Positions 1-64,000 of a stretch of DNA of 64,000 nucleotides are shown here, in pieces. The first letter of the stretch is position 1. Each line of letters begins with the position of its first letter. The stretch is from assembly GCF_025860405.1 (NCBI RefSeq), contig NZ_CP063785.1:3224001-3288000 (forward strand), given 5' to 3'. The notes beneath the pieces are model-generated. The model was not told where the DNA came from, made no database searches, and saw only the letters and a program-made list of their open reading frames with translations. The translations under genes and the position numbers were made by a program. The stretch is from Tolypothrix sp. PCC 7712 (GTDB taxonomy: Bacteria; Cyanobacteriota; Cyanobacteriia; Cyanobacteriales; Nostocaceae).

Positions 1-418
1 TGCCCATCGCAAGAATAATTTGATATTAGGTGTTTGGTGTTGGGTATTAGTGATTTATTTCCCAATACAGTTCAGTTAAGAAAATTAATTGACAACAAAA
101 CCCAAAAACTAGTTACTCAACAAAAAACTCAACAATAATTTTGGAGGGGGTTTGGGGGACGCAACCGTCCCCCAATCGGGGGTTTGGGGGAGAATCCCCC
201 AATTGAGCTAGCTTTTTACACAACTGACAAATCAATCACTAATGAACTTATCTGAACTGTATTGATTTATTTCCCCCATTCCCCATTCCCCATTCCCCAT
301 TCCCCAGTCCCCAATCCCCAGTCCCCAATTCAATAAAAATTAGCAATAATCGCTGAGTTCAAGCGCTACATTTGAAAGAAATCTATGTTGCTCCATCACT
401 TTGGGGAGCAGTGTTGCT
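1..418. other. Intergenic region with G-rich and C-rich short repeats
   Basis: No coding region is supported here. Around 141-205 there is a G-rich stretch with paired GGGGGA/TCCCCC segments that could fold into hairpins. Around 270-330 the short unit CCCCATT/CCCCAGT is repeated many times, a short-tandem-repeat style typical of Nostocales intergenic DNA. The last bases carry a GGGGAG Shine-Dalgarno-like motif (403-408) for the next gene. Confidence 0.6.
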
Positions 419-1150
419 ATGAATACTTCTACTTCTGTTCAAAGTGGCTCCTCTCCCTTTGACTTTTTCAACTTTGATTTGACTCTACCTTTTACTGGCA
501 ACGTTTCGCAGGTTACAGAAAACACATTTGTAGGCAAAAATTCCGCATCCGCGTCTACTAACTTTCCTAAACCTACACAAGATGCTGAACTAATCAAGCA
601 GTTATCATTTATACCGGGATTGAAAGAAATTTTGATGCTGCGACAAGTTCACGCCTTAGAACATGCTACTGTTTGGGTTTTGAGTGAATCAAAAAGTGTT
701 TATACTCATGGCACAGAAGCCAACACTGTGCAAGTTGATAACGAATTGTTAGGCGGCTTGTCTACAGAACAAGGATTTTACCTGTATGGAGAAGTAAATA
801 TTAGTGATTTACGCCGCGCAGTCACCCTGGCTTTACATCGCCTTACCAATGGCGAATGGGATTTAGCTGTACATCCCCGATGCGGGACAAATTTATCTGT
901 AGCCATGCTCTTAACTGCTGGATTGGCTGTAGGTGTAAATCTGCTGCTACCGTTTCGACCAATTGAGCAACTCATAGGTTTAGGGCTAGCAGCTACAACA
1001 GCAGCGGAACTCTCACCAGACTTAGGTTTTATGGCACAGCGCTATTTAACAACTGCGATCCCCTTTAACCTCAAAATTGAAAATATTATTCGTAAACGCG
1101 ATGTTTGGGGACGCGAAGCCCACTTTATTAAAGTGACTTGGCAAGAATAA
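419..1150 (+). CDS. DUF6391 family conserved cyanobacterial protein
   Basis: The protein has about 243 residues and its function is unknown. I recognise the cyanobacterial DUF6391 pattern: a RQVHALEHATVWVL segment in the middle, a G-G-x-S-T-E-x-G-F-Y-L-Y-G stretch, then a conserved HPRCGTN motif followed by two hydrophobic segments that probably enter or cross the membrane. The reading frame is open from a TTG at 401, but the ATG at 419 is preferred because GGGGAG (403-408) sits about ten bases before it. The N-terminal 50 residues are Ser/Thr-rich and poorly conserved in appearance. It stands alone, flanked by repeat-rich intergenic DNA. The family assignment rests on memory of the motif and was not searched. 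Confidence 0.75.
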   Translation: MNTSTSVQSGSSPFDFFNFDLTLPFTGNVSQVTENTFVGKNSASASTNFPKPTQDAELIKQLSFIPGLKEILMLRQVHALEHATVWVLSESKSVYTHGTEANTVQVDNELLGGLSTEQGFYLYGEVNISDLRRAVTLALHRLTNGEWDLAVHPRCGTNLSVAMLLTAGLAVGVNLLLPFRPIEQLIGLGLAATTAAELSPDLGFMAQRYLTTAIPFNLKIENIIRKRDVWGREAHFIKVTWQE

Positions 1151-1295
1151 ACTAACTTGAGCAAATATCCGTCTATTTAGAAAAGAGGCGTTAGGGAATA
1201 GGGGCTAGAGCAGAAAGATTTCATGCCTCCGTTGTGTAATTTAGGACGTGAATATTTAATTAAAAACTCAGCATTACAAATGCCGTAACATACTT

Positions 1296-1421
1296 AGGAC
1301 TTACGCAAAAGTCACGTAATTACGTCATTACGAGCGCAGCGACGTAATCGCCTGAGATTCTGGGATTGCTTCCCTACACTTCGTTCCGGTCGCAATGACA
1401 AATTTTGCTTGCGTAAGTCCT
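1296..1421. mobile_element. MITE-like element with AGGACTTACGCAA terminal inverted repeats
   Basis: A 126-bp non-coding segment begins AGGACTTACGCAA and ends with the exact reverse complement of those 13 bases. Its interior (CATTACGAGCGCAGCGA.. and ..GGTCGCAATGACA) resembles the 'cattgcgagcgcagcgaagcaatc' repeat style of cyanobacteria and is related to the repeat built into the large STAND gene at 28.8-29.0 kb. It has no transposase, so it would have to be moved in trans. Confidence 0.7.
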
Positions 1422-1531
1422 GATACTTTCAAAATTTAATTTTTACTTTATCAATGAAATTGAAAATGGCGGATTTACCTCTAAGATAGTGAATTATTGT
1501 TATCAGTTCATGCATTCAAGAGAACTATATA

Positions 1532-2533
1532 ATGAGAAAGCTTTACTTCTTACTACCAGGAACAGATGGTAAATTTGCCTGCGGGGGTCTTTGGGCAGAA
1601 TTAAAAACAGTGAATCTGGTGCAGCAGATTTGTAGTGCTGAAGTTGTCACCTACCGTCAACGAGAAACAGGCAAACTGTTTATAGATGATTTGCTAAAGG
1701 AGAAAAATTTAGATGATGTAATTTTTGTAATTAGTTGGGGATTTGATATAGCTAAACTTGTGACCAAGCTTAAGCAATATAACGTTGTTTATCATGCCCA
1801 CAGTGCAGGTTACAACTTCCAACTGCCTCCGAGTATTCCTATTATCACCGTGAGTCGTAATACAATGGGATATTGGGGACAAAAGTGTCCCAATTCTTTA
1901 ATTTATTATTTACCCAATCAAATTTCTGATGAATTTAAAAATTTAAATATACAGCGCGATATAGATGTTTTAGTTCAGGCGCGTAAATCTTCAGACTATT
2001 TAATCAAAGACTTAATTCCTGAATTACAGAAAAAGTGTAATGTTTTTCTAGTTAATTCTTATGTAGAAGATTTGCCGGGTGTATTTAACCGGGCTAAGAT
2101 TTACCTTTATGACTCTGCTGAATATTGGGCACAACAGCGTGTCAGTGAAGGATTTGGCTTACAACCAATGGAGGCTTTAGCTTGTGGTTGTCAAGTATTT
2201 TCTAGTGTTAATGGTGGGTTATCAGATTATTTAGATCCTGGGTTTAATTGTTATAAAATTGCTGCATATTCTCGAGAATTTGATGTTCAACGGATATTGA
2301 ATTTACTTGCATCATCTGTAAAACCTACTTTAAACGAACAGTTTTTTACAGAGTATCGGTACGAAAATATTATTAAGCGGTTGCAAGTTATTTTAGATGA
2401 ATTAAATGAGTTTTTTGATCATAAAATTCAGCAGCCATCTAATATTCCAAGTTTAACTAAGATGCGTTTAGCTAAATTACTCGCACAGACTACCTATGTT
2501 AAGATACGCAAAAAATATTTTCGGGGCTTGTAA
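1532..2533 (+). CDS. GT4-type glycosyltransferase
   Basis: The 333-residue protein is a probable retaining glycosyltransferase that uses a nucleotide-sugar donor; the acceptor is unknown. The C-terminal half shows the group-1 signature: RVSEGFGLQPMEALACGCQVFSS (about 205-227), where the EGFGLQPMEALACG stretch corresponds to the donor-binding E-x7-E region, followed by a GGLSDYL turn. The N-terminal Rossmann half is less typical and has an early GGLWAELK loop. No signal peptide or membrane segment is visible, so it is likely cytoplasmic or peripherally membrane-bound. It starts with ATG (AATGAGAAAG), is a single gene, and is followed by a hairpin at 2620. Confidence 0.75.
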   Translation: MRKLYFLLPGTDGKFACGGLWAELKTVNLVQQICSAEVVTYRQRETGKLFIDDLLKEKNLDDVIFVISWGFDIAKLVTKLKQYNVVYHAHSAGYNFQLPPSIPIITVSRNTMGYWGQKCPNSLIYYLPNQISDEFKNLNIQRDIDVLVQARKSSDYLIKDLIPELQKKCNVFLVNSYVEDLPGVFNRAKIYLYDSAEYWAQQRVSEGFGLQPMEALACGCQVFSSVNGGLSDYLDPGFNCYKIAAYSREFDVQRILNLLASSVKPTLNEQFFTEYRYENIIKRLQVILDELNEFFDHKIQQPSNIPSLTKMRLAKLLAQTTYVKIRKKYFRGL

Positions 2534-2619
2534 AAATATCAGCAGATCATGCGGATACGTTACGCTATCGCTAACGCATCCTACTGCACTGACACAGCTA
2601 ATTTGGTGCAATAATTTTT

Positions 2620-2661
2620 CTTGTGGGATGGGTGTCTCACCCGTCCCACAAGAGTTTTTTT
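2620..2661 (+). terminator. Hairpin plus T-run after the glycosyltransferase
   Basis: CTTGTGGGATGGG (2620-2632) pairs with CCCGTCCCACAAG (2640-2652) around a short loop, and TTTTTTT follows within three bases. This is a plausible intrinsic terminator 87 bp after the glycosyltransferase stop. It is also a common cyanobacterial repeat type. Between the stop and the hairpin lies another palindromic fragment containing GCTATCGCTAACGCATCC. Confidence 0.55.
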
Positions 2662-2778
2662 ATGCCCTATTTTAGTCTTGCCACGCCACTACATGAATTT
2701 CCCAATTAATTATGAACGTAATGCTGTTTGCAGATACAAAGATGGGAACAGTATTTTTAAATCAGGAATCAGGAATTT

Positions 2779-3240
2779 TTATGTACTACTAGAAGATGTG
2801 GCTGTTTCGGTAGCGGAATTAGGCGAAAATGCTTTTGTTATCCAAGCAGTGAAAATATGAGAAAGCACACCTAAAGGGCCAGCAAATAAACAAAGTGCTA
2901 GAGAATGAATTGTCCAAATTCCGGTTTTTTGCCCTTCCCAATATATCCAGCGTCCCACAAATAAATCCATTACCAAAAAGTGAATCCAACCTGTAGCAGC
3001 AGCTTTTTCATCAGCAAAAAATTTAGCAATATCAGCTAATTGCGGATTGGCTAAAGCTTGAGCATTTTCTGGCGTAATGCTAGTGATAAATAAATATAAA
3101 TATGCTCCTGCTAAAAGTACAAAGGGTAAATATGATTCCATAATTCGCCTTGTAACTTTCCAATTAGGCAACATAATCATCAACGCCCAAAAAGGTAAAA
3201 CGAAAAGATTGGCAACGTTAAATAATTGCGTGATATTCAT
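2779..3240 (-). CDS. ABA4-like (DUF4281) integral membrane protein
   Basis: The 153-residue protein has about four hydrophobic helices and belongs in appearance to the ABA4-like/DUF4281 family. Plant ABA4 is needed for neoxanthin synthesis; the cyanobacterial members are poorly characterised. Visible markers are an N-terminal LFNVANLFVLPFWALMIMLPNW segment, the W-x-H-F-L-x-x-D-L-F-V-G-R-W motif in the middle, and a PLGVLSH turn before the last helix. The C-terminus is a Ser/Thr-rich tail. Length matches the family. It faces the upstream glycosyltransferase tail to tail. The family call is fairly secure; a role in carotenoid metabolism is inference only. Confidence 0.8.
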   Translation of the reverse strand: MNITQLFNVANLFVLPFWALMIMLPNWKVTRRIMESYLPFVLLAGAYLYLFITSITPENAQALANPQLADIAKFFADEKAAATGWIHFLVMDLFVGRWIYWEGQKTGIWTIHSLALCLFAGPLGVLSHIFTAWITKAFSPNSATETATSSSST

Positions 3241-3343
3241 TTGCAGAATGAAATGTAAATTATGTAGTCAGGTAAGAATCAACCTCACTATATAACAAAA
3301 TGTAAATTGTCTAAAGTCCTGCTGCTATTAGTTGCGTCTACAA

Positions 3344-3703
3344 TTATTTGCGAGCGATCGCTATAATATGGGCACTCATACCCAATGTAGAAGGTTCAGC
3401 TTCTAACCAACGAATAGCTTGTAAAAGCCTGTGACGACGGCTTAAATCCTGCCAATGTTCATCAAAGTTTTGTAATAGCCAGCCTGGCCCTTCAATGGCT
3501 AAAGTGATTTCATAATCTAAACCAGCGGCTTCTATCTCAGCTTGCAGTTCATCGGGATGATGTAAGAAAGCTGTTGTAAAGTAAGCTGGATGGTTATTTG
3601 GATTGCGATGTTGACCATCAATCAAATCCTGTTGGACAATTTTGACAAATTCTGAATCCGACAAATATCCTTGAAATAATCCATCTAAAAAGTAAGTTCC
3701 CCG
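3344..3703 (-). pseudogene. 3' remnant of a class I SAM-dependent methyltransferase
   Basis: The frame encodes roughly 119 residues, with a TTG at 3664 as the first conventional start. Reading further upstream in the same frame gives GTYFLDGLFQGYLSDSEFVK before a stop at 3704. That segment joins smoothly to the rest and resembles the region after the SAM-binding domain in cyanobacterial methyltransferases, and the C-terminus (RWLEAEPSTLGMSAHIIAIARK) looks like the end of that family. The N-terminal SAM-binding Rossmann part is therefore missing. The break coincides with a CCTTTC/CCCCTTTT low-complexity repeat (3710-3750), which suggests deletion or rearrangement at the repeat. Expression and function are unlikely. 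Confidence 0.65.
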
Positions 3704-3760
3704 TTAATTTATTACCTTTCACCTTTCGCCTTTCCCCTTTTCCCCTATTTCTCCCAAGAA

Positions 3761-4162
3761 TTATCGCTGATGATGAAACCAATACCATCCAGAACCGGGA
3801 CGAGTTAGCCAGGAGTTGTCTAAATCGGAATTATTTACAGGAAAATCGAAAAATTTTGCATTTTCAGGAACGCTAATTCTCACATTGCGACAACTCCCTT
3901 CAATTTCAATTGTTACTGTTTGCTCGCTCTGAGTTGGTCGCAAGAGAGTATCTCTAATAATACGTCGATTCCTCTCACCTTCCTGCCCATAAATAGGAAC
4001 ACAGCGCACCCTCACCAAAGAGTTTTCATTGGGGTTATCCAAAATATAAGGCAGAATTTGCGAGTTCTGAATTGTTCGAGTTTGAGCGCTGGCTAAAGAT
4101 GATATAGACAACAACAAAGTTGTACTTAAAGTAATAATTTTTGCTCCAGGTGGACTTTTCAT
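3761..4162 (-). CDS. Small exported protein of unknown function
   Basis: The 133-residue protein has an N-terminal signal peptide: a Lys-containing start, then the hydrophobic run IITLSTTLLLSISSLASAQ with a likely cut after SLASA. The mature part has two cysteines (C54 and C92) that could form a disulfide, and ends in an aromatic-rich GSGWYWFHHQR tail. The ATG is preceded on the minus strand by an AGGAG Shine-Dalgarno. I recognise no domain. It is probably periplasmic or secreted and stands between the methyltransferase remnant and a second exported protein on the same strand. Confidence 0.6.
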   Translation of the reverse strand: MKSPPGAKIITLSTTLLLSISSLASAQTRTIQNSQILPYILDNPNENSLVRVRCVPIYGQEGERNRRIIRDTLLRPTQSEQTVTIEIEGSCRNVRISVPENAKFFDFPVNNSDLDNSWLTRPGSGWYWFHHQR

Positions 4163-4214
4163 AATTTCTCCTGAGAAATTAATAAAGAAATTGCCAGGGT
4201 ACTAACTCCGGTGT

Positions 4215-4341
4215 AAGGGATTTCCAAGAAATAAATTATTCCATCTTGTGGGGCGGGCATCTTGCCCGCCAAATAAACTGGGCGGACAAGATGTCCACCC
4301 CACAATAAATACTGGGATATTTTTTTATTTGGAAGTCCCTT
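4215..4341. mobile_element. MITE-like element, AAGGGA(C/T)TTCCAA family, copy 1
   Basis: A 127-bp segment is bounded by AAGGGATTTCCAA and the near-perfect inverted TTGGAAGTCCCTT. Its centre holds a second inverted pair (GTGGGGCGGGCATCTTGCCC and GGACAAGATGTCCACCCCAC). A second copy of the same terminal family lies at 10782-10896. There is no coding content. Confidence 0.65.
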
Positions 4342-4390
4342 AAAATCAATTCAAAATTACGAATTACAAACTACGAATTACGAATTGGTA

Positions 4391-5053
4391 TTATTTGTTG
4401 TCTAACAGTTGATTTACCTGCTGTCCTCTACGACCTGTTTTAATTTCATAACGGCGAGTCAGGTTGTCTTGGTAATTCATATCTCTAGCTGCAGCAGAAT
4501 TAACAAAAGCATCGCAATTCTTACCTTGCACTACTGTCGAAGAACTGCTGCTATTTTCTTCATTACGGTTATTGCGAATATCTTTAGAATCGCTGTTATT
4601 CTGACTACCTTGGCTAGCACCGCTACCACTCACGCCAATACCTAAGAAGCTAACACCACCGCCACCGCCATCATTATGACTGCGAGAAGAACTAGAGCGA
4701 GTGCTGCTAGAGTTTGCAATTGCTACTTTGCTAGCACTGCTGCGAGTGTTGTTTCCTAAACCCACATCACTACACAAAGCGCGTGGGTCATTTGCTAAAG
4801 TTTTCGGGTCAACCCAAGATTGGTGGTCGCCCAATCCTTGAATTTCACTATTCCCAACTGGATTGCTAGGTGTGCTAGGTGCAGAATTGTTGGGAGTACC
4901 ATTACCAACATTGACCCCAGGAGTGAGAACACCGGGTTTGAAAATACCAGCAGGCTGTGCATCAAAAGGCCCGGCGAAAGCTGGTAGTGTAGCGGTCAAA
5001 AGTGCGGTAGCAGTTAGCAAAGAACCAGTTAAGTTACGGAATTTCATAGTCAT
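4391..5053 (-). CDS. Exported Ser/Asn/Gly-rich low-complexity protein
   Basis: The 220-residue protein has a clear Sec signal peptide (MKFRNLTGSLLTATALLTATLPAFA) with cleavage expected after AFA. The mature chain has a Pro/Asn/Val-rich N-terminal part, a Ser-rich middle with a run of five glycines (NDGGGGGVSF), two separated cysteines (C94 and C179), and a charged C-terminal part (NLTRRYEIKTGRRGQQ). No catalytic motif is visible. Two ATG codons are close together (5053 and 5047); the AGGAG on the minus strand is better spaced for the second. The large low-complexity share suggests an extracellular or cell-surface role, but none can be assigned. Confidence 0.6.
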   Translation of the reverse strand: MTMKFRNLTGSLLTATALLTATLPAFAGPFDAQPAGIFKPGVLTPGVNVGNGTPNNSAPSTPSNPVGNSEIQGLGDHQSWVDPKTLANDPRALCSDVGLGNNTRSSASKVAIANSSSTRSSSSRSHNDGGGGGVSFLGIGVSGSGASQGSQNNSDSKDIRNNRNEENSSSSSTVVQGKNCDAFVNSAAARDMNYQDNLTRRYEIKTGRRGQQVNQLLDNK

Positions 5054-5159
5054 TCTCCTAAAGTTTTCAGTGTTTGTTTGTATTGGGCTTTAACCCCTTC
5101 ACTTACTCAATAGGTTGACCTCGATTAGTTTATGCACCCTGTGGGGAAATTTTTTTGGG

Positions 5160-5400
5160 ATTGGGGGTTGGGGATGAGGGGGATGAGGGAGATGAGGGAG
5201 ATGAGGGGGATGAGGGAGATGAGGGGGATGAGGGAGATGAGGGGGATGAGGGAGATGAGGGAGATGAGGGGGATTAAGGGGATGAGGTAGAGAAACACCA
5301 ATTACCCATTACTCATTACTCATTACTCATTACTCATTACTCATTACCCCTTACCCCTTACCCCTTACTCATTACTCATTACTCATTACTCATTACCAAT
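5160..5400. repeat. GATGAGGGG/GATGAGGGA and ATTACTC short tandem repeats
   Basis: Positions about 5172-5285 are built from GATGAGGG(G/A) nonamer-like units. Positions about 5300-5400 are built from ATTACTC and ATTACCCC heptamers. These are the short tandem repeats typical of heterocystous cyanobacterial intergenic DNA. Relatives recur at 6270-6351 and 21.6-21.9 kb. Confidence 0.85.
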
Positions 5401-5472
5401 TCCCAAACCCAATTGATTAACTGCAAAAACTGGGATAAATAAGGTGAGTAATCTTGATGTTTTTACTGAACT

Positions 5473-6057
5473 ATGCAGTACCCTTTAGAACTTACCTTCA
5501 AATTCTGGGCTTTAGCGCCGCAAATATCGATTGTTGATAATCAGGGAAATTTGATTTTCTACGTCAAACAGAAACTCTTCAAGCTAAAAGAAGCAATTAC
5601 CATCTTTGCTGATGTAGAACGTACACGACCGCTTTACTACATTAAAGCTGACCGAATTATTGATTTTTCGGCACGTTATAACTTTACAGATAGCAACGGT
5701 AGAGATATTGGGGGAGTAAAACGGCGGGGATTGCGATCGCTTTGGCGGGCACGTTATGACATATTTGATGGTGAGACTAGCAATCTCAACATTCAGGAGA
5801 AAAATCCCTGGGTAAAGGTTGCAGATGCGCTATTCGCAGAAATTCCCATTGTGGGGATGTTTACAGGTTATGTATTTAACCCAGTCTATTTAGTCAGTCG
5901 GGCTGATGGTACGGTTGTGATGCGTTTAGAGAAAATCCCGTCTTTCCTTTCGCGCCAATTTACGATTAAAGCTGTGGATCAAATGAGCGATCGCGAAGAG
6001 GAACAAGTTTTGCTAAGTTTAATGATGATGCTGCTACTAGAACGTAACCGAGGTTAG
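5473..6057 (+). CDS. LURP-one/tubby-like beta-barrel protein (probable)
   Basis: The 194-residue protein alternates short beta-strands in the way expected of the LURP-one-related/scramblase-like fold: 'ISIVDNQGNLIFYVKQK', 'TRPLYYIKADRIIDFSARYNFTDSNGRDIGGVKR', then a C-terminal strand pair and a final helix with LLSLMMMLLLERN. No catalytic residue is expected in this fold. There is no signal peptide and the protein is likely cytosolic or membrane-associated. It starts with an ATG directly before QYPLELTF and lies between two repeat tracts. The fold call is from pattern recognition only and would need a profile search. Confidence 0.5.
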   Translation: MQYPLELTFKFWALAPQISIVDNQGNLIFYVKQKLFKLKEAITIFADVERTRPLYYIKADRIIDFSARYNFTDSNGRDIGGVKRRGLRSLWRARYDIFDGETSNLNIQEKNPWVKVADALFAEIPIVGMFTGYVFNPVYLVSRADGTVVMRLEKIPSFLSRQFTIKAVDQMSDREEEQVLLSLMMMLLLERNRG

Positions 6058-6078
6058 AAATTTTTATTCAATAAAGAT

Positions 6079-6142
6079 GGTGCGTTACGGCTAATTCTCA
6101 CTCTCTTAACAGTTCCGAAATTCTTGCACAGCCGTAACACAC
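6079..6142. repeat. Short inverted-repeat element (GGTGCGTTACGGC)
   Basis: GGTGCGTTACGGC at 6079-6091 is matched with one mismatch by the inverted GCCGTAACACACC at 6131-6143. The enclosed 40 bp are non-coding. It belongs to the widespread 'GTGCGTTA..TAACACACC' repeats also present at 30.2-30.6 kb. Confidence 0.55.
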
Positions 6143-6182
6143 CCTACTGGACTGAATTCAAAGTGCTGAGTAATGAGTTGCA

Positions 6183-6206
6183 ACAGACGCGATTAATCGC
6201 GTCTGT
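6183..6206. repeat. Perfect 24-bp palindrome, GACGCGATTAATCGCGTC family
   Basis: The 24 bp centred on ATTAAT read identically on both strands, with the half-site ACAGACGCGATT. Relatives with a GA centre (AGACGCGAT-GA-ATCGCGTCT) occur at 33865 and 45131. All three are intergenic. Confidence 0.7.
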
Positions 6207-6269
6207 ACAAGAGTAAAAATCCCATTCCAATTTTCACAGTTGCCAGTAAAATCTTTTAATTGAGACTGC

Positions 6270-6351
6270 TTCCTCATCTCCCTCATCCCCCTCATCCCCC
6301 TCATCTCCCTCATCTCCCTCATCCCCCTCATCCCCCTCATCTCCCTCACTA
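6270..6351. repeat. CTCATCCCC/CTCATCTCC short tandem repeat
   Basis: About nine 9-bp units alternate between CTCATCTCC and CTCATCCCC. This is the reverse-complement counterpart of the 5172-5285 tract. It ends just before the stop codon of the M15-like peptidase gene. Confidence 0.85.
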
Positions 6352-6356
6352 CCAAA

Positions 6357-7433
6357 TTAATACCCATCCACTGACCAATGCGGAGGGTCATTACTCAATT
6401 TATACACCCCGTAGCTACTCCCTACTGTCCATAAATTTCTGTTGAGGGCAGCATTTGCTGGGTCGCTGATAGTGACAGTTTTTCCATTAGCATCTTTAAT
6501 ATTAATCTTGCCATTCCAGGTAACATTCCAATCAATGGCCAATCTTTGAATATGGCGAGAATTTAAAGAAACAGGATTACCGCCTACTCCATAAGCTTCT
6601 ACCATCTCTTTTGCTGCTTGTACCGAACCAGCATTGGTGTAATGTTCCCATTCAATGTTTACTCCAGCCATTTGAGGAACAAATTTAGCTGCTATCTCTT
6701 GTCTGTTAATTCTGGCTGCATAATGCATCAAGTAAGCACGTTCTTTCGGACGATGGGTAGCGGTAACAATTACTTGACATCCCGCATCAATCAGCGCTTT
6801 TTGAAACGCTTCTACTCGTTGGCGAAATGGGGAAGCTAAATCAGCAATCAATCTGCTAGTAGGGAAACTATCAATCCAATGCGCGCCACTCAAGCAAAAT
6901 CTCTGAATTTTGGCATAGCCATTCAAAATGTCTAAAGCTGGTGTTAAATCTTGTCCTAATTTTTGCTTAGTTGCATCACTTAAGGCTGCTTCTAATTCGC
7001 TACGCCAGCGCACGTCTCTTTTTTTATATGCTTCAGCTAATCCTTTATTACTAGTAATACCAAAGTCTCCATCTGCTTTTAACAGTGGATTTAATTGCCC
7101 AGTTTTATTTAAAGATGCTTGTAAATCTTTAACTTCGGCTTCACCAAAATTTAGGTAACTGAGTAATGTATTAGCTGGTAAGTTAAGTTTGAAAATTAAA
7201 CCTTGATTTAGTGCTTTAGCATAGGTCATATTCCCGACAACACCATCAGCAGTTAAACCATTGCGCTGTTGATAGCTACGAGTTGCTTGGTCAGTTTGTT
7301 TGCCAAAGTCACCATCCACAACACCAATAGGAAATTCAGCATCTTTGAGAAAGCTTTGCCAAGCAGTCACAACAGCACTGTTTGAGCCAACTTTGATCAC
7401 GGGTAATTTCAGAACATTGACATTAAAAGCCAT
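6357..7433 (-). CDS. Peptidoglycan-binding M15-like peptidase (endolysin-like)
   Basis: The 358-residue protein is a probable zinc D,D-peptidase acting on peptidoglycan cross-links. Residues about 12-75 form a PG_binding_1 domain (GVVDGDFGKQTDQATRSYQQRNGLTADGVVG) and residues about 95-135 a second, weaker one. The C-terminal domain has the spacing of M15/VanY peptidases: H294 and D301 in SRHIQRLAIDW, and H352 in DPPHW near the end, as zinc ligands. No signal peptide or membrane segment is visible, which is unusual for a cell-wall enzyme. The ATG is preceded by GAGGGG. A second wall hydrolase on the same strand lies 236 bp upstream, separated by a MITE-like element. Confidence 0.75.
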   Translation of the reverse strand: MAFNVNVLKLPVIKVGSNSAVVTAWQSFLKDAEFPIGVVDGDFGKQTDQATRSYQQRNGLTADGVVGNMTYAKALNQGLIFKLNLPANTLLSYLNFGEAEVKDLQASLNKTGQLNPLLKADGDFGITSNKGLAEAYKKRDVRWRSELEAALSDATKQKLGQDLTPALDILNGYAKIQRFCLSGAHWIDSFPTSRLIADLASPFRQRVEAFQKALIDAGCQVIVTATHRPKERAYLMHYAARINRQEIAAKFVPQMAGVNIEWEHYTNAGSVQAAKEMVEAYGVGGNPVSLNSRHIQRLAIDWNVTWNGKINIKDANGKTVTISDPANAALNRNLWTVGSSYGVYKLSNDPPHWSVDGY

Positions 7434-7457
7434 GATTTTCCCCTCATTAAAAAATCA

Positions 7458-7551
7458 TAGACTTCTTGTAGAAGTTAGGGAAAGTAAGAAGGGATATAAT
7501 TTCTCTTTTTACTTGTTCTGATTTGTGTCAGATACTTTTACAAGAAGTCTA
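7458..7551. mobile_element. MITE-like element with TAGACTTCTTG inverted ends
   Basis: A 94-bp segment begins TAGACTTCTTGTAGAAG and ends CTTTTACAAGAAGTCTA, an imperfect inverted pair. It lies between the two wall-hydrolase genes and has no coding content. Confidence 0.6.
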
Positions 7552-7669
7552 TTTTTTAAGACGATATGAGCATAAAATATTAAAATTGCCAATCATTATA
7601 ATTTAAGTATTTTTAAATGATTGACAATCTCCTTGTGCTTAGGCTCGCTGAGTAATGAATTACTGATAA

Positions 7670-8611
7670 TTAACCAATTAATTTTTGCCAGCTAGCAGGG
7701 CCAATAATTCCATCAGCAACTAAACTATTTTGCTTTTGGAAGTTTTTAACTATTGACTCTGTTTGTGGCCCATAAACACCATCAACATCTACTCCCAAAC
7801 GGTATTGTAAATACCTAATCACTGGGCCACCAGCATGATTTGGACGAATGATCCGTTTTGCTAATATGAGGTTTATGGCATCCCATGTAGCTTTATCAGC
7901 TGTTCCTGTTTCTGGAACTCCTGCAACTCTTTGAAATTTAGCGACTGCAGACCTTGTAGAATTACCTGATATACCATCTTCTTTTAAAGGCTTACCATTT
8001 GTATCAGTTATTTTTAGCTGATTTAAAGTTTTTTGCAGCCTTAAAACTGTGGTATCTACATTCATTTCCTCATCTGGTACTGGATTTACAGGAGTAGTTG
8101 GTAATTTACCTGTTAACCCTTTAACAATGGCATTAGCCATCGCTTCTGGTTCAAAAAGATTCATATCTTTTTGGGAATCAATAAAACAACCTTCAACTAG
8201 AATTGCAGGCATATTTGTATTTCTGAGGACATATAAGTGGGAACCACTTTTAACCCCTCGATTAAAAAATCCTAATTTGACAATTTCGTCTAATACTGGT
8301 TTGGCGATTTTTCTGCTTGTATCGCTACCAGCAAATACTTCTGTCCCATTCGCTTGTCCGTTAAAGGAATTAAAGTGAATAGAGACATATATATCTACTC
8401 TTGAAGAATTTGCTGTAGCACATCTTCTTGACAGTGAATCAGTTACTGAACTGGCTCTATCTGGTCTACAAACCACAACTTCATGCCCTAAAGCTTTTAG
8501 CTTGTTGATAACTCTATTGCCGACATCTAATGTTAAATTATCTTCAACCTTTATACCTCTAGCTCCGGTATCTGGAGGGCAATTATGTCCGCTATCAATA
8601 CCAAATTTCAT
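7670..8611 (-). CDS. N-acetylmuramoyl-L-alanine amidase with two peptidoglycan-binding domains
   Basis: The 313-residue protein should cut the amide bond between N-acetylmuramic acid and L-alanine. Residues 1-165 form an Amidase_3 domain with zinc ligands H9 (GIDSGHN), E23 (VEDN) and H79 (SIHFNSFN) and catalytic E140 (VEGCFID). Two PG_binding_1 domains follow, at about 190-250 (DGISGNSTRSAVAKFQ) and 262-312 (DVDGVYGPQTESIVKNFQ). There is no signal peptide; the chain starts directly at the first catalytic strand. The ATG is preceded by GAGGAG. Domain order, catalytic domain first, resembles phage or germination-type lytic enzymes as much as housekeeping AmiC, so an endolysin-like or non-classically exported enzyme is possible. 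Confidence 0.88.
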   Translation of the reverse strand: MKFGIDSGHNCPPDTGARGIKVEDNLTLDVGNRVINKLKALGHEVVVCRPDRASSVTDSLSRRCATANSSRVDIYVSIHFNSFNGQANGTEVFAGSDTSRKIAKPVLDEIVKLGFFNRGVKSGSHLYVLRNTNMPAILVEGCFIDSQKDMNLFEPEAMANAIVKGLTGKLPTTPVNPVPDEEMNVDTTVLRLQKTLNQLKITDTNGKPLKEDGISGNSTRSAVAKFQRVAGVPETGTADKATWDAINLILAKRIIRPNHAGGPVIRYLQYRLGVDVDGVYGPQTESIVKNFQKQNSLVADGIIGPASWQKLIG

Positions 8612-9172
8612 GTTTTTCTCCTCTACTTATTTTTATCCTACTTTAAATCATTTATCCTAGCTTAAAATAGAGTTTCTAATTTTAAAAAAGCTGAAAAAGT
8701 TTTGTATTAGCTAACTTTAACTGGCAGATGAAACCCTATTTAATGCTGACTGAATCTTAAATTTTTAACATCATTCAATCATCCTTTTTTATTCTTTCAT
8801 ATAGAGAAAAATAGATTTGACATCCTAAAAAACGTCATAGCTAGAAAAATTCTATAACATAAATGTTCCTAAAACGGCTCTAACGAGAGTCATAAAATAA
8901 ATAGCAATAGCGCAAAGGAAACTCAATGCTTTCCACTACAACAACTTGAGAATAATAGATTCCAGGAATTTAACAAAACTTTTTTTCACGTAACATCTCC
9001 CTCAAGCAGAGGTGACTACGATTTCATTTAAGATTGGTTACTATGCATGAGAAGGGGCCAGGGGAAATCGAGAAATTACTCATTACCCATTCCCTATACA
9101 AATATCTACTGGTTTAATTTGCTTGTCTTGTGTATTCTGTCTTCAGTTTAGTAGTTATGACAACAGACAGTT
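8612..9172. other. Intergenic region, no gene seen
   Basis: This 560-bp AT-rich gap separates divergent genes, so it should hold promoters for both the amidase and the SGNH hydrolase. I see only a short ATTACTCATTACCCATTCCC repeat near 9075-9095. A short open frame starting at 9130 overlaps the following gene out of frame and is not supported. Confidence 0.5.
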
Positions 9173-10783
9173 ATGACAAATATACCAAGTCCGATGTTAG
9201 ACCCAAAAACCCCGCCGGATGTGGTCGTTCGGTTACAACCAAGGAAACCCGTCACAGACCCAACGCTGGGTATTCCTGTTACAGTTACAAAAGTTGGGAC
9301 TCCCAAAAATCGGTTAGTAACATTGGGTGACTCAATTACGCAGGGTTTTCAGAGTGGAGCAATATTTAACACGCAGTTATCATATCCAGTAATTATTGCT
9401 AAAGAATTGGGTTGGGGGGAATTTCGTTTCCCTACCTACGGGGGGCCAGAAGATGGATTACCGTTGAACTTGGAACGCCTAGCCAATGACTTAGAGAAGC
9501 AATTTGGTTCTAATATTAACCCGCTAGAGTTTGTGGGGGCTGCTCTATTTTTACGTAAACAGTTAGATATTAACGAAAATTATTGGGAGCGTGGTACAGG
9601 TTCGCTGTTCCCGATTCAACAAGGTATTAACCATAACCTAGCAGTTTATGGCTGGGATTTACGTAATACGATTGCGCGGAATGCAGATATCTGTATCAAT
9701 GTGATTAAAGAAAACCCTCCCAAGGATGATTTTTTGCGGTTGATTGTGGAGAATCACAACGAACGGGCGGCGATTCGCACTCTTAACTCAGCACGGGATA
9801 ACAATGGTGTTGCACTTTCACCAGTACAAGCAGCCGCAGCCTTGGGTGATGAAGGTACACCAGATACAGAAGGAATTGAAACCCTGATTGTGTTGATTGG
9901 GGCTAATAACGCTTTAGGCAGTATTCTCACGTTTAATGTCGCATGGAGTGATACTGGCTATGAGGATATGGATATTAATGACAAATATACTGTTTGGCGA
10001 CCGATTCATTTTCAAGCCGAACTTGATAAGTTAGTGGCTGAAGTCAAAAAAATCCGCGCTCGTCATGTGATTTTTGGTACAGTACCCCACATTACGATTG
10101 TACCTTTTGCCCGTGGGGTAAACCACAAAGTTAGGCAAGGTTCTCGCTATTTTCCTTACTACACTTTGCCCTGGATTCAGGATCAAGATTTTGACCCTAA
10201 CAAACACCCAAACCTTACCGAAGCAGAAGCTAGGGCAATTGACAGTGCAATTGACCAATATAACGACTATATAACTGATGCTGTGCGTCAAGCTCGCCTG
10301 GAAGGTAGAGATTGGTATTTATTTGAAGCGGCGGGATTATTAGATAGGTTAGCATCCCGGCGTTTTTTAGAAGACCCCGCAGCTAAACCCGTGTGGTGGG
10401 ATGAACTTGGCGGTGCTTATCCTTTACCTGCTGAGTTACAAGCTTTAAACCCTGTACCAGATTCTCGCTTTTTTCTGGCTGGGCCAAAAGGTCGAACCCA
10501 AGGCGGTTTGTTTTCTTTAGATGGGATTCATCCCACTACCATTGGCTATGGCATTATTGCTCAAGAAGTGATTAAGATTATGCAGTTAGCAGGGGTGAAA
10601 TTTTATCAACAGGATGGGACAACGGAACGTCCCGGTGAGGTTCGGGTGAATTTCTCCAACTTGATTGCTGTGGATTCCCTGATTTCTCAACCACCGCGAA
10701 ACCTAATTGAGATTATGGATATTATTGGCGAACTAGACAAGAAGTTTAATATCTTAAGCAGATTGCTGAAACGGAATTATTAG
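9173..10783 (+). CDS. SGNH/GDSL hydrolase family protein
   Basis: The 536-residue protein is a probable esterase or lipase of the SGNH fold; its substrate is unknown. Block I is LVTLGDSITQG with nucleophile S54. Block III is the GANN motif in LIVLIGANNALG (about 243-254). Block V is LDGIHPTTIGYG with D450 and H453. It is longer than the usual 200-350 residues: large inserts lie between blocks I and III and between III and V, including Pro/Trp-rich loops. No signal peptide is seen. The TAG stop (10781-10783) overlaps the first bases of a MITE-like element, so the present C-terminus may have been set by that insertion. Confidence 0.75.
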   Translation: MTNIPSPMLDPKTPPDVVVRLQPRKPVTDPTLGIPVTVTKVGTPKNRLVTLGDSITQGFQSGAIFNTQLSYPVIIAKELGWGEFRFPTYGGPEDGLPLNLERLANDLEKQFGSNINPLEFVGAALFLRKQLDINENYWERGTGSLFPIQQGINHNLAVYGWDLRNTIARNADICINVIKENPPKDDFLRLIVENHNERAAIRTLNSARDNNGVALSPVQAAAALGDEGTPDTEGIETLIVLIGANNALGSILTFNVAWSDTGYEDMDINDKYTVWRPIHFQAELDKLVAEVKKIRARHVIFGTVPHITIVPFARGVNHKVRQGSRYFPYYTLPWIQDQDFDPNKHPNLTEAEARAIDSAIDQYNDYITDAVRQARLEGRDWYLFEAAGLLDRLASRRFLEDPAAKPVWWDELGGAYPLPAELQALNPVPDSRFFLAGPKGRTQGGLFSLDGIHPTTIGYGIIAQEVIKIMQLAGVKFYQQDGTTERPGEVRVNFSNLIAVDSLISQPPRNLIEIMDIIGELDKKFNILSRLLKRNY

Positions 10784-10896
10784 GGACTTCCAGAAAATCA
10801 ATTACCAAGTCTACCACAGAGAATTATTCTCTTTTCCCCCTGCTCCCTGCCCCCATGCTCAGAAAGCGATAGTATATTTTTTAGGTGGAAGTCCCT
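10782..10896. mobile_element. MITE-like element, AGGGACTTCCA family, copy 2
   Basis: A 115-bp segment starts AGGGACTTCCA and ends TGGAAGTCCCT, a perfect 11-bp inverted pair; extended ends also resemble each other (AAAAT/ATTTTTT). It matches the termini of the element at 4215-4341, while the interiors differ. Its first two bases form part of the upstream stop codon. Confidence 0.65.
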
Positions 10897-10986
10897 CAAC
10901 TCTCGCCTCGAGGTAGATATTCTGCCATCACCCTACAACCCCGTTTAAGATCCAAGTAAGTAAAGAAAGATTTCGTAGCTTACTGC

Positions 10987-13900
10987 ATGAAACGCATCGT
11001 CTTGATTGCTGGGTTTGAATCCTTTAACGCTGACTTGTACAGAAAAGCAGCTTTTTTAGCTAACTCTCGCTGTTCTGAGTTGGACATTCGAGTATTTAGC
11101 GATCGCGATATTACCACCAAGCGCCAGGAAGTAGAAGCAGCACTCCAAGACGCTGAGGTATTTTTTGGCAGCTTGCTATTTGATTATGACCAGGTTTTGT
11201 GGTTGCGCGATCGCATCTCCCAAATTCCCATCCGCTTGGTGTTTGAGTCGGCTTTGGAATTGATGAGTTTAACCAAGCTGGGCGATTTTGCCATTGGCGA
11301 TAAACCTAAAGGTATGCCTAAGCCTGTAAAATTCATTCTAGATAAATTTAGTAACGGCAGAGAAGAAGATAAACTCGCTGGTTATATTAGCTTTTTAAAA
11401 GTCGGGCCGAAATTACTTAAATATGTGCCAGTGCAGAAAGTGCAAGATTTACGCAACTGGTTAATTATCTATGGTTATTGGAATGCTGGCGGCCCTGAAA
11501 ATGTTGCTTCTCTATTTTGGACAATAGCGGAAAAATATTTAGGCTTAAAAGTTGGCGATATTCCTGCGCCTGTAGAAACTCCCAATATGGGGTTATTGCA
11601 CCCAGATTATCAAGGATTTTTTGAATCACCAAAGGCGTATTTGGAATGGTATCAGCAGAAATTCCAGGTTAACAATCCAGTTGTAGGAATTCTGCTTTAT
11701 CGCAAACATGTTATTACCAAACAACAATATATTCCCCAACTAATTCGCCGTTTTGAAGCTGCTGGGTTAATTCCTTTACCAATTTTTATCAATGGTGTAG
11801 AAGGACATGTGGCTGTCAGAGATTGGATGACAACCGATTATGAAATTCAGCAAAGACAAATAGGTAATATTGAAACTCCGTCGCTTTCTAAAGAAGCGGT
11901 AAAGGTTGATGCGATAGTCTCTACAATTGGGTTTCCTTTAGTTGGTGGCCCGGCTGGTTCAATGGAAGCAGGGCGACAAGTAGAAGTTGCTAAACGTATT
12001 TTGACTGCGAAAAATGTCCCTTATTTTGTCGCAGCACCACTATTAATTCAAGATATTTATTCTTGGACGCGTCAAGGTATTGGTGGTTTACAAAGTGTGG
12101 TGTTATACGCTTTACCTGAACTTGATGGGGCGATTGATACGGTTCCCCTTGGTGGTTTGGTAGGTGAAGATATTTATTTAGTTCCTGAACGAGTACAGCG
12201 ATTAATTGGTAGAGTCAAAAGCTGGATTAATTTACGGCAAAAACCTGCATCGGCAAGAAAAATTGCGATTATTTTATATGGGTTTCCTCCTGGTTATGGT
12301 GCTGTGGGAACGGCTGCTTTATTAAATGTACCGCGTAGTTTGTTGAAGTTTTTAGATGCATTGAAGAAACAAGGCTATGCAGTTGGAGATTTACCGGATG
12401 ATGGGGAAGAATTAATTCGCTGGGTGAAGGAAGCAGATGAAAACCCCACCCCAACCCTCCCCCGAAGTTTGCTCAACGGGGGGAACCCCCGCACGCAACT
12501 TCTCTCCGCAAGCAGGGAGGGAGTTATATCCCCCTCCGTTTACGGGGGGGTTAGGGGGGGTTCTACTGTAAATGTACAGACTCTGGAAAAATGGTTAGGA
12601 TATCTCCGCACTTCCCGTATTGAAAAACAATGGAAATCTCTGACTGGGACGGGAATTAAAACTTATGGTGATGAGTTTCAAATTGGGGGCATACAGTTAG
12701 GAAATATCTGGATTGGTGTACAGCCACCTTTGGGTTTACAAGGCGACCCGATGCGGTTAATGTTTGAGAGAGATTTAACTCCCCATCCTCAATACGCGGC
12801 TTTTTATAAATGGTTACAAAATGAGTTTCAAGCTGATGCTGTGGTTCATTTTGGAATGCATGGAACTGTAGAATGGTTACCTGGTTCTCCTTTAGGTAAT
12901 ACGGGTTATTCTTGGTCGGATATTTTGTTGGGAGATATTCCTAATTTATATATATATGCGGCGAATAATCCTTCCGAATCAATTTTGGCAAAGCGTCGCG
13001 GTTATGGGGTATTAATTTCCCATAATGTCCCGCCTTATGGTCGTGCTGGTTTGTATAAGGAATTGTTGACGCTGAGAGATTTAATTTCTGAGTATCGAGA
13101 AGATCCGCAAAAGAATTACGCCTTGAAGGAAGCTATTTGTACAAAAATTGTGGACACTGGTTTAGAAGCAGATTGTCCTTTGGAAGATGCGAAAAAGTTG
13201 GGAATTGCTTTTAGTTATGAAAATGTGAGAATGTTTAGTGCCCATGTTTTTGATGACTATTTGGTGAAGCTGTATGAGTATTTACAGATTTTAGAAAGTC
13301 GGTTGTTTTCTTCAGGTTTACATACTCTGGGTGAGGAACCAGATGAGGAAAAATTGGCGGCGTATTTAGAAGCTTATTTTGGGGAAGAACCGCAAAGAAG
13401 AGAAGGACATGAAGGAAAAGAAATCAGAGATTTGTTGAGCCAATCTACGGATGAGTTGACGAATTTATTAAGGGGTTTGAATGGGGAATATATTCCGCCT
13501 GCACCTGGTGGTGATTTATTAAGAGATGGGCCTGGTGTGTTACCTACAGGGAGAAATATTCATGCTTTAGATCCTTATAGAATGCCTTCACCTGCGGCTT
13601 ATGAAAGAGGTAGGGAAATTGCTCAAAAAATTATTGCCCAGCATTTACAAGAACATGGCAAATATCCGGAAACTGTGGCGGTAATGTTATGGGGTTTAGA
13701 TGCGATTAAAACTAAGGGTGAATCCTTGGGGATTTTATTAGAATTAGTTGGTGCTGAACCTGTAAAGGAGGGAACGGGGAGAATTGTTCGTTATGAGTTA
13801 AAACCTTTAGCTGAGGTGGGACATCCCCGGATTGATGTGTTAGGAAATCTCTCAGGAATTTTCCGCGATAGTTTTGTGAATATCATCGAATTATTAGATG

Positions 13901-14721
13901 ATTTATTTCAACGGGCTGCGGAAGCTGAGGAATCGGAAGCAGAGAATTTTATTAGAAAACACGCTTTAGCTTTAAAGGCGCAAGGTGTAGAAAATGTCTC
14001 TGCAAGATTATTTTCTAACCCAGCCGGAGATTTCGGTTCTTTGGTAAATGACCAAGTTGTTGATGGAAATTGGGAATCCGGTGAAGAGTTAGGTAATACT
14101 TGGCAAAGCCGCAATGTTTTCAGCTATGGGAGACAAGATAAAGGACAGGCTAGGCCGGAAGTGTTAAATACTTTATTGAAAACAAGCGATCGCATTGTCC
14201 AAGAAATTGATTCGGTAGAATATGGCATTACCGATATTCAAGAATATTATGCCAATACTGGTGGGTTAAAGAAAGCCGCAGAAAAACAGCGCGGTAAGAA
14301 GATTACAACCAGTTTTGTGGAAAGTTTCTCGAAAGACACCACACCCCGCAATTTAGATGATTTACTGCGAATGGAGTACCGCACGAAATTAGTCAATCCC
14401 AAATGGGCGCAAGCAATGGCTAATCAAGGTTCCGGTGGTGCGTTTGAAATCTCCCAACGCATGACAGCGTTAATCGGTTGGGGCGGTACTGCGGATTTTA
14501 CTGATGATTGGGTATATGACCAAGCTGCGGATACTTACGCCCTAGATGCAGAGATGGCGGAGAAGTTACGCAAAGCAAATCCGGAAGCATTCCGCAATAT
14601 TGTGGGCAGAATGTTAGAAGCGCACGGACGGGGTTTCTGGCAAGCTGATGAAGATAAGTTAGATAAGTTACGGCAATTGTATGAGTTAACAGATGAAGAG
14701 TTAGAAGGTGTAACAAATTAA
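10987..14721 (+). CDS. bchH: Magnesium chelatase H-subunit type protein (BchH/ChlH/CobN superfamily)
   Basis: The 1,244-residue protein belongs to the large porphyrin-binding chelatase subunits, which bind protoporphyrin (H subunit) or hydrogenobyrinate (CobN) while partner AAA ATPase subunits drive metal insertion. Visible hallmarks are an N-terminal domain of the H-subunit type (to about residue 165), the VHFGMHGTVEWLPG block around 617-630, the GDIPNLYIYAANNPSE block just after, NVPPYGRAGLYKEL, PPAPGGDLLRDGPGVLPTGRNIHALDPYRMPS, and the C-terminal HGRGFWQAD segment. It is shorter than the usual 1,330-residue housekeeping ChlH and lacks that protein's N-terminal start, so it is more likely a paralogue; which metal and tetrapyrrole it handles is open. 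Residues about 485-525 are a repeat-derived insertion. Confidence 0.85.
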   Translation: MKRIVLIAGFESFNADLYRKAAFLANSRCSELDIRVFSDRDITTKRQEVEAALQDAEVFFGSLLFDYDQVLWLRDRISQIPIRLVFESALELMSLTKLGDFAIGDKPKGMPKPVKFILDKFSNGREEDKLAGYISFLKVGPKLLKYVPVQKVQDLRNWLIIYGYWNAGGPENVASLFWTIAEKYLGLKVGDIPAPVETPNMGLLHPDYQGFFESPKAYLEWYQQKFQVNNPVVGILLYRKHVITKQQYIPQLIRRFEAAGLIPLPIFINGVEGHVAVRDWMTTDYEIQQRQIGNIETPSLSKEAVKVDAIVSTIGFPLVGGPAGSMEAGRQVEVAKRILTAKNVPYFVAAPLLIQDIYSWTRQGIGGLQSVVLYALPELDGAIDTVPLGGLVGEDIYLVPERVQRLIGRVKSWINLRQKPASARKIAIILYGFPPGYGAVGTAALLNVPRSLLKFLDALKKQGYAVGDLPDDGEELIRWVKEADENPTPTLPRSLLNGGNPRTQLLSASREGVISPSVYGGVRGGSTVNVQTLEKWLGYLRTSRIEKQWKSLTGTGIKTYGDEFQIGGIQLGNIWIGVQPPLGLQGDPMRLMFERDLTPHPQYAAFYKWLQNEFQADAVVHFGMHGTVEWLPGSPLGNTGYSWSDILLGDIPNLYIYAANNPSESILAKRRGYGVLISHNVPPYGRAGLYKELLTLRDLISEYREDPQKNYALKEAICTKIVDTGLEADCPLEDAKKLGIAFSYENVRMFSAHVFDDYLVKLYEYLQILESRLFSSGLHTLGEEPDEEKLAAYLEAYFGEEPQRREGHEGKEIRDLLSQSTDELTNLLRGLNGEYIPPAPGGDLLRDGPGVLPTGRNIHALDPYRMPSPAAYERGREIAQKIIAQHLQEHGKYPETVAVMLWGLDAIKTKGESLGILLELVGAEPVKEGTGRIVRYELKPLAEVGHPRIDVLGNLSGIFRDSFVNIIELLDDLFQRAAEAEESEAENFIRKHALALKAQGVENVSARLFSNPAGDFGSLVNDQVVDGNWESGEELGNTWQSRNVFSYGRQDKGQARPEVLNTLLKTSDRIVQEIDSVEYGITDIQEYYANTGGLKKAAEKQRGKKITTSFVESFSKDTTPRNLDDLLRMEYRTKLVNPKWAQAMANQGSGGAFEISQRMTALIGWGGTADFTDDWVYDQAADTYALDAEMAEKLRKANPEAFRNIVGRMLEAHGRGFWQADEDKLDKLRQLYELTDEELEGVTN
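12441..12562 (+). repeat. In-frame intergenic-type repeat inside the chelatase gene
   Basis: AACCCCACCCCAACCCTCCC opens a C-rich/G-rich stretch that encodes PTPTLPRSLLNGG...YGGVRGGS. It shares the block CCCGAAGTTTGCTCAACGGG, on the opposite strand, with the intergenic element at 33.1 kb. The length keeps the reading frame, adding about 40 residues absent from the neighbouring conserved sequence. Confidence 0.75.
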
Positions 14722-14755
14722 ATCCTCGTGACACAGGTAAATGAAAAAATTAATA

Positions 14756-14795
14756 CCCACTTAACTTACGCAACAAGTTGCGTAAGTTAAGTGGG
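14756..14795 (+). terminator. 19-bp perfect hairpin after the chelatase gene
   Basis: CCCACTTAACTTACGCAAC and its exact reverse complement are separated by two bases. The hairpin starts 35 bp after the stop codon. It lacks a clear T-run, so it may be a repeat element (it contains CTTACGCAA, as in the 1296 element) as well as, or instead of, a terminator. Confidence 0.45.
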
Positions 14796-14948
14796 GGCTA
14801 CGCATTTATTGTAGTTGGGGAAGTGCTTTAGCCCAGCTTAACGAAGTTATCACCTTTCGGTAATTTTGAGGAATGCGATCGCAAAGTTAAACTTTTCTCC
14901 TATTCTGCAAGAGATAATTACAAGGCGGAAATGAGTTAAAAAACAGTC

Positions 14949-16145
14949 ATGACACGCCTAATTTTCATTACAGAAAGATTTGCGCCTGATTTGGGTGGTT
15001 TGGCTAGGAGTGCAACGCGGTTGGTGGGGACGCTGTTGCAACTGGGTGTAGATATTGATGTTGTGACTTGGAGTCGTTATTTACAACCAGGTGAGGTTTT
15101 ACCACCGGAAACTAAAGAAGCAAATATTCGTGTTTATCGTATCGGGTTATACCGTCATTGGGATATGACGATGCCTCATACATTAAATGTTCTGGAATGG
15201 TTACATTCTGCGTCTGGTTATGATGCTGTATGGGGACATTATTTGTTTCCCAGTGGTTTTTTGGCTACTTGGTTTGCTGCACTTGTAGGATTACCTAGTA
15301 CAGTTAGCGCCCGTGGTAATGATATTGACCGCGAAATGTTTCCGCCGGGAGATTTTGCCCGTTTACAATGGACGCTACAACACGCCAAGGTGGTTACGGC
15401 GGTAAGTGCTGATATGTCGCGCAAAATTCAGCTACTTAGTGGGCGGGATGATGTGTTGGTGTTGAAAAATGCGGTTGATACAGAAATATTTTCTTTGCAG
15501 AACAACCCCACCCCCAGCCCTTCCCCGCAAGCGAGGAGGGGGGAAGGAATTACTAGGGAGTCTTTGGGAATTGCAGCAGATGAGGTTATTTTGGGATTTT
15601 GTGGGGAATTGCGGGAGAAAAAAGGGCAGCAGTTTTTATTGAATGCTTTAACGACAGTTCGACAAGTGCATTCTGCTTGTTTGCTAATTATTGGTGAGGT
15701 AAGGGCTTCTCAAGAATCTGTGCTGCAATTGTATAAGACTAATCAGCCAGAAAATGCCCAGCGAATAATTATCACAGGACATTTACCAAATCTGGAGGCG
15801 GTGGCTGAGTATCTACGCTTGTGTGATGTTTATCTCCAGCCTTCACTGTGGGAGGGTATGCCAAATGCGTTGTTAGAAGCAATGGCTTGTGGTTGTGGTT
15901 GTATCGCCAGTGATGCGGGTGGGATACCGGAGGTGATTACACATGGTAAAAACGGCTTTTTACTACCGCGATCGCATTTGCATAAGCTGGGTGAGGCGGT
16001 GTTAGAATTCTTGGCGATGACAACTGAAGAAAAAAATCCCATTCGCCAAGCTGCACGCGATCGCATTTTAACTGAATATTCCCTCGCTCAAGAAAAGTTG
16101 CAACTTCAAACTTTGATGGTGCGGTTGATTCCCAATTCTGTATAA
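14949..16145 (+). CDS. GT4-type glycosyltransferase
   Basis: The 398-residue protein is a retaining glycosyltransferase of the GT-B fold. The N-terminal half has FAPDLGGLARSATRLV, the glycine-rich acceptor-side loop. The C-terminal donor domain has GFCGELREKKGQQFLLNAL and the signature LQPSLWEGMPNALLEAMACGCGCIASDAGGIPEVI (about 295-329). The substrate is unknown; exopolysaccharide or envelope glycan synthesis is a reasonable guess. Residues about 186-200 (NNPTPSPSPQARRGEG) are a repeat-derived in-frame insertion at the junction of the two domains. Its 3' end overlaps the convergent neighbour by 40 bp. The start is an ATG. Confidence 0.85.
   Translation: MTRLIFITERFAPDLGGLARSATRLVGTLLQLGVDIDVVTWSRYLQPGEVLPPETKEANIRVYRIGLYRHWDMTMPHTLNVLEWLHSASGYDAVWGHYLFPSGFLATWFAALVGLPSTVSARGNDIDREMFPPGDFARLQWTLQHAKVVTAVSADMSRKIQLLSGRDDVLVLKNAVDTEIFSLQNNPTPSPSPQARRGEGITRESLGIAADEVILGFCGELREKKGQQFLLNALTTVRQVHSACLLIIGEVRASQESVLQLYKTNQPENAQRIIITGHLPNLEAVAEYLRLCDVYLQPSLWEGMPNALLEAMACGCGCIASDAGGIPEVITHGKNGFLLPRSHLHKLGEAVLEFLAMTTEEKNPIRQAARDRILTEYSLAQEKLQLQTLMVRLIPNSV
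15504..15548 (+). repeat. In-frame CCCCACCCCCAGCCC repeat inside the glycosyltransferase gene
   Basis: The segment encodes PTPSPSPQARRGEG, the familiar translation of a cyanobacterial C-rich intergenic repeat. It sits in the interdomain linker, where insertion is tolerated, and keeps the frame. Confidence 0.75.
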
Positions 16146-17296
16146 GCATTAATCAAAGCTTCACCAGCAATTTGCCAAGTATAATACTCCTCAATTCGCT
16201 GACGAGCATTTATCGCTAGTTTGGTGGCGAGTTCTGGCTGATTTTTTAAGCTGAACACAGCATCTTTAATCGACTTTGCTGAACCTGGCTTGACTAATAA
16301 AAAATGTACTCCGTCTTCGCCTAATTCCCTAACTACTGGTAAATCGCTAGCAATTACAGGTATTCCTGTCGCCATCCCCTCTAAAATCTTCAGGGGACAA
16401 CAACCTTGGATTAAATTGCGATCGCTGGGCATCAAGGGTGCCAAAATTACATCACAGTTATGAATATTTGCCACTAATTGAGTTTGTGGCATTGGTTCTA
16501 AAATGGTGAGTTTATCGGCTACTCCTAACTTTAGCGCTAGTTGCTTTAAGGCTTTGAGTTGATAGTTCCTAGCTTGTCCAATAACTTTTAAATTAGCAGG
16601 AAAATCTCGGTTAATTAATGATAATGCTTCTACTGCTTGGTTGACACCTTGCCAAGGCGAAAGTGTACCAAAATATATAATTTGTCGTTTGTCATTAGTC
16701 CTTTGTCCTTGGTCATTTGTAAATATTTTTAAATCTACGCCGTTGGGAATGACGCGGATTTTATCTCTAGAAATGCCGCGATTTTGTAAATATGCGCTGG
16801 TGATGCTGCTGGGGGTAACAATTAAATCGGCTGCTTCTAGACAAATTTGCTCTTGAGAGTGCAATTTATGTAGCAGTTCTCTATCTTCAGCTACGGCAGG
16901 ATAGCGATATTTTAACTCGATGGAAGGTAAACCATTAACCTCAAAAATTAGGCGATCGCAATATTTTTGTTTGTTCCGGGCGATGGGAAAGCCTTCGTAA
17001 ATTGAACGTATTTGGATAACTTCAAATCGCTTTCCTTTCAACCATGCTTTGAGTAATTGCCGAAAATACAAAACTCTATGAATTAAAGTCTCGCCGATTG
17101 CTGGTAATGTTGTTTGTCTAACTTGCGGATAAATTTCCTGGTAATCTATACCTGTGGCTGTGGGAGAAACTGTTATTAACTGTACTTGCTCAAAAGCTGT
17201 TGCTAAAGCAATAGAAAAAGCTGCTATATGAATGGCTGCGCCCTTAGGTGCAGGAACAGTATCAAAGGTAATATAAGCGATTTTTGATTCAGTCAT
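16106..17296 (-). CDS. GT4-type glycosyltransferase
   Basis: The 396-residue GT-B glycosyltransferase has an N-terminal PAPKGAAIHIAAFSIALA loop, the interdomain IRVIPNGVDLKIF segment, the donor-side IIYFGTLSPWQGVNQAVEAL, and the C-terminal CCPLKILEGMATGIPVIASDLPVVREL signature. Residues about 191-203 (TNDQGQRTNDKRQ) come from an in-frame 'aatgaccaagg/acaaa' short repeat placed directly after the interdomain linker, as in the convergent neighbour. The two genes overlap tail to tail by 40 bp and probably act on related envelope glycans, though substrates are unknown. Confidence 0.83.
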   Translation of the reverse strand: MTESKIAYITFDTVPAPKGAAIHIAAFSIALATAFEQVQLITVSPTATGIDYQEIYPQVRQTTLPAIGETLIHRVLYFRQLLKAWLKGKRFEVIQIRSIYEGFPIARNKQKYCDRLIFEVNGLPSIELKYRYPAVAEDRELLHKLHSQEQICLEAADLIVTPSSITSAYLQNRGISRDKIRVIPNGVDLKIFTNDQGQRTNDKRQIIYFGTLSPWQGVNQAVEALSLINRDFPANLKVIGQARNYQLKALKQLALKLGVADKLTILEPMPQTQLVANIHNCDVILAPLMPSDRNLIQGCCPLKILEGMATGIPVIASDLPVVRELGEDGVHFLLVKPGSAKSIKDAVFSLKNQPELATKLAINARQRIEEYYTWQIAGEALINAYTELGINRTIKV

Positions 17297-17464
17297 TAAT
17301 GTATATAAATTTCGTTGACAGCTAATTTTGTGTTTGTTATACTGACAGCCACATTGTATATTTTGTTAATGATTTACTGCTGAGTTTCAAGACATATATA
17401 TTTAGTAAATTTAATAAAAATTGATAAAATCATTTTTGAATTGCATTGATGGAGTTTTAATAAA

Positions 17465-18367
17465 ATGCCGATAGAATTTCTCAATTTTAGAAAAAATTTG
17501 ATTTATTCTACAACAGTAAATCTTAGTACTATCATTGCTGATTTGCAGGAAATAGAAGGTATAGATCATCTGGCAGAGTTGCAGCAAAGTAAATATGCTA
17601 AACGGGCACTCTATTATTTTTACGGCATAATTGGCTGTTTTGTACTAGGGTTTATTCTGTTATTTGTAATTGCTAAAATACCAGTTTTTGTTTTTGCCTT
17701 ATTTGCATTATTTTTAGTCATAATTGTATTGACAATCTTGATTATTTATGAACTGGTTAGAAGATTTAAACTAGGCAAATTAAATATTCTTAATTATCGC
17801 TATGAAGTAACTCAGCGAATTGTGCAAATGCTAGCGCGAGATATGGATGCAGGTAGCGAGATGGAGATTAAACTATCTTTTAAACGGACAAAAAATAAGG
17901 AAAATTTAGCAGAAACTATACCTCATCCAACTAAGCGCGACTGGAAAATTGATAAATATCAAAATGAATGGTTGAAATTAAATGGACAATTGTTAGATAA
18001 AACCCAGTTTTTATTAACTGCTACTGAGATTTCCAAAACTCAATATGGCTGGAAACGTGGTAGCAGTGGCAAAAGTAAATATAAAACCAAAACTAATGAT
18101 GTTGGCTTAGATATAGTTTTAACTTTACACTATCCGCAACGCCGTTATGGTGCGATTAAAATTTTACAAAGTGAAGTTAGCAAGGCGGTGAAGTTGCCTA
18201 ATTTATCTCATCCCAGAAATGTCAAGCTCACAGATAAAGCTGTGCATTTAAGTGTGAGAATGGCTCCTCAAGTAGCAGATAATGAAAATGAAATATATCA
18301 AACCATTACCATGATGTTTCTCAGTCTTTATCAAGTATTAAATTTAGCAAAAGTACTTTCTAAGTAA
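17465..18367 (+). CDS. Two-helix membrane protein of unknown function
   Basis: The 300-residue protein has two adjacent membrane helices at about 50-72 and 74-98 (YYFYGIIGCFVLGFILLFVIA and VFVFALFALFLVIIVLTILIIYEL), after a 48-residue N-terminal cytoplasmic part. A long, basic, soluble C-terminal domain of about 200 residues follows, with many lysines (WKRGSSGKSKYKTKTND). I recognise no family. It is the first of three closely spaced genes; the lipoprotein starts 8 bp after its stop and an FHA protein follows, so the three probably act together. A GGAG motif precedes the ATG. Confidence 0.6.
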   Translation: MPIEFLNFRKNLIYSTTVNLSTIIADLQEIEGIDHLAELQQSKYAKRALYYFYGIIGCFVLGFILLFVIAKIPVFVFALFALFLVIIVLTILIIYELVRRFKLGKLNILNYRYEVTQRIVQMLARDMDAGSEMEIKLSFKRTKNKENLAETIPHPTKRDWKIDKYQNEWLKLNGQLLDKTQFLLTATEISKTQYGWKRGSSGKSKYKTKTNDVGLDIVLTLHYPQRRYGAIKILQSEVSKAVKLPNLSHPRNVKLTDKAVHLSVRMAPQVADNENEIYQTITMMFLSLYQVLNLAKVLSK

Positions 18368-18375
18368 TCAAAATT

Positions 18376-19047
18376 ATGAAAATAGGATTCTTAAGAATTT
18401 TCCTGTCCTTATTTTTAATTACTACTATTGTTAGCTGTGGTAGTAGTAAATCTGGAAGCGATGTAGCTAGTAATAGTAGTTTGCAAAATACACCAGTCGC
18501 TACTAATGTAGCTGCTACTCAGGGAAAAATTCAATTTAAAACTGAAGGTGGCTCGGAATTATTTGCACTGAAGCCGGAAGCAGATGGTGCTAAATTAGTA
18601 GATGGGAAAAATCAGGAATTAGCAAGAATCAAAGCAGATAAATCGGGAAAAATTAAAATTAAAGATAGTAGCGAAAAAGTTTTAGGTTATGTAGTGGCAG
18701 AAAAAGGTTATTGGAAGCTCAAAGATGCTAATCAAAGCCAAGATTTATATATTCTCAGACAGCAGAATGATGAGGATTATAAATTAGAAGATGCTGCCAA
18801 AAAAGAAATTTATCGCATTAAAGCACGCAATGATGGCTTTGCAATAGAAACGCCAGATAAAAATTTAGTTTATCAAGTAAAAGTTAAAGAAGGAAAAACT
18901 TCTTTAAGAAAAGGCTCATCCAAAACGATTTTCTCTACCAAATCTCAGTTATCACCGATTGCATTTACCTGCTTTGGCTTAGATGTACTTACCCGCGAAC
19001 AGCAAGCTGGACTAGCTTATGCTGTAAACTTAACAGGAGGGAAATAA
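18376..19047 (+). CDS. Lipoprotein of unknown function
   Basis: The 223-residue protein has a lipoprotein signal peptide (MKIGFLRIFLSLFLITTIVSCG) with lipobox VSC and acylated C21. After a Ser/Asn-rich linker, the mature part is made of short repeated beta-strand units of the pattern 'G-x-x-L/K-L-K-D-x-x-x-x-x-L/Y-x-I/L', e.g. AKLVDGKNQELARIK and YKLEDAAKKEIYRIK. It ends with the hydrophobic block IAFTCFGLDVLTREQQAGLAYAVN. No catalytic motif is visible. It sits between a membrane protein and a forkhead-associated protein in one operon and may be the external partner of that membrane protein. Confidence 0.65.
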   Translation: MKIGFLRIFLSLFLITTIVSCGSSKSGSDVASNSSLQNTPVATNVAATQGKIQFKTEGGSELFALKPEADGAKLVDGKNQELARIKADKSGKIKIKDSSEKVLGYVVAEKGYWKLKDANQSQDLYILRQQNDEDYKLEDAAKKEIYRIKARNDGFAIETPDKNLVYQVKVKEGKTSLRKGSSKTIFSTKSQLSPIAFTCFGLDVLTREQQAGLAYAVNLTGGK

Positions 19048-19050
19048 ACC

Positions 19051-19659
19051 TTGCAGATACAGCTAAGTTGGATAGATCCTAATAGCGAAGAACGGCGAGA
19101 ACCACTATTAGAAACTCCTGTAGCTATTGGGCGAACATTTGCAGAAATGCCACAACAAATTGATCAACAAAGAGTTTCTAGAATCACCATTCAGGATGAC
19201 TTAATTGCAGATTACCATGCTTTAATTGATTGGCAAAATCAAGAATTAACTATTACTGACCAAAATACCAGCAATGGTATCAAAATTAATGGTGTCCAAG
19301 TAACAAGTGGGATTTTAACATCTGGCGATCGCATCACCATTGGCGCTTGTGAAATTGTCGTCACCTTTACAGCTACAGCCTGGGAGTGCGATCGCATGGT
19401 AGGCTTTTTGTTTAAACGTCGCTGTGGACGTACTGATAGAACAGGCTGTCCTGACTGTGAGCAATCTTACGAAGATGATTACGCCTATTATTCAGAATAC
19501 GGTAACTATCGCTCCGGCTGGGGTAGAGATTATTATGACGATCGCGATCGCTATTCCTACGATCCGGAGACTGGCGATGTAGACTTTACAGAAGCGGATG
19601 CTGTGAGTGTAGAAACGGAAACAGATACTGAGTTTGAAACTGATATGGGAGCAAGTTGA
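19051..19659 (+). CDS. FHA-domain protein with acidic C-terminal tail
   Basis: The 202-residue protein contains a forkhead-associated domain at about 20-110, which binds phosphothreonine peptides: VAIGRT near the start, SRITIQDDLIADYHALI, and TSNGIKINGVQV with the conserved N-G motifs. A Cys-containing patch follows (FKRRCGRTDRTGCPDCEQ, possibly metal-binding), then a Tyr/Asp-rich, strongly acidic tail. The start is TTG at 19051, supported by AGGAGG at 19035-19040 with ten bases between and by the lack of a better start. It is the last gene of a three-gene operon, which suggests phosphorylation-dependent signalling linked to the envelope, but no kinase gene is nearby. Confidence 0.8.
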   Translation: MQIQLSWIDPNSEERREPLLETPVAIGRTFAEMPQQIDQQRVSRITIQDDLIADYHALIDWQNQELTITDQNTSNGIKINGVQVTSGILTSGDRITIGACEIVVTFTATAWECDRMVGFLFKRRCGRTDRTGCPDCEQSYEDDYAYYSEYGNYRSGWGRDYYDDRDRYSYDPETGDVDFTEADAVSVETETDTEFETDMGAS

Positions 19660-20618
19660 GAGTAGCTTCACCTAGTACAGCAACCTAGTAAAGCTACCAA
19701 ATCAGTCAAAAGCCATATTGAAATGATGACGCTGTCTTCATTTTGGATTCTGCGTAGCGTTACTAGTGTTCAAGATTTTTACCTATCTGCTTTTATCTGC
19801 TTTTATCTGCTTTTATCCGTTGTTACATAATTTTATCTATTTAATCTAGACATTACATAGAAAAGTACATATTATTCTAGGTATCCATCTGGTATTAAAT
19901 TGCCCATCTTAGTAATGATTTTCGCAAGAAAGAACTAAGCTATACAATTTAAAATACCTTAGAATTTACCCTTGGGTATTTTTAAGAGATGAGCTGTTAC
20001 TCTTGTGAAGAATTACTAAAGTTCGACAAAATAAAGGTTTTAGCTTTGTACCTGTCTCCTAATTGAGAATTTGTTTTCTCTCAAAAATTGGGTAAAGGAC
20101 GAAACAAGACAATAAACCTGAGTAAATTATTTTTGGCTGACTGTGAAGCAACAGTTTTGTTGTTGCTAAATCAGGGGATGATTTCGCTATATTTTGAACG
20201 AATTATTAATACTTTGAGGCGCTAATTGATCCCGCATTCATGCAACGCTGTGTTTTGAAGTGGTATGAGAATATTGCGTTGCTGATTGATGATATAAATT
20301 TTGTTGTGTGCATAAAAACTGAGCAGTTTCTTAGGGAGTGGCAGCAAAATGCAACTTTGCTGTTCTGCGTTTGTCCTAGCTCTATCTTACTACAAAACAT
20401 CAATTAGATAGAGTAGGCTAACTGTTCTTGCGTATCTTTAACAGTGAGCAAATTAAGCGATCGCGTTGGGTAACGCAGGATCATATTCCATCTTATAAGG
20501 TGAATACTGCCTAGTAAAATCAATATTGTATTTTGCGGAAAACTACAGTTTTTCTTGTAATTATGCAACATCAATAACTTGATATTTTTATTCCTAGTTG
20601 GGGTAAGGTAACTAAATC
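19660..20618. other. Intergenic region, no gene seen
   Basis: This 960-bp AT-rich gap shows no credible coding frame. It holds three copies of TATCTGCTTT (about 19786-19818) and one HIP1 palindrome near 20458. A 65-codon minus-strand frame at 20206-20403 has no Shine-Dalgarno or recognisable motif and is not called. A small RNA cannot be excluded from sequence alone. Confidence 0.45.
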
Positions 20619-21635
20619 GTGTCTGAGACTTGGCTTATTTACGCCTTGGGCGGCGGTTGGGGACATGTGACTCGTGCTTTATCTTTGGGGAGAATAGCCT
20701 CTCGCCAAAGAAAAGTTAAAATTATCACTAACAGTCCTTACGCATACAAAATAGACCATGATGATTGTTTTGTATACTTAATTCCTGAAAATGTCAATTT
20801 TTCGGAAACTTGTTTGCAAGTCAGAAAAATATTATGCAACTGTCACTACGATTGTTTGATTGTCGATACTTTTCCTAGAGGTTTGGGTGCAGAGTTAGCA
20901 GATATATTACCCAAACTAGATTATGTCCCTCGGGTTTTAATTCATCGGGATATTAACTCTCGCTATGTATCTGCTAAAAAATTAAAGTCGTTTGTCAAAG
21001 AAAATTTTAATCGAGTGATTGTCCCTGGTGAAGGCAAAGATTTACCATTTTGTGATTTACCGATGGTAGACCATACAGCACCGTGGTTAATTCGCAACCA
21101 TTGGGAGTTACCAGATAAAGCTACCACGCGATCGCATATTCTCAGAGTTAGTCCCTATAAAAAAACTATCCTGGTTTGTGCATCTGGTAAAGCATCAGAA
21201 TTGACTTTATTTGGCGAATTAACACTATGGCTAAAGCGCAATTTTCCTGATTGTGCAGTCAGAATTTTAGCTGCTACTTGTCCCCAAGAATGCCCAAAAG
21301 ATTTGTGGGTGTCTCACCATCCCGGAATTGAATGTATCGCCGCCGCAGATATTGTCATTGGAGGCGCAGGTTACAACACGGTTTACGAATGTGCTGCTGT
21401 AAGAGTACCTTTAGTAGCAATACCATTAGAGCGATTATACGATCGCCAAGAAAAAAGAGCTTACAAGAGCTATTGGGTGCAAAATAATCAAGATGCGACA
21501 TTTGACGAACAGCTGCTAAACATCTATGCGATGGTTAGAAGAATACTAGATGAAGCAATACCAGCAAACAACTTCCCAATACCGTCTTATATCAACGGTG
21601 CAATGGAAGCAGTACGTCAAATTGAGCAAATTTAA
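20619..21635 (+). CDS. GT28/MurG-like glycosyltransferase family protein
   Basis: The 338-residue protein resembles GT-B enzymes of the MurG/MGDG-synthase type. The N-terminus has YALGGGWGHVTRALSLGRIA, the glycine-rich G-G-x-G-H loop; the C-terminal half has AAADIVIGGAGYNTVYECAAVRVPLVAIPLERLYDRQEKRA, the donor-binding G-G-x-x-T-x-x-E region. There is no signal peptide. The GTG start at 20619 is chosen because the conserved glycine loop begins almost at once; upstream lies GGGGTAAGG. Substrate unknown. It is monocistronic, followed by repeats. Confidence 0.7.
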   Translation: MSETWLIYALGGGWGHVTRALSLGRIASRQRKVKIITNSPYAYKIDHDDCFVYLIPENVNFSETCLQVRKILCNCHYDCLIVDTFPRGLGAELADILPKLDYVPRVLIHRDINSRYVSAKKLKSFVKENFNRVIVPGEGKDLPFCDLPMVDHTAPWLIRNHWELPDKATTRSHILRVSPYKKTILVCASGKASELTLFGELTLWLKRNFPDCAVRILAATCPQECPKDLWVSHHPGIECIAAADIVIGGAGYNTVYECAAVRVPLVAIPLERLYDRQEKRAYKSYWVQNNQDATFDEQLLNIYAMVRRILDEAIPANNFPIPSYINGAMEAVRQIEQI

Positions 21636-21644
21636 TTTATTGGG

Positions 21645-21870
21645 AATGGGGATTGGGGAAAGGGGAAGGGGTAATGGGTAATGGGTAATGGGGAAGGGGT
21701 AATGGGTAATGGGTAATGGGTAATGGGTAATGGGTAATGGGTAATGGGTAATGGGTAATGGGTAATAGTAATTTCTCTCTCATCTCCCTCATCTTCCTCA
21801 TCTTCCTCATCTCCCTCATCTCCCTCATCTCCCTCATCTCCCTCATCTCCCTTATCTCCCTATCCCCATT
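21645..21870. repeat. GGGTAAT and CTCATCTCC short tandem repeats
   Basis: Positions about 21670-21765 are almost entirely GGGTAAT heptamers, followed at about 21778-21860 by CTCATCTCC/CTCATCTTC nonamers. The arrays directly precede the ftsW leader. They create an open minus-strand frame of Met-Arg-Glu repeats that is not a gene. Confidence 0.9.
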
Positions 21871-22014
21871 CCCCAGTCCCCATTCCCCAAATCCCCCCTA
21901 AGACAGTAGTAATTAAAAATAGAGTGCGTATTATACACACTGATAATCACTTCCCTCTTCCCAATTTCAAATCTCGAATCTAAAATCTAAAAATTCTTAA
22001 TACCTGTATCCATT

Positions 22015-23217
22015 GTGAATTTACGCCGCTTAATACCAATTTTTGATGATACCGTCTCCAGTTGGGCCTTAGAAGCACGACTGTTGCGGTGGTTAACACT
22101 GATTTGGCTGTGTGTCGGCTTGATAATGCTATTTTCTGCATCTTATACTGTAGCCGCCGCCCGCCAGAATGATGGACTGTATTACTTTAAGCGTCAACTT
22201 CTGTGGGTGCTAGTTTCTTTAATTTTATTCAACTTTATTGTCCATCTCCCCTTAAAGAAATTTGTAGGGGTAGCCCATTGGTTTTTGATATTATTTTTAG
22301 GCTTAATTTTTGTTACCCTTGTACCTGGACTTGGTAAAAAGGCTTTTGATGCAGCGCGCTGGATAGCAATAGGCCCAATTCCCATTCAACCATCAGAACT
22401 TATTAAACCCTTTTTAGTACTACAAAGCGCCCGATTATTTGGACAGTGGGAAAAAATCAGTTGGCGAATTCGGTTCACTTGGTTAGGAATTTTCGGTTTG
22501 GTACTTTTGGGGATTCTCGCCCAGCCTAACCTCAGTACAACCGCACTCTGCGGAATCACCATCTGGTTAATTGCCTTAGCAGCTGGTTTACCTTACAAAT
22601 ATCTAGGGGGAACAGCAGTTGGTGGGGTTTTGTTAGCATTACTCAGTATTAGTATCAAAGAATATCAGCGTAAACGGGTGATGTCATTTATGAATCCTTG
22701 GGCTGATGCTACAGGCGACGGCTATCAGCTTGTGCAAAGCTTACTTGCAGTGGGTTCTGGAAAGACTTGGGGCGCTGGATTTGGGCTTTCTCAACAAAAA
22801 TTGTTTTATCTGCCAATTCAGGACACTGATTTTATTTTCGCAGTGTATGCTGAAGAATTTGGTTTTATTGGCAGCATGGTGTTGTTGGTGTTGTTAGCTT
22901 TATTTGCTACCTTGGGATTAAGAGTAGCCCTAAAGGCAAAAAATCCCATATCTCGACTGGTGGCGATGGGTGTAACCATTGTGATGGTAGGACAATCTCT
23001 GCTGCATATAGGCGTAACTACAGGTGCGTTACCTACTACGGGTTTACCTTTACCTATGTTTAGTTATGGCGGTAATTCGATGATTGCAAGTATGATTGCA
23101 GCTGCGTTACTAATTCGTGTAGCTAGAGAAAGTAGCGAAGCCGAAGTAGTACCATTACACACAACTCAGTCCCAACCTACACGTCAGCGTCGGCTTTTTA
23201 AGAAAACCAAAGTTTAA
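22015..23217 (+). CDS. ftsW: FtsW/RodA/SpoVE (SEDS) family protein, probably FtsW
   Basis: The 400-residue polytopic protein has about ten membrane helices and is a SEDS peptidoglycan glycosyltransferase/division protein. Characteristic segments are KKAFDAARWIAIGPIPIQPSELIKPFLVL (the W-I-x-x-G-P..Q-P-S-E-L-x-K signature), LAQPNLSTTALCGITIWLIAL, QDTDFIFAVYAEEFGFIGSM, and the C-terminal GVTTGALPTTGLPLPMFSYGGNSM. Assignment to FtsW rather than RodA rests on overall similarity and length. The start is GTG at 22015; no strong Shine-Dalgarno is visible. The N-terminal 30 residues are cytoplasmic. Confidence 0.9.
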   Translation: MNLRRLIPIFDDTVSSWALEARLLRWLTLIWLCVGLIMLFSASYTVAAARQNDGLYYFKRQLLWVLVSLILFNFIVHLPLKKFVGVAHWFLILFLGLIFVTLVPGLGKKAFDAARWIAIGPIPIQPSELIKPFLVLQSARLFGQWEKISWRIRFTWLGIFGLVLLGILAQPNLSTTALCGITIWLIALAAGLPYKYLGGTAVGGVLLALLSISIKEYQRKRVMSFMNPWADATGDGYQLVQSLLAVGSGKTWGAGFGLSQQKLFYLPIQDTDFIFAVYAEEFGFIGSMVLLVLLALFATLGLRVALKAKNPISRLVAMGVTIVMVGQSLLHIGVTTGALPTTGLPLPMFSYGGNSMIASMIAAALLIRVARESSEAEVVPLHTTQSQPTRQRRLFKKTKV

Positions 23218-23250
23218 GTAATTAGGCGCGCACTTTTCACCACCCAAATT

Positions 23251-23880
23251 GTAGGGGCACGGCACCGATAATCTATCGATTTTACTGAAATTCTGTGGAT
23301 GCCGTGCCCCTACCGATAATATATTGATGTAATTTCCCCATCAAACCCAAAAATGCGATCGCACTTTCACCATCAACAACACCCAAAAACGCGATCGCAC
23401 TTCTCACCAACCAAATTGTACGGGCACGGCACCGATAATCTATCGATTTCAGCGAAAGTCTGTGGATGCCGTGCCCCTACGGATAATATATTGATGTAAT
23501 TTCCCCATCAAACCCAAAAATGCGATCGTACTTTTACCACCCACAACACCCAAAAATGCGATCGCACCTTTCAGCACCCACAACACCCAAAACGCGATCG
23601 CACCTTTCAGCACCCACAACACCCAAAACGCGATCGCACTTCTCACCACCCACAACACCCAAAAACGCGATCGCACTTCTCACCAACCAAATTGTACGGG
23701 CACGGCACCGATAATCTATCGATTTCAGCGAAAGTCTGTGGATGCCGTGCCCCTACGGATAATATATTGATGTAATTTCCCCATCAAACCCAAAAATGTG
23801 ATCGCATTTCTCACCACCACAACACCCAAAAACGCGATCGCACTTTCACCACTCACAACACCCAAAACGAGATCGCACTT
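23251..23880. repeat. Composite array of inverted-repeat modules and HIP1-bearing units
   Basis: Three copies of a 63-bp module (23251-23313, 23418-23480, 23694-23756) begin GTA(G/C)GGGCACGGCACC and end with GATGCCGTGCCCCTAC, so each can form a hairpin. Between and after them lie units of the form 'ACCCACAACACCCAAAA-CGCGATCGCAC', each carrying a HIP1 octamer; seven exact HIP1 sites and three one-base variants occur in about 530 bp. No coding frame is convincing. Confidence 0.8.
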
Positions 23881-23900
23881 TCCATAATTTCAAATTGGTA

Positions 23901-24236
23901 TCGTGTTGGAGTACTTCAAAGTCGTTTTCAGGTACTGCAAAGTCGTTTTCAGGTACTTCAGAGTCGTGTTGGAGTACTTCAAAGTCGTTTTCAGGTACTT
24001 CAAAATCGTTTTCAGGTACTTCAGAGTCGTTTTCAGGTACTTCAGAGTCGTTTTCAGGTACTTCAGAGTCGTTTTCAGGTACTTCAAAGTCGTTTTCAGG
24101 TACTTCAGAATCGTTTTCAGGTACTTCAGAATCGTTTTCAGGTACTTCAGAGTCGTTTTCAGGTACTTCAGAGTCGTTTTCAGGTACTTCAGAGTCGTTT
24201 TCAGGTACTTCAGAATCGTTTTCAGGTATTATGAAG
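23901..24236. repeat. Sixteen 21-bp tandem repeats
   Basis: Sixteen units are in perfect 21-bp register, with consensus TCGTTTTCAGGTACTTCAG plus AG or AA. The first and fourth units are a TCGTGTTGGAGTACTTC variant. No unit contains a stop in several frames, so long frames are open on both strands. The minus-strand one (24328 to 23846) would start with ATG and encode EVPENDS heptads; the plus-strand ones would encode SFSGTSE or similar. Coding status is unproven. Confidence 0.9.
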
Positions 24237-24484
24237 CTGAGTTTCTCAGGCTTAACCCGAATTACAGTGAATGCGATCGCACTCATACCAATTTTTAATT
24301 TCCCCCCAACCCTGCCTAATAATGGCATAACTGGAAAAAACCTCTCAAAGTCCCCCTTTTTAAGGGGGATTTAGGGGGATCTAGTTGCCATCACAAAAAA
24401 ACACCAAAAGCGATCGCACTCCCTGAAAAATACCACAAGCGATCGCCCTTTATCCCAAACCCCCAACTTTTCTATTTACTCTCT

Positions 24485-24536
24485 ACTCTCTTAATTACGA
24501 ATTACGAATTACGAATTACGAATTACGAATTACAAA
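24485..24536. repeat. ACGAATT heptamer repeats
   Basis: Six or seven ACGAATT units precede and touch the stop codon of the large WD40 gene on the minus strand. Similar heptamers occur near 4360-4388 and 40980-41010. Confidence 0.85.
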
Positions 24537-27500
24537 TTATCACACAGATGCCTATCACCCTCACTCAAATTCACATTCGGATTCTTTAAATAAAGTTGCA
24601 ACCACCCGCAACCCCGCACCAACAACTCATCTAAATTCTCCACAGGCCACAACCGCGCTGTTTTGTCTAATGATGCGGTGGCGATGGTTTTGCCGTCCGG
24701 GCTGAAACTCACACTATTGACACTTTCCTGATGCCCTTTGAATTCTTGCAGGAGTTGCCCTTGCAGGTTCCACAACCGCGCTGTTTTGTCCGAAGATGCG
24801 GTGGCGATGGTTTTGCCGTCCGGGCTGAAACTCACACTATTGACACTTTCCTGATGCCCTTTGAATTCTTGCAGGAGTTGCCCTTGCAGGTTCCACAACC
24901 GCGCTGTTTTGTCCGAAGATGCGGTGGCGATGGTTTTGCCGTCCGGGCTGAAACTCACACCCCAGACATAGCCCTGATGCCCTGTGAATTCTTGCAACAG
25001 TTGCCCTTGCAGGTTCCACAACCGCGCTGTTTTGTCTAATGATGCGGTGGCGATGGTTTTGCCATCCGGGCTGAAACTCACACCCCAGACACTGTCCTGA
25101 TGCCCTGTGAATTCTTGCAACAGTTGCCCTTGCAGGTTCCACAACCGCGCTGTATTGTCCGAAGATGCGGTGGCGATGGTTTTGCTGTCCGGGCTGAAAC
25201 TCACACCCCAGACACTGTCCTGATGCCCTGTGAATTCTTGCAGGAGTTGCCCTTGCAGGTTCCACAACCGCGCTGTATTGTCCGAAGATGCGGTGGCGAT
25301 GGTTTTGCTGTCCGGGCTGAAACTCACACCCCAGACACTGGACTTATGCCCTGTGAATTCTTGCAGGAGTTGCCCTTGCAGGTTCCACAACCGCGCTGTA
25401 TTGTCCGAAGATGCGGTGGCGATGGTTTTGCTGTCCGGGCTGAAACTCACACCCCAGACACTGGACTTATGCCCTGTGAATTCTTGCAGGAGTTGCCCTT
25501 GCAGGTTCCACAACCGCGCTGTTTTGTCATCTGATGTGGTGGCGATGGTTTTGCCGTCCGGGCTGAAACTCACACCCCTGACACCGTCCTGATGCCCTTT
25601 GAATTCTTGTAGGTTCCACAACCGCGCTGTATTGTCCGAAGATGCGGTGGCGATGGTTTTGCCGTCCGGGCTAAAACTCACACTAATGACACTGTCCTGA
25701 TGCCCTTTGAATTCTTGCAGGAGTTGCCCTTGCAGGTTCCACAACCGCGCTGTTTTGTCCGAAGATGCGGTGGCGATGGTTTTGCCGTCCGGGCTGAAAC
25801 TCACACCCCTGACACTGGACTGATGCCCTGTGAATTCTTGCAGGAGTTGCCCTTGCAGGTTCCACAACCGCGCTGTTTTGTCATCTGATGTGGTGGCGAT
25901 GGTTTTGCCGTCCGGGCTGAAACTCACACCCCAGACACTGGACTGATGCCCTTTGAATTCTTGCAACAGTTGCCCTTGCAGGTTCCACAACCGCGCTGTT
26001 TTGTCATCTGATGCGGTGGCGATGGTTTTGCCGTCCGGGCTGAAACTCACACCCCTGACACCGTCCTGATGCCCTGTGAATTCTTGCAACAGTTGCCCTT
26101 GCAGGTTCCACAACCGCGCTGTATTGTCCGAAGATGCGGTGGCGATGGTTTTGCCGTCCGGGCTGAAACTCACACTTCTGACCCAGTACTGATGCCCTTT
26201 GAATTCTTGTAACAGTTGCCCTTGCAGGTTCCACAACCGCGCTGTATTGTCCGAAGATGCGGAGGCGATGGTTTTGCCGTCCGGGCTGAAACTCACACTT
26301 CTGACCCAGTACTGATGCCCTTTGAATTCTTGTAACAGTTGCCCTTGCAGGTTCCACAACCGCGCTGTATTGTCCGAAGATGCGGTGGCGATGGTTTTGC
26401 CGTCCGGGCTGAAACTCACACTTAAGACACTGGACTGATGCCCTTGAAACTGGTTGCGTTCTTTAATATTGCTCAGAATGCTATGCAAAGCATAAATCGG
26501 GCTAAAAGCTGGGTATTTTTCTAGCTGGCGACCATCTTTAACAATATTTTTCAAATCCTTACCACTGTGCATTGCCGACACCAGCGATTCTAACTCGGTA
26601 TATTCAAATTGCCTTAAGGCATTAGCCCCCGCCCGTTCTAAGTTTGTTCCTTGCAATGCTTCTTTTTGTGCGACTTCTGCGGCAATTTTGGCGCTTTGTG
26701 CTTGTCTCAGGCTTGCTTGTGCTTTGCTTAAATTCTCATCAGCCTGTCTAGCTTTTAATTCTGCTTTTTTTTGTCGTATGTCTGCCAGTTTTACTTTTTC
26801 TTCCGCAGCTTTTACATTTACATTAGCCGTTTTAATTCTCTCTTCTGCTTGTGCGTTTCTCTGTTGTAATGTGGCTGCTTCTTGGTTTACCTTATCTAAC
26901 TCTGCTTTAGCGGTTAATAAGTTTTTATTTGCTTGTTGCGTCGCCTTTTTTGCTGCTGCTGATTCGGCTTCTGCCACTTTTTTATTATTTAGCTCTTTTT
27001 GATAATTTTTTTCTAAATCTTGCTTTTTATCTTCTAAGCCTTTAGCGATTTTCTGAATCTCTCCCAGTCGCTTTTCTGTCTCCAGCTTTTGTAAATTTAC
27101 ATTTTCTAGATTAGTATTCGCTTCTGCCATTTTTGCAAGTGAATCTTGCTTTTCTTTGTTAGCAATATTTGCCTCGCTAATTTTATTAATTGCATACAAA
27201 GCAGCTAAACCCGCCGCTAATAATAAAACTATTGCCAAACCAGAACTCAAAGCTAATCTATTCCGCCCTTGCTTAATTTTCTGTTTCGCTTCTCTGTTAG
27301 CATCGGCTAATATTTTCTTTGCTGCTTGTTCCCGTTCTAAATTTTCTTCTGCTTGCAAACGCTGCTCACGTTCCCTCGCCAATTCTTCTAATAACTCATT
27401 TCCCTGTTGCTGGCGAATCAAATCAACTAAATAATCATGCACCAATTGATAACGTTCCGCCGGAGACTCTTTTAATATCAACACCAAACCAGATTTAACA

Positions 27501-30172
27501 AAAATCTCCAACACCAAATCTAATTCCTCGGCTGATGTTGCTAAATCTGCCGCTAACTCAGCCTTAGTTTTTAACGGGCGTGTGCCATTTTCATCAGTCA
27601 ATAAATATAAAATCAATCTCGCAGTGCTTTCATTAACAGCACCACAATCTTTAATTACTTCATCTAAAAATCGCTCAACTAATTTCTCTTTCGTCCCCGC
27701 CTGACGATACCTTTCTAAACTTGTAATTTTCTCAGTTTGCAATTGCGCCCCCACAATTTGCAACTCAATCGGGCGAACTTCCCCAATATCCCCCGCCAAA
27801 TCTTTCACCAATTCATCAATCAAATTAGGCTCTAAATAAAAATGTGTCCTCTCCGTCAAACTCTGAATGACAGTCTTCGCATCATCCCTTGAAAAATTAC
27901 CCAAGTGATAACGAATATTTTTATCAAGAATATTATTATTAATAACGGTTAAATCAAATATCCGGTCTAACTCTAATAAATAATGTAAATAATCTTCCCG
28001 CAATGACAAAATCACCTTAACAAAAGGTATATCTAAGCAAACGCGCAGAAATTCATAAAAAGGTCGCCTTTGAGCTTGGTCTTTATAAACAAAGAAAAAC
28101 TCTTCAAATTGGTCAAATATTAAAACCGTTAATAAATTCCGTTCTGCATTATTCCGCAACTGCGCTAATATCTCAGCCGCCGAATTAAGAGATATTCCCC
28201 CCAACCTCTCAACACTTTCTACTAAAATCCGTCCCAACATCCCCACCCAATCTGTATAACTTCGCAACAAAATTGGTAAAGCATCTCGCTCACCAATAGG
28301 TTTTTCTTGCAAAGCTGGGATTAATCCCCCTTGTAAAATTGAACTTTTCCCTACTCCCGACTGTCCATGAATTACAGTTAATTTATGTTCAGTTCCGCTA
28401 ACTCTTTCCCGTAACCGCCGCACATCTTGAACTCGGCTAGAAACTGCAATTTCTTGAGCAATTGTTTCTGTATTTTCTGCTTGTATCAGTGCTGGGTTAA
28501 TTGCCTGTCGCTGCGGGTTAAGATAAGATGCACCCACAAAAGCCCGAAACCCATATTGCTGTTCAATTTGTAATCGCTCTTGCTTAAGATGAAAAGCATC
28601 TAAATATCTAGCTTGCTCAAAATAGAGTAAGCGCAATTTCTCTAAAATAGATATATATAATTGCGGGTTGTACTGCGGTTTACTTTCTAATTTCGCTAAC
28701 TCCAAGCTACTAATTGCAGCTGCAATATCACCTAACCCCTGCTGCGAACTAGCTAATATAAACCGATATAACCCCCCCTCATGAGATTGCAAATTTGCTT
28801 CATTCGCCAACAATCTTACACTTGTCATTGCGAACGTAACGAAGTGGAGTGAAGCAATCTCCTCCAATTGATTAGCTTCGTTTACGTTGGGTTGGGGTTG
28901 CTTCGCTTCGTTTGCATTGGGTTGAGATTGCTGCGCTGCGCTCGCAATGACAGCAGAGGATTGATTAGCTTCGTTTACAGTGGGTTGAGATTGCTGCGCT
29001 GCGATCGCAATGACAGGCGGGGATTGCTCCGCATTACTCGCCATGACATTTAAGATTTCCCTCCAGCTAGCTAATACTTCCAGCGCTTGTTCTGCAAATT
29101 GCTGCGCCTCATCCCAATGCGAATTTTGTAACGCCACCTCAGCCAAAAAGCCATAATCTTGAGCTAATTGTCGCGCCGTACCATAATTTTCATGCAGAAT
29201 TAAAGCTTGTTCCGCCAGCCCTTGTAAATCACGCCAGGCTTGTAAACTTCGCAGCACCTCACCCAATTTACTAATATATTCAGCAATTAAATCCGGCTTT
29301 TGTGCTGACTCAAAAATCACAATCGCCTGCTGAAAATAATTTCTCGCTTCTTGCCAATAGCCTTGATTTTCTACCTGCTCAATATTCGCTTTCCGTTGAT
29401 ATGCTAAAGCAACATGAGCTAATAATATCCCATAGCGTTCTAAATTCTGACTACCTCGCCAAAAACCCAAGCTTTCTTGATAATGTCCTAAAGCCCCATC
29501 TATCCGATCATATAAATAATCATCAAAACCCAAAACAAATTCTATACTAGCTATAATTTCCGGAGCTAAAAGTTGCTCACGGCTTTGCAAATCTTGACGC
29601 GCCGTTGTTAATTCCCAACAAATTTGCAGATTCGGTTTAACATCACCTGCAAATATCTCATCAGTCTTTTCTCGCATAAATTCAATTAAATTATGCGTAC
29701 TATTATTAAAAGCAATAGTCGTCGCCCAATTATCCAAATCCGCCGCCAAGCGAATCATCTTTTGCAGCACTTGGTCATTAATCCACAATAAAATCGGAAA
29801 GGGAAAATTCTTTCTAAACTCCTCCCGCACCTGATTAGCCGCAGTCAGTACCGTATCAATATCCTTAACCGACTCCAAACCAAAAATCATCAAAGCTGGT
29901 GGCTGTTCATCTCCCAACTCTGTCTTAATAGCACTGTAAAGCGTTTTCACCGATGCAGGTAAAGTGATTTCCCTAATTTTCACCGTTGATAATTCATGGA
30001 TACGTTGCACCATCTGCTGACGCAAAGCCCCATAATTACAGCGCAATAATATCAGCGAAAATTCACCTTGAGAAAGCGTAATTGCTCTTACCAGAGTTTG
30101 CAATGAACTTTCATTATCAGCACCTAAATTTTCTGCTTCTTCATGAGTCACTTTGCCGTGCCCCAAATTCAA
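24530..30172 (-). CDS. STAND NTPase with N-terminal helical repeats, membrane helix, coiled coil and 15 WD40 repeats
   Basis: The 1,880-residue protein is a STAND-class signalling ATPase (nSTAND1-like). In order: residues about 15-150 look like an NTPase-fold domain without a Walker A; about 165-560 are TPR-like helices, interrupted at 376-449 by a repeat-derived insertion; the P-loop GQSGVGKSS is at 603-611 and the Walker B-like LIFDQFEEFF has D687; a winged-helix-like region ends near 910; a membrane helix (LALSSGLAIVLLLAAGLAALYAI) lies near 972-995; a long coiled coil spans 996-1180; fifteen WD40 repeats fill 1243-1846. Such proteins sense a ligand on the propeller and oligomerise, and some act in phage defence. 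No effector domain is recognised. The TTG start is uncertain; no ATG lies upstream in frame, and a GTG lies 20 bases further in. Confidence 0.85.
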   Translation of the reverse strand: MNLGHGKVTHEEAENLGADNESSLQTLVRAITLSQGEFSLILLRCNYGALRQQMVQRIHELSTVKIREITLPASVKTLYSAIKTELGDEQPPALMIFGLESVKDIDTVLTAANQVREEFRKNFPFPILLWINDQVLQKMIRLAADLDNWATTIAFNNSTHNLIEFMREKTDEIFAGDVKPNLQICWELTTARQDLQSREQLLAPEIIASIEFVLGFDDYLYDRIDGALGHYQESLGFWRGSQNLERYGILLAHVALAYQRKANIEQVENQGYWQEARNYFQQAIVIFESAQKPDLIAEYISKLGEVLRSLQAWRDLQGLAEQALILHENYGTARQLAQDYGFLAEVALQNSHWDEAQQFAEQALEVLASWREILNVMASNAEQSPPVIAIAAQQSQPTVNEANQSSAVIASAAQQSQPNANEAKQPQPNVNEANQLEEIASLHFVTFAMTSVRLLANEANLQSHEGGLYRFILASSQQGLGDIAAAISSLELAKLESKPQYNPQLYISILEKLRLLYFEQARYLDAFHLKQERLQIEQQYGFRAFVGASYLNPQRQAINPALIQAENTETIAQEIAVSSRVQDVRRLRERVSGTEHKLTVIHGQSGVGKSSILQGGLIPALQEKPIGERDALPILLRSYTDWVGMLGRILVESVERLGGISLNSAAEILAQLRNNAERNLLTVLIFDQFEEFFFVYKDQAQRRPFYEFLRVCLDIPFVKVILSLREDYLHYLLELDRIFDLTVINNNILDKNIRYHLGNFSRDDAKTVIQSLTERTHFYLEPNLIDELVKDLAGDIGEVRPIELQIVGAQLQTEKITSLERYRQAGTKEKLVERFLDEVIKDCGAVNESTARLILYLLTDENGTRPLKTKAELAADLATSAEELDLVLEIFVKSGLVLILKESPAERYQLVHDYLVDLIRQQQGNELLEELAREREQRLQAEENLEREQAAKKILADANREAKQKIKQGRNRLALSSGLAIVLLLAAGLAALYAINKISEANIANKEKQDSLAKMAEANTNLENVNLQKLETEKRLGEIQKIAKGLEDKKQDLEKNYQKELNNKKVAEAESAAAKKATQQANKNLLTAKAELDKVNQEAATLQQRNAQAEERIKTANVNVKAAEEKVKLADIRQKKAELKARQADENLSKAQASLRQAQSAKIAAEVAQKEALQGTNLERAGANALRQFEYTELESLVSAMHSGKDLKNIVKDGRQLEKYPAFSPIYALHSILSNIKERNQFQGHQSSVLSVSFSPDGKTIATASSDNTARLWNLQGQLLQEFKGHQYWVRSVSFSPDGKTIASASSDNTARLWNLQGQLLQEFKGHQYWVRSVSFSPDGKTIATASSDNTARLWNLQGQLLQEFTGHQDGVRGVSFSPDGKTIATASDDKTARLWNLQGQLLQEFKGHQSSVWGVSFSPDGKTIATTSDDKTARLWNLQGQLLQEFTGHQSSVRGVSFSPDGKTIATASSDKTARLWNLQGQLLQEFKGHQDSVISVSFSPDGKTIATASSDNTARLWNLQEFKGHQDGVRGVSFSPDGKTIATTSDDKTARLWNLQGQLLQEFTGHKSSVWGVSFSPDSKTIATASSDNTARLWNLQGQLLQEFTGHKSSVWGVSFSPDSKTIATASSDNTARLWNLQGQLLQEFTGHQDSVWGVSFSPDSKTIATASSDNTARLWNLQGQLLQEFTGHQDSVWGVSFSPDGKTIATASLDKTARLWNLQGQLLQEFTGHQGYVWGVSFSPDGKTIATASSDKTARLWNLQGQLLQEFKGHQESVNSVSFSPDGKTIATASSDKTARLWNLQGQLLQEFKGHQESVNSVSFSPDGKTIATASLDKTARLWPVENLDELLVRGCGWLQLYLKNPNVNLSEGDRHLCDNL
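24640..26450 (-). repeat. Fifteen near-identical 123-bp WD40-coding repeats
   Basis: Each unit encodes about 41 residues ending in TARLWNLQGQLLQEF. Identity between units is very high at DNA level, including silent positions. Variation concentrates in the two residues after GH(Q/K) (SS, YW, DG, DS, GY, ES) and the positions after V (L, R, W, I, N then S/G). One unit (about 25610) lacks 15 bp, giving NLQEF in place of NLQGQLLQEF. Confidence 0.92.
28826..29045 (-). repeat. In-frame 'GCAATGACA/GAAGCAATCTC' repeat inside the STAND gene
   Basis: This stretch reads like the intergenic 'cattgcgagcgcagcgaagcaatctc' repeat, in several joined copies separated by TTCGTTTACG/TTCGTTTGCA spacers. It encodes residues about 376-449, rich in AAQQSQPNANEA-type sequence, between two helical-repeat segments. 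The frame is kept. Confidence 0.75.
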
Positions 30173-30198
30173 AATTTCAACAATGAAAATAAAATAAT

Positions 30199-30645
30199 TG
30201 TAGGGTGTATTAGGCGCACATCGCCAGATAATTTGTCATCAAAACGATAATTCCACCGCCTAACGCACCGCCAATATATCCGTTTAGCTTTATACAATTT
30301 ATTTGTAGGGTGTGTTAGGCGCACATCGCCAGATAATTTGTTATCAAAACGATAACTTCAGCGCCTAACGCACCGCCTATATATCGGGTTAGCGGTACAT
30401 AATCCTGCGGTATAAAACAACAATTCACATTCTTGAATGGGGTTGGCGGTGCGTTAGCCTGCGGCGTAACACACCCTACCAAATTTATCTATCGGGTTAG
30501 CGATGCATCATCCTGCAGTATAAAACAACAATTCACATTCTTGAATGGGGTTGACGGTGCGTGAGCCTGCGGCGTAATGTACCCTACCAAATTTATCTAT
30601 CGGGTTAGCGATGCATAATCCTGGTTATAAAACAACAATTAACAT
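30199..30645. repeat. Two adjacent tandem-repeat families upstream of the STAND gene
   Basis: Two copies of a 105-bp unit start at 30199 and 30304 (GTAGGGTGT(A/G)TTAGGCGCACA.. with GCCTAACGCACCGCC). These are followed by 2.4 copies of a 108-bp unit starting at 30382, 30490 and 30598 (TATCGGGTTAGCG..). The first unit contains an inverted pair (TTAGGCG/CGCCTAA); a relative lies at 52026. The arrays occupy most of the gap between the two ATPase genes. Confidence 0.85.
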
Positions 30646-30684
30646 CTTTCCCATGCCCAATGCCCCATGCCCCATGCCCAAATT

Positions 30685-31977
30685 TTATTCCTTCGCCTCC
30701 GTCAAAATCGGATTAATATCAAACCAAGAACCATCCTCATCTCGATATTCAAATACAAACATACTGCGGAGTAAAAGGTCATATTTTTCATGACCTCTAA
30801 AAATTTTATCTTGCGCCACCTCCCGCAACAATTCCCATTCATCTGCGGTAATCGCTAAACTTAGTTCATTCCGCCGTTGTTTAATTACGCCTTCCACACA
30901 TTCAGCCGAAATCGGCGGATCTTCTCTTTGCAAACAGCGAAATAATAACATCAACAAATTCCGCAGATGTCCACCACTAACTCGGCAAATTCTAGCTAAA
31001 CTATCAGGATTTGCAAAAACCAAATTAATTAAATTTTGGCTTTGTTCCCAACTCACCCCAGGAAAAGCCCTCACCATAATCATCTGTTTTAATAATGTCA
31101 TTCCTCGTTCAGAATCTGCCGCATCCCGTAGCTGTACAGGAACCATCGGTAACACCTTGGGATCGACACCAAAGCGATTAGTTAACCTACCCAAAGCATT
31201 AGAAAACACTAACACCAAGGGAATGGTATAAATAACATGACAATTTAATTGATTTAACTGGTCGCCACGTTCCACAAATAGATATTCTGGCTGATAATAA
31301 CCCGATGGCTTCACAGAATTATCAACTCTATCAAGATTATCAACAATTACCACCAAACCTTTTTTACCTTGCGCCTTCAGTTTTTCTCGCGCTGGCTTGA
31401 GTAATTCTTGATTAATTGATTCTAAAATTCCATTGGTGCGTGGTTCTAAATATTGCCGCAATTGTCCACGCAGTTTCGGACTATCTTTAGTTTTAGTAGT
31501 AATTTCCGCAATTCCTGCCGATAGTTTCACCTCCGAAAGTTCTATCGGCGTGAGTAATAAATCCTTAACTTCTTGAAATAATTTTTGAAAATATCCCGGT
31601 TTAATATTAATTTTGATAGCTTCCAAACTCTGGCTAACTTCCCGCGCTATAGCCAACAAAATATCTGTAACATCCACATCAGCCATATCCAGGCTTTGGC
31701 TAGACTCGAAATAAACCACATGAAAATCTTGCTGTTCTAACTCCGCCTTTAACCGCAGTAACTCTGTAGACTTACCACAACCAATATGTCCGGTAAATAA
31801 TTGACAGGTAGGTGTTTCCGGTGACAAGCGTGTGATAGTCCGCCCCAATTCTTCAATAATCTTCGCACCCCGGACTTGAGAAAAATCAATATAATATTGC
31901 CGATCCTCTGGTTTGCTAATCGCCAGCGTCTTGCTAGGGTTACAAGCCTGAAAAAACCTTGTTAAATCTAATTTCAT
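30685..31977 (-). CDS. P-loop ATPase (AAA/KAP-like), partner of the WD40 STAND gene
   Basis: The 430-residue protein has a Walker A GHIGCGKS at about 63-70 and a Walker B VVIVDNLDRVD with D213, followed by an arginine-rich region and a C-terminal helical/winged part (SGGHLRNLLMLLFRCLQRED). The early YYIDFSQVRGAKIIEEL segment is typical of cyanobacterial ATPases of this group. It looks like an ATP-driven switch of the AAA/KAP kind rather than a metabolic enzyme; no nuclease or membrane domain is visible. The frame is open from TTG at 32007, but ATG at 31977, just before KLDLTRFF, is preferred. It is on the same strand as the STAND gene and 510 bp upstream of it. Confidence 0.7.
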   Translation of the reverse strand: MKLDLTRFFQACNPSKTLAISKPEDRQYYIDFSQVRGAKIIEELGRTITRLSPETPTCQLFTGHIGCGKSTELLRLKAELEQQDFHVVYFESSQSLDMADVDVTDILLAIAREVSQSLEAIKINIKPGYFQKLFQEVKDLLLTPIELSEVKLSAGIAEITTKTKDSPKLRGQLRQYLEPRTNGILESINQELLKPAREKLKAQGKKGLVVIVDNLDRVDNSVKPSGYYQPEYLFVERGDQLNQLNCHVIYTIPLVLVFSNALGRLTNRFGVDPKVLPMVPVQLRDAADSERGMTLLKQMIMVRAFPGVSWEQSQNLINLVFANPDSLARICRVSGGHLRNLLMLLFRCLQREDPPISAECVEGVIKQRRNELSLAITADEWELLREVAQDKIFRGHEKYDLLLRSMFVFEYRDEDGSWFDINPILTEAKE

Positions 31978-32186
31978 GACGAATTCCCCAATATCAGCCC
32001 GATACAACGGTCTATTTCAGTGATTATGACAGAAGTTGTTTGGGGAAGGGGAAAGGGAAAGAGGGAAGGGGGAAGGGGGAAAGGGATTGAACTTTTTTCC
32101 CTTTTATTTGAGTAAAGCAATGCACATTTAATTGCATAATTACTCATGGTGACTGTTGATTGTTGACTGTCTTTAATAAGCAATAT

Positions 32187-32762
32187 TTAGCTATTCAAGG
32201 GAATTTTTGCCATTTCAAATACTTGCTCAACAGTAAATTCCCAGCCTTCAAATAAGGAATCTGTGAGTAATTCATCTCCCATAAAAGTTTTTGGTGGCGC
32301 ATCTGGGTAAAAAACAGTGATGCTTCTAGCTTTACTATCTACCACCCACACTCGCAATACATTAGCATCTAAATAATCTTGAGCTTTAGCTATCATTTGT
32401 CCAAAGGTTTGCCCTGGAGAGATAATCTCAATTACTAAATCTGGAGGAACAGGACAAGCTTCATCTTCGTTCCAGCCTGCAGGTAAACGTTCATTAGAAA
32501 TATACAAAAGATCCGGTGTCGGTAACCAATCTCGGCCATGTCGCTTTAGCAAAACAGCCCATTCTGGACAAACTAATCCCTTTCCCTCAGTCCATTGTGC
32601 AATTAAATTTAGAAAGGCATGGGTAAGTTTGGCATGAAAAAATTTTGGTGACATCTTAGGAATTGCTTGACCATTAACAAGTTCGTAGGTGACATCTCCC
32701 TCACCAGGGGGAAGATTGAGAAACTCTTGCAAGGTCAATTGATTGTGGGCTTGGAGTATCAT
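32187..32762 (-). CDS. Uma2 family (DUF820) restriction-endonuclease-like protein
   Basis: The 191-residue protein belongs to the Uma2/DUF820 family, abundant in cyanobacteria, with a PD-(D/E)XK-type nuclease fold. Motifs visible: EGDVTYELVNGQAI near the start, PTPDLLYI (D of the active site), PPDLVIEIISPGQ (D-x-x-I-E-I) and a later 'DYLDANVLRVWVVDSKARSITVF' with the strand that usually holds the last catalytic residue. Length matches the family. Their biological role is unsettled. It is on the same strand as the ATPase downstream but 209 bp away, so co-transcription is possible, not shown. Confidence 0.88.
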   Translation of the reverse strand: MILQAHNQLTLQEFLNLPPGEGDVTYELVNGQAIPKMSPKFFHAKLTHAFLNLIAQWTEGKGLVCPEWAVLLKRHGRDWLPTPDLLYISNERLPAGWNEDEACPVPPDLVIEIISPGQTFGQMIAKAQDYLDANVLRVWVVDSKARSITVFYPDAPPKTFMGDELLTDSLFEGWEFTVEQVFEMAKIPLNS

Positions 32763-32900
32763 GGCGCAAATCAGCGACTATACAATCAATTTTAAATTTA
32801 GAATTTTGGATTCTGAATGAACAATTTGCTTATTTGTGCGTGAGGAAACCTGTAAAAGGCTTTCTGGCTGACTCCACAGGAGTACAGAAATCGTAAGGTC

Positions 32901-33218
32901 AAGGCACTGCCCACCTGTGTCAACTTAACGCGAAACCCTTATCAGGAATTGATTTTGCATCAAATCGTCTACCATCAAGATCCGCGTTACCCCACCCCAG
33001 TTTTGTCTAAAGCCAAAACTTCCCCTCCCCGCGCGCGGAGAGAAGTTGCGTGCGGTGAACCACTTGCGGTGGACGGGTTTCCCGGCATAAGCAAAGTGGT
33101 GAATCCAAAGGAGGGTTCCCCCCGTTGAGCAAACTTCGGGGGAGGGGATTGAGGGGAGGGGTAAAACGCTTGTGGGGCAAGCTTTTTAGCTTAAGTTGAC
33201 ACCAATGGGCACTGCCTT
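32901..33218. mobile_element. Composite 318-bp element with long imperfect inverted ends
   Basis: The left end AAGGCACTGCCCACCTGTGT (continuing CAACTTAA) is matched at the right end by the inverted TTAAGTTGACACCAATGGGC (continuing ACTGCCTT), about 28 bp with few mismatches. Inside lies a second, G/C-rich repeat (33000-33160) whose block CCCGTTGAGCAAACTTCGGG is the reverse complement of one inserted in the chelatase gene. It appears to be a MITE-like element that has received another repeat. No gene is seen. Confidence 0.65.
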
Positions 33219-33370
33219 GCCCCTACAATCTGTCGCATTCTTTTTTCAAATTGGTATAATTTCACAACTCATTGTAGGATTGCTATATATTACAAAGGTT
33301 TTTTGAATTGGAATTAATTACAGCTTGTGTTATGCGATCGCTCAAAGGTTTTTTCGCTGAAAACTAGTCA

Positions 33371-33676
33371 TTAACCCTTTTTCATATCACGAGCCATGTT
33401 CATGTAGTAATCCATTTTGGCATTAGAACGGCGGCGGTTGGTGGGAGTTTCAACTGCAGTATTTTGCTTAGTTTCTATTGGTTGTGGAGGTTCAACTCGC
33501 TTGGTACCTTGTGCCGCATCAGATTCTAAAAAGTAACCAGACTCAGTTAATCCCAAGAGTTTGGCAAAAAAACCAAAGAAACTTTTGACAACATTTGCAA
33601 ATTTATTCCAAATGACAGAAAGAAAACCTTCAACACGAAGGTACAAGTTTTGGAGAATTTGTGTTAAACGAGACAT
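33371..33676 (-). CDS. Conserved cyanobacterial small protein of unknown function
   Basis: The 101-residue protein has an amphipathic/hydrophobic N-terminal half (FLSVIWNKFANVVKSFFGFFAKLLGL), a conserved-looking GYFLESDAAQGTKR junction, and a polar basic C-terminus (TNRRRSNAKMDYYMNMARDMKKG). I recall similar short cyanobacterial proteins, sometimes mislabelled as threonine dehydratase; no dehydratase motif exists here. It may associate with membranes through its N-terminal half. A GGGGG precedes the ATG on the minus strand. Confidence 0.6.
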   Translation of the reverse strand: MSRLTQILQNLYLRVEGFLSVIWNKFANVVKSFFGFFAKLLGLTESGYFLESDAAQGTKRVEPPQPIETKQNTAVETPTNRRRSNAKMDYYMNMARDMKKG

Positions 33677-33864
33677 AGTAGCCCCCTAAATTGATGATTT
33701 AAGAAATTTTGATCTAATTTTATGATGATTGCATGATATAGCTAAACGTCTCTGTCAGTAGATGTGTTTTGCTGTGCGGCAAGGCTAAAAGAAGATAAAG
33801 AAGACAACGGGGTAATATTTTTACAACGGAACGCCATTTGACAGACGCGGTTAATCGCCAGTAA

Positions 33865-33884
33865 AGACGCGATGAATCGCGTCT
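33865..33884. repeat. 20-bp palindrome AGACGCGAT-GA-ATCGCGTCT
   Basis: Second member of the GACGCGAT palindrome family (others at 6183 and 45131). A partial relative (GACGCGGTTAATCGCC) lies just upstream at about 33843. It is 27 bp before the start of the DUF202 gene. Confidence 0.7.
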
Positions 33885-33910
33885 CTACAAATTCTTGAAA
33901 TGGAATACTG

Positions 33911-34363
33911 ATGAATAAAATACCAAAAATAGACCGTCAACGAGAGCATCAAGCCAACGAACGCACTTTTTTAGCTTGGCTGCGTACTTCTATTGCACTA
34001 ATTGGGTTTGGATTTGCGATCGCTAGATTTGGTTTATTTTTAAATCAGCTAGATATAGTCATCACCCACAGAGAACCTGATGTACATCACTTATTCAATT
34101 CGGAAAATTTAGGGATTGTCTTAGTAATTTTTGGGATTGTGATGATCGCTTTAGCTGCATGGCAATACAACCGGGTTTTCTGGCAAATTGAACGAGGCAA
34201 CTATCAACCTCATCGTCTGACAGTATGGATGATGACAGGGGCTGTGATGATTTTCGGGCTACTGAGTATTCCTATTCTGTTGTTGCGTAATCCAGTTTCA
34301 CCTCGCCCATCTCCTGTGATTAATCAACCCCAATCTGGTTTGGGTAAGGAACAAGGAAGATGA
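33911..34363 (+). CDS. DUF202 (YidH-like) membrane protein
   Basis: The 150-residue protein carries the DUF202 signature at its N-terminus: RQREHQANERTFLAWLRTSIALIGFGFAIARFG, with the conserved N-E-R-T-x-L-A-W-x-R-T. Three membrane helices follow (about 29-45, 72-92 and 107-128). DUF202 proteins are small inner-membrane proteins of unknown function. The C-terminal tail is Pro-rich. ATG start; single gene. Confidence 0.88.
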   Translation: MNKIPKIDRQREHQANERTFLAWLRTSIALIGFGFAIARFGLFLNQLDIVITHREPDVHHLFNSENLGIVLVIFGIVMIALAAWQYNRVFWQIERGNYQPHRLTVWMMTGAVMIFGLLSIPILLLRNPVSPRPSPVINQPQSGLGKEQGR

Positions 34364-34460
34364 GAAAAAATTTAAAATTAGTCTGGGAAACACAAGGGCG
34401 AGTATTAAACTGAGTCTTTCCTTTCCCACCGGAGAATGAATTTTCAGGCTAATAGCTTAT

Positions 34461-34961
34461 TCAATCGGCCTGTTCTGCTTTCTCCACTGTGTCGTCGTTC
34501 ACCCCCAAAGTAAAAGATAAAGGGATGCGCGATGGATACGCTTTTACTACCTCTCGGTAAACATCGTAGTTTGTGGGGAATATCTTCTGTTCGGAACCCA
34601 CTTTATAGCTCACCTTATACTCTACGGTTTTTAATAATTCTGGCTGACTTACCTCTTGTTGAGGTTTTTTACGCTGTTCCACCTCGCTGACAGTAGGACG
34701 GGGTGGTAGCGCAGGCCACCATAAACCCCGATCATCAGGGCCAGTCACCGCACCTTCTGGCTTGATACCATTGCGATTGAGTAAAGATGTAGTGGCAAAG
34801 TTTTCAAATTCCGGCGATGGCTCATTAATATACTTCACGCGCCAGGTATAAGTCGTCAGCGCTGTGGCTTCATAGTCGCTACTACTAACTGTACTGCAAC
34901 TGCTGAGAGTTAGCGCCGTGAGCATCACCGCAGTTAAAGGCGAAAATCTGGTTATTTTCAT
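34461..34961 (-). CDS. Lipoprotein of unknown function
   Basis: The protein has 166 residues from the ATG at 34961. The frame is open from a TTG at 34985, but the ATG gives a normal lipoprotein signal (MKITRFSPLTAVMLTALTLSSC) with lipobox LSSC. The mature part contains TYTWRVKYINEPSPEFENF, a Trp/Pro-rich RGLWWPALPPRPTVSEVEQRKKP stretch, and ends with TLGVNDDTVEKAEQ. No domain recognised. It is probably anchored in a membrane facing the periplasm. It is divergent from psb34. Confidence 0.65.
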   Translation of the reverse strand: MKITRFSPLTAVMLTALTLSSCSTVSSSDYEATALTTYTWRVKYINEPSPEFENFATTSLLNRNGIKPEGAVTGPDDRGLWWPALPPRPTVSEVEQRKKPQQEVSQPELLKTVEYKVSYKVGSEQKIFPTNYDVYREVVKAYPSRIPLSFTLGVNDDTVEKAEQAD

Positions 34962-35105
34962 TTGCTTTGGGAATAGCTGTCTCAAGAATGAAGCAAAAAG
35001 CCTCGTTCACGGAGTTCAACTATTTATAGAAGTCCTCTTTTCATCTTAATCCCATCACATAAGCCAGGCTTATTAATACTATCTGTAATTATTTGTCAAG
35101 TTGAG

Positions 35106-35134
35106 TTGACTTTTTGTAACAATCTTGTTAAATT
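35106..35134 (+). promoter_or_regulatory. Candidate sigma-70-type promoter of psb34
   Basis: TTGACT (35106-35111) and TAAATT (35129-35134) are separated by 17 bases and lie 50 bp before the psb34 start codon. Spacing and sequence fit a housekeeping promoter; no experimental support. Confidence 0.45.
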
Positions 35135-35183
35135 TATTTACATAAAGTAACAAACAAAAGAAAAACAACAAAGAGAAATAACT

Positions 35184-35354
35184 ATGTATACCACCATTAA
35201 CGAAGACGGCGTTCTCAATAACTATGCAACCGAACCCCAAATGTATTACGCTGAGTACCCTGCAATTTGGGAACAACGCAAATATGTAATACAGGCTGTT
35301 TTCGCTACTTTAATAGTCACAACTTTAGTTTTAGTAGGTTTCAGCGTTAGCTAA
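35184..35354 (+). CDS. psb34: Photosystem II assembly protein Psb34 (ssl1498 family)
   Basis: The 56-residue protein reads MYTTINEDGVLNNYATEPQM, then YYAEYPAIWEQRKYVIQAVF, and ends in a single membrane helix (ATLIVTTLVLVGFSVS). The start and the ATEPxxYYAEYP block match the small ssl1498/Psb34 light-harvesting-like proteins, which bind photosystem II assembly intermediates in the thylakoid membrane and are related to one-helix HLIPs. It has a candidate promoter upstream and a terminator hairpin 56 bp after its stop, so it is a single-gene unit. It is short enough to be missed by length-filtered gene calling. Confidence 0.85.
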   Translation: MYTTINEDGVLNNYATEPQMYYAEYPAIWEQRKYVIQAVFATLIVTTLVLVGFSVS

Positions 35355-35409
35355 AATTTTTGCAATTCGCTATCTGTATCTCTCATCGTCATTTGGACTT
35401 CTCCCATCA

Positions 35410-35438
35410 ACCTCGGTTAGTTTCGCCGGGGTTTTTTT
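35410..35438 (+). terminator. Intrinsic terminator after psb34
   Basis: ACCTCGG (35410-35416) pairs with CCGGGGT (35426-35432; one G-T wobble) around a nine-base loop and runs into TTTTTTT. It is placed 56 bp after the psb34 stop. Confidence 0.75.
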
Positions 35439-35690
35439 ATTGCTGAGAGGTAGCTTAGAGAAGTCAGTACTTGAAAATATGACCTTTGCTTATATATCAA
35501 ATTTTCCTGACTTATGTCAGAATTTTTTAGCCAAAAAGTACCTGAAAAGCTTACTTTTTCGCATATGAATGAATTTTTCTGAAATTATTATTAATTTACG
35601 GCGCTGCTTATTCACTTTTGGGGTGTACGCTCGATATACAGTAACTTTCACAATTGATTGTTGCCATAATTTACACCCTGAGGTAATACC

Positions 35691-36194
35691 ATGAGAAATT
35701 ATGCTGACAAACAGGACTTCATTTTAAGTCAAAGTAGAGATTTCAGCGGATGTGACTTGAGCGGAATAGACCTGAGAGCAGTTGATTTGAGTGGTGTTAA
35801 TTTTGCGGGAGCAGATTTGCGTGGTGCAAATTTGTGCGGTTCTATTCTTACGGGTGCTAACCTGCGTGAGGCCAATCTGACGCAGGCTTCTTTATGTGAT
35901 GCTGATTTAAGTGAGGCGGATTTGACTGAAGCCAAATTAATTGAAGCATCGTTAATTGAAGCAAACTTAGTGCGAGCTAATCTCGCAGGAGCGAAACTCT
36001 GTGGTGCAAAATTATTAGAAGCTAATTTAACTGAAGCTAATTTAATTGGTGCAGATTTAAGATGGGCAAATCTCACTGAGGCTAACTTAATTGAAGCTAA
36101 ACTTTGGGGAAGTATTTTAACTCATACAAAGCTGGTGGATGCGATTATGCCTGATGGCACAATTCAGGAGCCGCAAATCATATTTGTTGCTTAA
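35691..36194 (+). CDS. Pentapeptide-repeat protein
   Basis: The 167-residue protein consists almost wholly of A(D/N)L-x-x pentapeptides from about residue 20 to 150 (e.g. GADLRGANLCGSILTGANL), which should fold as a right-handed quadrilateral beta-helix. The first 18 residues and the last 15 (MPDGTIQEPQIIFVA) are non-repetitive caps. There is no signal peptide, so it is probably cytosolic; cyanobacterial members have mostly unknown functions. A GAGGT motif precedes the ATG. It ends before a palindromic hairpin shared with the convergent fraE gene. Confidence 0.9.
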   Translation: MRNYADKQDFILSQSRDFSGCDLSGIDLRAVDLSGVNFAGADLRGANLCGSILTGANLREANLTQASLCDADLSEADLTEAKLIEASLIEANLVRANLAGAKLCGAKLLEANLTEANLIGADLRWANLTEANLIEAKLWGSILTHTKLVDAIMPDGTIQEPQIIFVA

Positions 36195-36205
36195 ATATTA
36201 TGGCG

Positions 36206-36234
36206 TGTAGGATGCGTTAATAACGCATCCTACA
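36206..36234. terminator. Palindromic hairpin between convergent genes
   Basis: TGTAGGATGCGTTA (36206-36219) is followed after one base by its exact inverted copy (36221-36234). It lies between the pentapeptide gene (+) and fraE (-) and could terminate both. It also belongs to the GGATGCGTTA repeat family seen near 2555 and 51170. Confidence 0.5.
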
Positions 36235-36238
36235 ATGA

Positions 36239-37039
36239 TTAAAATTCGCGGCGTGAGAAGACTAAGATTGCGATCGCTAACAGCAAGGCGCTGTAGATTA
36301 AGCCATAGCCAGCATTCGCAATCAGTGCCGTTGGTTCTGGTAATGCTTGCAAACCATAAACAGCATAGTTCTTTAAATCTAAACGCGATAAATCTGGCAA
36401 TATCAAATACAAGGCTTGAGTAAGTTGTTGAATGCCTGGGCTATTGCTCAGTTTCCCAAATTTCAATAAATCTTGAGTGATGTTACCCAATAAATATACA
36501 GCCAAAGTCAAAACTATTGCTAATAGGGAACTAGTAAATACGCCCAAACTAATAGCCACAGCAGCAATTAAAGATGTTTGCAAAAATAAAAAAATTGCGG
36601 CAATTAAAATACTATTTGCGGAATGATGGATATGTCCAAATTGTAAAAATATCAAATAAATGCCAGTCATAATGGCAATCAGTAAGGCGAGGACAGCCGA
36701 TAAACCCAAGTATTTACCAGTAATAAATTCACTGCGACTAATGGGTTTGGCAATTAACATCAAAACAGTACGCTTTTCTATTTCTTTGTTAACTAGTCCA
36801 GTGCCGACAAATACAGCCACAATTAAGGCAATCACACTCATCGCCGCAATACCGAAGTCCAAAAACATTTTGCCATCGGTATTAGCAGCAACTTCAGGTA
36901 GTAAACGAATAGCGGCGGCAAGTATGAGGATGTACACACCGATAATATAAAGGATGCGATCGCGAATTACTTCCTGAAATACATTTTTGGCGATCACAAA
37001 AATTCTACTGAAATTCAGCATATCTAATGAATGTTGCAT
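36239..37039 (-). CDS. fraE: FraE, ABC-2 type permease of the filament-integrity operon
   Basis: The 266-residue protein has six membrane helices and the ABC-2/NosY-like permease pattern: N-terminal VFQEVIRDRILYIIGVYILIL, the VNKEIEKRTVLMLIAKPISRSEFITGKYLG block in the first cytoplasmic loop, and a C-terminal helix ending FSRREF. It is the third gene of a unit with fraC and fraD (20 bp after fraD), matching the order I recall for the fraC-fraD-fraE operon of Anabaena, whose FraE is needed for filament integrity and normal heterocyst function. Its ATP-binding partner is not in this window. Name is given on synteny plus family, not on a search. Confidence 0.85.
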   Translation of the reverse strand: MQHSLDMLNFSRIFVIAKNVFQEVIRDRILYIIGVYILILAAAIRLLPEVAANTDGKMFLDFGIAAMSVIALIVAVFVGTGLVNKEIEKRTVLMLIAKPISRSEFITGKYLGLSAVLALLIAIMTGIYLIFLQFGHIHHSANSILIAAIFLFLQTSLIAAVAISLGVFTSSLLAIVLTLAVYLLGNITQDLLKFGKLSNSPGIQQLTQALYLILPDLSRLDLKNYAVYGLQALPEPTALIANAGYGLIYSALLLAIAILVFSRREF

Positions 37040-37059
37040 TTTAGCAATTTTGAATTAAT

Positions 37060-38103
37060 TTATCTTTCTGCTGGCGGTAATCCCAGAATTGGTTTACTAA
37101 CCTTGCCACACTCAACTTCGGCGATGATGGGTTTTTCATCGGGTTTTGAATTAGTGGCTCTGCTCGTAGTATCTGCAATTGGTCGAATTTGACAGGACTG
37201 CTTGAGATAATAACCGCGTCTGTCAGAACTAGGGCCAGTCCAAATACTGAGAATATCTAGTATATATTCATCTTTTTTGCGAGGATTAGGGTTGGAAATT
37301 CGTGGTTCAATCCGCCATAAAATCTTCTCGTCTTTTTGTCTGAGGCGTTTATCTTGAATTACTTGCTCTGCTATATTACTAAGATTTGCATTAGCATTTT
37401 GTAGCCATTTCTCGACTTGTGACCAAGGCTGTTTATCGATTTGATTCTCTAATTTTGGTCTAATTTCTCTCAGAATTAAAGCACCGTTAGGTGGAATATT
37501 TGTTGGCAATTCTGTTTTAACTACAAAGGCACTGTTTTTGAAATTATCAGACAATAAACTAGGATATTTTTCTACCCAGTTATTGACAACAAAATAGAAT
37601 TGCAGCCAGCAACTTAACACCATACAGCTAGCTACCAATACAATTATTCTTTGGCGGTCTTCTGGTTTAGGAATCTGAGCTTTAGCATCCGTACCACTTC
37701 CTTCAAAAAATTCGGGTACGGCGGTAATTAGTGCCGAGATTGTCGGCCACAAAACTATAGTATTTGGGGTAATACCAGTATTATTTTGTTGCCCAAATGC
37801 AAACACACTTACTAAAAATCCAGTGATGACTGCACCAACAGGCATAAAAGTACCCGGAACCCTTAAAGGGTCATCGGTAGTATACCAAGATGTACCAGCT
37901 ATTAAAAATAACCAACCAAAAAATGCAATTACATCCTTAATAGGAGGCGTAGCAAAGTAAGATATTGCCCAAGAAAAGACACTTAAATATATCAATGTCT
38001 GCCAGGAATAAGCTTTAGGAGGGACAAATATCTTTTTAAGCCTAGCGTATATATCTGAAATAAAATTGGTTACACCCAATAAATCCTTAAATATTGTGTT
38101 CAT
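37060..38103 (-). CDS. fraD: FraD, septal junction protein
   Basis: The 347-residue protein has five predicted membrane helices in its N-terminal half (about 33-50, 58-74, 88-104, 116-130 and 155-173) and a long soluble C-terminal domain from about 180 onward. The latter would be periplasmic and includes a charged, possibly coiled-coil segment (WSQVEKWLQNANANLSNIAEQ). Length and topology match FraD (DUF5357), a component of the septal junctions through which filamentous cyanobacteria exchange molecules. It lies between fraC and fraE on the same strand. The ATG has GAGGT eight bases before it. Confidence 0.9.
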   Translation of the reverse strand: MNTIFKDLLGVTNFISDIYARLKKIFVPPKAYSWQTLIYLSVFSWAISYFATPPIKDVIAFFGWLFLIAGTSWYTTDDPLRVPGTFMPVGAVITGFLVSVFAFGQQNNTGITPNTIVLWPTISALITAVPEFFEGSGTDAKAQIPKPEDRQRIIVLVASCMVLSCWLQFYFVVNNWVEKYPSLLSDNFKNSAFVVKTELPTNIPPNGALILREIRPKLENQIDKQPWSQVEKWLQNANANLSNIAEQVIQDKRLRQKDEKILWRIEPRISNPNPRKKDEYILDILSIWTGPSSDRRGYYLKQSCQIRPIADTTSRATNSKPDEKPIIAEVECGKVSKPILGLPPAER

Positions 38104-38163
38104 TGATTTACCTCTAACTCATTTAATACACACCATCTTAATACCGCAGACTAAGTTATTAAA

Positions 38164-38709
38164 TTAGAAAACTTTATTCCGAATCAGTAGAACAAAAGTT
38201 ATAGCCGTATAACTCAATGAATTAGCTATTAATAAAGTAGAAACTAAATTATTACTAATTAATTTAGAGCGTTTGAGCTTACGCCAGTTTGGTGGTTCGT
38301 TGCTTGTCGTTTCTTCTCTCTTTTTCCAAAATTCTTCATTGAGTAAGAGTGAGAAACCTCTGAGCAGAAATAACTTGACAATAAACGTAGCAAAGAAAAT
38401 TATAAAAGCAGATAAAATAATGACAGTTTGCGTATTAGAATATTTAACCGTGTTGAAGAATATATAGTTAATTAATTCTGTCCGCAACTGCAGGGGCAAC
38501 ATAGGCTCTATGACGAAAAACGCTACCCAACCAATCACGCTGGAAAAGAGATTAATAGATATTGCATAAAAAATGCTAGTTTTTTTGTCAAATTTTAATC
38601 TTCTGTTGAAACAGTAGCCTTCTATAGAGATGGCCATCAGTATAAATAAGAGATCAAACAAAATTGCGCCTATCGGCAATACTCTGGGAAGAGTCCAATC
38701 GTCAAACAT
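38164..38709 (-). CDS. fraC: FraC, filament integrity protein
   Basis: The protein is 181 residues from the ATG at 38709. The frame extends upstream to 38802, but GAGGAAGG lies directly before the internal ATG and [19 protein letters not shown] is the expected FraC start. Three membrane helices are visible (about 9-30, 44-66 and 92-115), followed by a cytoplasmic tail. FraC is an integral membrane protein at the septa, required for filament integrity, septal junction function and location of SepJ. It is the first gene of the fraC-fraD-fraE unit. Its presence points to a multicellular cyanobacterium. Confidence 0.88.
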
Positions 38710-38818
38710 AAACCTTCCTCTGTAAGGGTTAACTTTAGAGAGTATAACTGGCATACCCACTGTGATGGGGGCAATTATCTCATTGTTCTTGCCTTTTACC
38801 ATCGGGATGTGCCAGTAT

Positions 38819-38962
38819 TTTTCGGGGACTGGGGACTGGGGACTGGGGAATGGGGAATGGGGAATGGGTGAAAAATTAAGACTTCAAATTTAATACATAT
38901 ATTTAATGTTCTATGCCCAATGCCCAATGCCCAATGCCCAATGCCCAATGCCCAATGCCCAA
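38819..38962. repeat. GGGGACT/GGGGAAT and TGCCCAA short tandem repeats
   Basis: GGGACTG and GGAATGG heptamers at about 38823-38868 are followed by seven TGCCCAA heptamers at about 38911-38960. They separate the divergent fraC and cobO-like genes. Confidence 0.88.
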
Positions 38963-39038
38963 ATATCATAGCCGCTCTACCTGAGAGTGCAAGACGTTCG
39001 TTAAGATTAAAAATTGCTACATTAGAGCTTTTCGAGAA

Positions 39039-40175
39039 ATGACAAGGAACGGTATCGGTATTCGCACGGCGCAAGTGCGTCCTGAACGGCTCACTGGTCA
39101 AATTCACGTCTACGATGGTGCTGGGAAAGGGAAGTCCCAAGCAGCTTTAGGCGTGGTTTTGCGCTCGATTGGCTTGGGAATTAATACACCGAGCAATGCA
39201 AATCGTGTCTTATTACTAAGATTCTTAAAGGGGCCAGAACGAGATTATGATGAGGACGGCGCAATTGCTGCATTGCAGCGCGGCTTTCCTCATTTAATTG
39301 ACCAAGTACGAACTGGGAGAGCAGAATATTTTGGCCCTGACGAAATTACTGCCTTTGACTGTGCTGAAGCAGCTAGAGGTTGGGATGTCGCTAAAGGTGC
39401 GATCGCCTCTGGTTTATATTCTGTTGTAGTTCTCGATGAAATTAACCCAGTTCTAGATTTAGGTTTGCTGGAAGTTGATGAAGTTGTACGGACACTTAAG
39501 TCTAAACCCCAGGATTTAGAAATTATTGCTACTGGACGTGCTGCACCGCAAAAGCTGCTAGATATTGCCGATTTACATTCGGAAATGAAGCCTCAACATC
39601 ACCCCACAGCAGAAGCATTGCTAATTGAGGGGATTGAGATTTATACGGGTGCTGGCAAAGGTAAGTCTACCAGCGCTTTAGGTAAGGCATTACAAGCTAT
39701 AGGTAGAGGAATCAATCATCCTGGCTCTACCCGCGTAATGATTATGCAATGGCTCAAAGGTGGTAGTGGCTACACAGAAGACGCTGCGATCGCAGCCTTA
39801 CAGCAATCATATCCAGAGGTAGTGGATCATCAACGTTGTGGAAGAGATGCGATCGTCTGGCGCAATTCTCGCCAAGAATTAGACTACGTAGAAGCCGAAA
39901 GAGGTTGGGAAATTGCCAAAACTGCGATCGCTTCTGGATTGTATAAAACCATTATTTTGGATGAACTCAATCCCACCGTTGACTTAGAATTACTCCCCGT
40001 AGAACCGATTGTGCAAGCATTACTTCGCAAACCCCGTGATACGGAAGTAATTATCACCGGTCGCTGTCAAAATCAACCTTCATACTTTGATTTAGCCAGC
40101 GTTCACTCCGAAGTTTATTGCCACAAACACTATGCCAATCACGGCGTAGAACTAAAACGTGGCGTAGATTTTTAA
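39039..40175 (+). CDS. Tandem CobO-type corrinoid adenosyltransferase (two P-loop domains)
   Basis: The 378-residue protein holds two copies of the CobO/CobA(BtuR) ATP:corrinoid adenosyltransferase domain, normally a protein of about 180-200 residues. Copy 1 (about 20-195) has GQIHVYDGAGKGKSQAALG and VVVLDEINPVLDLGLL; copy 2 (about 200-370) has IEIYTGAGKGKSTSALG and IILDELNPTVDLELL. Both keep the P-loop and the D-E-(I/L)-N-P block, so both may be active, joining the adenosyl group of ATP to cob(I)alamin-type corrinoids in B12 synthesis. The internal duplication is visible along the whole length. ATG start. Confidence 0.85.
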   Translation: MTRNGIGIRTAQVRPERLTGQIHVYDGAGKGKSQAALGVVLRSIGLGINTPSNANRVLLLRFLKGPERDYDEDGAIAALQRGFPHLIDQVRTGRAEYFGPDEITAFDCAEAARGWDVAKGAIASGLYSVVVLDEINPVLDLGLLEVDEVVRTLKSKPQDLEIIATGRAAPQKLLDIADLHSEMKPQHHPTAEALLIEGIEIYTGAGKGKSTSALGKALQAIGRGINHPGSTRVMIMQWLKGGSGYTEDAAIAALQQSYPEVVDHQRCGRDAIVWRNSRQELDYVEAERGWEIAKTAIASGLYKTIILDELNPTVDLELLPVEPIVQALLRKPRDTEVIITGRCQNQPSYFDLASVHSEVYCHKHYANHGVELKRGVDF

Positions 40176-40366
40176 ATTGGGTGTTTGGTGTTTGGTATTC
40201 GGTATTTATAATTAGTTGTTCCCATTCCCCATTACCCCTTTTCCCTTCCCCCATTCCCCAATCTAACTGTGTCCTTTTATTACTAATTAATAAGTAATTC
40301 CTCTCAGGCTTTTTAACCATTTTTTCAAGTAGTTTTTATTATCCACTTATAAAAAATGGTTACAAT

Positions 40367-40969
40367 ATGCTGTTTCGTAAATTACTTACTTTACCAGCTG
40401 TTCTAGCTGTTTTAGGCAGTACATTTCCGGCTTTTGCTATTCCATCAGAAGTATTTATTTCTGAATTGCCAGAAATTCAGCAAAGCTTACCACCAGGTTA
40501 TGCAATGCGTTTACCCGAACAAATTCGCTTAGGAGATGGTAGTAATCGCGATTTGCTCAGTAAACTAACTGTCAAAGTTTTTTCTAGCAATTCGCCTCGC
40601 AGTATGATTGTGGGTTTATTCAGTTGTGAAACTACTGATACGTCTTGTTTAGTAGGCAGTTTTAGCGTTGATAGCCCCAATTCTGTCACTGCAATCAAAG
40701 AATTTTATAAACACAGACACACAGGTAAGCCAGTTTCTTTAGGAAAAAATATTCAAGGGTATTTATTAGAAGGAAATCAGCAAAATCCACCACAACCTTT
40801 TTCTTCATTGATGTGGCAGCAAGATGCATTAGTCCACACAGTTTCGTTCCCCGTTAAAGAACGGCAAAATATTCTCTGGATGGGTTATTCGATGGTGCAT
40901 CAGCCACCTGTTCGCCGCACCTATGCGAAGTTGAAAAGACCAAGTCCGGTATTGTCGGCTGAGAAGTAA
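40367..40969 (+). CDS. Exported protein of unknown function
   Basis: The 200-residue protein has a Sec signal peptide (MLFRKLLTLPAVLAVLGSTFPAFA; cut after AFA). The mature region contains LPPGYAMRLPEQIRLG, two cysteines close together (C77 and C83: LFSCETTDTSCLVG) likely to form a disulfide, and a C-terminal NILWMGYSMVHQPP segment. No catalytic motif. It is probably periplasmic or secreted. It is a single gene with repeats downstream (ATTCGTA heptamers at about 40980-41010). Confidence 0.65.
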   Translation: MLFRKLLTLPAVLAVLGSTFPAFAIPSEVFISELPEIQQSLPPGYAMRLPEQIRLGDGSNRDLLSKLTVKVFSSNSPRSMIVGLFSCETTDTSCLVGSFSVDSPNSVTAIKEFYKHRHTGKPVSLGKNIQGYLLEGNQQNPPQPFSSLMWQQDALVHTVSFPVKERQNILWMGYSMVHQPPVRRTYAKLKRPSPVLSAEK

Positions 40970-41166
40970 AACAGAGTAATTTGTAATTCGTAATTCGTAA
41001 TTCGTAATTACAAAATTGTTGCTAGGGATAACCCAGAACCCTGACTTTTTGAAAAATTCGGGGTTTTAAATCTTACTAAAGTACGAGATTTTCTACAGTT
41101 TGCTTGAATCGAGGCGTGAAAATAGTTTAGGCTGAAATTGTCTACCTATTTTTTTTAAGGTGAACA

Positions 41167-41277
41167 ATGCCAGAGCCTGATAAGAACATTTTAAAAATAC
41201 AGCCAATCACGCTAGTGTTGATTATCTCGGCTTTAATTCTTTTACCTCTTTTATTCGCTGGTTTTCTATCCCAGTAA
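41167..41277 (+). CDS. 36-residue single-helix membrane peptide (candidate)
   Basis: The short frame begins MPEPDKNILKIQPI and ends in one hydrophobic helix (TLVLIISALILLPLLFAGFL) before SQ-stop. AAGGTGA lies directly upstream at a usable distance from the ATG. Size and shape resemble the small one-helix thylakoid proteins of cyanobacteria, but I do not recognise it as any named Psb, Psa or Pet subunit. It is too short to be certain. Confidence 0.5.
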   Translation: MPEPDKNILKIQPITLVLIISALILLPLLFAGFLSQ

Positions 41278-41808
41278 ATTCTAGAGCAATTGAAATTCCT
41301 CAACCCAACTGATTACCAAGCATTTGAGGAATTTGAGGAGAGCGATCGCGCTTTGCAATATGTACCAATTCTTCATCATTCGCTAAATATCCATAAATTT
41401 TAGGGTAGGGAAATCCTACCCTCTATAGATTTTGGTACGTATTAACAATTCTCAGCTACTAATTCACTAGTTGGTCATTTTTGGAAAAAATCAGATTTTC
41501 TCTATTAAGCAAGCTCTGCAAAAAGAGAATTTATCAAGTTTGCTGGAGCCTAGAATTTAAAGCTTTTTTAAAAATTTTTCTGCGATTTTTTAGTTCAGGT
41601 AGATTATCGCTAATTCTAGGTTTCAGTATATATCTTTGTATATATATATAGTCATGCTCTAACCGTAAATCTTTCTCCCTAAGGAGACATGAATACAACT
41701 CAATTTGGTAGCTAACTTTAGAAAGTAATTATTTGACATAAGAAACCGAACAAGGTTTCCACTGGCTACAAAAGTCAAAAGCTTTAGTTAGTTAAAAGGA
41801 GTTTTCAA
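41278..41808. other. Intergenic region upstream of the KGG stress gene
   Basis: No gene is seen in these 530 bp. One HIP1-like site lies near 41343. An AT dinucleotide run (GTATATATATATAG) is at about 41638-41652. The region probably contains the promoter of the following stress gene; its AAAGGAG Shine-Dalgarno is at about 41797-41803. Confidence 0.45.
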
Positions 41809-42147
41809 ATGTCAGACACCAGTAAGCGCGGTTTTGCTTCTATGGATGAAGATAAACAACGCGAAATTGCTAGTAAAGGCGGACACGCTGCTCATGAAAA
41901 AGGTACAGCACACGAGTTTACCTCTGAGGAAGCCCGTGAAGCTGGACGCAAGGGCGGTGAAGCTGTAAGCCAAGACAGAGAACACATGGCTGAAATTGGC
42001 AGCAAAGGCGGCAAGAGTTCCCACAGAGGCAGCAGCAAATCAAATAATAATAATGATGAGGACAATAACGAAGAAGGCAAAGGCACTCAGGGTGGTACCC
42101 GAGGGCAACATTCTCAAGCTGGAAAGCAAAGCCACAAGAATCAATAG
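41809..42147 (+). CDS. KGG-motif stress-induced protein (GsiB/Con-10-like)
   Basis: The 112-residue, very hydrophilic protein carries three KGG repeats of the stress-induced 'KGG domain': EIASKGGHAAHEKG, AGRKGGEAVSQD and EIGSKGGKSSHRG, preceded by GFASMDEDKQREIA. The C-terminal 40 residues are an Asn/Gly/Gln-rich disordered tail. Such proteins are induced by general stress or desiccation in bacteria and fungi. AAAGGAG before the ATG supports the start. It is a single gene. Confidence 0.88.
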   Translation: MSDTSKRGFASMDEDKQREIASKGGHAAHEKGTAHEFTSEEAREAGRKGGEAVSQDREHMAEIGSKGGKSSHRGSSKSNNNNDEDNNEEGKGTQGGTRGQHSQAGKQSHKNQ

Positions 42148-42434
42148 AGGTTAATAGGGATTGGGGACTAGGTACTGGGTACTGGGTACTGGGAACAGTT
42201 TATTTTTATGCCTTTGTTGTGTCATTTATCACATCAGAGGCTAACTTGAAAATGGGCATAGGGCATAGGGCATGGGGCATGGGGCATTGGAAATACAGGT
42301 TTTCATTTTTGGTTGTGGGTTTTTCCCATGAGGGGCTAACTTGAAAAACTTATGATAGCTGGGTAAAAAGACTACTTTGTAGTTCCTAATCCCCAGTCCC
42401 TAATCCCTAGTTCCTAATCCCTAGTTCCTAATCC
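42148..42434. repeat. Short tandem repeats between KGG gene and aminotransferase
   Basis: The gap contains GGTACTG heptamers (about 42170-42192), GGGCATA/GGGCATG units (about 42255-42287), and CCTAATC/CCTAGTT units (about 42382-42437). No gene is seen. The two genes converge on it. Confidence 0.8.
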
Positions 42435-43583
42435 CTATTTAGGTAATACCTGGCGCAGTGCTTCTAAAAGTCTATCAACACTTTCTTTACGGCTGTTAAA
42501 GCCCATTAGTCCAACCCGCCAAACTTTACCGGCTAGTTCGCCAAGACCACCGCCAATTTCAATGTTATGTTCATCAAGTAGCTTACGGGCAATGGCTTTG
42601 CCATCAACTCCTTCAGGGATGCGAACAGTGGTTAGTGTTGGGAGACGATATTCTCGCTCTACGTGCATACTTAATCCAATATCTTCCAAACTATCCCAGA
42701 GATACTCTACATTTTTTTGATGACGTTGCCAGCTGTTTGCTAGTCCTTCTTCCGCCACTAAACGTAGTGCTTCCCGTAATGCATAGTACAGATTAATGGG
42801 TGCTGTATGGTGATAGATGCGTTCAGTACCCCAATATTTACTCAGCAAGTTCATATCTAAATACCAGTTAGCAACCTTGCTACGTCTGTTTTGCAATTTC
42901 TCTACAGCACGGGGACTCATGGTAAAGGGTGAAGCACCCGGAGGACAACCCAAGCCTTTTTGACTACAGCTGTAAGCAAGGTCTACTCCCCAATTATCTA
43001 AAAATATGGGTACTCCACCCAAGCTGGTAACGGTATCTACTAGTAATAGTGTGTCAAATTCACGACATAAATCAGCTACCCCTTCCAACGGCTGACGTGC
43101 GCCAGTGGAGGTTTCCGCATGAACTAAGGCGAGAATTGCTGGGCGATGAGTTTCTAGTGCTGTGCGGATTTCATCTAAATTGAAGACTTGTCCCCAAGGT
43201 TTAGTAATAGTGCGGACATCTGCGCCATATCTTCCCGCCATATCTACAAGGCGATTGCCAAAATATCCCGCTACACCAATTAATACGACATCGCCAGGTT
43301 CTGTGATATTGGCGATGGTTGCTTCCATTGCGGCTGTTCCTGTACCGCTAACTGCAATTGTCAGGGGGTTTTCTGTCTGCCATACGTAGCGTAGCAATGA
43401 CTGAATTTCATCCATCAAAGCCAGAAAAGCAGGATCAAGATGCCCAACTGGTGAGGTATTCATTGCCTGAAGAACGGCTGGATGAGCATTGGAAGGCCCC
43501 GGCCCCAATAGTAGACGATTTGGCGTTGCTAAAGGTGCAAGTTGTAACCTTTGACTATCGTTGATTGATACGGTATGCGTCAT
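42435..43583 (-). CDS. Class V aminotransferase, alanine-glyoxylate type
   Basis: The 382-residue PLP enzyme resembles alanine(serine)-glyoxylate aminotransferases, which in cyanobacteria convert photorespiratory glyoxylate to glycine. Key features: LLLGPGPSNAHPAVL near the start, SGTGTAAMEAT (phosphate-binding), LVDTVTSLGG with D183 (contacting the pyridine nitrogen) and SCSQKGLGCPPG with K209 (Schiff base). The C-terminal domain includes NIEIGGGLGELAGKVWRVGLMG. Length is standard. The ATG is followed by a short variable N-terminus. It is probably cytosolic. Donor specificity cannot be fixed from the sequence. Confidence 0.9.
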   Translation of the reverse strand: MTHTVSINDSQRLQLAPLATPNRLLLGPGPSNAHPAVLQAMNTSPVGHLDPAFLALMDEIQSLLRYVWQTENPLTIAVSGTGTAAMEATIANITEPGDVVLIGVAGYFGNRLVDMAGRYGADVRTITKPWGQVFNLDEIRTALETHRPAILALVHAETSTGARQPLEGVADLCREFDTLLLVDTVTSLGGVPIFLDNWGVDLAYSCSQKGLGCPPGASPFTMSPRAVEKLQNRRSKVANWYLDMNLLSKYWGTERIYHHTAPINLYYALREALRLVAEEGLANSWQRHQKNVEYLWDSLEDIGLSMHVEREYRLPTLTTVRIPEGVDGKAIARKLLDEHNIEIGGGLGELAGKVWRVGLMGFNSRKESVDRLLEALRQVLPK

Positions 43584-43954
43584 GATTTTTTGTAAGCTAT
43601 GCGGTACTTACCGCATCATAGAGCGATCGCATCACCGTTTTTTGAGTGATTCTCAGGATTCTTAATTTTGCTTATCAATGAGTGCTGAAGTAAGATGCAG
43701 CATACTTTTACAAGCATCCAAAGCAAGATATTTCAGCGAAAATTACTAATTTAGATAACGTTGCTCTCGGTATTATGGTCTTGATGGCAGTTATCCCAAT
43801 ACGGTTCGGATAAGTCTTTTGCATCTCCCTCGTGATTTGGGAAAAGGGTAATGGGAAAAGGGTAAGGGTGAATTCAATCCTTTTCCCCTTTTCCCTTTCC
43901 CCCTTAACCGAACTGTATTGGCAGTTATCCCACTTTCTTTCTCCAACTACAGGA
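43584..43954. other. Intergenic region with GGGTAAGG/CCCTTTTCC repeats
   Basis: The gap between divergent genes has a HIP1-type GCGATCGC at about 43622 and an inverted repeat-like block (AGTTATCCCAATACGGTTCGG at about 43789 and AACCGAACTGTATTGGCAGTTATCC at about 43906). The latter flanks a TTTTCCC/GGGAAAA tract (about 43849-43902). The open frame running through it from 43832 is repeat-derived. Confidence 0.5.
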
Positions 43955-44605
43955 ATGACACCACAAGACGCAAGGCAAGAAGCACCCGCAACCCAGCGCA
44001 ACCGCGAACCGATTTTAGAAGTACTTTTACAAGTATTACCTGCGAGTGGCACGATACTGGAAATAGCTGCTGGAACTGGCGAACATTCAGTGTTTTTTGC
44101 CCCCAAATTCAAACCGCGCCAGTGGCTACCTACAGATGTAAACCCACAGTCACTCGCCAGCATTAGTGCCTGGATTGAACACTGCGGCTGTGAGAATATT
44201 TATCCACCGCAAACGCTGGATGTGAGAGAAGCAGTTTGGACAGTGGAAACAGGAGTAGTCAGCGAGTGGCTTCAGACTTCACCAATTACTGCGATCGTTA
44301 ATATTAATATGATTCATATTTCATCTTGGTCAGCTTGTCTGGGGCTAATGGCAGGGGCAAATCGTATCCTTCAACCGGGAGATATTCTGTATTTATACGG
44401 CCCATTTAAACGCGGTGGAGAACATACAGCACCGAGTAATGCTGCTTTTGATGAATATTTACGCGCCCAAAATCCAGAGTGGGGTGTGCGTAACTTAGAG
44501 GATGTCATTGCAGTAGCTAATGCAGAAAATTTTGTCTTCAAACAGATTTACCAAATGCCCGCAAATAATCTTTCCGTAGTGTTTGAACGTTCTGCTAATG
44601 AATGA
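43955..44605 (+). CDS. DUF938 family SAM-dependent methyltransferase-like protein
   Basis: The protein is 216 residues from the ATG at 43955. The frame is open from 43832, but those 41 codons are translated repeat, and MTPQDARQEAPATQRNREPILEVL is the normal family start. The SAM-binding motif I is ILEIAAGTGEHSVFFA, followed by WLPTDVNPQSLASI (motif II acidic residue), and NINMIHISSWSACLGLMAGANRIL (the family's N-M-I-H-I block). Related to the METTL26 family; its substrate is unknown. Likely cytosolic. The sequence GGA lies just upstream but close to the ATG. Confidence 0.85.
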   Translation: MTPQDARQEAPATQRNREPILEVLLQVLPASGTILEIAAGTGEHSVFFAPKFKPRQWLPTDVNPQSLASISAWIEHCGCENIYPPQTLDVREAVWTVETGVVSEWLQTSPITAIVNINMIHISSWSACLGLMAGANRILQPGDILYLYGPFKRGGEHTAPSNAAFDEYLRAQNPEWGVRNLEDVIAVANAENFVFKQIYQMPANNLSVVFERSANE

Positions 44606-44711
44606 ATTTAATTCGTATTCCTATATATTCCATCTCAGGTGGCTTGCTTGTGAGCAATTAATTCTTCTAGAGTGAATACGACTTTAAATTACAAAATTTC
44701 ACAAGATAATT

Positions 44712-45107
44712 ATGGTTTTTGCAGGTAAAAGACCTAATAACTTAGGGGTTAACAACGGGAAACTAGCATCTTGTCCCAATAGCCCTAACTGTGTATCTAG
44801 CCAAAGTACAGATGCAGTCCATCAAATTGCCCCACTGACTTTTACATCAACGCCAGAAGAAGCGATCGCCAATCTTAAAAGTATCATTGAGTCTTTACCC
44901 AGAACTCAAATCATTACTGAAAGTACTGATTATCTGTATGCAGAATTTAAAAGTGCCTTATTAGGCTTCGTGGATGATGTCGAATTTTATCTTGACCGCA
45001 ACGCAAATGTCATTCAAGTGCGTTCAGCTTCTCGCTTGGGTCAAAGCGATTTAGGTGTAAATCGTCAACGCATAGAAACTATTCGCGCCAAGTTCAACGA
45101 AGCTTAA
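44712..45107 (+). CDS. DUF1499 family protein
   Basis: The 131-residue protein has the DUF1499 pattern: SCPNSPNCVSSQSTD near the start (two cysteines), then EEAIANLKSIIESLPRTQIITESTDYLYAEFKSALLGFVDDVEFYLD and VIQVRSASRLGQSDLGVNRQRIETIRAKF. Function unknown in bacteria. There is no signal peptide in this copy. It starts 106 bp after the DUF938 gene on the same strand and ends before a GACGCGAT palindrome. Confidence 0.9.
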   Translation: MVFAGKRPNNLGVNNGKLASCPNSPNCVSSQSTDAVHQIAPLTFTSTPEEAIANLKSIIESLPRTQIITESTDYLYAEFKSALLGFVDDVEFYLDRNANVIQVRSASRLGQSDLGVNRQRIETIRAKFNEA

Positions 45108-45130
45108 ATGAGGACAAGGGGGCGGGGTAG

Positions 45131-45150
45131 AGACGCGATGAATCGCGTCT
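45131..45150. repeat. 20-bp palindrome AGACGCGAT-GA-ATCGCGTCT
   Basis: Third member of the GACGCGAT palindrome family (others at 6183 and 33865). It lies in the short gap between the convergent DUF1499 and patB genes and may help terminate them. Confidence 0.7.
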
Positions 45151-45175
45151 TTACAAGCACGGGGAGAAATTCTCA

Positions 45176-46777
45176 TTACCCATTACCCATCGCCAATGCT
45201 TTTTGTAATAACATTTGGTCTTCTAACTTAGCTTCAAAACGCCCATTTTCAATATCACGAATCCAACTTTGGCTTTTACCTGTTAGCTTTGCTAAGTCTC
45301 TTTGGCTTAACCCTAGTCTTTTTCTCGCCTCAAGAATATATTCAACAGAAAGCGCTATTTGTGGTTTTAATTTTGTTTTGCGGCTAGTAGTTCGCTGCTT
45401 TTTCTTAGATTTGGCAAGTTGTTTTTTCCACTCTGGTGGAACTTCAAAATATAAGATGCGGGCATTCATGAGTCGATTCCACTTACCACGAGGGGCTGCA
45501 TCGGTTAATCGCGTACCGTTACTACCATCATCAATCCAGAAGTCCAATGCGGCTTCTGCATCTTCAGGAATATCAACTAATTTTGCCCATAAAGGTTGAA
45601 TTTCTAATGGGTAGGTAACAGGATCGAATATAGGTTTGAGTCCATGATAATTAAGTACTTCTAAATCGCTTTCAAATATTCTTAAGAGGCGTTGGCGATG
45701 CTCTGGGTGTCCAGAGACTTGGCTCAGTTTTCGCTCGCCATAAGCAACTCTCATGAGGGTGGGGATAGTAATGCGTTGTTCTCTACCTATTTTGGTTTTA
45801 AATAATAACCACAGCATCATCCGCGCTGCACCTTCATGCTGTTGCCAAATGCTCATGACTACATTTAGTAAAGCTTTAGGTAAGGTACCGTATTGATAGA
45901 AAGCAGTACGCTCTTTGCAGCCTTGGCGATTGAGAAAATACTCTGCCCACTGACCGACTTTAATTGTAAAGGTCAACCCAACTAGATGTTTGCATCCTAA
46001 ATCGTCTTCTTGAAAGTGGTGTTGAATATCTAATAAATGCCACAAGCGGCTTTTTTCTAGGTATACCCCTGGAATCTTCCCTTTTGCGGGTAAATCAATA
46101 GAAGCGATCAGTTGACAGGGTTGTTGAGCAAGTTCTTTAATCAAAGCTAGCTTGGTAGTTTTGCTCAAGTCTTTACGTTTCTCTAGCCCTAGATAGTCCT
46201 CAATCTGTCGGTCGTTGATGGTAAACTTTTCTTCCCAAGGTTGATCTAGGTTAGTGGCGTGAGCGGCATATATTAAGTGCATACAAGCAGATCTAATATC
46301 AAATGCCTCGATCGCAGATAAAGCCTTGGCACCTTTAAGTACGCTTTCTGGCTCGGAATTTACGCTATCCGTCACTCGGAATGCGATCGCACCTTTACCA
46401 CCATTAATTTGTCGTTGATAATATAACTCTCCATCCGCATCAACTTGCCAAGGAAGCGATTGACGCTGGGCTAAAACATTGCATAATTCCCAAATAACAA
46501 TAGCTGAGGCAAAAGGATGTCCTTTCCCATCGGTAAATAGCTTCTGACTGGTAATGACATTAGCATCAACCTTGCATCTACCCTTTTTTGCTTGATAAGG
46601 CACTGGAGAATTGACAGGGCAACAAAGGACACACTGCGGTGTCATATAACCTTCGCAATCATTACACAAACTCGGATCTATCCAGTAGTCACCATCGATA
46701 ACTTGGATCGCACCTTCAGGACACTGAGGAAGGCAATGGTCACACTGAATACAGCGCTTAGTAATGGCATAGGGCAT
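45176..46777 (-). CDS. patB: PatB/CnfR, ferredoxin-domain transcriptional activator of nitrogen fixation genes
   Basis: The 533-residue protein joins an N-terminal ferredoxin-like domain to a C-terminal DNA-binding domain. C9, C12, C15 and C19 (CIQCDHCLPQCPEG) plus C38, C41, C49 and C52/C53 can hold two 4Fe-4S clusters. A long middle domain of unknown fold follows, and a Cro/XRE-type helix-turn-helix (EARKRLGLSQRDLAKLTGKSQSWIRDIENG) lies at about 484-513. This architecture and length match PatB of Anabaena and CnfR, which activates nif genes under low oxygen; the clusters are thought to sense oxygen or redox state. It is divergent from a cox2-type operon across a 1.4-kb gap, as I recall for Anabaena. 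Nitrogenase genes are not in the window. Confidence 0.9.
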   Translation of the reverse strand: MPYAITKRCIQCDHCLPQCPEGAIQVIDGDYWIDPSLCNDCEGYMTPQCVLCCPVNSPVPYQAKKGRCKVDANVITSQKLFTDGKGHPFASAIVIWELCNVLAQRQSLPWQVDADGELYYQRQINGGKGAIAFRVTDSVNSEPESVLKGAKALSAIEAFDIRSACMHLIYAAHATNLDQPWEEKFTINDRQIEDYLGLEKRKDLSKTTKLALIKELAQQPCQLIASIDLPAKGKIPGVYLEKSRLWHLLDIQHHFQEDDLGCKHLVGLTFTIKVGQWAEYFLNRQGCKERTAFYQYGTLPKALLNVVMSIWQQHEGAARMMLWLLFKTKIGREQRITIPTLMRVAYGERKLSQVSGHPEHRQRLLRIFESDLEVLNYHGLKPIFDPVTYPLEIQPLWAKLVDIPEDAEAALDFWIDDGSNGTRLTDAAPRGKWNRLMNARILYFEVPPEWKKQLAKSKKKQRTTSRKTKLKPQIALSVEYILEARKRLGLSQRDLAKLTGKSQSWIRDIENGRFEAKLEDQMLLQKALAMGNG

Positions 46778-47975
46778 AGTATTGTAAGAGTGATTTTTAA
46801 ATTGAAATGCTAAATCAAGCCGTAGATAGCTACGGAATTCAGCTTTTATCTATTCCTCTCGGTGGCAAAGATGCCGAATTTTCTAGATGTTGCTAATACG
46901 CGATCGCCGCAAAATTTTAATTAGTTAAAAATTAATTGCTGTTGATTCCAAAATTATTCTGCTATCCGCATTGATCTATCTTAACCTTAGTAAATTTTTT
47001 AACCAAAAGCATCTGATTTTTTTGTTCATTTTGAACTATTAAATGAATCTTCACATTTGCCAAACAATTATTATACAGAATAGCTTTCACTAACATTTAG
47101 TTACCGATTTTAACATAAATGTAACAAACCTATTTCTAGTTTAATAAATGATGTTAGGAAAGGCATAAAATGGGATTTCTTGCCATAAAATTATTATTGT
47201 TTTAAGCATCTGTTGGAAAAATGTAGGGATTTGCGTCACAGCGATTTGAATATATCAAAATCAGGAAAATTTGACATTATTAAATTTAATTGATATTTAA
47301 TATTCAAAAAAGTCTCTTTTTTTAGCAATATTTGGATAATTTTAATTTTGTGATCTGTATATAGCAATCCACTTTGATTTCTGAAATTATTTGCGTAGGA
47401 AGGAATATTTGAGGAATTTAGTTGTAATTGATGAATTGTGTATGTTGAAACACAGAATATGGAGAGTACAAGCGCGCTTCACTTAATTAATAACTCATTA
47501 ACATTTCTTGACTGGAGAAGAATAACTTAACAAATAGCTTCTGATGTTGCCTCAGTAGAGCTTTGTCTTGAGTACAGAAACGCTAGTACCCCTACCTGTA
47601 AGTAAATATTCCTCCCCTCAAAAAAATACTAGTACCCCACCATAAAAAAACTTTGAAATCTTTACTAGGCAGGGGTTTCAACAGTTGAGTACATCCCTAA
47701 TTAAATGCTGTTACTAGATGAGGTAGCTGATATAACACTTTTGATAGATAGAACTCAGGCAAGTGTCATCAATTTCTATCGCAGTTGTATTTGATATATG
47801 AACAGGACAAGGAAACAAAGGTAACAAGGAGGATAAATTAAAGAGATATTTGTAACTTCTACACAGATTGCTATAGTTGAGACTTTCAATAATAGATAGT
47901 TAAGAACTATAAATTCTAAAGAAAGTCTAAAAAATATAGTCTTACCTGAGTAGATTGAAGCCAAATATCTTTTTT

Positions 47976-47991
47976 TGTGATATGTATCACG
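47976..47991. promoter_or_regulatory. Candidate CRP-family binding site upstream of cox2 operon
   Basis: TGTGA-TATGTA-TCACG has nine of the ten consensus bases of TGTGA-N6-TCACA, and its core GTGATA/TATCAC is a perfect palindrome. It is 222 bp before the first gene of the cox2-type operon. Cyanobacterial CRP proteins recognise this consensus; the binding protein here is not known. Confidence 0.5.
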
Positions 47992-48180
47992 AAAAACCTA
48001 CTTAACATTCCTAACTTATATTTAGCTGGCTATTTGTTTCAGTCTTAATATAAACGCGATAAACATAAGTTAAAGTAATACCTGCATATATCAAATATCA
48101 ACGAGGTTATCTGTGAATTGTAAAGATTATTGACATTTAAAACTGGAATTAACCAGATTTAAAATGCAGAACTTATACCT

Positions 48181-48202
48181 CCGCATCTATAGGAATATGC
48201 GG
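48181..48202 (+). promoter_or_regulatory. Small hairpin in the cox2 leader
   Basis: CCGCAT (48181-48186) pairs with ATGCGG (48197-48202) around a loop containing AGGAA, only 11-17 bp before the candidate start codons at 48213/48219. If transcribed, it could hide the Shine-Dalgarno-like AGGAA. Short, so possibly chance. Confidence 0.3.
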
Positions 48203-48212
48203 TTTTGCAGTC

Positions 48213-48566
48213 ATGCTTATGAAATCTAAACTCTTAAGAATGCTCACAGTATTTTTATTAAGCTTAGTAGTGCTTTCTCCAGCTTTAGTGGCAATAATTA
48301 TAGTTTGGCAGGAGCATCTAAATTTTCAGGCAACACAAAACCTAGTGTATGCTGTTTCCGATGTTCAGCAATTCACTAATCACGGTGTCACTATGGCTAT
48401 TTCTATATTATTATGGCTGATAATTTTGGCTCCTATTGGCCTTTGTTTAGGAATTACTTTGCATAAGGGCTATGTTGCTTATCGTGCTGCTGTGCTACAA
48501 AGAAAAATCCAAATGTTGGAAAAAATGTGGCAGCAAAATACTTATCCAGAGGAAATTATTTTATGA
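48213..48566 (+). CDS. Small membrane protein leading the cox2 operon
   Basis: The 117-residue protein has two membrane helices (about 9-29, LTVFLLSLVVLSPALVAIIIVWQ, and about 57-80, MAISILLWLIILAPIGLCLGITL) and a cytoplasmic C-terminal helix rich in Lys/Gln (AAVLQRKIQMLEKMWQQN). It starts at ATG 48213 or at ATG 48219 in the same frame. Its TGA overlaps the ATG of coxB as ATGA, so translation is probably coupled. A hypothetical gene in this place is, as I recall, also present before coxB2 in Anabaena. An assembly or stability role for the oxidase is inference from position. Confidence 0.7.
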   Translation: MLMKSKLLRMLTVFLLSLVVLSPALVAIIIVWQEHLNFQATQNLVYAVSDVQQFTNHGVTMAISILLWLIILAPIGLCLGITLHKGYVAYRAAVLQRKIQMLEKMWQQNTYPEEIIL

Positions 48567-49408
48567 AACAAATTCCCCTTGGGATTATAACTTTAATTGC
48601 AGGTATCTTAATTACGCTAATTAGCTTGTGGGTAGGACAAAATAATCATCTTTTGCCTGTTCAAGCTTCCGCACAAGCGCCTTTAGTAGATGATTTCTTT
48701 AATGTGATGGTAGCCATTGGGACTGCTTTATTTTTAGTAGTACAAGGGGCCATCCTGTTTTCTGTAATTAAGTTTCGTCGGCGGCCTGGAGATAATGGCG
48801 ATGGCCTGCCAATTGAAGGTAGCTTTCCCCTAGAAATTTTGTGGACTATTATCCCCGGAATCATTGTAATTGGATTGGGGGTTTACAGCGTAGATGTTTA
48901 CACCGAGATGGGCGGGATGGATGAGATTGGTCATCACGGTATGACCCACGAGTCAATGATGGCACAACCCGAATCAAACCCCATTGGTATTGGTTCGACA
49001 CCTGCAACCGAAGGTAAACCACCATCTTTAGTAGTTAACGTCACCGGAATGCAATATGCTTGGCTGTTCAACTATCCCGATAGCGATGTGAATACAGGCG
49101 AACTGCACGTTCCCATCGGTCAAGATGTATTACTGAATATCTCTGCAAATGATGTAATTCACTCATTTTGGGTGCCTCAGTTTCGGTTGAAGCAAGATGC
49201 AATTCCTGGTCAACCTACACAGTTGCGGTTCACCGCCACCAAAACAGGAACCTATCCCATAGTTTGCGCCGAACTGTGTGGTGGCTATCACGGTAGTATG
49301 CGTACTTCTGTAGTTGTCCACACCCCAGAAGATTACGATCGCTGGTTGGCAGAAAATCGCGTAGCCCAACAGCCAGAAATGGATCAAACCGTTGCCGTCA
49401 ATCCATAA
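48563..49408 (+). CDS. coxB: Cytochrome c oxidase subunit II (Cox2-type)
   Basis: The protein is 281 residues from the ATG at 48563, which overlaps the upstream TGA; the frame extends upstream to 48527 without support. Two membrane helices (about 5-22 and 49-70, with a further hydrophobic stretch at 90-112) precede the periplasmic cupredoxin domain. The CuA site is intact: H in NDVIHSFWVPQ, then CAELCGGYHGSM supplying two Cys, His and Met, with E in the middle. A Met/His-rich loop (MGGMDEIGHHGMTHESMM) is inserted before the cupredoxin strands, unusual and possibly copper-binding. It accepts electrons from cytochrome c or plastocyanin and passes them to subunit I. Confidence 0.92.
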   Translation: MKQIPLGIITLIAGILITLISLWVGQNNHLLPVQASAQAPLVDDFFNVMVAIGTALFLVVQGAILFSVIKFRRRPGDNGDGLPIEGSFPLEILWTIIPGIIVIGLGVYSVDVYTEMGGMDEIGHHGMTHESMMAQPESNPIGIGSTPATEGKPPSLVVNVTGMQYAWLFNYPDSDVNTGELHVPIGQDVLLNISANDVIHSFWVPQFRLKQDAIPGQPTQLRFTATKTGTYPIVCAELCGGYHGSMRTSVVVHTPEDYDRWLAENRVAQQPEMDQTVAVNP

Positions 49409-49501
49409 GCGTTTTTCCAGATAATACCAACTTCGGATAGCTAGTCTTGTTTTATTCAAGATTTTCAATCCAAAATCTCAAATCCAAAATCCAAAATTGG
49501 T

Positions 49502-51160
49502 ATGACACAATTAGAAACTCCCAAATCTACAACAGTCGTTACCCACCACGAAGTACCCGAAAAGTGGAAATGGTACGACTATTTCACCTTTAATATCGAT
49601 CACAAAGTCATTGGCATTCAATATCTGGTAACCGCCTTTGTGTTTTACCTGATTGGTGGATTAATGGCGATGGCGATCCGCATCGAATTAAATACACCAG
49701 ATGCAGATTTTCTCGATCCCAACCTTTACAACGCCTTCATGACCAACCACGGCACATTAATGATTTTTATGTGGATTGTGCCGGCGGCGATTGGGGGATT
49801 TGGTAACTTCCTGATTCCCTTGATGGTGGGGGCGCGAGATATGGCGTTTCCCAAATTGAATGCGATCGCATTTTGGTTAAATCCGCCGGCTGGGGCCTTA
49901 CTTTTGGGTAGCTTCTTCTTTGGTGGTTCTCAAAGTGGCTGGACTGCTTACCCACCATTGAGTTTAATCACAGCTAACACTGCCCAATCAATGTGGATTT
50001 TAGCGATCGTGTTGGTGGGGACTTCCTCAATTTTGGGGGCGTTAAACTTTGTCGTCACCATCTTGAAGATGAAAGTCCCCAGTATGCAATGGACGCAAAT
50101 GCCCTTATTCTGCTGGGCAATTTTAGCCACTTCAGTTTTAGCCCTGCTGTCTACCCCAGTTTTAGCAGCCGGATTAGTGCTGTTATTATTTGATATCAAC
50201 TTTGGCACTTCTTTCTTTAAGCCGGATGCTGGCGGAAATGTGGTGCTTTATCAGCATTTATTTTGGTTTTATTCCCACCCTGCCGTATATTTAATGATTT
50301 TGCCCATCTTCGGCATTATGTCGGAGGTGATTCCCGTTCACGCCCGTAAACCGATATTTGGCTATAAAGCGATCGCTTATTCTAGCTTGGCAATCTGCAT
50401 TATTGGTTTATTTGTTTGGGTACACCATATGTTTACCAGTGGTACACCCCCTTGGATGCGGATGTTCTTTACCATTTCTACCCTGATTGTTGCTGTTCCC
50501 ACTGGCGTGAAGATTTTTGGTTGGGTAGCAACTCTGTGGGGCGGTAAAATCCGCTTTACCAGTGCCATGTTATTTGCCATTGGCTTGCTATCAATGTTTG
50601 TCGTTGGCGGATTAGGCGGCGTAACCTTGGGTACAGCGCCTTTTGATATCCATGTTCACGATACATATTATGTAGTTGGTCACTTCCACTACGTATTATT
50701 TGGCGGTTCTGTATTTGGTATCTATGCGGGAATTTACCATTGGTTCCCCAAGATGACTGGCAGAATGATGAATGAAACCTGGGGAAGAGTACATTTTGCC
50801 CTGACTTTTGTTGGTACTCACCTCACTTTCCTACCCATGCACCAACTAGGGTTGCAAGGAATGCCGCGCCGTGTCGCCATGTATGACCCTCAATTTGCAG
50901 GAATTAATCATATTTGTACTATTGGCGCAATAATTCTCGGCATATCTGTAATCCCGTTCTTCTTCAACGCCATTTGGAGTTGGATGAATGGCCCCAAAGC
51001 GTCAGATAACCCTTGGGAAGCGCTGACTTTAGAATGGACAACCACTTCACCCCCAGCGATTGAAAACTGGGAAGTACTACCAGTTGTGACTCACGGCCCC
51101 TACGATTATGGGCGCAGTGATGAAGGAAAACCCACAGCGCAAACGGCTGCCTCGGTTTAA
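49502..51160 (+). CDS. coxA: Cytochrome c oxidase subunit I (Cox2-type, A2 heme-copper oxidase)
   Basis: The 552-residue protein has twelve membrane helices and all metal ligands: H83 (TNHGTLMIF) and H396 for low-spin heme, H394 for the high-spin heme, and H259, H308 and H309 for CuB, with Y263 as the cross-linked tyrosine (WFYSHPAVYLMILP). K337 of the K channel is present (PTGVKIFGW). The usual D-channel glutamate before the CuB helix is replaced by the Y-S pair (FYSHPAVY), which defines the A2 subgroup. The enzyme reduces O2 to water and pumps protons. In heterocysts a Cox2 oxidase helps keep oxygen low for nitrogenase. It starts with ATG 93 bp after coxB. Confidence 0.95.
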   Translation: MTQLETPKSTTVVTHHEVPEKWKWYDYFTFNIDHKVIGIQYLVTAFVFYLIGGLMAMAIRIELNTPDADFLDPNLYNAFMTNHGTLMIFMWIVPAAIGGFGNFLIPLMVGARDMAFPKLNAIAFWLNPPAGALLLGSFFFGGSQSGWTAYPPLSLITANTAQSMWILAIVLVGTSSILGALNFVVTILKMKVPSMQWTQMPLFCWAILATSVLALLSTPVLAAGLVLLLFDINFGTSFFKPDAGGNVVLYQHLFWFYSHPAVYLMILPIFGIMSEVIPVHARKPIFGYKAIAYSSLAICIIGLFVWVHHMFTSGTPPWMRMFFTISTLIVAVPTGVKIFGWVATLWGGKIRFTSAMLFAIGLLSMFVVGGLGGVTLGTAPFDIHVHDTYYVVGHFHYVLFGGSVFGIYAGIYHWFPKMTGRMMNETWGRVHFALTFVGTHLTFLPMHQLGLQGMPRRVAMYDPQFAGINHICTIGAIILGISVIPFFFNAIWSWMNGPKASDNPWEALTLEWTTTSPPAIENWEVLPVVTHGPYDYGRSDEGKPTAQTAASV

Positions 51161-51323
51161 CGTTAGTGGATGCGTTACGCGATCGCTAACCCATCCTACG
51201 TGAACTCTGCGTTCTCTGTGCCTCTGTGGTTTTATATGATTTTTAACCGCAGAAGACACAGAGAGAAGAAGAAGGCTGAAATTCAAGCCAATTATTTCTC
51301 CTTAAATTTAGAAATTGGAATTT

Positions 51324-51935
51324 ATGCAGGATTCAACTTTGAACGCCCCAGAAATAGCGTTGGGTTCAGCCGCTTCCCATGAAGAACATCAAGACTTGCG
51401 GGTGTTCGGGCTGCTGACGTTTCTGGTTTCTGAGTCTTTGATGTTTGGTGGTTTTTTTGCCACTTACCTAATTTTGCGTGGTGGTGCCGCAGTTTGGCCG
51501 CCGGAAGGGACAGAGGTAGAATTACTCATACCCACAATTAACACCATCATCCTAGTTTCTAGTAGCTTTGTGATCCACTTAGGTGATACAGCGATTAAGA
51601 AAAATCATATCGCGGGGATGCGCTTATGGTATGGCATCACAGCGTTGATGGGCGCGATTTTCCTGGGAGGTCAGGTATATGAGTATCTGACTTTGGGATA
51701 TGGGTTAACTACCAACGTATTTTCTAATTGCTTTTACTTGATGACAGGTTTTCACGGTTTACACGTATTTATAGGGTTGCTGTTAATACTTGGTGTACTG
51801 TGGCGATCGCGCCGTGTCGGTCATTACTCTGCTACGAAACATACTGGCATTGAAATGGCAGAAATCTACTGGCACTTTGTAGATATCATTTGGATCATTC
51901 TATTTACGCTGTTGTATATTCTGAGCGTATTTTAG
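51324..51935 (+). CDS. coxC: Cytochrome c oxidase subunit III (Cox2-type)
   Basis: The protein is 203 residues from the ATG at 51324; a TTG at 51315 is in frame but less likely, and GGA precedes the ATG. Five membrane helices are visible. Markers: RVFGLLTFLVSESLMFGGFFATYLILRGGAAVWPPEG, TGFHGLHVFIGLLLIL and the C-terminal MAEIYWHFVDIIWIILFTLLYIL with the conserved W-H-F-V-D-x-x-W. Subunit III stabilises the oxidase and has no metal site. It is separated from coxA by 163 bp carrying palindromic repeats (GGATGCGTTACGCGATCGC; AACCGCAGAAGACACAGAG), so transcription may or may not be continuous. Confidence 0.93.
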   Translation: MQDSTLNAPEIALGSAASHEEHQDLRVFGLLTFLVSESLMFGGFFATYLILRGGAAVWPPEGTEVELLIPTINTIILVSSSFVIHLGDTAIKKNHIAGMRLWYGITALMGAIFLGGQVYEYLTLGYGLTTNVFSNCFYLMTGFHGLHVFIGLLLILGVLWRSRRVGHYSATKHTGIEMAEIYWHFVDIIWIILFTLLYILSVF

Positions 51936-52025
51936 AAGTTACAAGAAATGCAAAGCTGAAAGCACAAGTAGCCACAATTAAACTCAACAGCAAGCAGCAA
52001 TCAGAGTTTATTTATAAATATTTTT

Positions 52026-52163
52026 GTAGCGTATGTTAGGCGCTTATTTTTAAGATGATTTGTCACGAAATAACTATCCTAGCGCCTAACGCACCATCCG
52101 TAAGGCGGTGCATTACTTAACTTTAGTGAGATTTAAATCCCCGACTTTTTCAAAAAGTCGGGG
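52026..52163. terminator. Repeat unit and strong hairpin between convergent coxC and helicase genes
   Basis: At 52026-52110 lies a relative of the 30.2-kb unit (GTATGTTAGGCGC..GCGCCTAACGCACC), an inverted pair. At 52139-52163 CCCCGACTTTTT and its inverted copy form a 12-bp stem with a one-base loop. Related CCCGAATTTTT hairpins occur at about 41030 and 55590. The hairpin could terminate transcription from both sides, although no T-run follows. Confidence 0.5.
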
Positions 52164-52186
52164 ATCTGGGTAAAAATGCAGTAGTA

Positions 52187-55114
52187 CTAAATTTCAGGCT
52201 TTTTCTGCTCTTTCAGTATCTTCGCTTTTTGGAAATCTAACTGGCTTAATATTTGGTAAACTCTACCTCGCTCATAATATATCTCTGCAGATTGTGGATT
52301 AATCATTAAAGCTTGATTGTAATCCTCTATCGCAGAAAGATATTGTTTGAGTTTTATCTTAGCCCTTCCTCGGCGCACATAAGCTTCAGTATATTGAGAA
52401 TTTAACTGTAAGACTTGTGTGTAATCAGCTAATGCTTCTTGAAAATTTTGTTGTTCAAAGTTTTGTTTTCCAGATGCCATTAAACTTTCAATAGCTTTTT
52501 GACAAGTTTCCGTGGCTTTATCAACTATTCCTGCTAATTGATATTGTTCATATGCTTGTAACCATTGTTTTTGTTTTTCAAAATCCTTAGCTTGATATTC
52601 AGCTTTTTTAGCTATATTATTACTGTTCATCCAGCAACGTTTTTCATCATCAAATCGTCTCAATTGATGCCATTGCTGGGCCGCATCTTCCCAATGTTCT
52701 TTTACTTCCAGTAGTCGAATTTCACAGATTTGCTTATTTTCTAAATTACCTGCTTGTTGCCAACAGTTTGCTGCTGCTTCCCACTGTGCATCTTTCTCAA
52801 ATAATTCAGCGGCTTGCTTGTATCTTCCAATAACTTCCCATTCTCGAGCCGCTTGTGTAAATTGACCTTTTTCTTCTAATAAATGAATATCACAGATTTG
52901 TTTTTGTGCAAAATTACCTGCTTTTCCCCAATAATGTGCTGCTGCTTCCCATTTTTGAACACGCTGGAAAAGTTTGGCAGCAGTCTCCCAATTCTCTAAT
53001 TCGGCAAAAATTACCGCAGCTTCTTGATATTTACCTTCTTTTTGTAGTTGTTTAGCTCTGGCTTGCAAATATTTTAATCTATCACCTGATTTATCAAAAC
53101 ATTCAACAGCTTGTAGATAAAACTCAGCTTTTAAGTAATATTCTCCACGTTGCTGCCAATCTTGAACTTGTTCGGCAGAACGATTTTCTGCTATTGTTTG
53201 CATATCCTGAATTTTGTAGTAATTGATCAGTTCTGGTTGCTGCCAAAATTCAGAAATTTTTTCTTCCCAAACATTTAAAATTCGACGGGCACGAGTTACA
53301 GCTACATAAAGTAAATTCAACTCTAATAATAATCCTGGTATTTCATTCTCAGGCAATCGAGAAGGTTTTTGTAAAACTCTGTACCATAAATTCTGGTGAC
53401 ATTCAAAAAAATTTACTAAAAATACAGTATCAAACTCTAAACCTTTAGCTTCCTCAATTGTAAACACTAAAGAAGACTTAAAAACTGCGCGCAGATGTTC
53501 TCTTTCTGGATTGGTTCTAACTAAAATAGCATCACCTGGATGAAGAGTTTGCAGTATAGATTCCAAATGTTGATTAGAAGCAGCAACTATCCGAGTTAGT
53601 TCACCATAATTGCTAATAGCCTGAGTGTTTTTATAGGGATAAGATGTATTTAATAATCGATAACGTATTTGCAATATTTGGTTAGCTAAATTAACTAATG
53701 TGCCAACACTGCGAAAGTTGAATGTGAATGTTTCTTGCAGAGGTTGTTTTCGTCCATTTTGAAAAAATCTTGTTGTCAAGTCTTCCCAGCGAAAACCACT
53801 AGGACTAATCATTTGGTGTAAATCACCAGCAAAAAATAAATTCCCTGTCGGTGCAACGAGTCGCATGAGAAATTCTAACTGTAATTCAGTAAAATCTTGC
53901 ACTTCATCACAGACAATTAAGCGATAATCTTTCAAATTGTTTTCAATGACAACTTCTAAGGCTTTCCGAGTCAAATCTATATCATCAAATCGACCATTTT
54001 CTTTAATCTTTCTTTGATACCAATAAGTAAATGCCGAGTAAAAAGTAGCACGTTTACTCAGTTGGACAATACTTGAACGTTTAGCACCTAAATGTTCATA
54101 CTCAGATTGGCTTAAATAATCTGCATCCAAAGCCAGTTGACTACCTTTGATAATACTACGAATTTCATTCCAAACTAAAGCAGTAGGATATTTTTGACGT
54201 TCTTTATGTAAATAAATTTTTTCAAAAATATGAAAATTTACTTCATCTTCAGGTGAATAACTCTGTCCAGTTAGCTCAAGAATTTCTAAACATAAGTCTC
54301 TTAGGGTTTTAAACTGAAACAGAGATGTAACTTCAGGATTATTAGTACCTAATAATTGGTAAAACTGTTCTTTTGCATTATTGACTAATAAAGGATTGTA
54401 AGCAACATAAAGCCTTTTAGAAGATTGTGGGTACAGTCGGTAATCATTCAAAAGACGATATATAGCTACTGTAGTTTTGCCAGTCCCCGCACTACCTTTG
54501 AGAAGTATATCCTCGTTTATTGTAGATAATGCGTATTCTTCAGGTGTAAGTTTGAATTGTAAATCTACATCCTGGTTAATAATGGCTCGTTGCCAATCTT
54601 CGGGTGAGTCTATAATTAACCACTGTATATTACCTAAGAGTTCATCTTTATTATCTGATAACTTTGTTAAATCTAAATCTTCATCTTCTAATTGGTCAAA
54701 CTCTAGTTGAGTGCGTTCAGTTTGCGGCAGTTCATTAAAATCTGATTCTATATTACCTAGAGTATTAATTATCTCTCCATCTAACCAAGTTGCATCTGGG
54801 GTTCTTTCTCTAGCTGCTTTTCTAGGAACATCATCATGATCCAAACAAATATCCTGAATGGCGATGTAAACTTCCGCCTCTCCTGTTTCAGGCTGTCTTG
54901 ATTTGTCGTAAGTAAAAATTAGACGACTAGCACGATCAATCCTTGCTTCCCAAACTCTTTTATTAATACCTTTCAGCCGTTTAACTCTCAATCCACCATT
55001 AAACTGTCGCCGTCTTAGCTGATTAATGCAGTCCCAAGTTTTTTGCCGAACATTACTGCTAATATTTTTACGCAAAAACTTAACAACATCTGGATGTAGG
55101 ACGATTGAGAGCAT
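52187..55114 (-). CDS. RelE-like domain fused to UvrD-type SF1 helicase and C-terminal helical repeats
   Basis: The 975-residue protein has three parts. Residues about 1-95 look like a RelE/ParE toxin fold (IVLHPDVVKFLRKN, GGLRVKRLKG, VWEARIDRASRLIFTYD, EVYIAIQDICLDHD). Residues about 185-625 are a complete superfamily 1A helicase: Q motif KLTPEEYAL (188-196), Walker A GSAGTGKTT (207-215), motif II DEVQD (403-407), motif III FAGDLHQM, motif IV NFRS, motif V EAKGLEFD (555-562), motif VI YVAVTRARR (603-611). Residues about 660-975 are helical repeats (W-x-x-A-A-x-x-W) ending in two TPRs. It recalls eukaryotic TRANK1-type helicases. Likely an ATP-driven nucleic-acid enzyme, possibly in defence. 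ATG start, 144 bp after an XRE gene. Confidence 0.82.
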   Translation of the reverse strand: MLSIVLHPDVVKFLRKNISSNVRQKTWDCINQLRRRQFNGGLRVKRLKGINKRVWEARIDRASRLIFTYDKSRQPETGEAEVYIAIQDICLDHDDVPRKAARERTPDATWLDGEIINTLGNIESDFNELPQTERTQLEFDQLEDEDLDLTKLSDNKDELLGNIQWLIIDSPEDWQRAIINQDVDLQFKLTPEEYALSTINEDILLKGSAGTGKTTVAIYRLLNDYRLYPQSSKRLYVAYNPLLVNNAKEQFYQLLGTNNPEVTSLFQFKTLRDLCLEILELTGQSYSPEDEVNFHIFEKIYLHKERQKYPTALVWNEIRSIIKGSQLALDADYLSQSEYEHLGAKRSSIVQLSKRATFYSAFTYWYQRKIKENGRFDDIDLTRKALEVVIENNLKDYRLIVCDEVQDFTELQLEFLMRLVAPTGNLFFAGDLHQMISPSGFRWEDLTTRFFQNGRKQPLQETFTFNFRSVGTLVNLANQILQIRYRLLNTSYPYKNTQAISNYGELTRIVAASNQHLESILQTLHPGDAILVRTNPEREHLRAVFKSSLVFTIEEAKGLEFDTVFLVNFFECHQNLWYRVLQKPSRLPENEIPGLLLELNLLYVAVTRARRILNVWEEKISEFWQQPELINYYKIQDMQTIAENRSAEQVQDWQQRGEYYLKAEFYLQAVECFDKSGDRLKYLQARAKQLQKEGKYQEAAVIFAELENWETAAKLFQRVQKWEAAAHYWGKAGNFAQKQICDIHLLEEKGQFTQAAREWEVIGRYKQAAELFEKDAQWEAAANCWQQAGNLENKQICEIRLLEVKEHWEDAAQQWHQLRRFDDEKRCWMNSNNIAKKAEYQAKDFEKQKQWLQAYEQYQLAGIVDKATETCQKAIESLMASGKQNFEQQNFQEALADYTQVLQLNSQYTEAYVRRGRAKIKLKQYLSAIEDYNQALMINPQSAEIYYERGRVYQILSQLDFQKAKILKEQKKPEI

Positions 55115-55258
55115 AATTTTAATTTTGTCAGCTTCGATAAATTAGTCAAAAAAATACATAGATAAATAATTAATATTTGTCTAACAGTGATTAATTCTAA
55201 ATTGCCAAGTAAAATTTGCGATCGCCCATACCCAAACAGAGCAAATATAGTTGACTTT

Positions 55259-55486
55259 CTAGAAATAATAAAATTGTTCATCCATTGCTTTTAACATTCT
55301 CTCAATCTTCTCTATCGCCAAAGGTGATGGTTGAGAGCGTTTATTTTCCCAACGGTTAATTGTTGAATATGTAACACCTAGAGAGGCTGCAAACTGTTCT
55401 TGCGTTAGCCCAGCCACAAGCCGCAGCCTCCGGATAAGCTGTCCTACCTCTGGCTGATTTCTCACCAAGGGTTTTTTGATATTCAT
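55259..55486 (-). CDS. XRE-family helix-turn-helix regulator
   Basis: The 75-residue protein is little more than one Cro/XRE domain: VGQLIRRLRLVAGLTQEQFAASLGVTYSTINRWENKRSQPS (about 13-53), then AIEKIERMLKAM and an aromatic end (QFYYF). Helix 2 is LTQEQFAASLG and helix 3 (recognition) VTYSTINRWEN. It precedes the RelE-helicase fusion on the same strand, an arrangement like HigA/RelB-type antitoxin regulators beside RelE/HigB toxins, so it may control that gene or neutralise its N-terminal domain. That link is inference; it could be an independent repressor. Confidence 0.85.
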   Translation of the reverse strand: MNIKKPLVRNQPEVGQLIRRLRLVAGLTQEQFAASLGVTYSTINRWENKRSQPSPLAIEKIERMLKAMDEQFYYF

Positions 55487-55676
55487 TTACCTTTTCAATC
55501 CGCTATCTCAAGTAGCTAATGCTATATTATTTGCTACATCCTAACTATGGTTAAATGCCGCAATCATCAGTAATCACTCGTAATTAAAAATTGTTTCCCT
55601 GAACCCCGAATTTTTTAAAAATTCGGGAATCTAAGTTGTACTAGTCTTTTAGCGAAAATTATCAGGGAGATTTATT

Positions 55677-56828
55677 TCATCCTTGCTTGATTTTGGTAAA
55701 CAAAGTTTCGTATTGCTTTGTGGCTGAATCAGATAAGGGAAGCAAAAATTCACTTTTATCGAAAACTGCAGGATTATTCACTAAAAGATTGAGCAATGGT
55801 TCCTGAATATCTGCAGCTGCAATATTTGTAGCAGTTGGCGAGTTAGTTTTGGTGAGAATTGCAATTTGTTTAGCGATCGCGGGTTGTAAACAAAAATCTA
55901 TCCATCTATTTAATAAATCATCTTTAACAGCGCCTTTGGGACGTACCCATAAATCTGCCCATAATGATGTTCCCGATTGCGGGATAACTGCTGCTAGTTG
56001 GGGATAACGCAATAATACTGGTGTTGCATCCTCAGACCAAGCAAGTGCTAGCCAAGTGTCACCAACAATTAAGGGTTCTAGGTAGGTTCGAGAGTCGTAG
56101 AATTTAACTTGTTGATTTAATGTCCGCAGTTCTGTTTCCAAGTTTGGTACTTGGTCAAGATTCTCGGTATTGTAGGATTTTCCTAATTTCTTTAAAACTA
56201 GACCAATTACTTCCCGTGGGTGATTGAGTAGAGAAATGTGCGATCGCAATTCCTCTCGCCACAAATCACTCCAATCTTGGGGTTTCCATCCCAATTCTTG
56301 AAACTTCTGGCGATTATAAATTAATACTGTATTACCCCAGCGGTAAGGAGCTGCCCAAACTTTCCCTTGTGGATCGGGATTACCTTGGTCGTTGCGCGTT
56401 ACCAGTTGCTTCCACTTTTCATCCACAGCCGACCATTGTTTGATTTGTCCTTGATTCAATGGTTCAACTAGGTTTTGTTGAATCGCCGCTTTCAGCCAAT
56501 AATCTCCTAATGTTACCAAGTCAGCTACGGGTGTTTTTTGGTTTTGCTGAAATGGGATAAACCGACTCCATCCTTGCTCATCGCTAGTTTTTGGCTTTTC
56601 TTGCCAACTTTGCAATTGTTTGAATAAATCTTGTATTTGATCGACAGGGGTAAACTTAGACTCTACCTGTCGCTGTAAGTTTTTCTGAAATTCATTAACT
56701 ACCTGGCCAGGTATGGAACCTTTTAATAGCTGTACTTTCAGCTGCGTCCGGTTGCTTCCACCACAGCCAATAAGTAGTTGTGAAATTGCCACTGTACCTG
56801 TGGCTAATAAAAACGACCGTCGATCCAT
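55677..56828 (-). CDS. Extracellular solute-binding lipoprotein (polyamine/iron type)
   Basis: The 383-residue protein has an N-terminal MDRRSFLLATGTVAISQLLIGCGG, combining an R-R-x-F-L motif that could direct Tat export with a lipobox ending in C22. The mature part has the periplasmic binding-protein pattern of family 1 (PotD/Fbp-like): VADLVTLGDYWLKAAIQQNLVEPL, KVWAAPYRWGNTVLIYNRQKFQELGWKPQDWSDLW and GDTWLALAWSEDATPVL. The ligand cannot be read from the sequence. No permease or ATPase gene is adjacent, so it is an orphan component or works with a distant transporter. Confidence 0.8.
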   Translation of the reverse strand: MDRRSFLLATGTVAISQLLIGCGGSNRTQLKVQLLKGSIPGQVVNEFQKNLQRQVESKFTPVDQIQDLFKQLQSWQEKPKTSDEQGWSRFIPFQQNQKTPVADLVTLGDYWLKAAIQQNLVEPLNQGQIKQWSAVDEKWKQLVTRNDQGNPDPQGKVWAAPYRWGNTVLIYNRQKFQELGWKPQDWSDLWREELRSHISLLNHPREVIGLVLKKLGKSYNTENLDQVPNLETELRTLNQQVKFYDSRTYLEPLIVGDTWLALAWSEDATPVLLRYPQLAAVIPQSGTSLWADLWVRPKGAVKDDLLNRWIDFCLQPAIAKQIAILTKTNSPTATNIAAADIQEPLLNLLVNNPAVFDKSEFLLPLSDSATKQYETLFTKIKQG

Positions 56829-57620
56829 CGATTATGGGATATGAGATGTTGCATTATACCTATGTTAAGCATTCAAACACCAGAATTTTTACAACCTGCG
56901 CTTTTGAGGGAACACCAAAAATTAAATGTTAACTGTTAACCGTTGACTGTTCACAGTTAATAGTTAACAGTTAACCAAAGCTTCCTGAGTTTTTCTCCTA
57001 CTTTTGATAGATGTGGAAACTTGGTTGTGCTTGCTGTAATTGATACAGGCTATTGCTTTTGGACTTTTTCCTAATTGGCTGAATTACGCAACTGTGCTTG
57101 CTTTCTCTGCTTTATGGTCGAATGCCATGATTTGTAGAGAATTTATCCCCCGCATATTTGATTGATATTGTCCTACAAACTCCTGACCTGAGAGAGGCGC
57201 GATCGCGTCGGGAATGGCTGACTCGGCTTTTATGATGCTCACCCCAGCAATAGCATTACATAAACTTTAGACTGTAACTCTTCTGGGAATTACACACCTG
57301 TCTAACTAAGATTTTGCGTCTACATTCAACTAGATTTTGCTGCTAAAACCACGAAAATAACCATATCTGTTGGTTATTAGACAGAAAAATCTGCAATTAT
57401 CTCTATTTTAAGAGATTTATCGCAAAATAAATACCAAAAACTTTAATTTACTCAACAAAATTCTGAGAGCTACTAAGGAAAATATTGAGATATATAGATA
57501 AGTAATGACTTTAGTTTCACAATCCAACAGAAGTTGGCAAAAGTTAAATAATTCATAAGTATATTTAAGGTCGGCAGTAAATTGAATAACATAGAGAAAA
57601 TATGCGGATTAGGGTATTAA
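56829..57620. other. Intergenic region with TTAACTGTTAACC repeats
   Basis: At about 56927-56977 the sequence is made of TTAACTG/TTAACAG and TGACTGTTCACAG units that form overlapping palindromes. A HIP1-like site is at about 57200. The rest is AT-rich without a gene. It separates divergent genes and should carry both promoters. Confidence 0.5.
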
Positions 57621-57995
57621 ATGGAGCCATTACAAAAGCAGATCACGACTTTGAGCCATAAGCTGGATAACCTCTGCCAAGTGATTGAGGAGCTTGATGG
57701 TAAAGTGACTCAAACTCTATCAGAATGCTCTTTAGCTAAAACCCAGGCAAGAGATAATTATCCAGAAAATACCGAAGCTGTACATTATCAGTTCCGGGGG
57801 AATCTTAATTACAATCCTGAAATGGAACACAAGGATGTATTGGCTGATGGCATTTACAGCGATATGAATCGTCAAGGAGGAGAAAAAACCATCTCCCCAG
57901 AAATTCAAATACAACGACTAACAGCACAATTAACTGCAGCATACAATCGCATTGCAGCCTTAGAAGAACAATTACTCCGAGAAAGAATTCACTAA
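57621..57995 (+). CDS. Coiled-coil hypothetical protein
   Basis: The 124-residue protein starts with a coiled coil (LQKQITTLSHKLDNLCQVIEELDGKVTQTL) and ends with another (EIQIQRLTAQLTAAYNRIAALEEQLLRERI); the middle 50 residues are polar and probably unstructured. There is no signal peptide or enzyme motif. No clear Shine-Dalgarno is seen before the ATG. I do not recognise it; it may act as an oligomerising adaptor. It is a single gene. Confidence 0.55.
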   Translation: MEPLQKQITTLSHKLDNLCQVIEELDGKVTQTLSECSLAKTQARDNYPENTEAVHYQFRGNLNYNPEMEHKDVLADGIYSDMNRQGGEKTISPEIQIQRLTAQLTAAYNRIAALEEQLLRERIH

Positions 57996-58197
57996 TTTGT
58001 CCAACAATTTTAGATTTTAGATTGGCCCCATGCCTTCTACGGGGTTTTAAATTTTGGATGTTTATTTTTTTCCCAAATCAATCAGTAGCTTGTAGCTTAA
58101 ATATTAACGATTTCAGTCCAAAGTTTTCGATTTAAAATCTAAAATTTGGTTATTTTTGTAACCTGATAACCAGTTACTTGCTGAGTCTTGAGATCCG

Positions 58198-59361
58198 CTA
58201 TTGTTGATTGAATCTGCTCAATCTCTCAAGTTGTTTTTCGATGGCTTCCAAAAGTTGGTTTTGCTGCCAATCTAAACTCAGATGAGCAGCGATCGCAGCT
58301 CCTCCAGCGCCCATACCTTCTTTAACAAAGCCCTGTTCGTAAGCCTGGAGTTGGGGATAACAAGAATCAGTAAAATTCAGTTGTGTAGCTAGTAAGGGTG
58401 GGGTTTCTCCACCCTTCATTATGTCTTGTTGACCTAAACTGAGGGCTAATTCCACCGTTCCCCCAGTGGGATCTTCTGCTACCCAACGCGTTGTACCTAC
58501 TACTACTTCTTTTGGTTGCCAAGATAAATTGTAAGCTTGGGCGATCGCATTCATCAGCGCGTAAACAGCTAGCATTTGCGTCCCACCAGCCAGCAACACA
58601 CCACAACTGCGACTAGCTGCAATCGCCATTCCCGCCACCACCACTTGCATCGGATCGCCTACAGCAGCAATAAGTTTGAGAGGATCTACTTTGGATTGGG
58701 GATTGGTAATTGGTAATTGGTAATTGGTTCCTCTTTGTCTCATTTTCTCCAAACCTGCTAGTACCAAAGCCGATTTTTGGTCATGGTTACAAATAGGATG
58801 GCTGCTGTTGACCTTGCCCTCGGCTGGTATACCCAAGCCAGTTAAAATGGCTAAGGCGGTAGTTGTGCCACCAACCACACATTCCCCTAAAACTAAATAC
58901 CCATCTTGATTAGCAGCCAGTTTAGTACCCCAAAGCAACCCTTGTTCTAGCAAGTGCTTGACTGTTGCTAATTCCATCGCGTTACCTTGACTTAAACACC
59001 TAGCAGGAAAGCCACCCAAATCGATGCTTGGTACTGCTGGGGTGTAGGGTAATCCTGCATTAAACAAATAAACAGGTGTTTTCAGCGCTTCCACCACAGC
59101 ACGAGAAATTAGCACAGGTGACGCACCCGCCGCTAGTGGTGGTAAGGGATATTTGGCTTGGTGTTCAGCACCATAGTAGAGAAATTCTGCATCAGCACAA
59201 GCTGTATACTTCCTATCTTCGGGAGTCTTTCCCGCCGCAGAAATCCCCGGAATCAAACCAGTTTCTGTAAATCCTAAAATACAAGCAAACACAGGTAAGC
59301 GATCGCGATACTTAGCAATCCAAGCTTCTCCCTGTGCTATTTGAGTATAAATACTAATCAT
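58198..59361 (-). CDS. cobT: Nicotinate mononucleotide-dependent phosphoribosyltransferase, CobT type
   Basis: The 387-residue protein resembles the cyanobacterial/archaeal CobT-type family, which transfers phosphoribose from nicotinate mononucleotide to the lower-ligand base in cobamide synthesis. Recognisable blocks are ACILGFTETGLIPGISAAGKTPEDRKYTACADAEFL, LGECVVGGTTTALAILTGLG and the C-terminal VKEGMGAGGAAIAAHL with the putative catalytic glutamate. Residues about 211-223 (GTNYQLPITNPQSK) are translated from a TAATTGG-type short repeat and interrupt the alignment between two conserved parts. It is on the same strand as the DUF2232 gene, 95 bp downstream of it. The fused CobO gene is 18 kb away. 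Confidence 0.85.
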   Translation of the reverse strand: MISIYTQIAQGEAWIAKYRDRLPVFACILGFTETGLIPGISAAGKTPEDRKYTACADAEFLYYGAEHQAKYPLPPLAAGASPVLISRAVVEALKTPVYLFNAGLPYTPAVPSIDLGGFPARCLSQGNAMELATVKHLLEQGLLWGTKLAANQDGYLVLGECVVGGTTTALAILTGLGIPAEGKVNSSHPICNHDQKSALVLAGLEKMRQRGTNYQLPITNPQSKVDPLKLIAAVGDPMQVVVAGMAIAASRSCGVLLAGGTQMLAVYALMNAIAQAYNLSWQPKEVVVGTTRWVAEDPTGGTVELALSLGQQDIMKGGETPPLLATQLNFTDSCYPQLQAYEQGFVKEGMGAGGAAIAAHLSLDWQQNQLLEAIEKQLERLSRFNQQ

Positions 59362-59455
59362 GTATAAGAGTCAAAGGTCAAAGAATTTTGGATTTGAGAT
59401 TTGAAATTTTAGATTGACCCCATACAAATGACCAATGACAAATGACAAATAACAA

Positions 59456-60214
59456 TTATTCATAATCCATCAAAACTTGTACCCAGCGAGGCGGACGGGG
59501 GATTGGATTTCCCAGACGATCCAACAACAGCCATGCTCCTATGTGGACTACAAACAAGTAGATAAAATTGTTGAACATAATCAAAGCGATCGCTCCGATT
59601 TGTATCCAGAATGTACTGGGGTTGATTAATAATCCCAGCTTCAGAAATATCCACTCTAGTAGTTCTGTGACTTGGTTAATCGCATAAATCCATAAGTCTT
59701 CACCGGATAGCACCGACAGAAACCATACCCGAAAAAAAGCCCCTAAAGTCCCGAGTAACATACCCAAGGTCATAGAAACTATCCAAGGAACACGGCGATT
59801 CCATGCACTACCTAACAGCACGCCCATAAAACCATAGGGCATTACATACAGTAAACTGCGAACAGGGCCCATTAACACCCCTAGCAGCAAGCCAGATGTA
59901 ACTGCTGCCATCCAAGCAGCGCGTCGCCCCCAACGCAGGTAGACTAGAGCGATCGGTACTGGAAAAAATATCTTTAATACCGGGCCCAAAGGAAAATAAA
60001 AATTAATAAACCAAATCAAACTCGCAGTACTAGCCAAAAACGCTGTTTCCACCATCCTTAAAGGTGCATCTACCTTTAATTGGGGAGGTTGCAGCGTGTT
60101 TTGATTGTCAAACTTGAGCGAATTGCCTTGTTTGTCTGACCGATTTTGCGGGGTTTGAGATTCAGGCGATGAACCAGGCTGTGGCTCATCTGGCGAAGAA
60201 TCTAAAATGCTCAT
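59456..60214 (-). CDS. DUF2232 integral membrane protein
   Basis: The protein is 252 residues from the ATG at 60214; a TTG at 60223 is also possible. A 50-residue Ser/Pro/Gln-rich cytoplasmic N-terminus is followed by about six membrane helices: TAFLASTASLIWFINFYFPLGPVLKIFFPVPIALVYLRWGRRAAWMAAVTSGLLLG has the DUF2232 pattern. Members resemble small-molecule permease S-components, but the substrate is unknown. It begins 4-13 bp after the Crp-type regulator stop, so the two are surely co-transcribed. Confidence 0.85.
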   Translation of the reverse strand: MSILDSSPDEPQPGSSPESQTPQNRSDKQGNSLKFDNQNTLQPPQLKVDAPLRMVETAFLASTASLIWFINFYFPLGPVLKIFFPVPIALVYLRWGRRAAWMAAVTSGLLLGVLMGPVRSLLYVMPYGFMGVLLGSAWNRRVPWIVSMTLGMLLGTLGAFFRVWFLSVLSGEDLWIYAINQVTELLEWIFLKLGLLINPSTFWIQIGAIALIMFNNFIYLFVVHIGAWLLLDRLGNPIPRPPRWVQVLMDYE

Positions 60215-60227
60215 ATTTGACAAGTAT

Positions 60228-60926
60228 TTAAACGATCATTCTTTCCAAGGCAGTCAAATCAGGAATACAAATAATATCTTGATCCCGTTTAATCAAGCCT
60301 TTCTTTTCTAGCCTTGTCAAGACTCGTGTCACTGTTTCTCTTGCCAACCCACTTAAACTGCTGAGTTCTCGGTGCGGTAAATTAGGAATTTCTGTGCCTG
60401 TTTGTGCTTTTTTTCCCTGTCCTTCCGCCAAAAACAGCAAAGTATCAGCCACCCGTGATTGGCTATCAGATTCCCGCAAGCGCAGTCTGCGATTGACTTG
60501 TCGCAAACGCCGCGCCATGAGTTGAGCTAATCGCATTCCTGCCATAGGCTCTGTTTGAAGTAACTTGACAAAGTCCTGCGATGGCATACTCCCAATGACA
60601 GTAGGTGTGAGGGTAATGACATCGGTAGAGCGAGGTACTTCATCTAGTGCCGCCATTTCCCCAAACAGTTCACCTTTGCCAATAATATTTAATGTTACTT
60701 CTTTGCCTTCTAAATTGTAGGTACGAATTTTGACCCAACCATCAACAATAAAGTATACTGAACCACCCCAATCATTTTCCAGTAGAATCACTTGATTGGG
60801 TGGATGAGTACGGGTCACAAAATGAGTGAGGGCTGTTTCCACAACCAATTCTGGTAGCCCTTGAAAAAAGGGAGTCGAGAGCATCCAGGGATTGGCAGGT
60901 GTTTGCAGGCTAAATCGGTCTTCCAT
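60228..60926 (-). CDS. Crp/Fnr-family transcriptional regulator
   Basis: The 232-residue protein has an N-terminal cyclic-nucleotide-binding fold (about 20-130). The phosphate-binding cassette reads GELFGEMAALDEVPRSTDVI: G87-E90 and R99-S100 are present, so cAMP binding is feasible. A dimerisation helix (AGMRLAQLMARRLRQVNRRLRLRES) and a C-terminal winged helix-turn-helix (PHRELSSLSGLARETVTRVLTRLEKKGLI; recognition helix RETVTRVLTRL) follow. It lacks the N-terminal cysteines of Fnr, so it is not an iron-sulfur sensor. Targets are unknown; it leads the DUF2232 transcript. Whether it binds the TGTGA-N6-TCAC site at 47976 is untested. Confidence 0.88.
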   Translation of the reverse strand: MEDRFSLQTPANPWMLSTPFFQGLPELVVETALTHFVTRTHPPNQVILLENDWGGSVYFIVDGWVKIRTYNLEGKEVTLNIIGKGELFGEMAALDEVPRSTDVITLTPTVIGSMPSQDFVKLLQTEPMAGMRLAQLMARRLRQVNRRLRLRESDSQSRVADTLLFLAEGQGKKAQTGTEIPNLPHRELSSLSGLARETVTRVLTRLEKKGLIKRDQDIICIPDLTALERMIV

Positions 60927-61616
60927 TACAAAATCTGAATTACATATTTATTAAATAAAGCTGTTGGATACACAACAAACGACAGTGCTATCTTTAAGCC
61001 TAAGCTATCAGAACCCAGCACTTGACAAAAATAAAACTAAACTATGTTACACAAGAAAACGACTCAAGAGTTGTTTTTTTAGTATCTAAAAACCTCAGGG
61101 AGTGTAGAAACGCCTCCTAAAGTTATTCTTTATGGGTAAACGCGATCGCTAACTCTTGACTTCCTAACCTCAGTAGACACATTAATCATACTCAAGGTAG
61201 TTAATTTTTGCTAACCTTATACTCTTAACTTAACTGTTTGGGGATTGGGGATTGGGGATTGGGGAACTCGGGGCCCCCTCTGGGGATAAGGGGTAATGGG
61301 GATTGGGGACTAGGGATTGGGGAACTCGGGGCCCCCTCTGGGGATAAGGGGTAATGGGGATTGGGAAAAGCAGAGGGCAAGGAGAAAAGAACAAATTACC
61401 AATTACCATGCCCAATGCCCAATGCCCCATGCCCAATTCCCAATTTATGCCCAAGGTCTATTGACGATAGCTTAAATTCCCATAATCTATAACATAAACA
61501 TAATTGCACTTAGAAGTGCGATCGGGATATTGGCAAAACGCCAACCCGCGTAGCTTCAATAATTGTAAATTAATTTGCTTAAAAATTGACAGAAAGTTCT
61601 ACCTAAGGTATATACA
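60927..61616. other. Intergenic region with 58-bp direct repeat
   Basis: Two copies of a 58-bp unit lie at about 61254-61365 (GGGATTGGGGAACTCGGGGC.., each with a GGGGCCCC palindrome and GGTAATGGGG). Flanking GATTGGG heptamers and, at about 61407-61440, TGCCCAA heptamers are present. One HIP1 site is near 61142. No gene is seen. Confidence 0.6.
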
Positions 61617-64000
61617 GTGACTTCTCGCGCAGATGAAATTCAAAGACTAATTGCAGATATTGACAATTTACTTGCCAGTAATGGTAAGCGCCTGTCTAAA
61701 CTCCTGTCTAGTCAGGCGCAGGAGCCAAAAGAGGTCTTAGACCGAATTCGGGATTTTCTTGTGAGACTGGGAGAAAGTGATGTTTTGACGAGTGATAGTC
61801 AAAACCAGCCCACAGAACAAAAACCGCGATCGCCTTTGTTAGCAAAATTTGTCGATCAAAATCTTCAGCAAGCTTCAAGCCAAAATCAGCTAGCTAGTGA
61901 AGAACAGAGTACAACTCTGGGACAAAACTTAAATAGTGAAATCAAAGCTTTACTTCAGCCGCTACAAGCAGAATTAGCAACTTTGTTGCAAGAGCGAGCA
62001 ACGCTAGTACAAGAAATTAGGCAATTAGAGCAAAGGCGGCTACATAGCTATTCCCTGACTCAGCAGTTAGCAACCCAAGAACAGATCATTAAAGAATTTT
62101 TAAAGGTGCTTGTTAGTCGCCTCATGCCTGCTTTAACCTCACAGTTAACACAGAGTTTAGCGAATTCTTCTGGTTCTACTGTAGCTAATAATACTAACTC
62201 TGAATCCGCCGCAGCGACACCTCAACCTTTCTTACAATCCTCTGAGCAGATAGAGCAGCTAACTAGACTAGGTCAAGAATTCGACCAACGGTTATTATCA
62301 CTTGATGGCACTTTAAATATCGTTTTTGAGGCATTACAGCGCAATATTCGCACATACCATGAATCCCTATCGCAAGCCCTGACAAGAATGCACGCCCAAG
62401 GGTTGCAAGGGGAACAAGTCATAGTGAGCTTTGTGAATAATTTGACGCAGTATTTACAAGAATTTCCCCAACAGCCAGCATCTTTATCCACACCTAGGGA
62501 ACAAGTAATTCCAGCAACCCTAGAGCCAGATGAAACTCAGGTTGAATTAGTCAATCAACCATTAGTAAATTTACCAGCCCCAGCAGCAAATACTGCACCT
62601 GCAGATGACTTGGATGCAATGCTGTTGGAACTGATTGCAGATGCGTCGTCATCTTTCGAGGCTCCTGATGCTGCAACCCCTACTACATTACCGTCAGATA
62701 GTTCTCCAGCAGATGAAGTAGATAAACTTTATGCCAGTTTGTTTGGTAAGAGAAATGAGACTCAGCCTGTTGCAGAAATAGCTCCGAACCAAGCTGTTAC
62801 TAATGAACTGTCGCCACCCGAAACTGTTTTACCATCAGAATTATCTACTGAGCCAGTGGAATCTGTAGATGTTGCTGTAGAAACGCCAAACAATCTAGAG
62901 TTAGAACAAACAGAAATTACTGTTGCAGAACTAAGCCAAGAGACTTTACCTGCAGTAGAAAATTTACCTCCACCACCCACAGATTTATTTTCCCAAGAAT
63001 GGGAAACGTTATTTTTTGACGAAACTCCAGTAACAACGCCACCAGCAGCTGCAGTGACAACCACAACCGAGGTTGCAACTAATCAAGCTAACACTGATAC
63101 AATTACATCCCTCACAGAGTTGTTAGTGGAATTAGGAGATCGCCAAGAAGCGATCGCAGTTTCTTCTCCGCCAGCAGATGTCTCAACTTCAACAACAGTA
63201 ATAACTTCTACCTCCAGAACAGAAGTTGAAACTCACGATGAGCCGCCAGAAAACTCTTCAGATAGCTACATTCCAGCTTCTCCACGAGAAAACTTGCTCT
63301 CCCTAGAAACAGCAGCTACCATGCCTGATATTTCCTTGGATGATGAGCAGTTGCAGCTATTGGATCAAGATTTGGCAAACTTTGATGGGTTGCTAAATTC
63401 TCAGTCACCACTAATCACCAGTTGGGTAAATCGCAGCAATCAAGCCCAACAGCAGCAAACGCAGGAAACTGCACCCCAGGAACCAGCAGAGAATCTGTCC
63501 CCCAATGCTTTGAATCAACAAGAAGCGCCCCAAATTACTCCCACTTCCTTCCCACAGCCAGAAGCTGAGTTAGACTTTAGCCCGATTATCGAAAAAAAAA
63601 AGGAAGAGACTTCAACTACAGCCAGTTCTTCCTTGTCTGGTGCGCCCAGCCTCAATCAGCCAGAACCTGCACCGCAAAATCCTCCAGACTCGAACTGGTA
63701 TCTAGGAATTGATTTTGGTACAACAGGTATTTCTGCCGCACTTTTGGATCGCTCTACCTATGTTGTGTATCCTATTTACTGGTCAGCAGAAAATCCAGCA
63801 GGCGGTAGTGCCTTTCAACAATCGTTTCGGTTACCAGCAGAAGTTTATTTACCTACGGCTTCTGAGCAAACAGCAACCGCATCACCACAGCCAGATGCCA
63901 AATTAAAAAGCACACTTTATTCCGCACAGTTAAAACCCTATCTACAAGTAGCCATTCCCTACAAGAGTGCTAGACAAAAATGGGAACCTGTGCTGCAATT
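61617..64000 (+). CDS. Large protein with long disordered region and actin/Hsp70-like ATPase domain (partial)
   Basis: The frame is open from GTG at 61617 (AAGG eight bases before) to the window end, at least 794 residues, and continues beyond. Residues about 1-250 are helical and include a coiled coil (LLQPLQAELATLLQERATLVQEIRQLEQRR). Residues about 300-690 are acidic, Pro/Ser/Thr/Gln-rich and probably disordered. At about 695 the sequence becomes ordered: NWYLGIDFGTTGISAALLDR is the phosphate-1 loop of the actin/Hsp70/sugar-kinase ATPase superfamily. The partner motifs lie outside the window, so activity cannot be judged. A run of ten A at about 63592-63601 falls in the coding region. No standard DnaK has such a leader. 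Confidence 0.7.
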   Translation, partial: MTSRADEIQRLIADIDNLLASNGKRLSKLLSSQAQEPKEVLDRIRDFLVRLGESDVLTSDSQNQPTEQKPRSPLLAKFVDQNLQQASSQNQLASEEQSTTLGQNLNSEIKALLQPLQAELATLLQERATLVQEIRQLEQRRLHSYSLTQQLATQEQIIKEFLKVLVSRLMPALTSQLTQSLANSSGSTVANNTNSESAAATPQPFLQSSEQIEQLTRLGQEFDQRLLSLDGTLNIVFEALQRNIRTYHESLSQALTRMHAQGLQGEQVIVSFVNNLTQYLQEFPQQPASLSTPREQVIPATLEPDETQVELVNQPLVNLPAPAANTAPADDLDAMLLELIADASSSFEAPDAATPTTLPSDSSPADEVDKLYASLFGKRNETQPVAEIAPNQAVTNELSPPETVLPSELSTEPVESVDVAVETPNNLELEQTEITVAELSQETLPAVENLPPPPTDLFSQEWETLFFDETPVTTPPAAAVTTTTEVATNQANTDTITSLTELLVELGDRQEAIAVSSPPADVSTSTTVITSTSRTEVETHDEPPENSSDSYIPASPRENLLSLETAATMPDISLDDEQLQLLDQDLANFDGLLNSQSPLITSWVNRSNQAQQQQTQETAPQEPAENLSPNALNQQEAPQITPTSFPQPEAELDFSPIIEKKKEETSTTASSSLSGAPSLNQPEPAPQNPPDSNWYLGIDFGTTGISAALLDRSTYVVYPIYWSAENPAGGSAFQQSFRLPAEVYLPTASEQTATASPQPDAKLKSTLYSAQLKPYLQVAIPYKSARQKWEPVLQ

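Follow-up and report, generated by a model that had tools for sequence, protein, structure and literature searches.

A RelE-like domain joined to a UvrD-type helicase, reported for one defence system of E. coli, is far more widely distributed: we find it in five bacterial phyla (Cyanobacteriota, Spirochaetota, Fusobacteriota, Bacillota and Pseudomonadota) and in one Heimdallarchaeota draft genome, with a candidate active site that is conserved in the domains aligned. The gene from which we started lies in a stretch of 64,000 nucleotides from Tolypothrix sp. PCC 7712 (the window), in which the two open reading frames of the original prediction, a fusion protein of 975 aa and an XRE protein of 75 aa, are both present as described (Table 1). 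Tentatively, and with about as much doubt as confidence, we read the fusion as a one-protein enzyme for nucleic-acid surveillance, most probably directed against viruses or plasmids, in which a UvrD-type motor and a TPR tail hold, in cis, an RNase domain of the RelE fold. The fusion is relevant to toxin-fold domains that come without an antitoxin; many multidomain BECR proteins were excluded from a recent survey, according to its accessible text, for lack of an antitoxin or because they had too few members (Gerdes, 2025; PMC11980606).

Table 1. Features of the fusion locus, in window positions.
Feature	Position	Strand	Remarks
RelE-helicase-TPR fusion ORF	52187-55114	-	975 aa
XRE/HTH_3 regulator ORF	55259-55486	-	75 aa; Pfam HTH_3 1.4e-13
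RelE/YoeB-fold N-terminal domain, residues 1-97	54824..55114	-	model, Foldseek, VIA, profile to YoeB
Conserved N-domain residues	R58 54941-54943; R64 54923-54925; H93 54836-54838	-	
Linker, residues 98-164	54623..54823	-	low model confidence, fastest-evolving
UvrD-type superfamily 1 helicase core, residues 165-645	53180..54622	-	Pfam, model, Foldseek, motif positions
Helical-repeat tail, residues 646-975 and stop codon	52187..53179	-	Pfam TPR families; helical in model
TPR repeats of tail, residues about 885-960	52235-52462	-	close to C-terminus
Operator-like element ATGTAGCAAATAATATAGCA, 20 bp	55520..55539	-	common to XRE cassettes of different operons

The suggestion that the N-terminus is RelE-like was borne out by the structure check, which yielded a RelE/YoeB fold. 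The AlphaFold model of residues 1-110 (pLDDT 83.9) has the element order b-a-a-b-b-b-b-a. Foldseek searches with the N-domain model returned RelE, YoeB, YafQ and Helicobacter toxin entries (two of them titled hypothetical protein) at ranks 1-28, with a best E of 5.7e-4 and 2 rows alone at E <=0.001. A re-check of the Foldseek rows with VIA listed 50, each of them either a toxin entry or the ribonuclease Cami1, at Z 10.7-7.2 (below 8 from rank 36 on). At the level of Pfam, the window domain stays below the curated RelE/ParE cut-offs: YoeB_toxin gives E 0.0024 with the whole protein and 2.6e-4 with the N-terminal 106 aa (21.3-21.4 bits vs a cut-off of 27), ParE_like 0.0025 and HigB-like 0.059. 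The homologue L109 does pass the ParE_like cut-off (24.7 vs 24.4 bits). Pfam finds HigB-like in 14 and YoeB_toxin in 13 of the 26 N-domains that we aligned (E <=1, best 2.6e-5), and a profile built from the 26 matches four YoeB-type PDB chains at E 0.0019-0.0047. One of these chains is deposited as 'antitoxin RelB'. Of 10 additional N-terminal regions, 7 show no match to a RelE/ParE family in Pfam, which counts against our preferred reading; the N-region of ArmD (see below) gives E 0.067. Among free-standing proteins, the nearest relatives of the N-domain are toxins from cyanobacterial toxin-antitoxin pairs of ordinary appearance (hhalign 98.2%, E 5.1e-14, 92 columns).

All 38 N-domains of the alignment have R64 and H93, and 34 have R58, while most other positions vary. 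The 38 domains were picked because the pattern is visible in them, and the count is valid for such domains; L016-L022, L030, L032, L071, L074, L081 and L083 lie outside the alignment. For these further N-regions, L016 has no Pfam match, and profile searches gave nothing for L016 and L018, E 1.3 for L022, 0.043 for L030 and 0.0028 for L032. R64 aligns with a YoeB arginine in the profile alignment, and the ends of the VIA ranges place residue 94 at YoeB residue 84, hence H93 near H83; we liken the two residues to what we take to be the catalytic set of YoeB. Invariant residues amid variable positions are more in keeping with an active site that has been retained than with a scaffold. The N-domain is under purifying selection and belongs to the most constrained parts of the protein (dN/dS 0.06-0.10, four pairs). 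From the conserved R64 and H93 we infer that it may be an RNase.

The remainder of the protein also agrees with the original prediction of an SF1A helicase followed by a helical-repeat tail. Walker A (K213), Walker B (D403) and C-terminal helicase motifs are present (Pfam UvrD-helicase 1.1e-14, UvrD_C 2.1e-7), and UvrD, PcrA and Rep are the nearest structures to the full-length model in Foldseek. The tail matches TPR_11 (1.1e-10, best at 916-954) and is modelled as helices across 650-970. In the linker, pLDDT falls below 50 at 101-109, 111-126 and 136-155, and dN/dS is 0.26-0.62. The idea that this segment is the remnant of a built-in antitoxin was ruled out, as the presumed antitoxins do not match it (hhalign probability 0.2).

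The fusion is carried by 5 of 8 congeners, its ankyrin-tailed form is found in 111 of 5426 E. coli genomes (in 95 over at least 80% of its length), and some forms are plasmid-borne. This patchy spread counts for a putative defence role of the fusion. The neighbours of the window gene, by contrast, are cox genes, a solute-binding protein and a CRP-type regulator, with COX3 and the solute-binding protein as flanking genes; this is not a defence island, and it counts against our preferred reading. A viral origin found no support: a search of IMG/VR with A1 gave 255 pattern matches, of which 0 were confirmed, and a phage collection searched with a gammaproteobacterial query held none. Among actinomycetes, 0 of 296 genomes had the fusion at E 1e-30, with about four candidates scored per genome and without a positive control.

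The gene upstream of the fusion is of the XRE regulator type, as had been proposed. It is separated from the fusion gene by 144 bp, and the element ATGTAGCAAATAATATAGCA lies 33 bp upstream of its start. All 5 carriers in the genus have it upstream of the fusion; as four congeners keep both genes and the N-domain is constrained, we judge the observed arrangement to be more than chance. The linkage within the genus, and the fact that HigA-type antitoxins are XRE proteins, favour the original prediction, in which the XRE protein would be the antitoxin, and the RelE part of the helicase the toxin, of a toxin-antitoxin module. However, the neighbourhood survey proposed as its check did not find conserved linkage. 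Among the 37 named fusion loci, the XRE family was seen in the 3 from the window genus and, in the flanks examined, at 0 of 34 others, 29 of them with at least 1 kb upstream; the survey is specific to this XRE family, and antitoxins of other kinds were sought by eye. The short flanks of 14 gammaproteobacterial loci also lacked a gene of the family, as did L121 and L033-L036. A different annotated HTH gene stands two genes upstream of the fusion in L121. The 37 loci are 58 minus 21 that were dropped: L060 (17 stops), L062 (a fragment), L067, L074, L078, L082, L084, L085 and L088 (no clear N-domain), L071, L080, L081 and L083 (uncertain), and L086, L087 and L089-L094.

The XRE gene also leads a life apart from the helicase. 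Each of the 8 congeners has homologues of it, including the 3 without the helicase; a supposed helicase remnant beside the orphan XRE gene of G001 (tblastn E 0.37, stop-filled frame) is not believed. Close XRE paralogues that share the 20-bp element (at 10 of 10 sites found, across 8 genomes) stand before other operons, which encode an AAA_15 ATPase, a UvrD-PD-(D/E)XK protein with a methylase and, in two cases, a HerA-like ATPase together with a NurA-like protein. A type IIG enzyme is likewise preceded by an XRE paralogue, and one paralogue has no defence-type neighbour. Moreover, the seven free-standing toxins that we examined are each preceded by another small protein, the presumed antitoxin, which the XRE HMM does not match. 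Linkage and paralogue contexts lead us to reject the XRE protein as an antitoxin, a role that we consider very improbable. Instead, we read the XRE gene and its element as a putative regulatory cassette of defence type, common to other defence genes; such a reusable cassette could help to locate further defence genes in Nostoc.

Two further explanations concern the N-domain itself. It may no longer be a nuclease, and may instead dock on nucleic acid or ribosomes as part of a housekeeping helicase whose task would be DNA repair or the clearing of stalled complexes, with the XRE protein a local regulator acquired in Nostoc. Near the fusion, 10 of the 37 named loci (Okeania, Trichodesmium and kin) have a gene with a SurE-like motif, read by eye; this suggests that the chromosomal place has been retained and speaks against defence. 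In L069 and L070, genes resembling xseB and ispA, also read by eye, follow the fusion. YoeB E46, which we take to be the general base, corresponds to lysine K45 in the window domain, and the terminal tyrosine of free toxins is missing from the cyanobacterial fusions; both count against an RNase. That no antitoxin was found, in loci screened for the XRE family and by eye for others, fits a docking role as well. We nevertheless hold this explanation to be rather unlikely, given the invariance of R64 and H93 among mostly variable positions, and the patchy and plasmid-borne forms.

By analogy with ParE toxins, whose target is gyrase, the domain might act on DNA or a DNA-bound enzyme, making the protein a restriction-like, DNA-targeting defence enzyme. 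UvrD motors usually move along DNA, and the ParE_like matches (one above cut-off) point the same way. ARMADA also includes a methylase (PMC12458937). The nearest named sequences and structures, however, are mostly the RNases YoeB, RelE and YafQ and not ParE, and the RNase-type arginine and histidine are kept; we regard a DNA target as improbable.

In the surveillance enzyme that we prefer, recognition of damaged or foreign nucleic acid would be coupled to RNA cleavage. Repression by the XRE protein, acting on the helicase gene as well as on its own promoter, would last until lifted by an invader or stress. The motor would then load onto foreign or abnormal single strands, with assistance from the TPR tail, and its ATP-driven movement would free or position the RelE domain to cut nearby RNA, possibly mRNA on ribosomes. 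A separate antitoxin would not be needed, since the rest of the protein is proposed to restrain the RelE domain. The RelE fold, the invariant R64 and H93 and the constraint on the N-domain count for this reading, as do the XRE paralogues before other, mostly defence-type operons and the presence of ArmD in ARMADA type II. A bolder version, which we think unlikely, sees one-gene immune enzymes across phyla whose helicase, as a built-in antitoxin, and repeat tail would silence their own RelE-type RNase and release it only while the motor moves along nucleic acid of an invader. In Nostoc, such genes would be under a swappable XRE-operator cassette common to several unrelated defence operons.

The assertion that no established system has this composition has been overtaken by ARMADA type II, an anti-phage system whose ArmD is a RelE-like/UvrD fusion; we found the fusion described in this preprint alone, supplementary tables lying outside the search (PMC12458937). 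In its accessible text, ArmD is required for defence and loses function when Walker A is mutated, mutants of the RelE domain are not reported, and cells are viable upon infection, which speaks against a plain suicide toxin in ARMADA (PMC12458937). ArmD of E. coli ATCC 8739 (WP_000218176.1, locus L122) is found by the A3 profile at E 9.1e-6 (set of 30) and shares with the window protein the RelE-like N-domain, the R...R...HD pattern and the UvrD-type helicase; in the alignments, its R62, R68 and H88 correspond to R58, R64 and H93. Unlike it, ArmD has 704 aa and no repeat family found, and belongs to a four-gene operon with ArmA, ArmB and ArmC. Its GajB-like helicase branches apart from the window group in a tree with long branches, which counts against our preferred reading; the tree labels are the analyst's own, and L080, one of the 38 N-domains, is labelled 'other-N'. 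PADLOC matched no ArmA-, ArmB- or ArmC-like gene among 8 large ORFs scanned, and membership of the window gene in ARMADA type II was rejected, as COX3 and the solute-binding protein do not fit.

GajB of Gabija and the DRT-associated RTasHel share the UvrD-type helicase (PADLOC RTasHel 4.2e-23, GajB 1.8e-12), with the best-matching stretches within it; neither GajA nor a reverse transcriptase is among 10 neighbours tested, and the locus does not count as Gabija. TRANK1 is a helicase with TPR/ankyrin repeats, like the window protein by description alone. The YoeB, RelE and YafQ toxins and the cyanobacterial RelE-type pairs share the fold and the positions of R64 and H93, but are free-standing and follow a small presumed antitoxin gene. 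The E. coli UvrD/ankyrin protein WP_001545777.1 and its gammaproteobacterial relatives, annotated as hypothetical or ankyrin proteins, differ from the window protein in the ankyrin tail of the E. coli form, in H-A-Y, H-D-Y or similar where it has H-D-D, and in lacking an XRE gene of this family in the flanks examined (L107-L121); like the window protein, they are standalone, with a RelE-like N-domain and a helicase of the same group.

Both reading frames of the original prediction, an XRE regulator followed by a fusion of a RelE-like domain, a UvrD helicase and a TPR tail, are present in the 10.1-Mb genome of this cyanobacterium (see table), and their domains are matched in Pfam: HTH_3 (1.4e-13) in the shorter protein, UvrD-helicase (1.1e-14), UvrD_C (2.1e-7) and TPR families in the longer. 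At the fusion's N-terminus, matches to YoeB, ParE_like and HigB are all sub-threshold. Of 10 further N-terminal regions run through Pfam, 7 gave no RelE/ParE family, and in ArmD, the RelE-like/UvrD protein of the E. coli defence system ARMADA type II, such a family appears only at E 0.067.

Features in the window (window positions)
Feature	Position	Strand	Remarks
Helicase fusion ORF	52187-55114	-	975 aa
XRE ORF	55259-55486	-	75 aa, 144 bp upstream of the fusion ORF
Perfect hairpins bracketing the pair	52140-52162 and 55605-55627		CCCGA(C/A)TTTTTNAAAAA(G/T)TCGGG
Third hairpin copy	41040-41062		one mismatch
Stretch with the cytochrome oxidase operon	48213-52187		fusion adjoins coxC at its end
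ORF with PADLOC HEAT-ARM_XIII match	24530-30172		1880 aa; 9.5e-34

A structure model of residues 1-110, built on an alignment of 26 fusion N-domains, has a pLDDT of 83.9 and the element order b-a-a-b-b-b-b-a. In Foldseek, the top 28 ranks are all taken by toxin entries, namely RelE, YoeB, YafQ and Helicobacter ones; the best has E 5.7e-4, and two rows reach 0.001 or lower. In a second look with VIA, each of the 50 rows shown is a toxin entry or Cami1, a ribonuclease (Z 10.7 to 7.2; from rank 36 down Z is below 8, where a common arrangement alone may show). The N-domain profile matches four YoeB-type PDB chains (E 0.0019 to 0.0047). By these comparisons the predicted RelE-like N-terminus stands, and the N-domain, as modelled, is a RelE fold. 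Among 58 related genomes, its nearest free-standing relatives, read at seven loci, have 90-94 aa and the C-terminus H-D-(D/E/Q)-V-Y; each is preceded by a gene of 71-77 aa, presumably the antitoxin. Since a profile comparison of the N-domain with these seven toxins gives 98.2% (E 5.1e-14, 92 columns), the N-domain does, judging by sequence, derive from the toxin world. The toxins' partner proteins do not match the XRE HMM (E 0.05 or worse in 7/7), and profile comparison finds no resemblance between them and the fusion's linker.

The 26-sequence alignment shows no variation at G41, R58, R64, F67 and H93, and almost none at D94. In a wider set of 38 N-domains with ArmD and gammaproteobacterial forms, picked for the visible pattern and leaving out the undecided N-termini of L016-L022, L030, L032, L071, L074, L081 and L083, R64 and H93 occur in 38/38, R58 and F67 in 34/38. 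R58 and R64 fall on arginines of YoeB-type chains in the profile alignment, where K45 lies opposite a glutamate in the two best chains, corresponding to E46 of E. coli YoeB; the YoeB catalytic set comprises E46, R65, H83 and Y84. In VIA, model residues 2-94 are paired with residues 1-84 of the YoeB chain 2a6q, which puts H93-D94 at H83-Y84, as judged from the range ends and not from a residue-level alignment. In four congener pairs, dN/dS is 0.06-0.10 in the N-domain, 0.04-0.15 in the helicase, 0.19-0.21 in the tail and 0.26-0.62 in the linker.

The fusion occurs in 5/8 genomes of the window's genus, preceded by XRE in 5/5, and XRE homologues occur in 8/8. An HMM built on this XRE family alone found it at three of 37 named fusion loci, all of this genus; at the 34 outside, 29 of which have at least 1 kb of upstream sequence, it found none, nor in 14 gammaproteobacterial loci (short flanks), the E. 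coli locus L121 and the plasmid loci L033-L036 (best E 0.076). A different type of HTH gene lies two genes upstream of the fusion on the Euhalothece plasmid and in L121. Among the loci counted, conserved XRE linkage is thus confined to the genus, and the XRE paralogues head other operons, so the proposed toxin-antitoxin interpretation of the pair is not supported. Paralogues 64-76% identical precede a HerA-like ATPase and a NurA-like protein in two congeners, G001 and G005 (only the G001 pair was scanned; its NurA-like protein scores 20.7 in Pfam, just under the cut-off of 21, and has no PADLOC match); others in this identity range head an AAA_15 ATPase gene in G006 and, in G003, genes for a UvrD-PD-(D/E)XK protein and a DNA methylase. 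In G001, a 53% paralogue precedes a type IIG enzyme, and beside a 69% paralogue no defence-type neighbour was seen. An upstream element is common to the XRE loci; the pattern written from them, ATRTAKCANRTRAYATAKCA, occurs 10 times in 7/8 genus genomes, always with an XRE homologue starting 33-39 bp downstream, and reversed 0 times in the 8. As these loci also supplied the pattern, this speaks for specificity, not discovery; at the type IIG copy the element has diverged and falls outside the pattern. We read XRE and element as a putative regulatory cassette travelling between mostly defence-type operons. The hairpins bracketing the pair, with a chance expectation of 0.00, may be terminators or a repeat family. 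In L014 and L041, from two other cyanobacterial genomes, the fusion also lies beside coxC (by eye), in the opposite relative orientation; the site is perhaps an insertion hot spot.

N-domain and helicase occur together in 7/58 relatives, the window's genome included; the closest named loci are those of Nostoc linckia, Calothrix membranacea and Nostoc carneum (87-88% identity across 655 residues). In G030 (L017, G030:C29), of the same family, the gene seems dispensable, since its copy is interrupted by stops inside 73 matching residues; it lies near a CobW-type gene, and a similar one is upstream of Richelia sinica L040 (both by eye). Of 386 genomes searched across the phylum, 12 give a hit at E 1e-40; in 5 of these the match begins at the N-domain, and three more match only from residue 126-138 on and were read as having a diverged N-domain (H-D-D or H-T-T). 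A separate cyanobacterial helicase group (L016, L018-L022) has another N-terminal region, about 95 aa long and with R-G towards its end, which may be one more diverged RelE-like form; the one scanned gave no family match there.

A scan of species genomes gave 58 loci, with the N-domain read in cyanobacteria, two Spirochaetota, Fusobacteriota, Bacillota and one Heimdallarchaeota draft genome, on a 10-kb contig that could be misbinned. Among Gammaproteobacteria 13/369 genomes match; 13 of 14 loci were readable, the N-terminal pattern was seen by eye in 13/13 (H-A-Y, H-D-Y or similar), and the seven of these scanned with the N-domain HMM score E 2e-8 to 1e-5 in a set of 30. An ankyrin-tailed E. 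coli relative matches in 111/5426 genomes (at least 80% of the gene in 95), at 102 chromosomal and 10 plasmid places; plasmids of Crinalium, Euhalothece and Cetobacterium also carry fusions. A full-length relative, N-domain included, sits on many large plasmids of Shigella and on some of E. coli; it is about 47% identical to the gammaproteobacterial query and, among rows shown, mostly annotated as UvrD-helicase or ankyrin protein. Neighbours include, directly after the fusion in five Bacillota loci (L073, L075, L076, L077, L079), a gene that encodes 223-396 aa and looks like a coiled coil; a Dynamin_N match (7.8e-28) just upstream in L076, preceded by a gene that reads alike; a 611-aa protein immediately before the fusion in Cetobacterium L035, L036 and L072, with sigma-70 region 4 in the one scanned (L035); and a second nuclease-helicase, a NERD-UvrD protein, after the fusion on the Euhalothece plasmid (L034:9942-11834). 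In a helicase tree of 35 rows, with RelE-bearing labels assigned by us, these rows cluster (3 changes vs a shuffled mean of 8.9), the window's with cyanobacteria and a spirochaete. ArmD stands apart with L080, NERD-UvrD and UvrD-PD-(D/E)XK rows on long branches, and the fusion may have arisen once or more than once.

Because of the fold, the invariant residues, the selection, the defence-type XRE contexts, ArmD and the patchy spread, we favour an enzyme of nucleic-acid surveillance or defence whose helicase motor would control a RelE-type RNase in cis; XRE would act as a repressor in Nostoc. The main rival is that the N-domain serves docking only. Against the defence reading stand the loss of the YoeB glutamate in the window's N-domain, a window without a defence island, a SurE-like gene in 10/37 named fusion loci and an xseB-ispA-like context in two Fusobacteriaceae loci (by eye).

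The original prediction knew of no established system of this composition; ArmD had, however, already been described, and because it precedes the window protein, the architecture is not unique. According to passages of a 2025 bioRxiv preprint (PMC12458937), all four ARMADA genes are needed, ArmD K266A abolishes protection and D454N lowers it, and cells stay viable on infection, an argument against ARMADA using a simple suicide toxin; these passages report no RelE-domain mutant. In ArmD of ATCC 8739 (L122, WP_000218176.1) the Walker A lysine and Walker B aspartate are at 266 and 454, the same positions as in the NCTC 12900 protein of that preprint. The parts searched of open-licence main texts, including PMC5512222, PMC3710099 and PMC13192584, hold no other description of this fusion, and PMC11980606 states that many multidomain BECR proteins were omitted because no antitoxin was found or members were too few. 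Compared with ArmD, what is new here, as far as sequences indicate, is a standalone TPR-tailed form that is widespread and has a conserved candidate active site.
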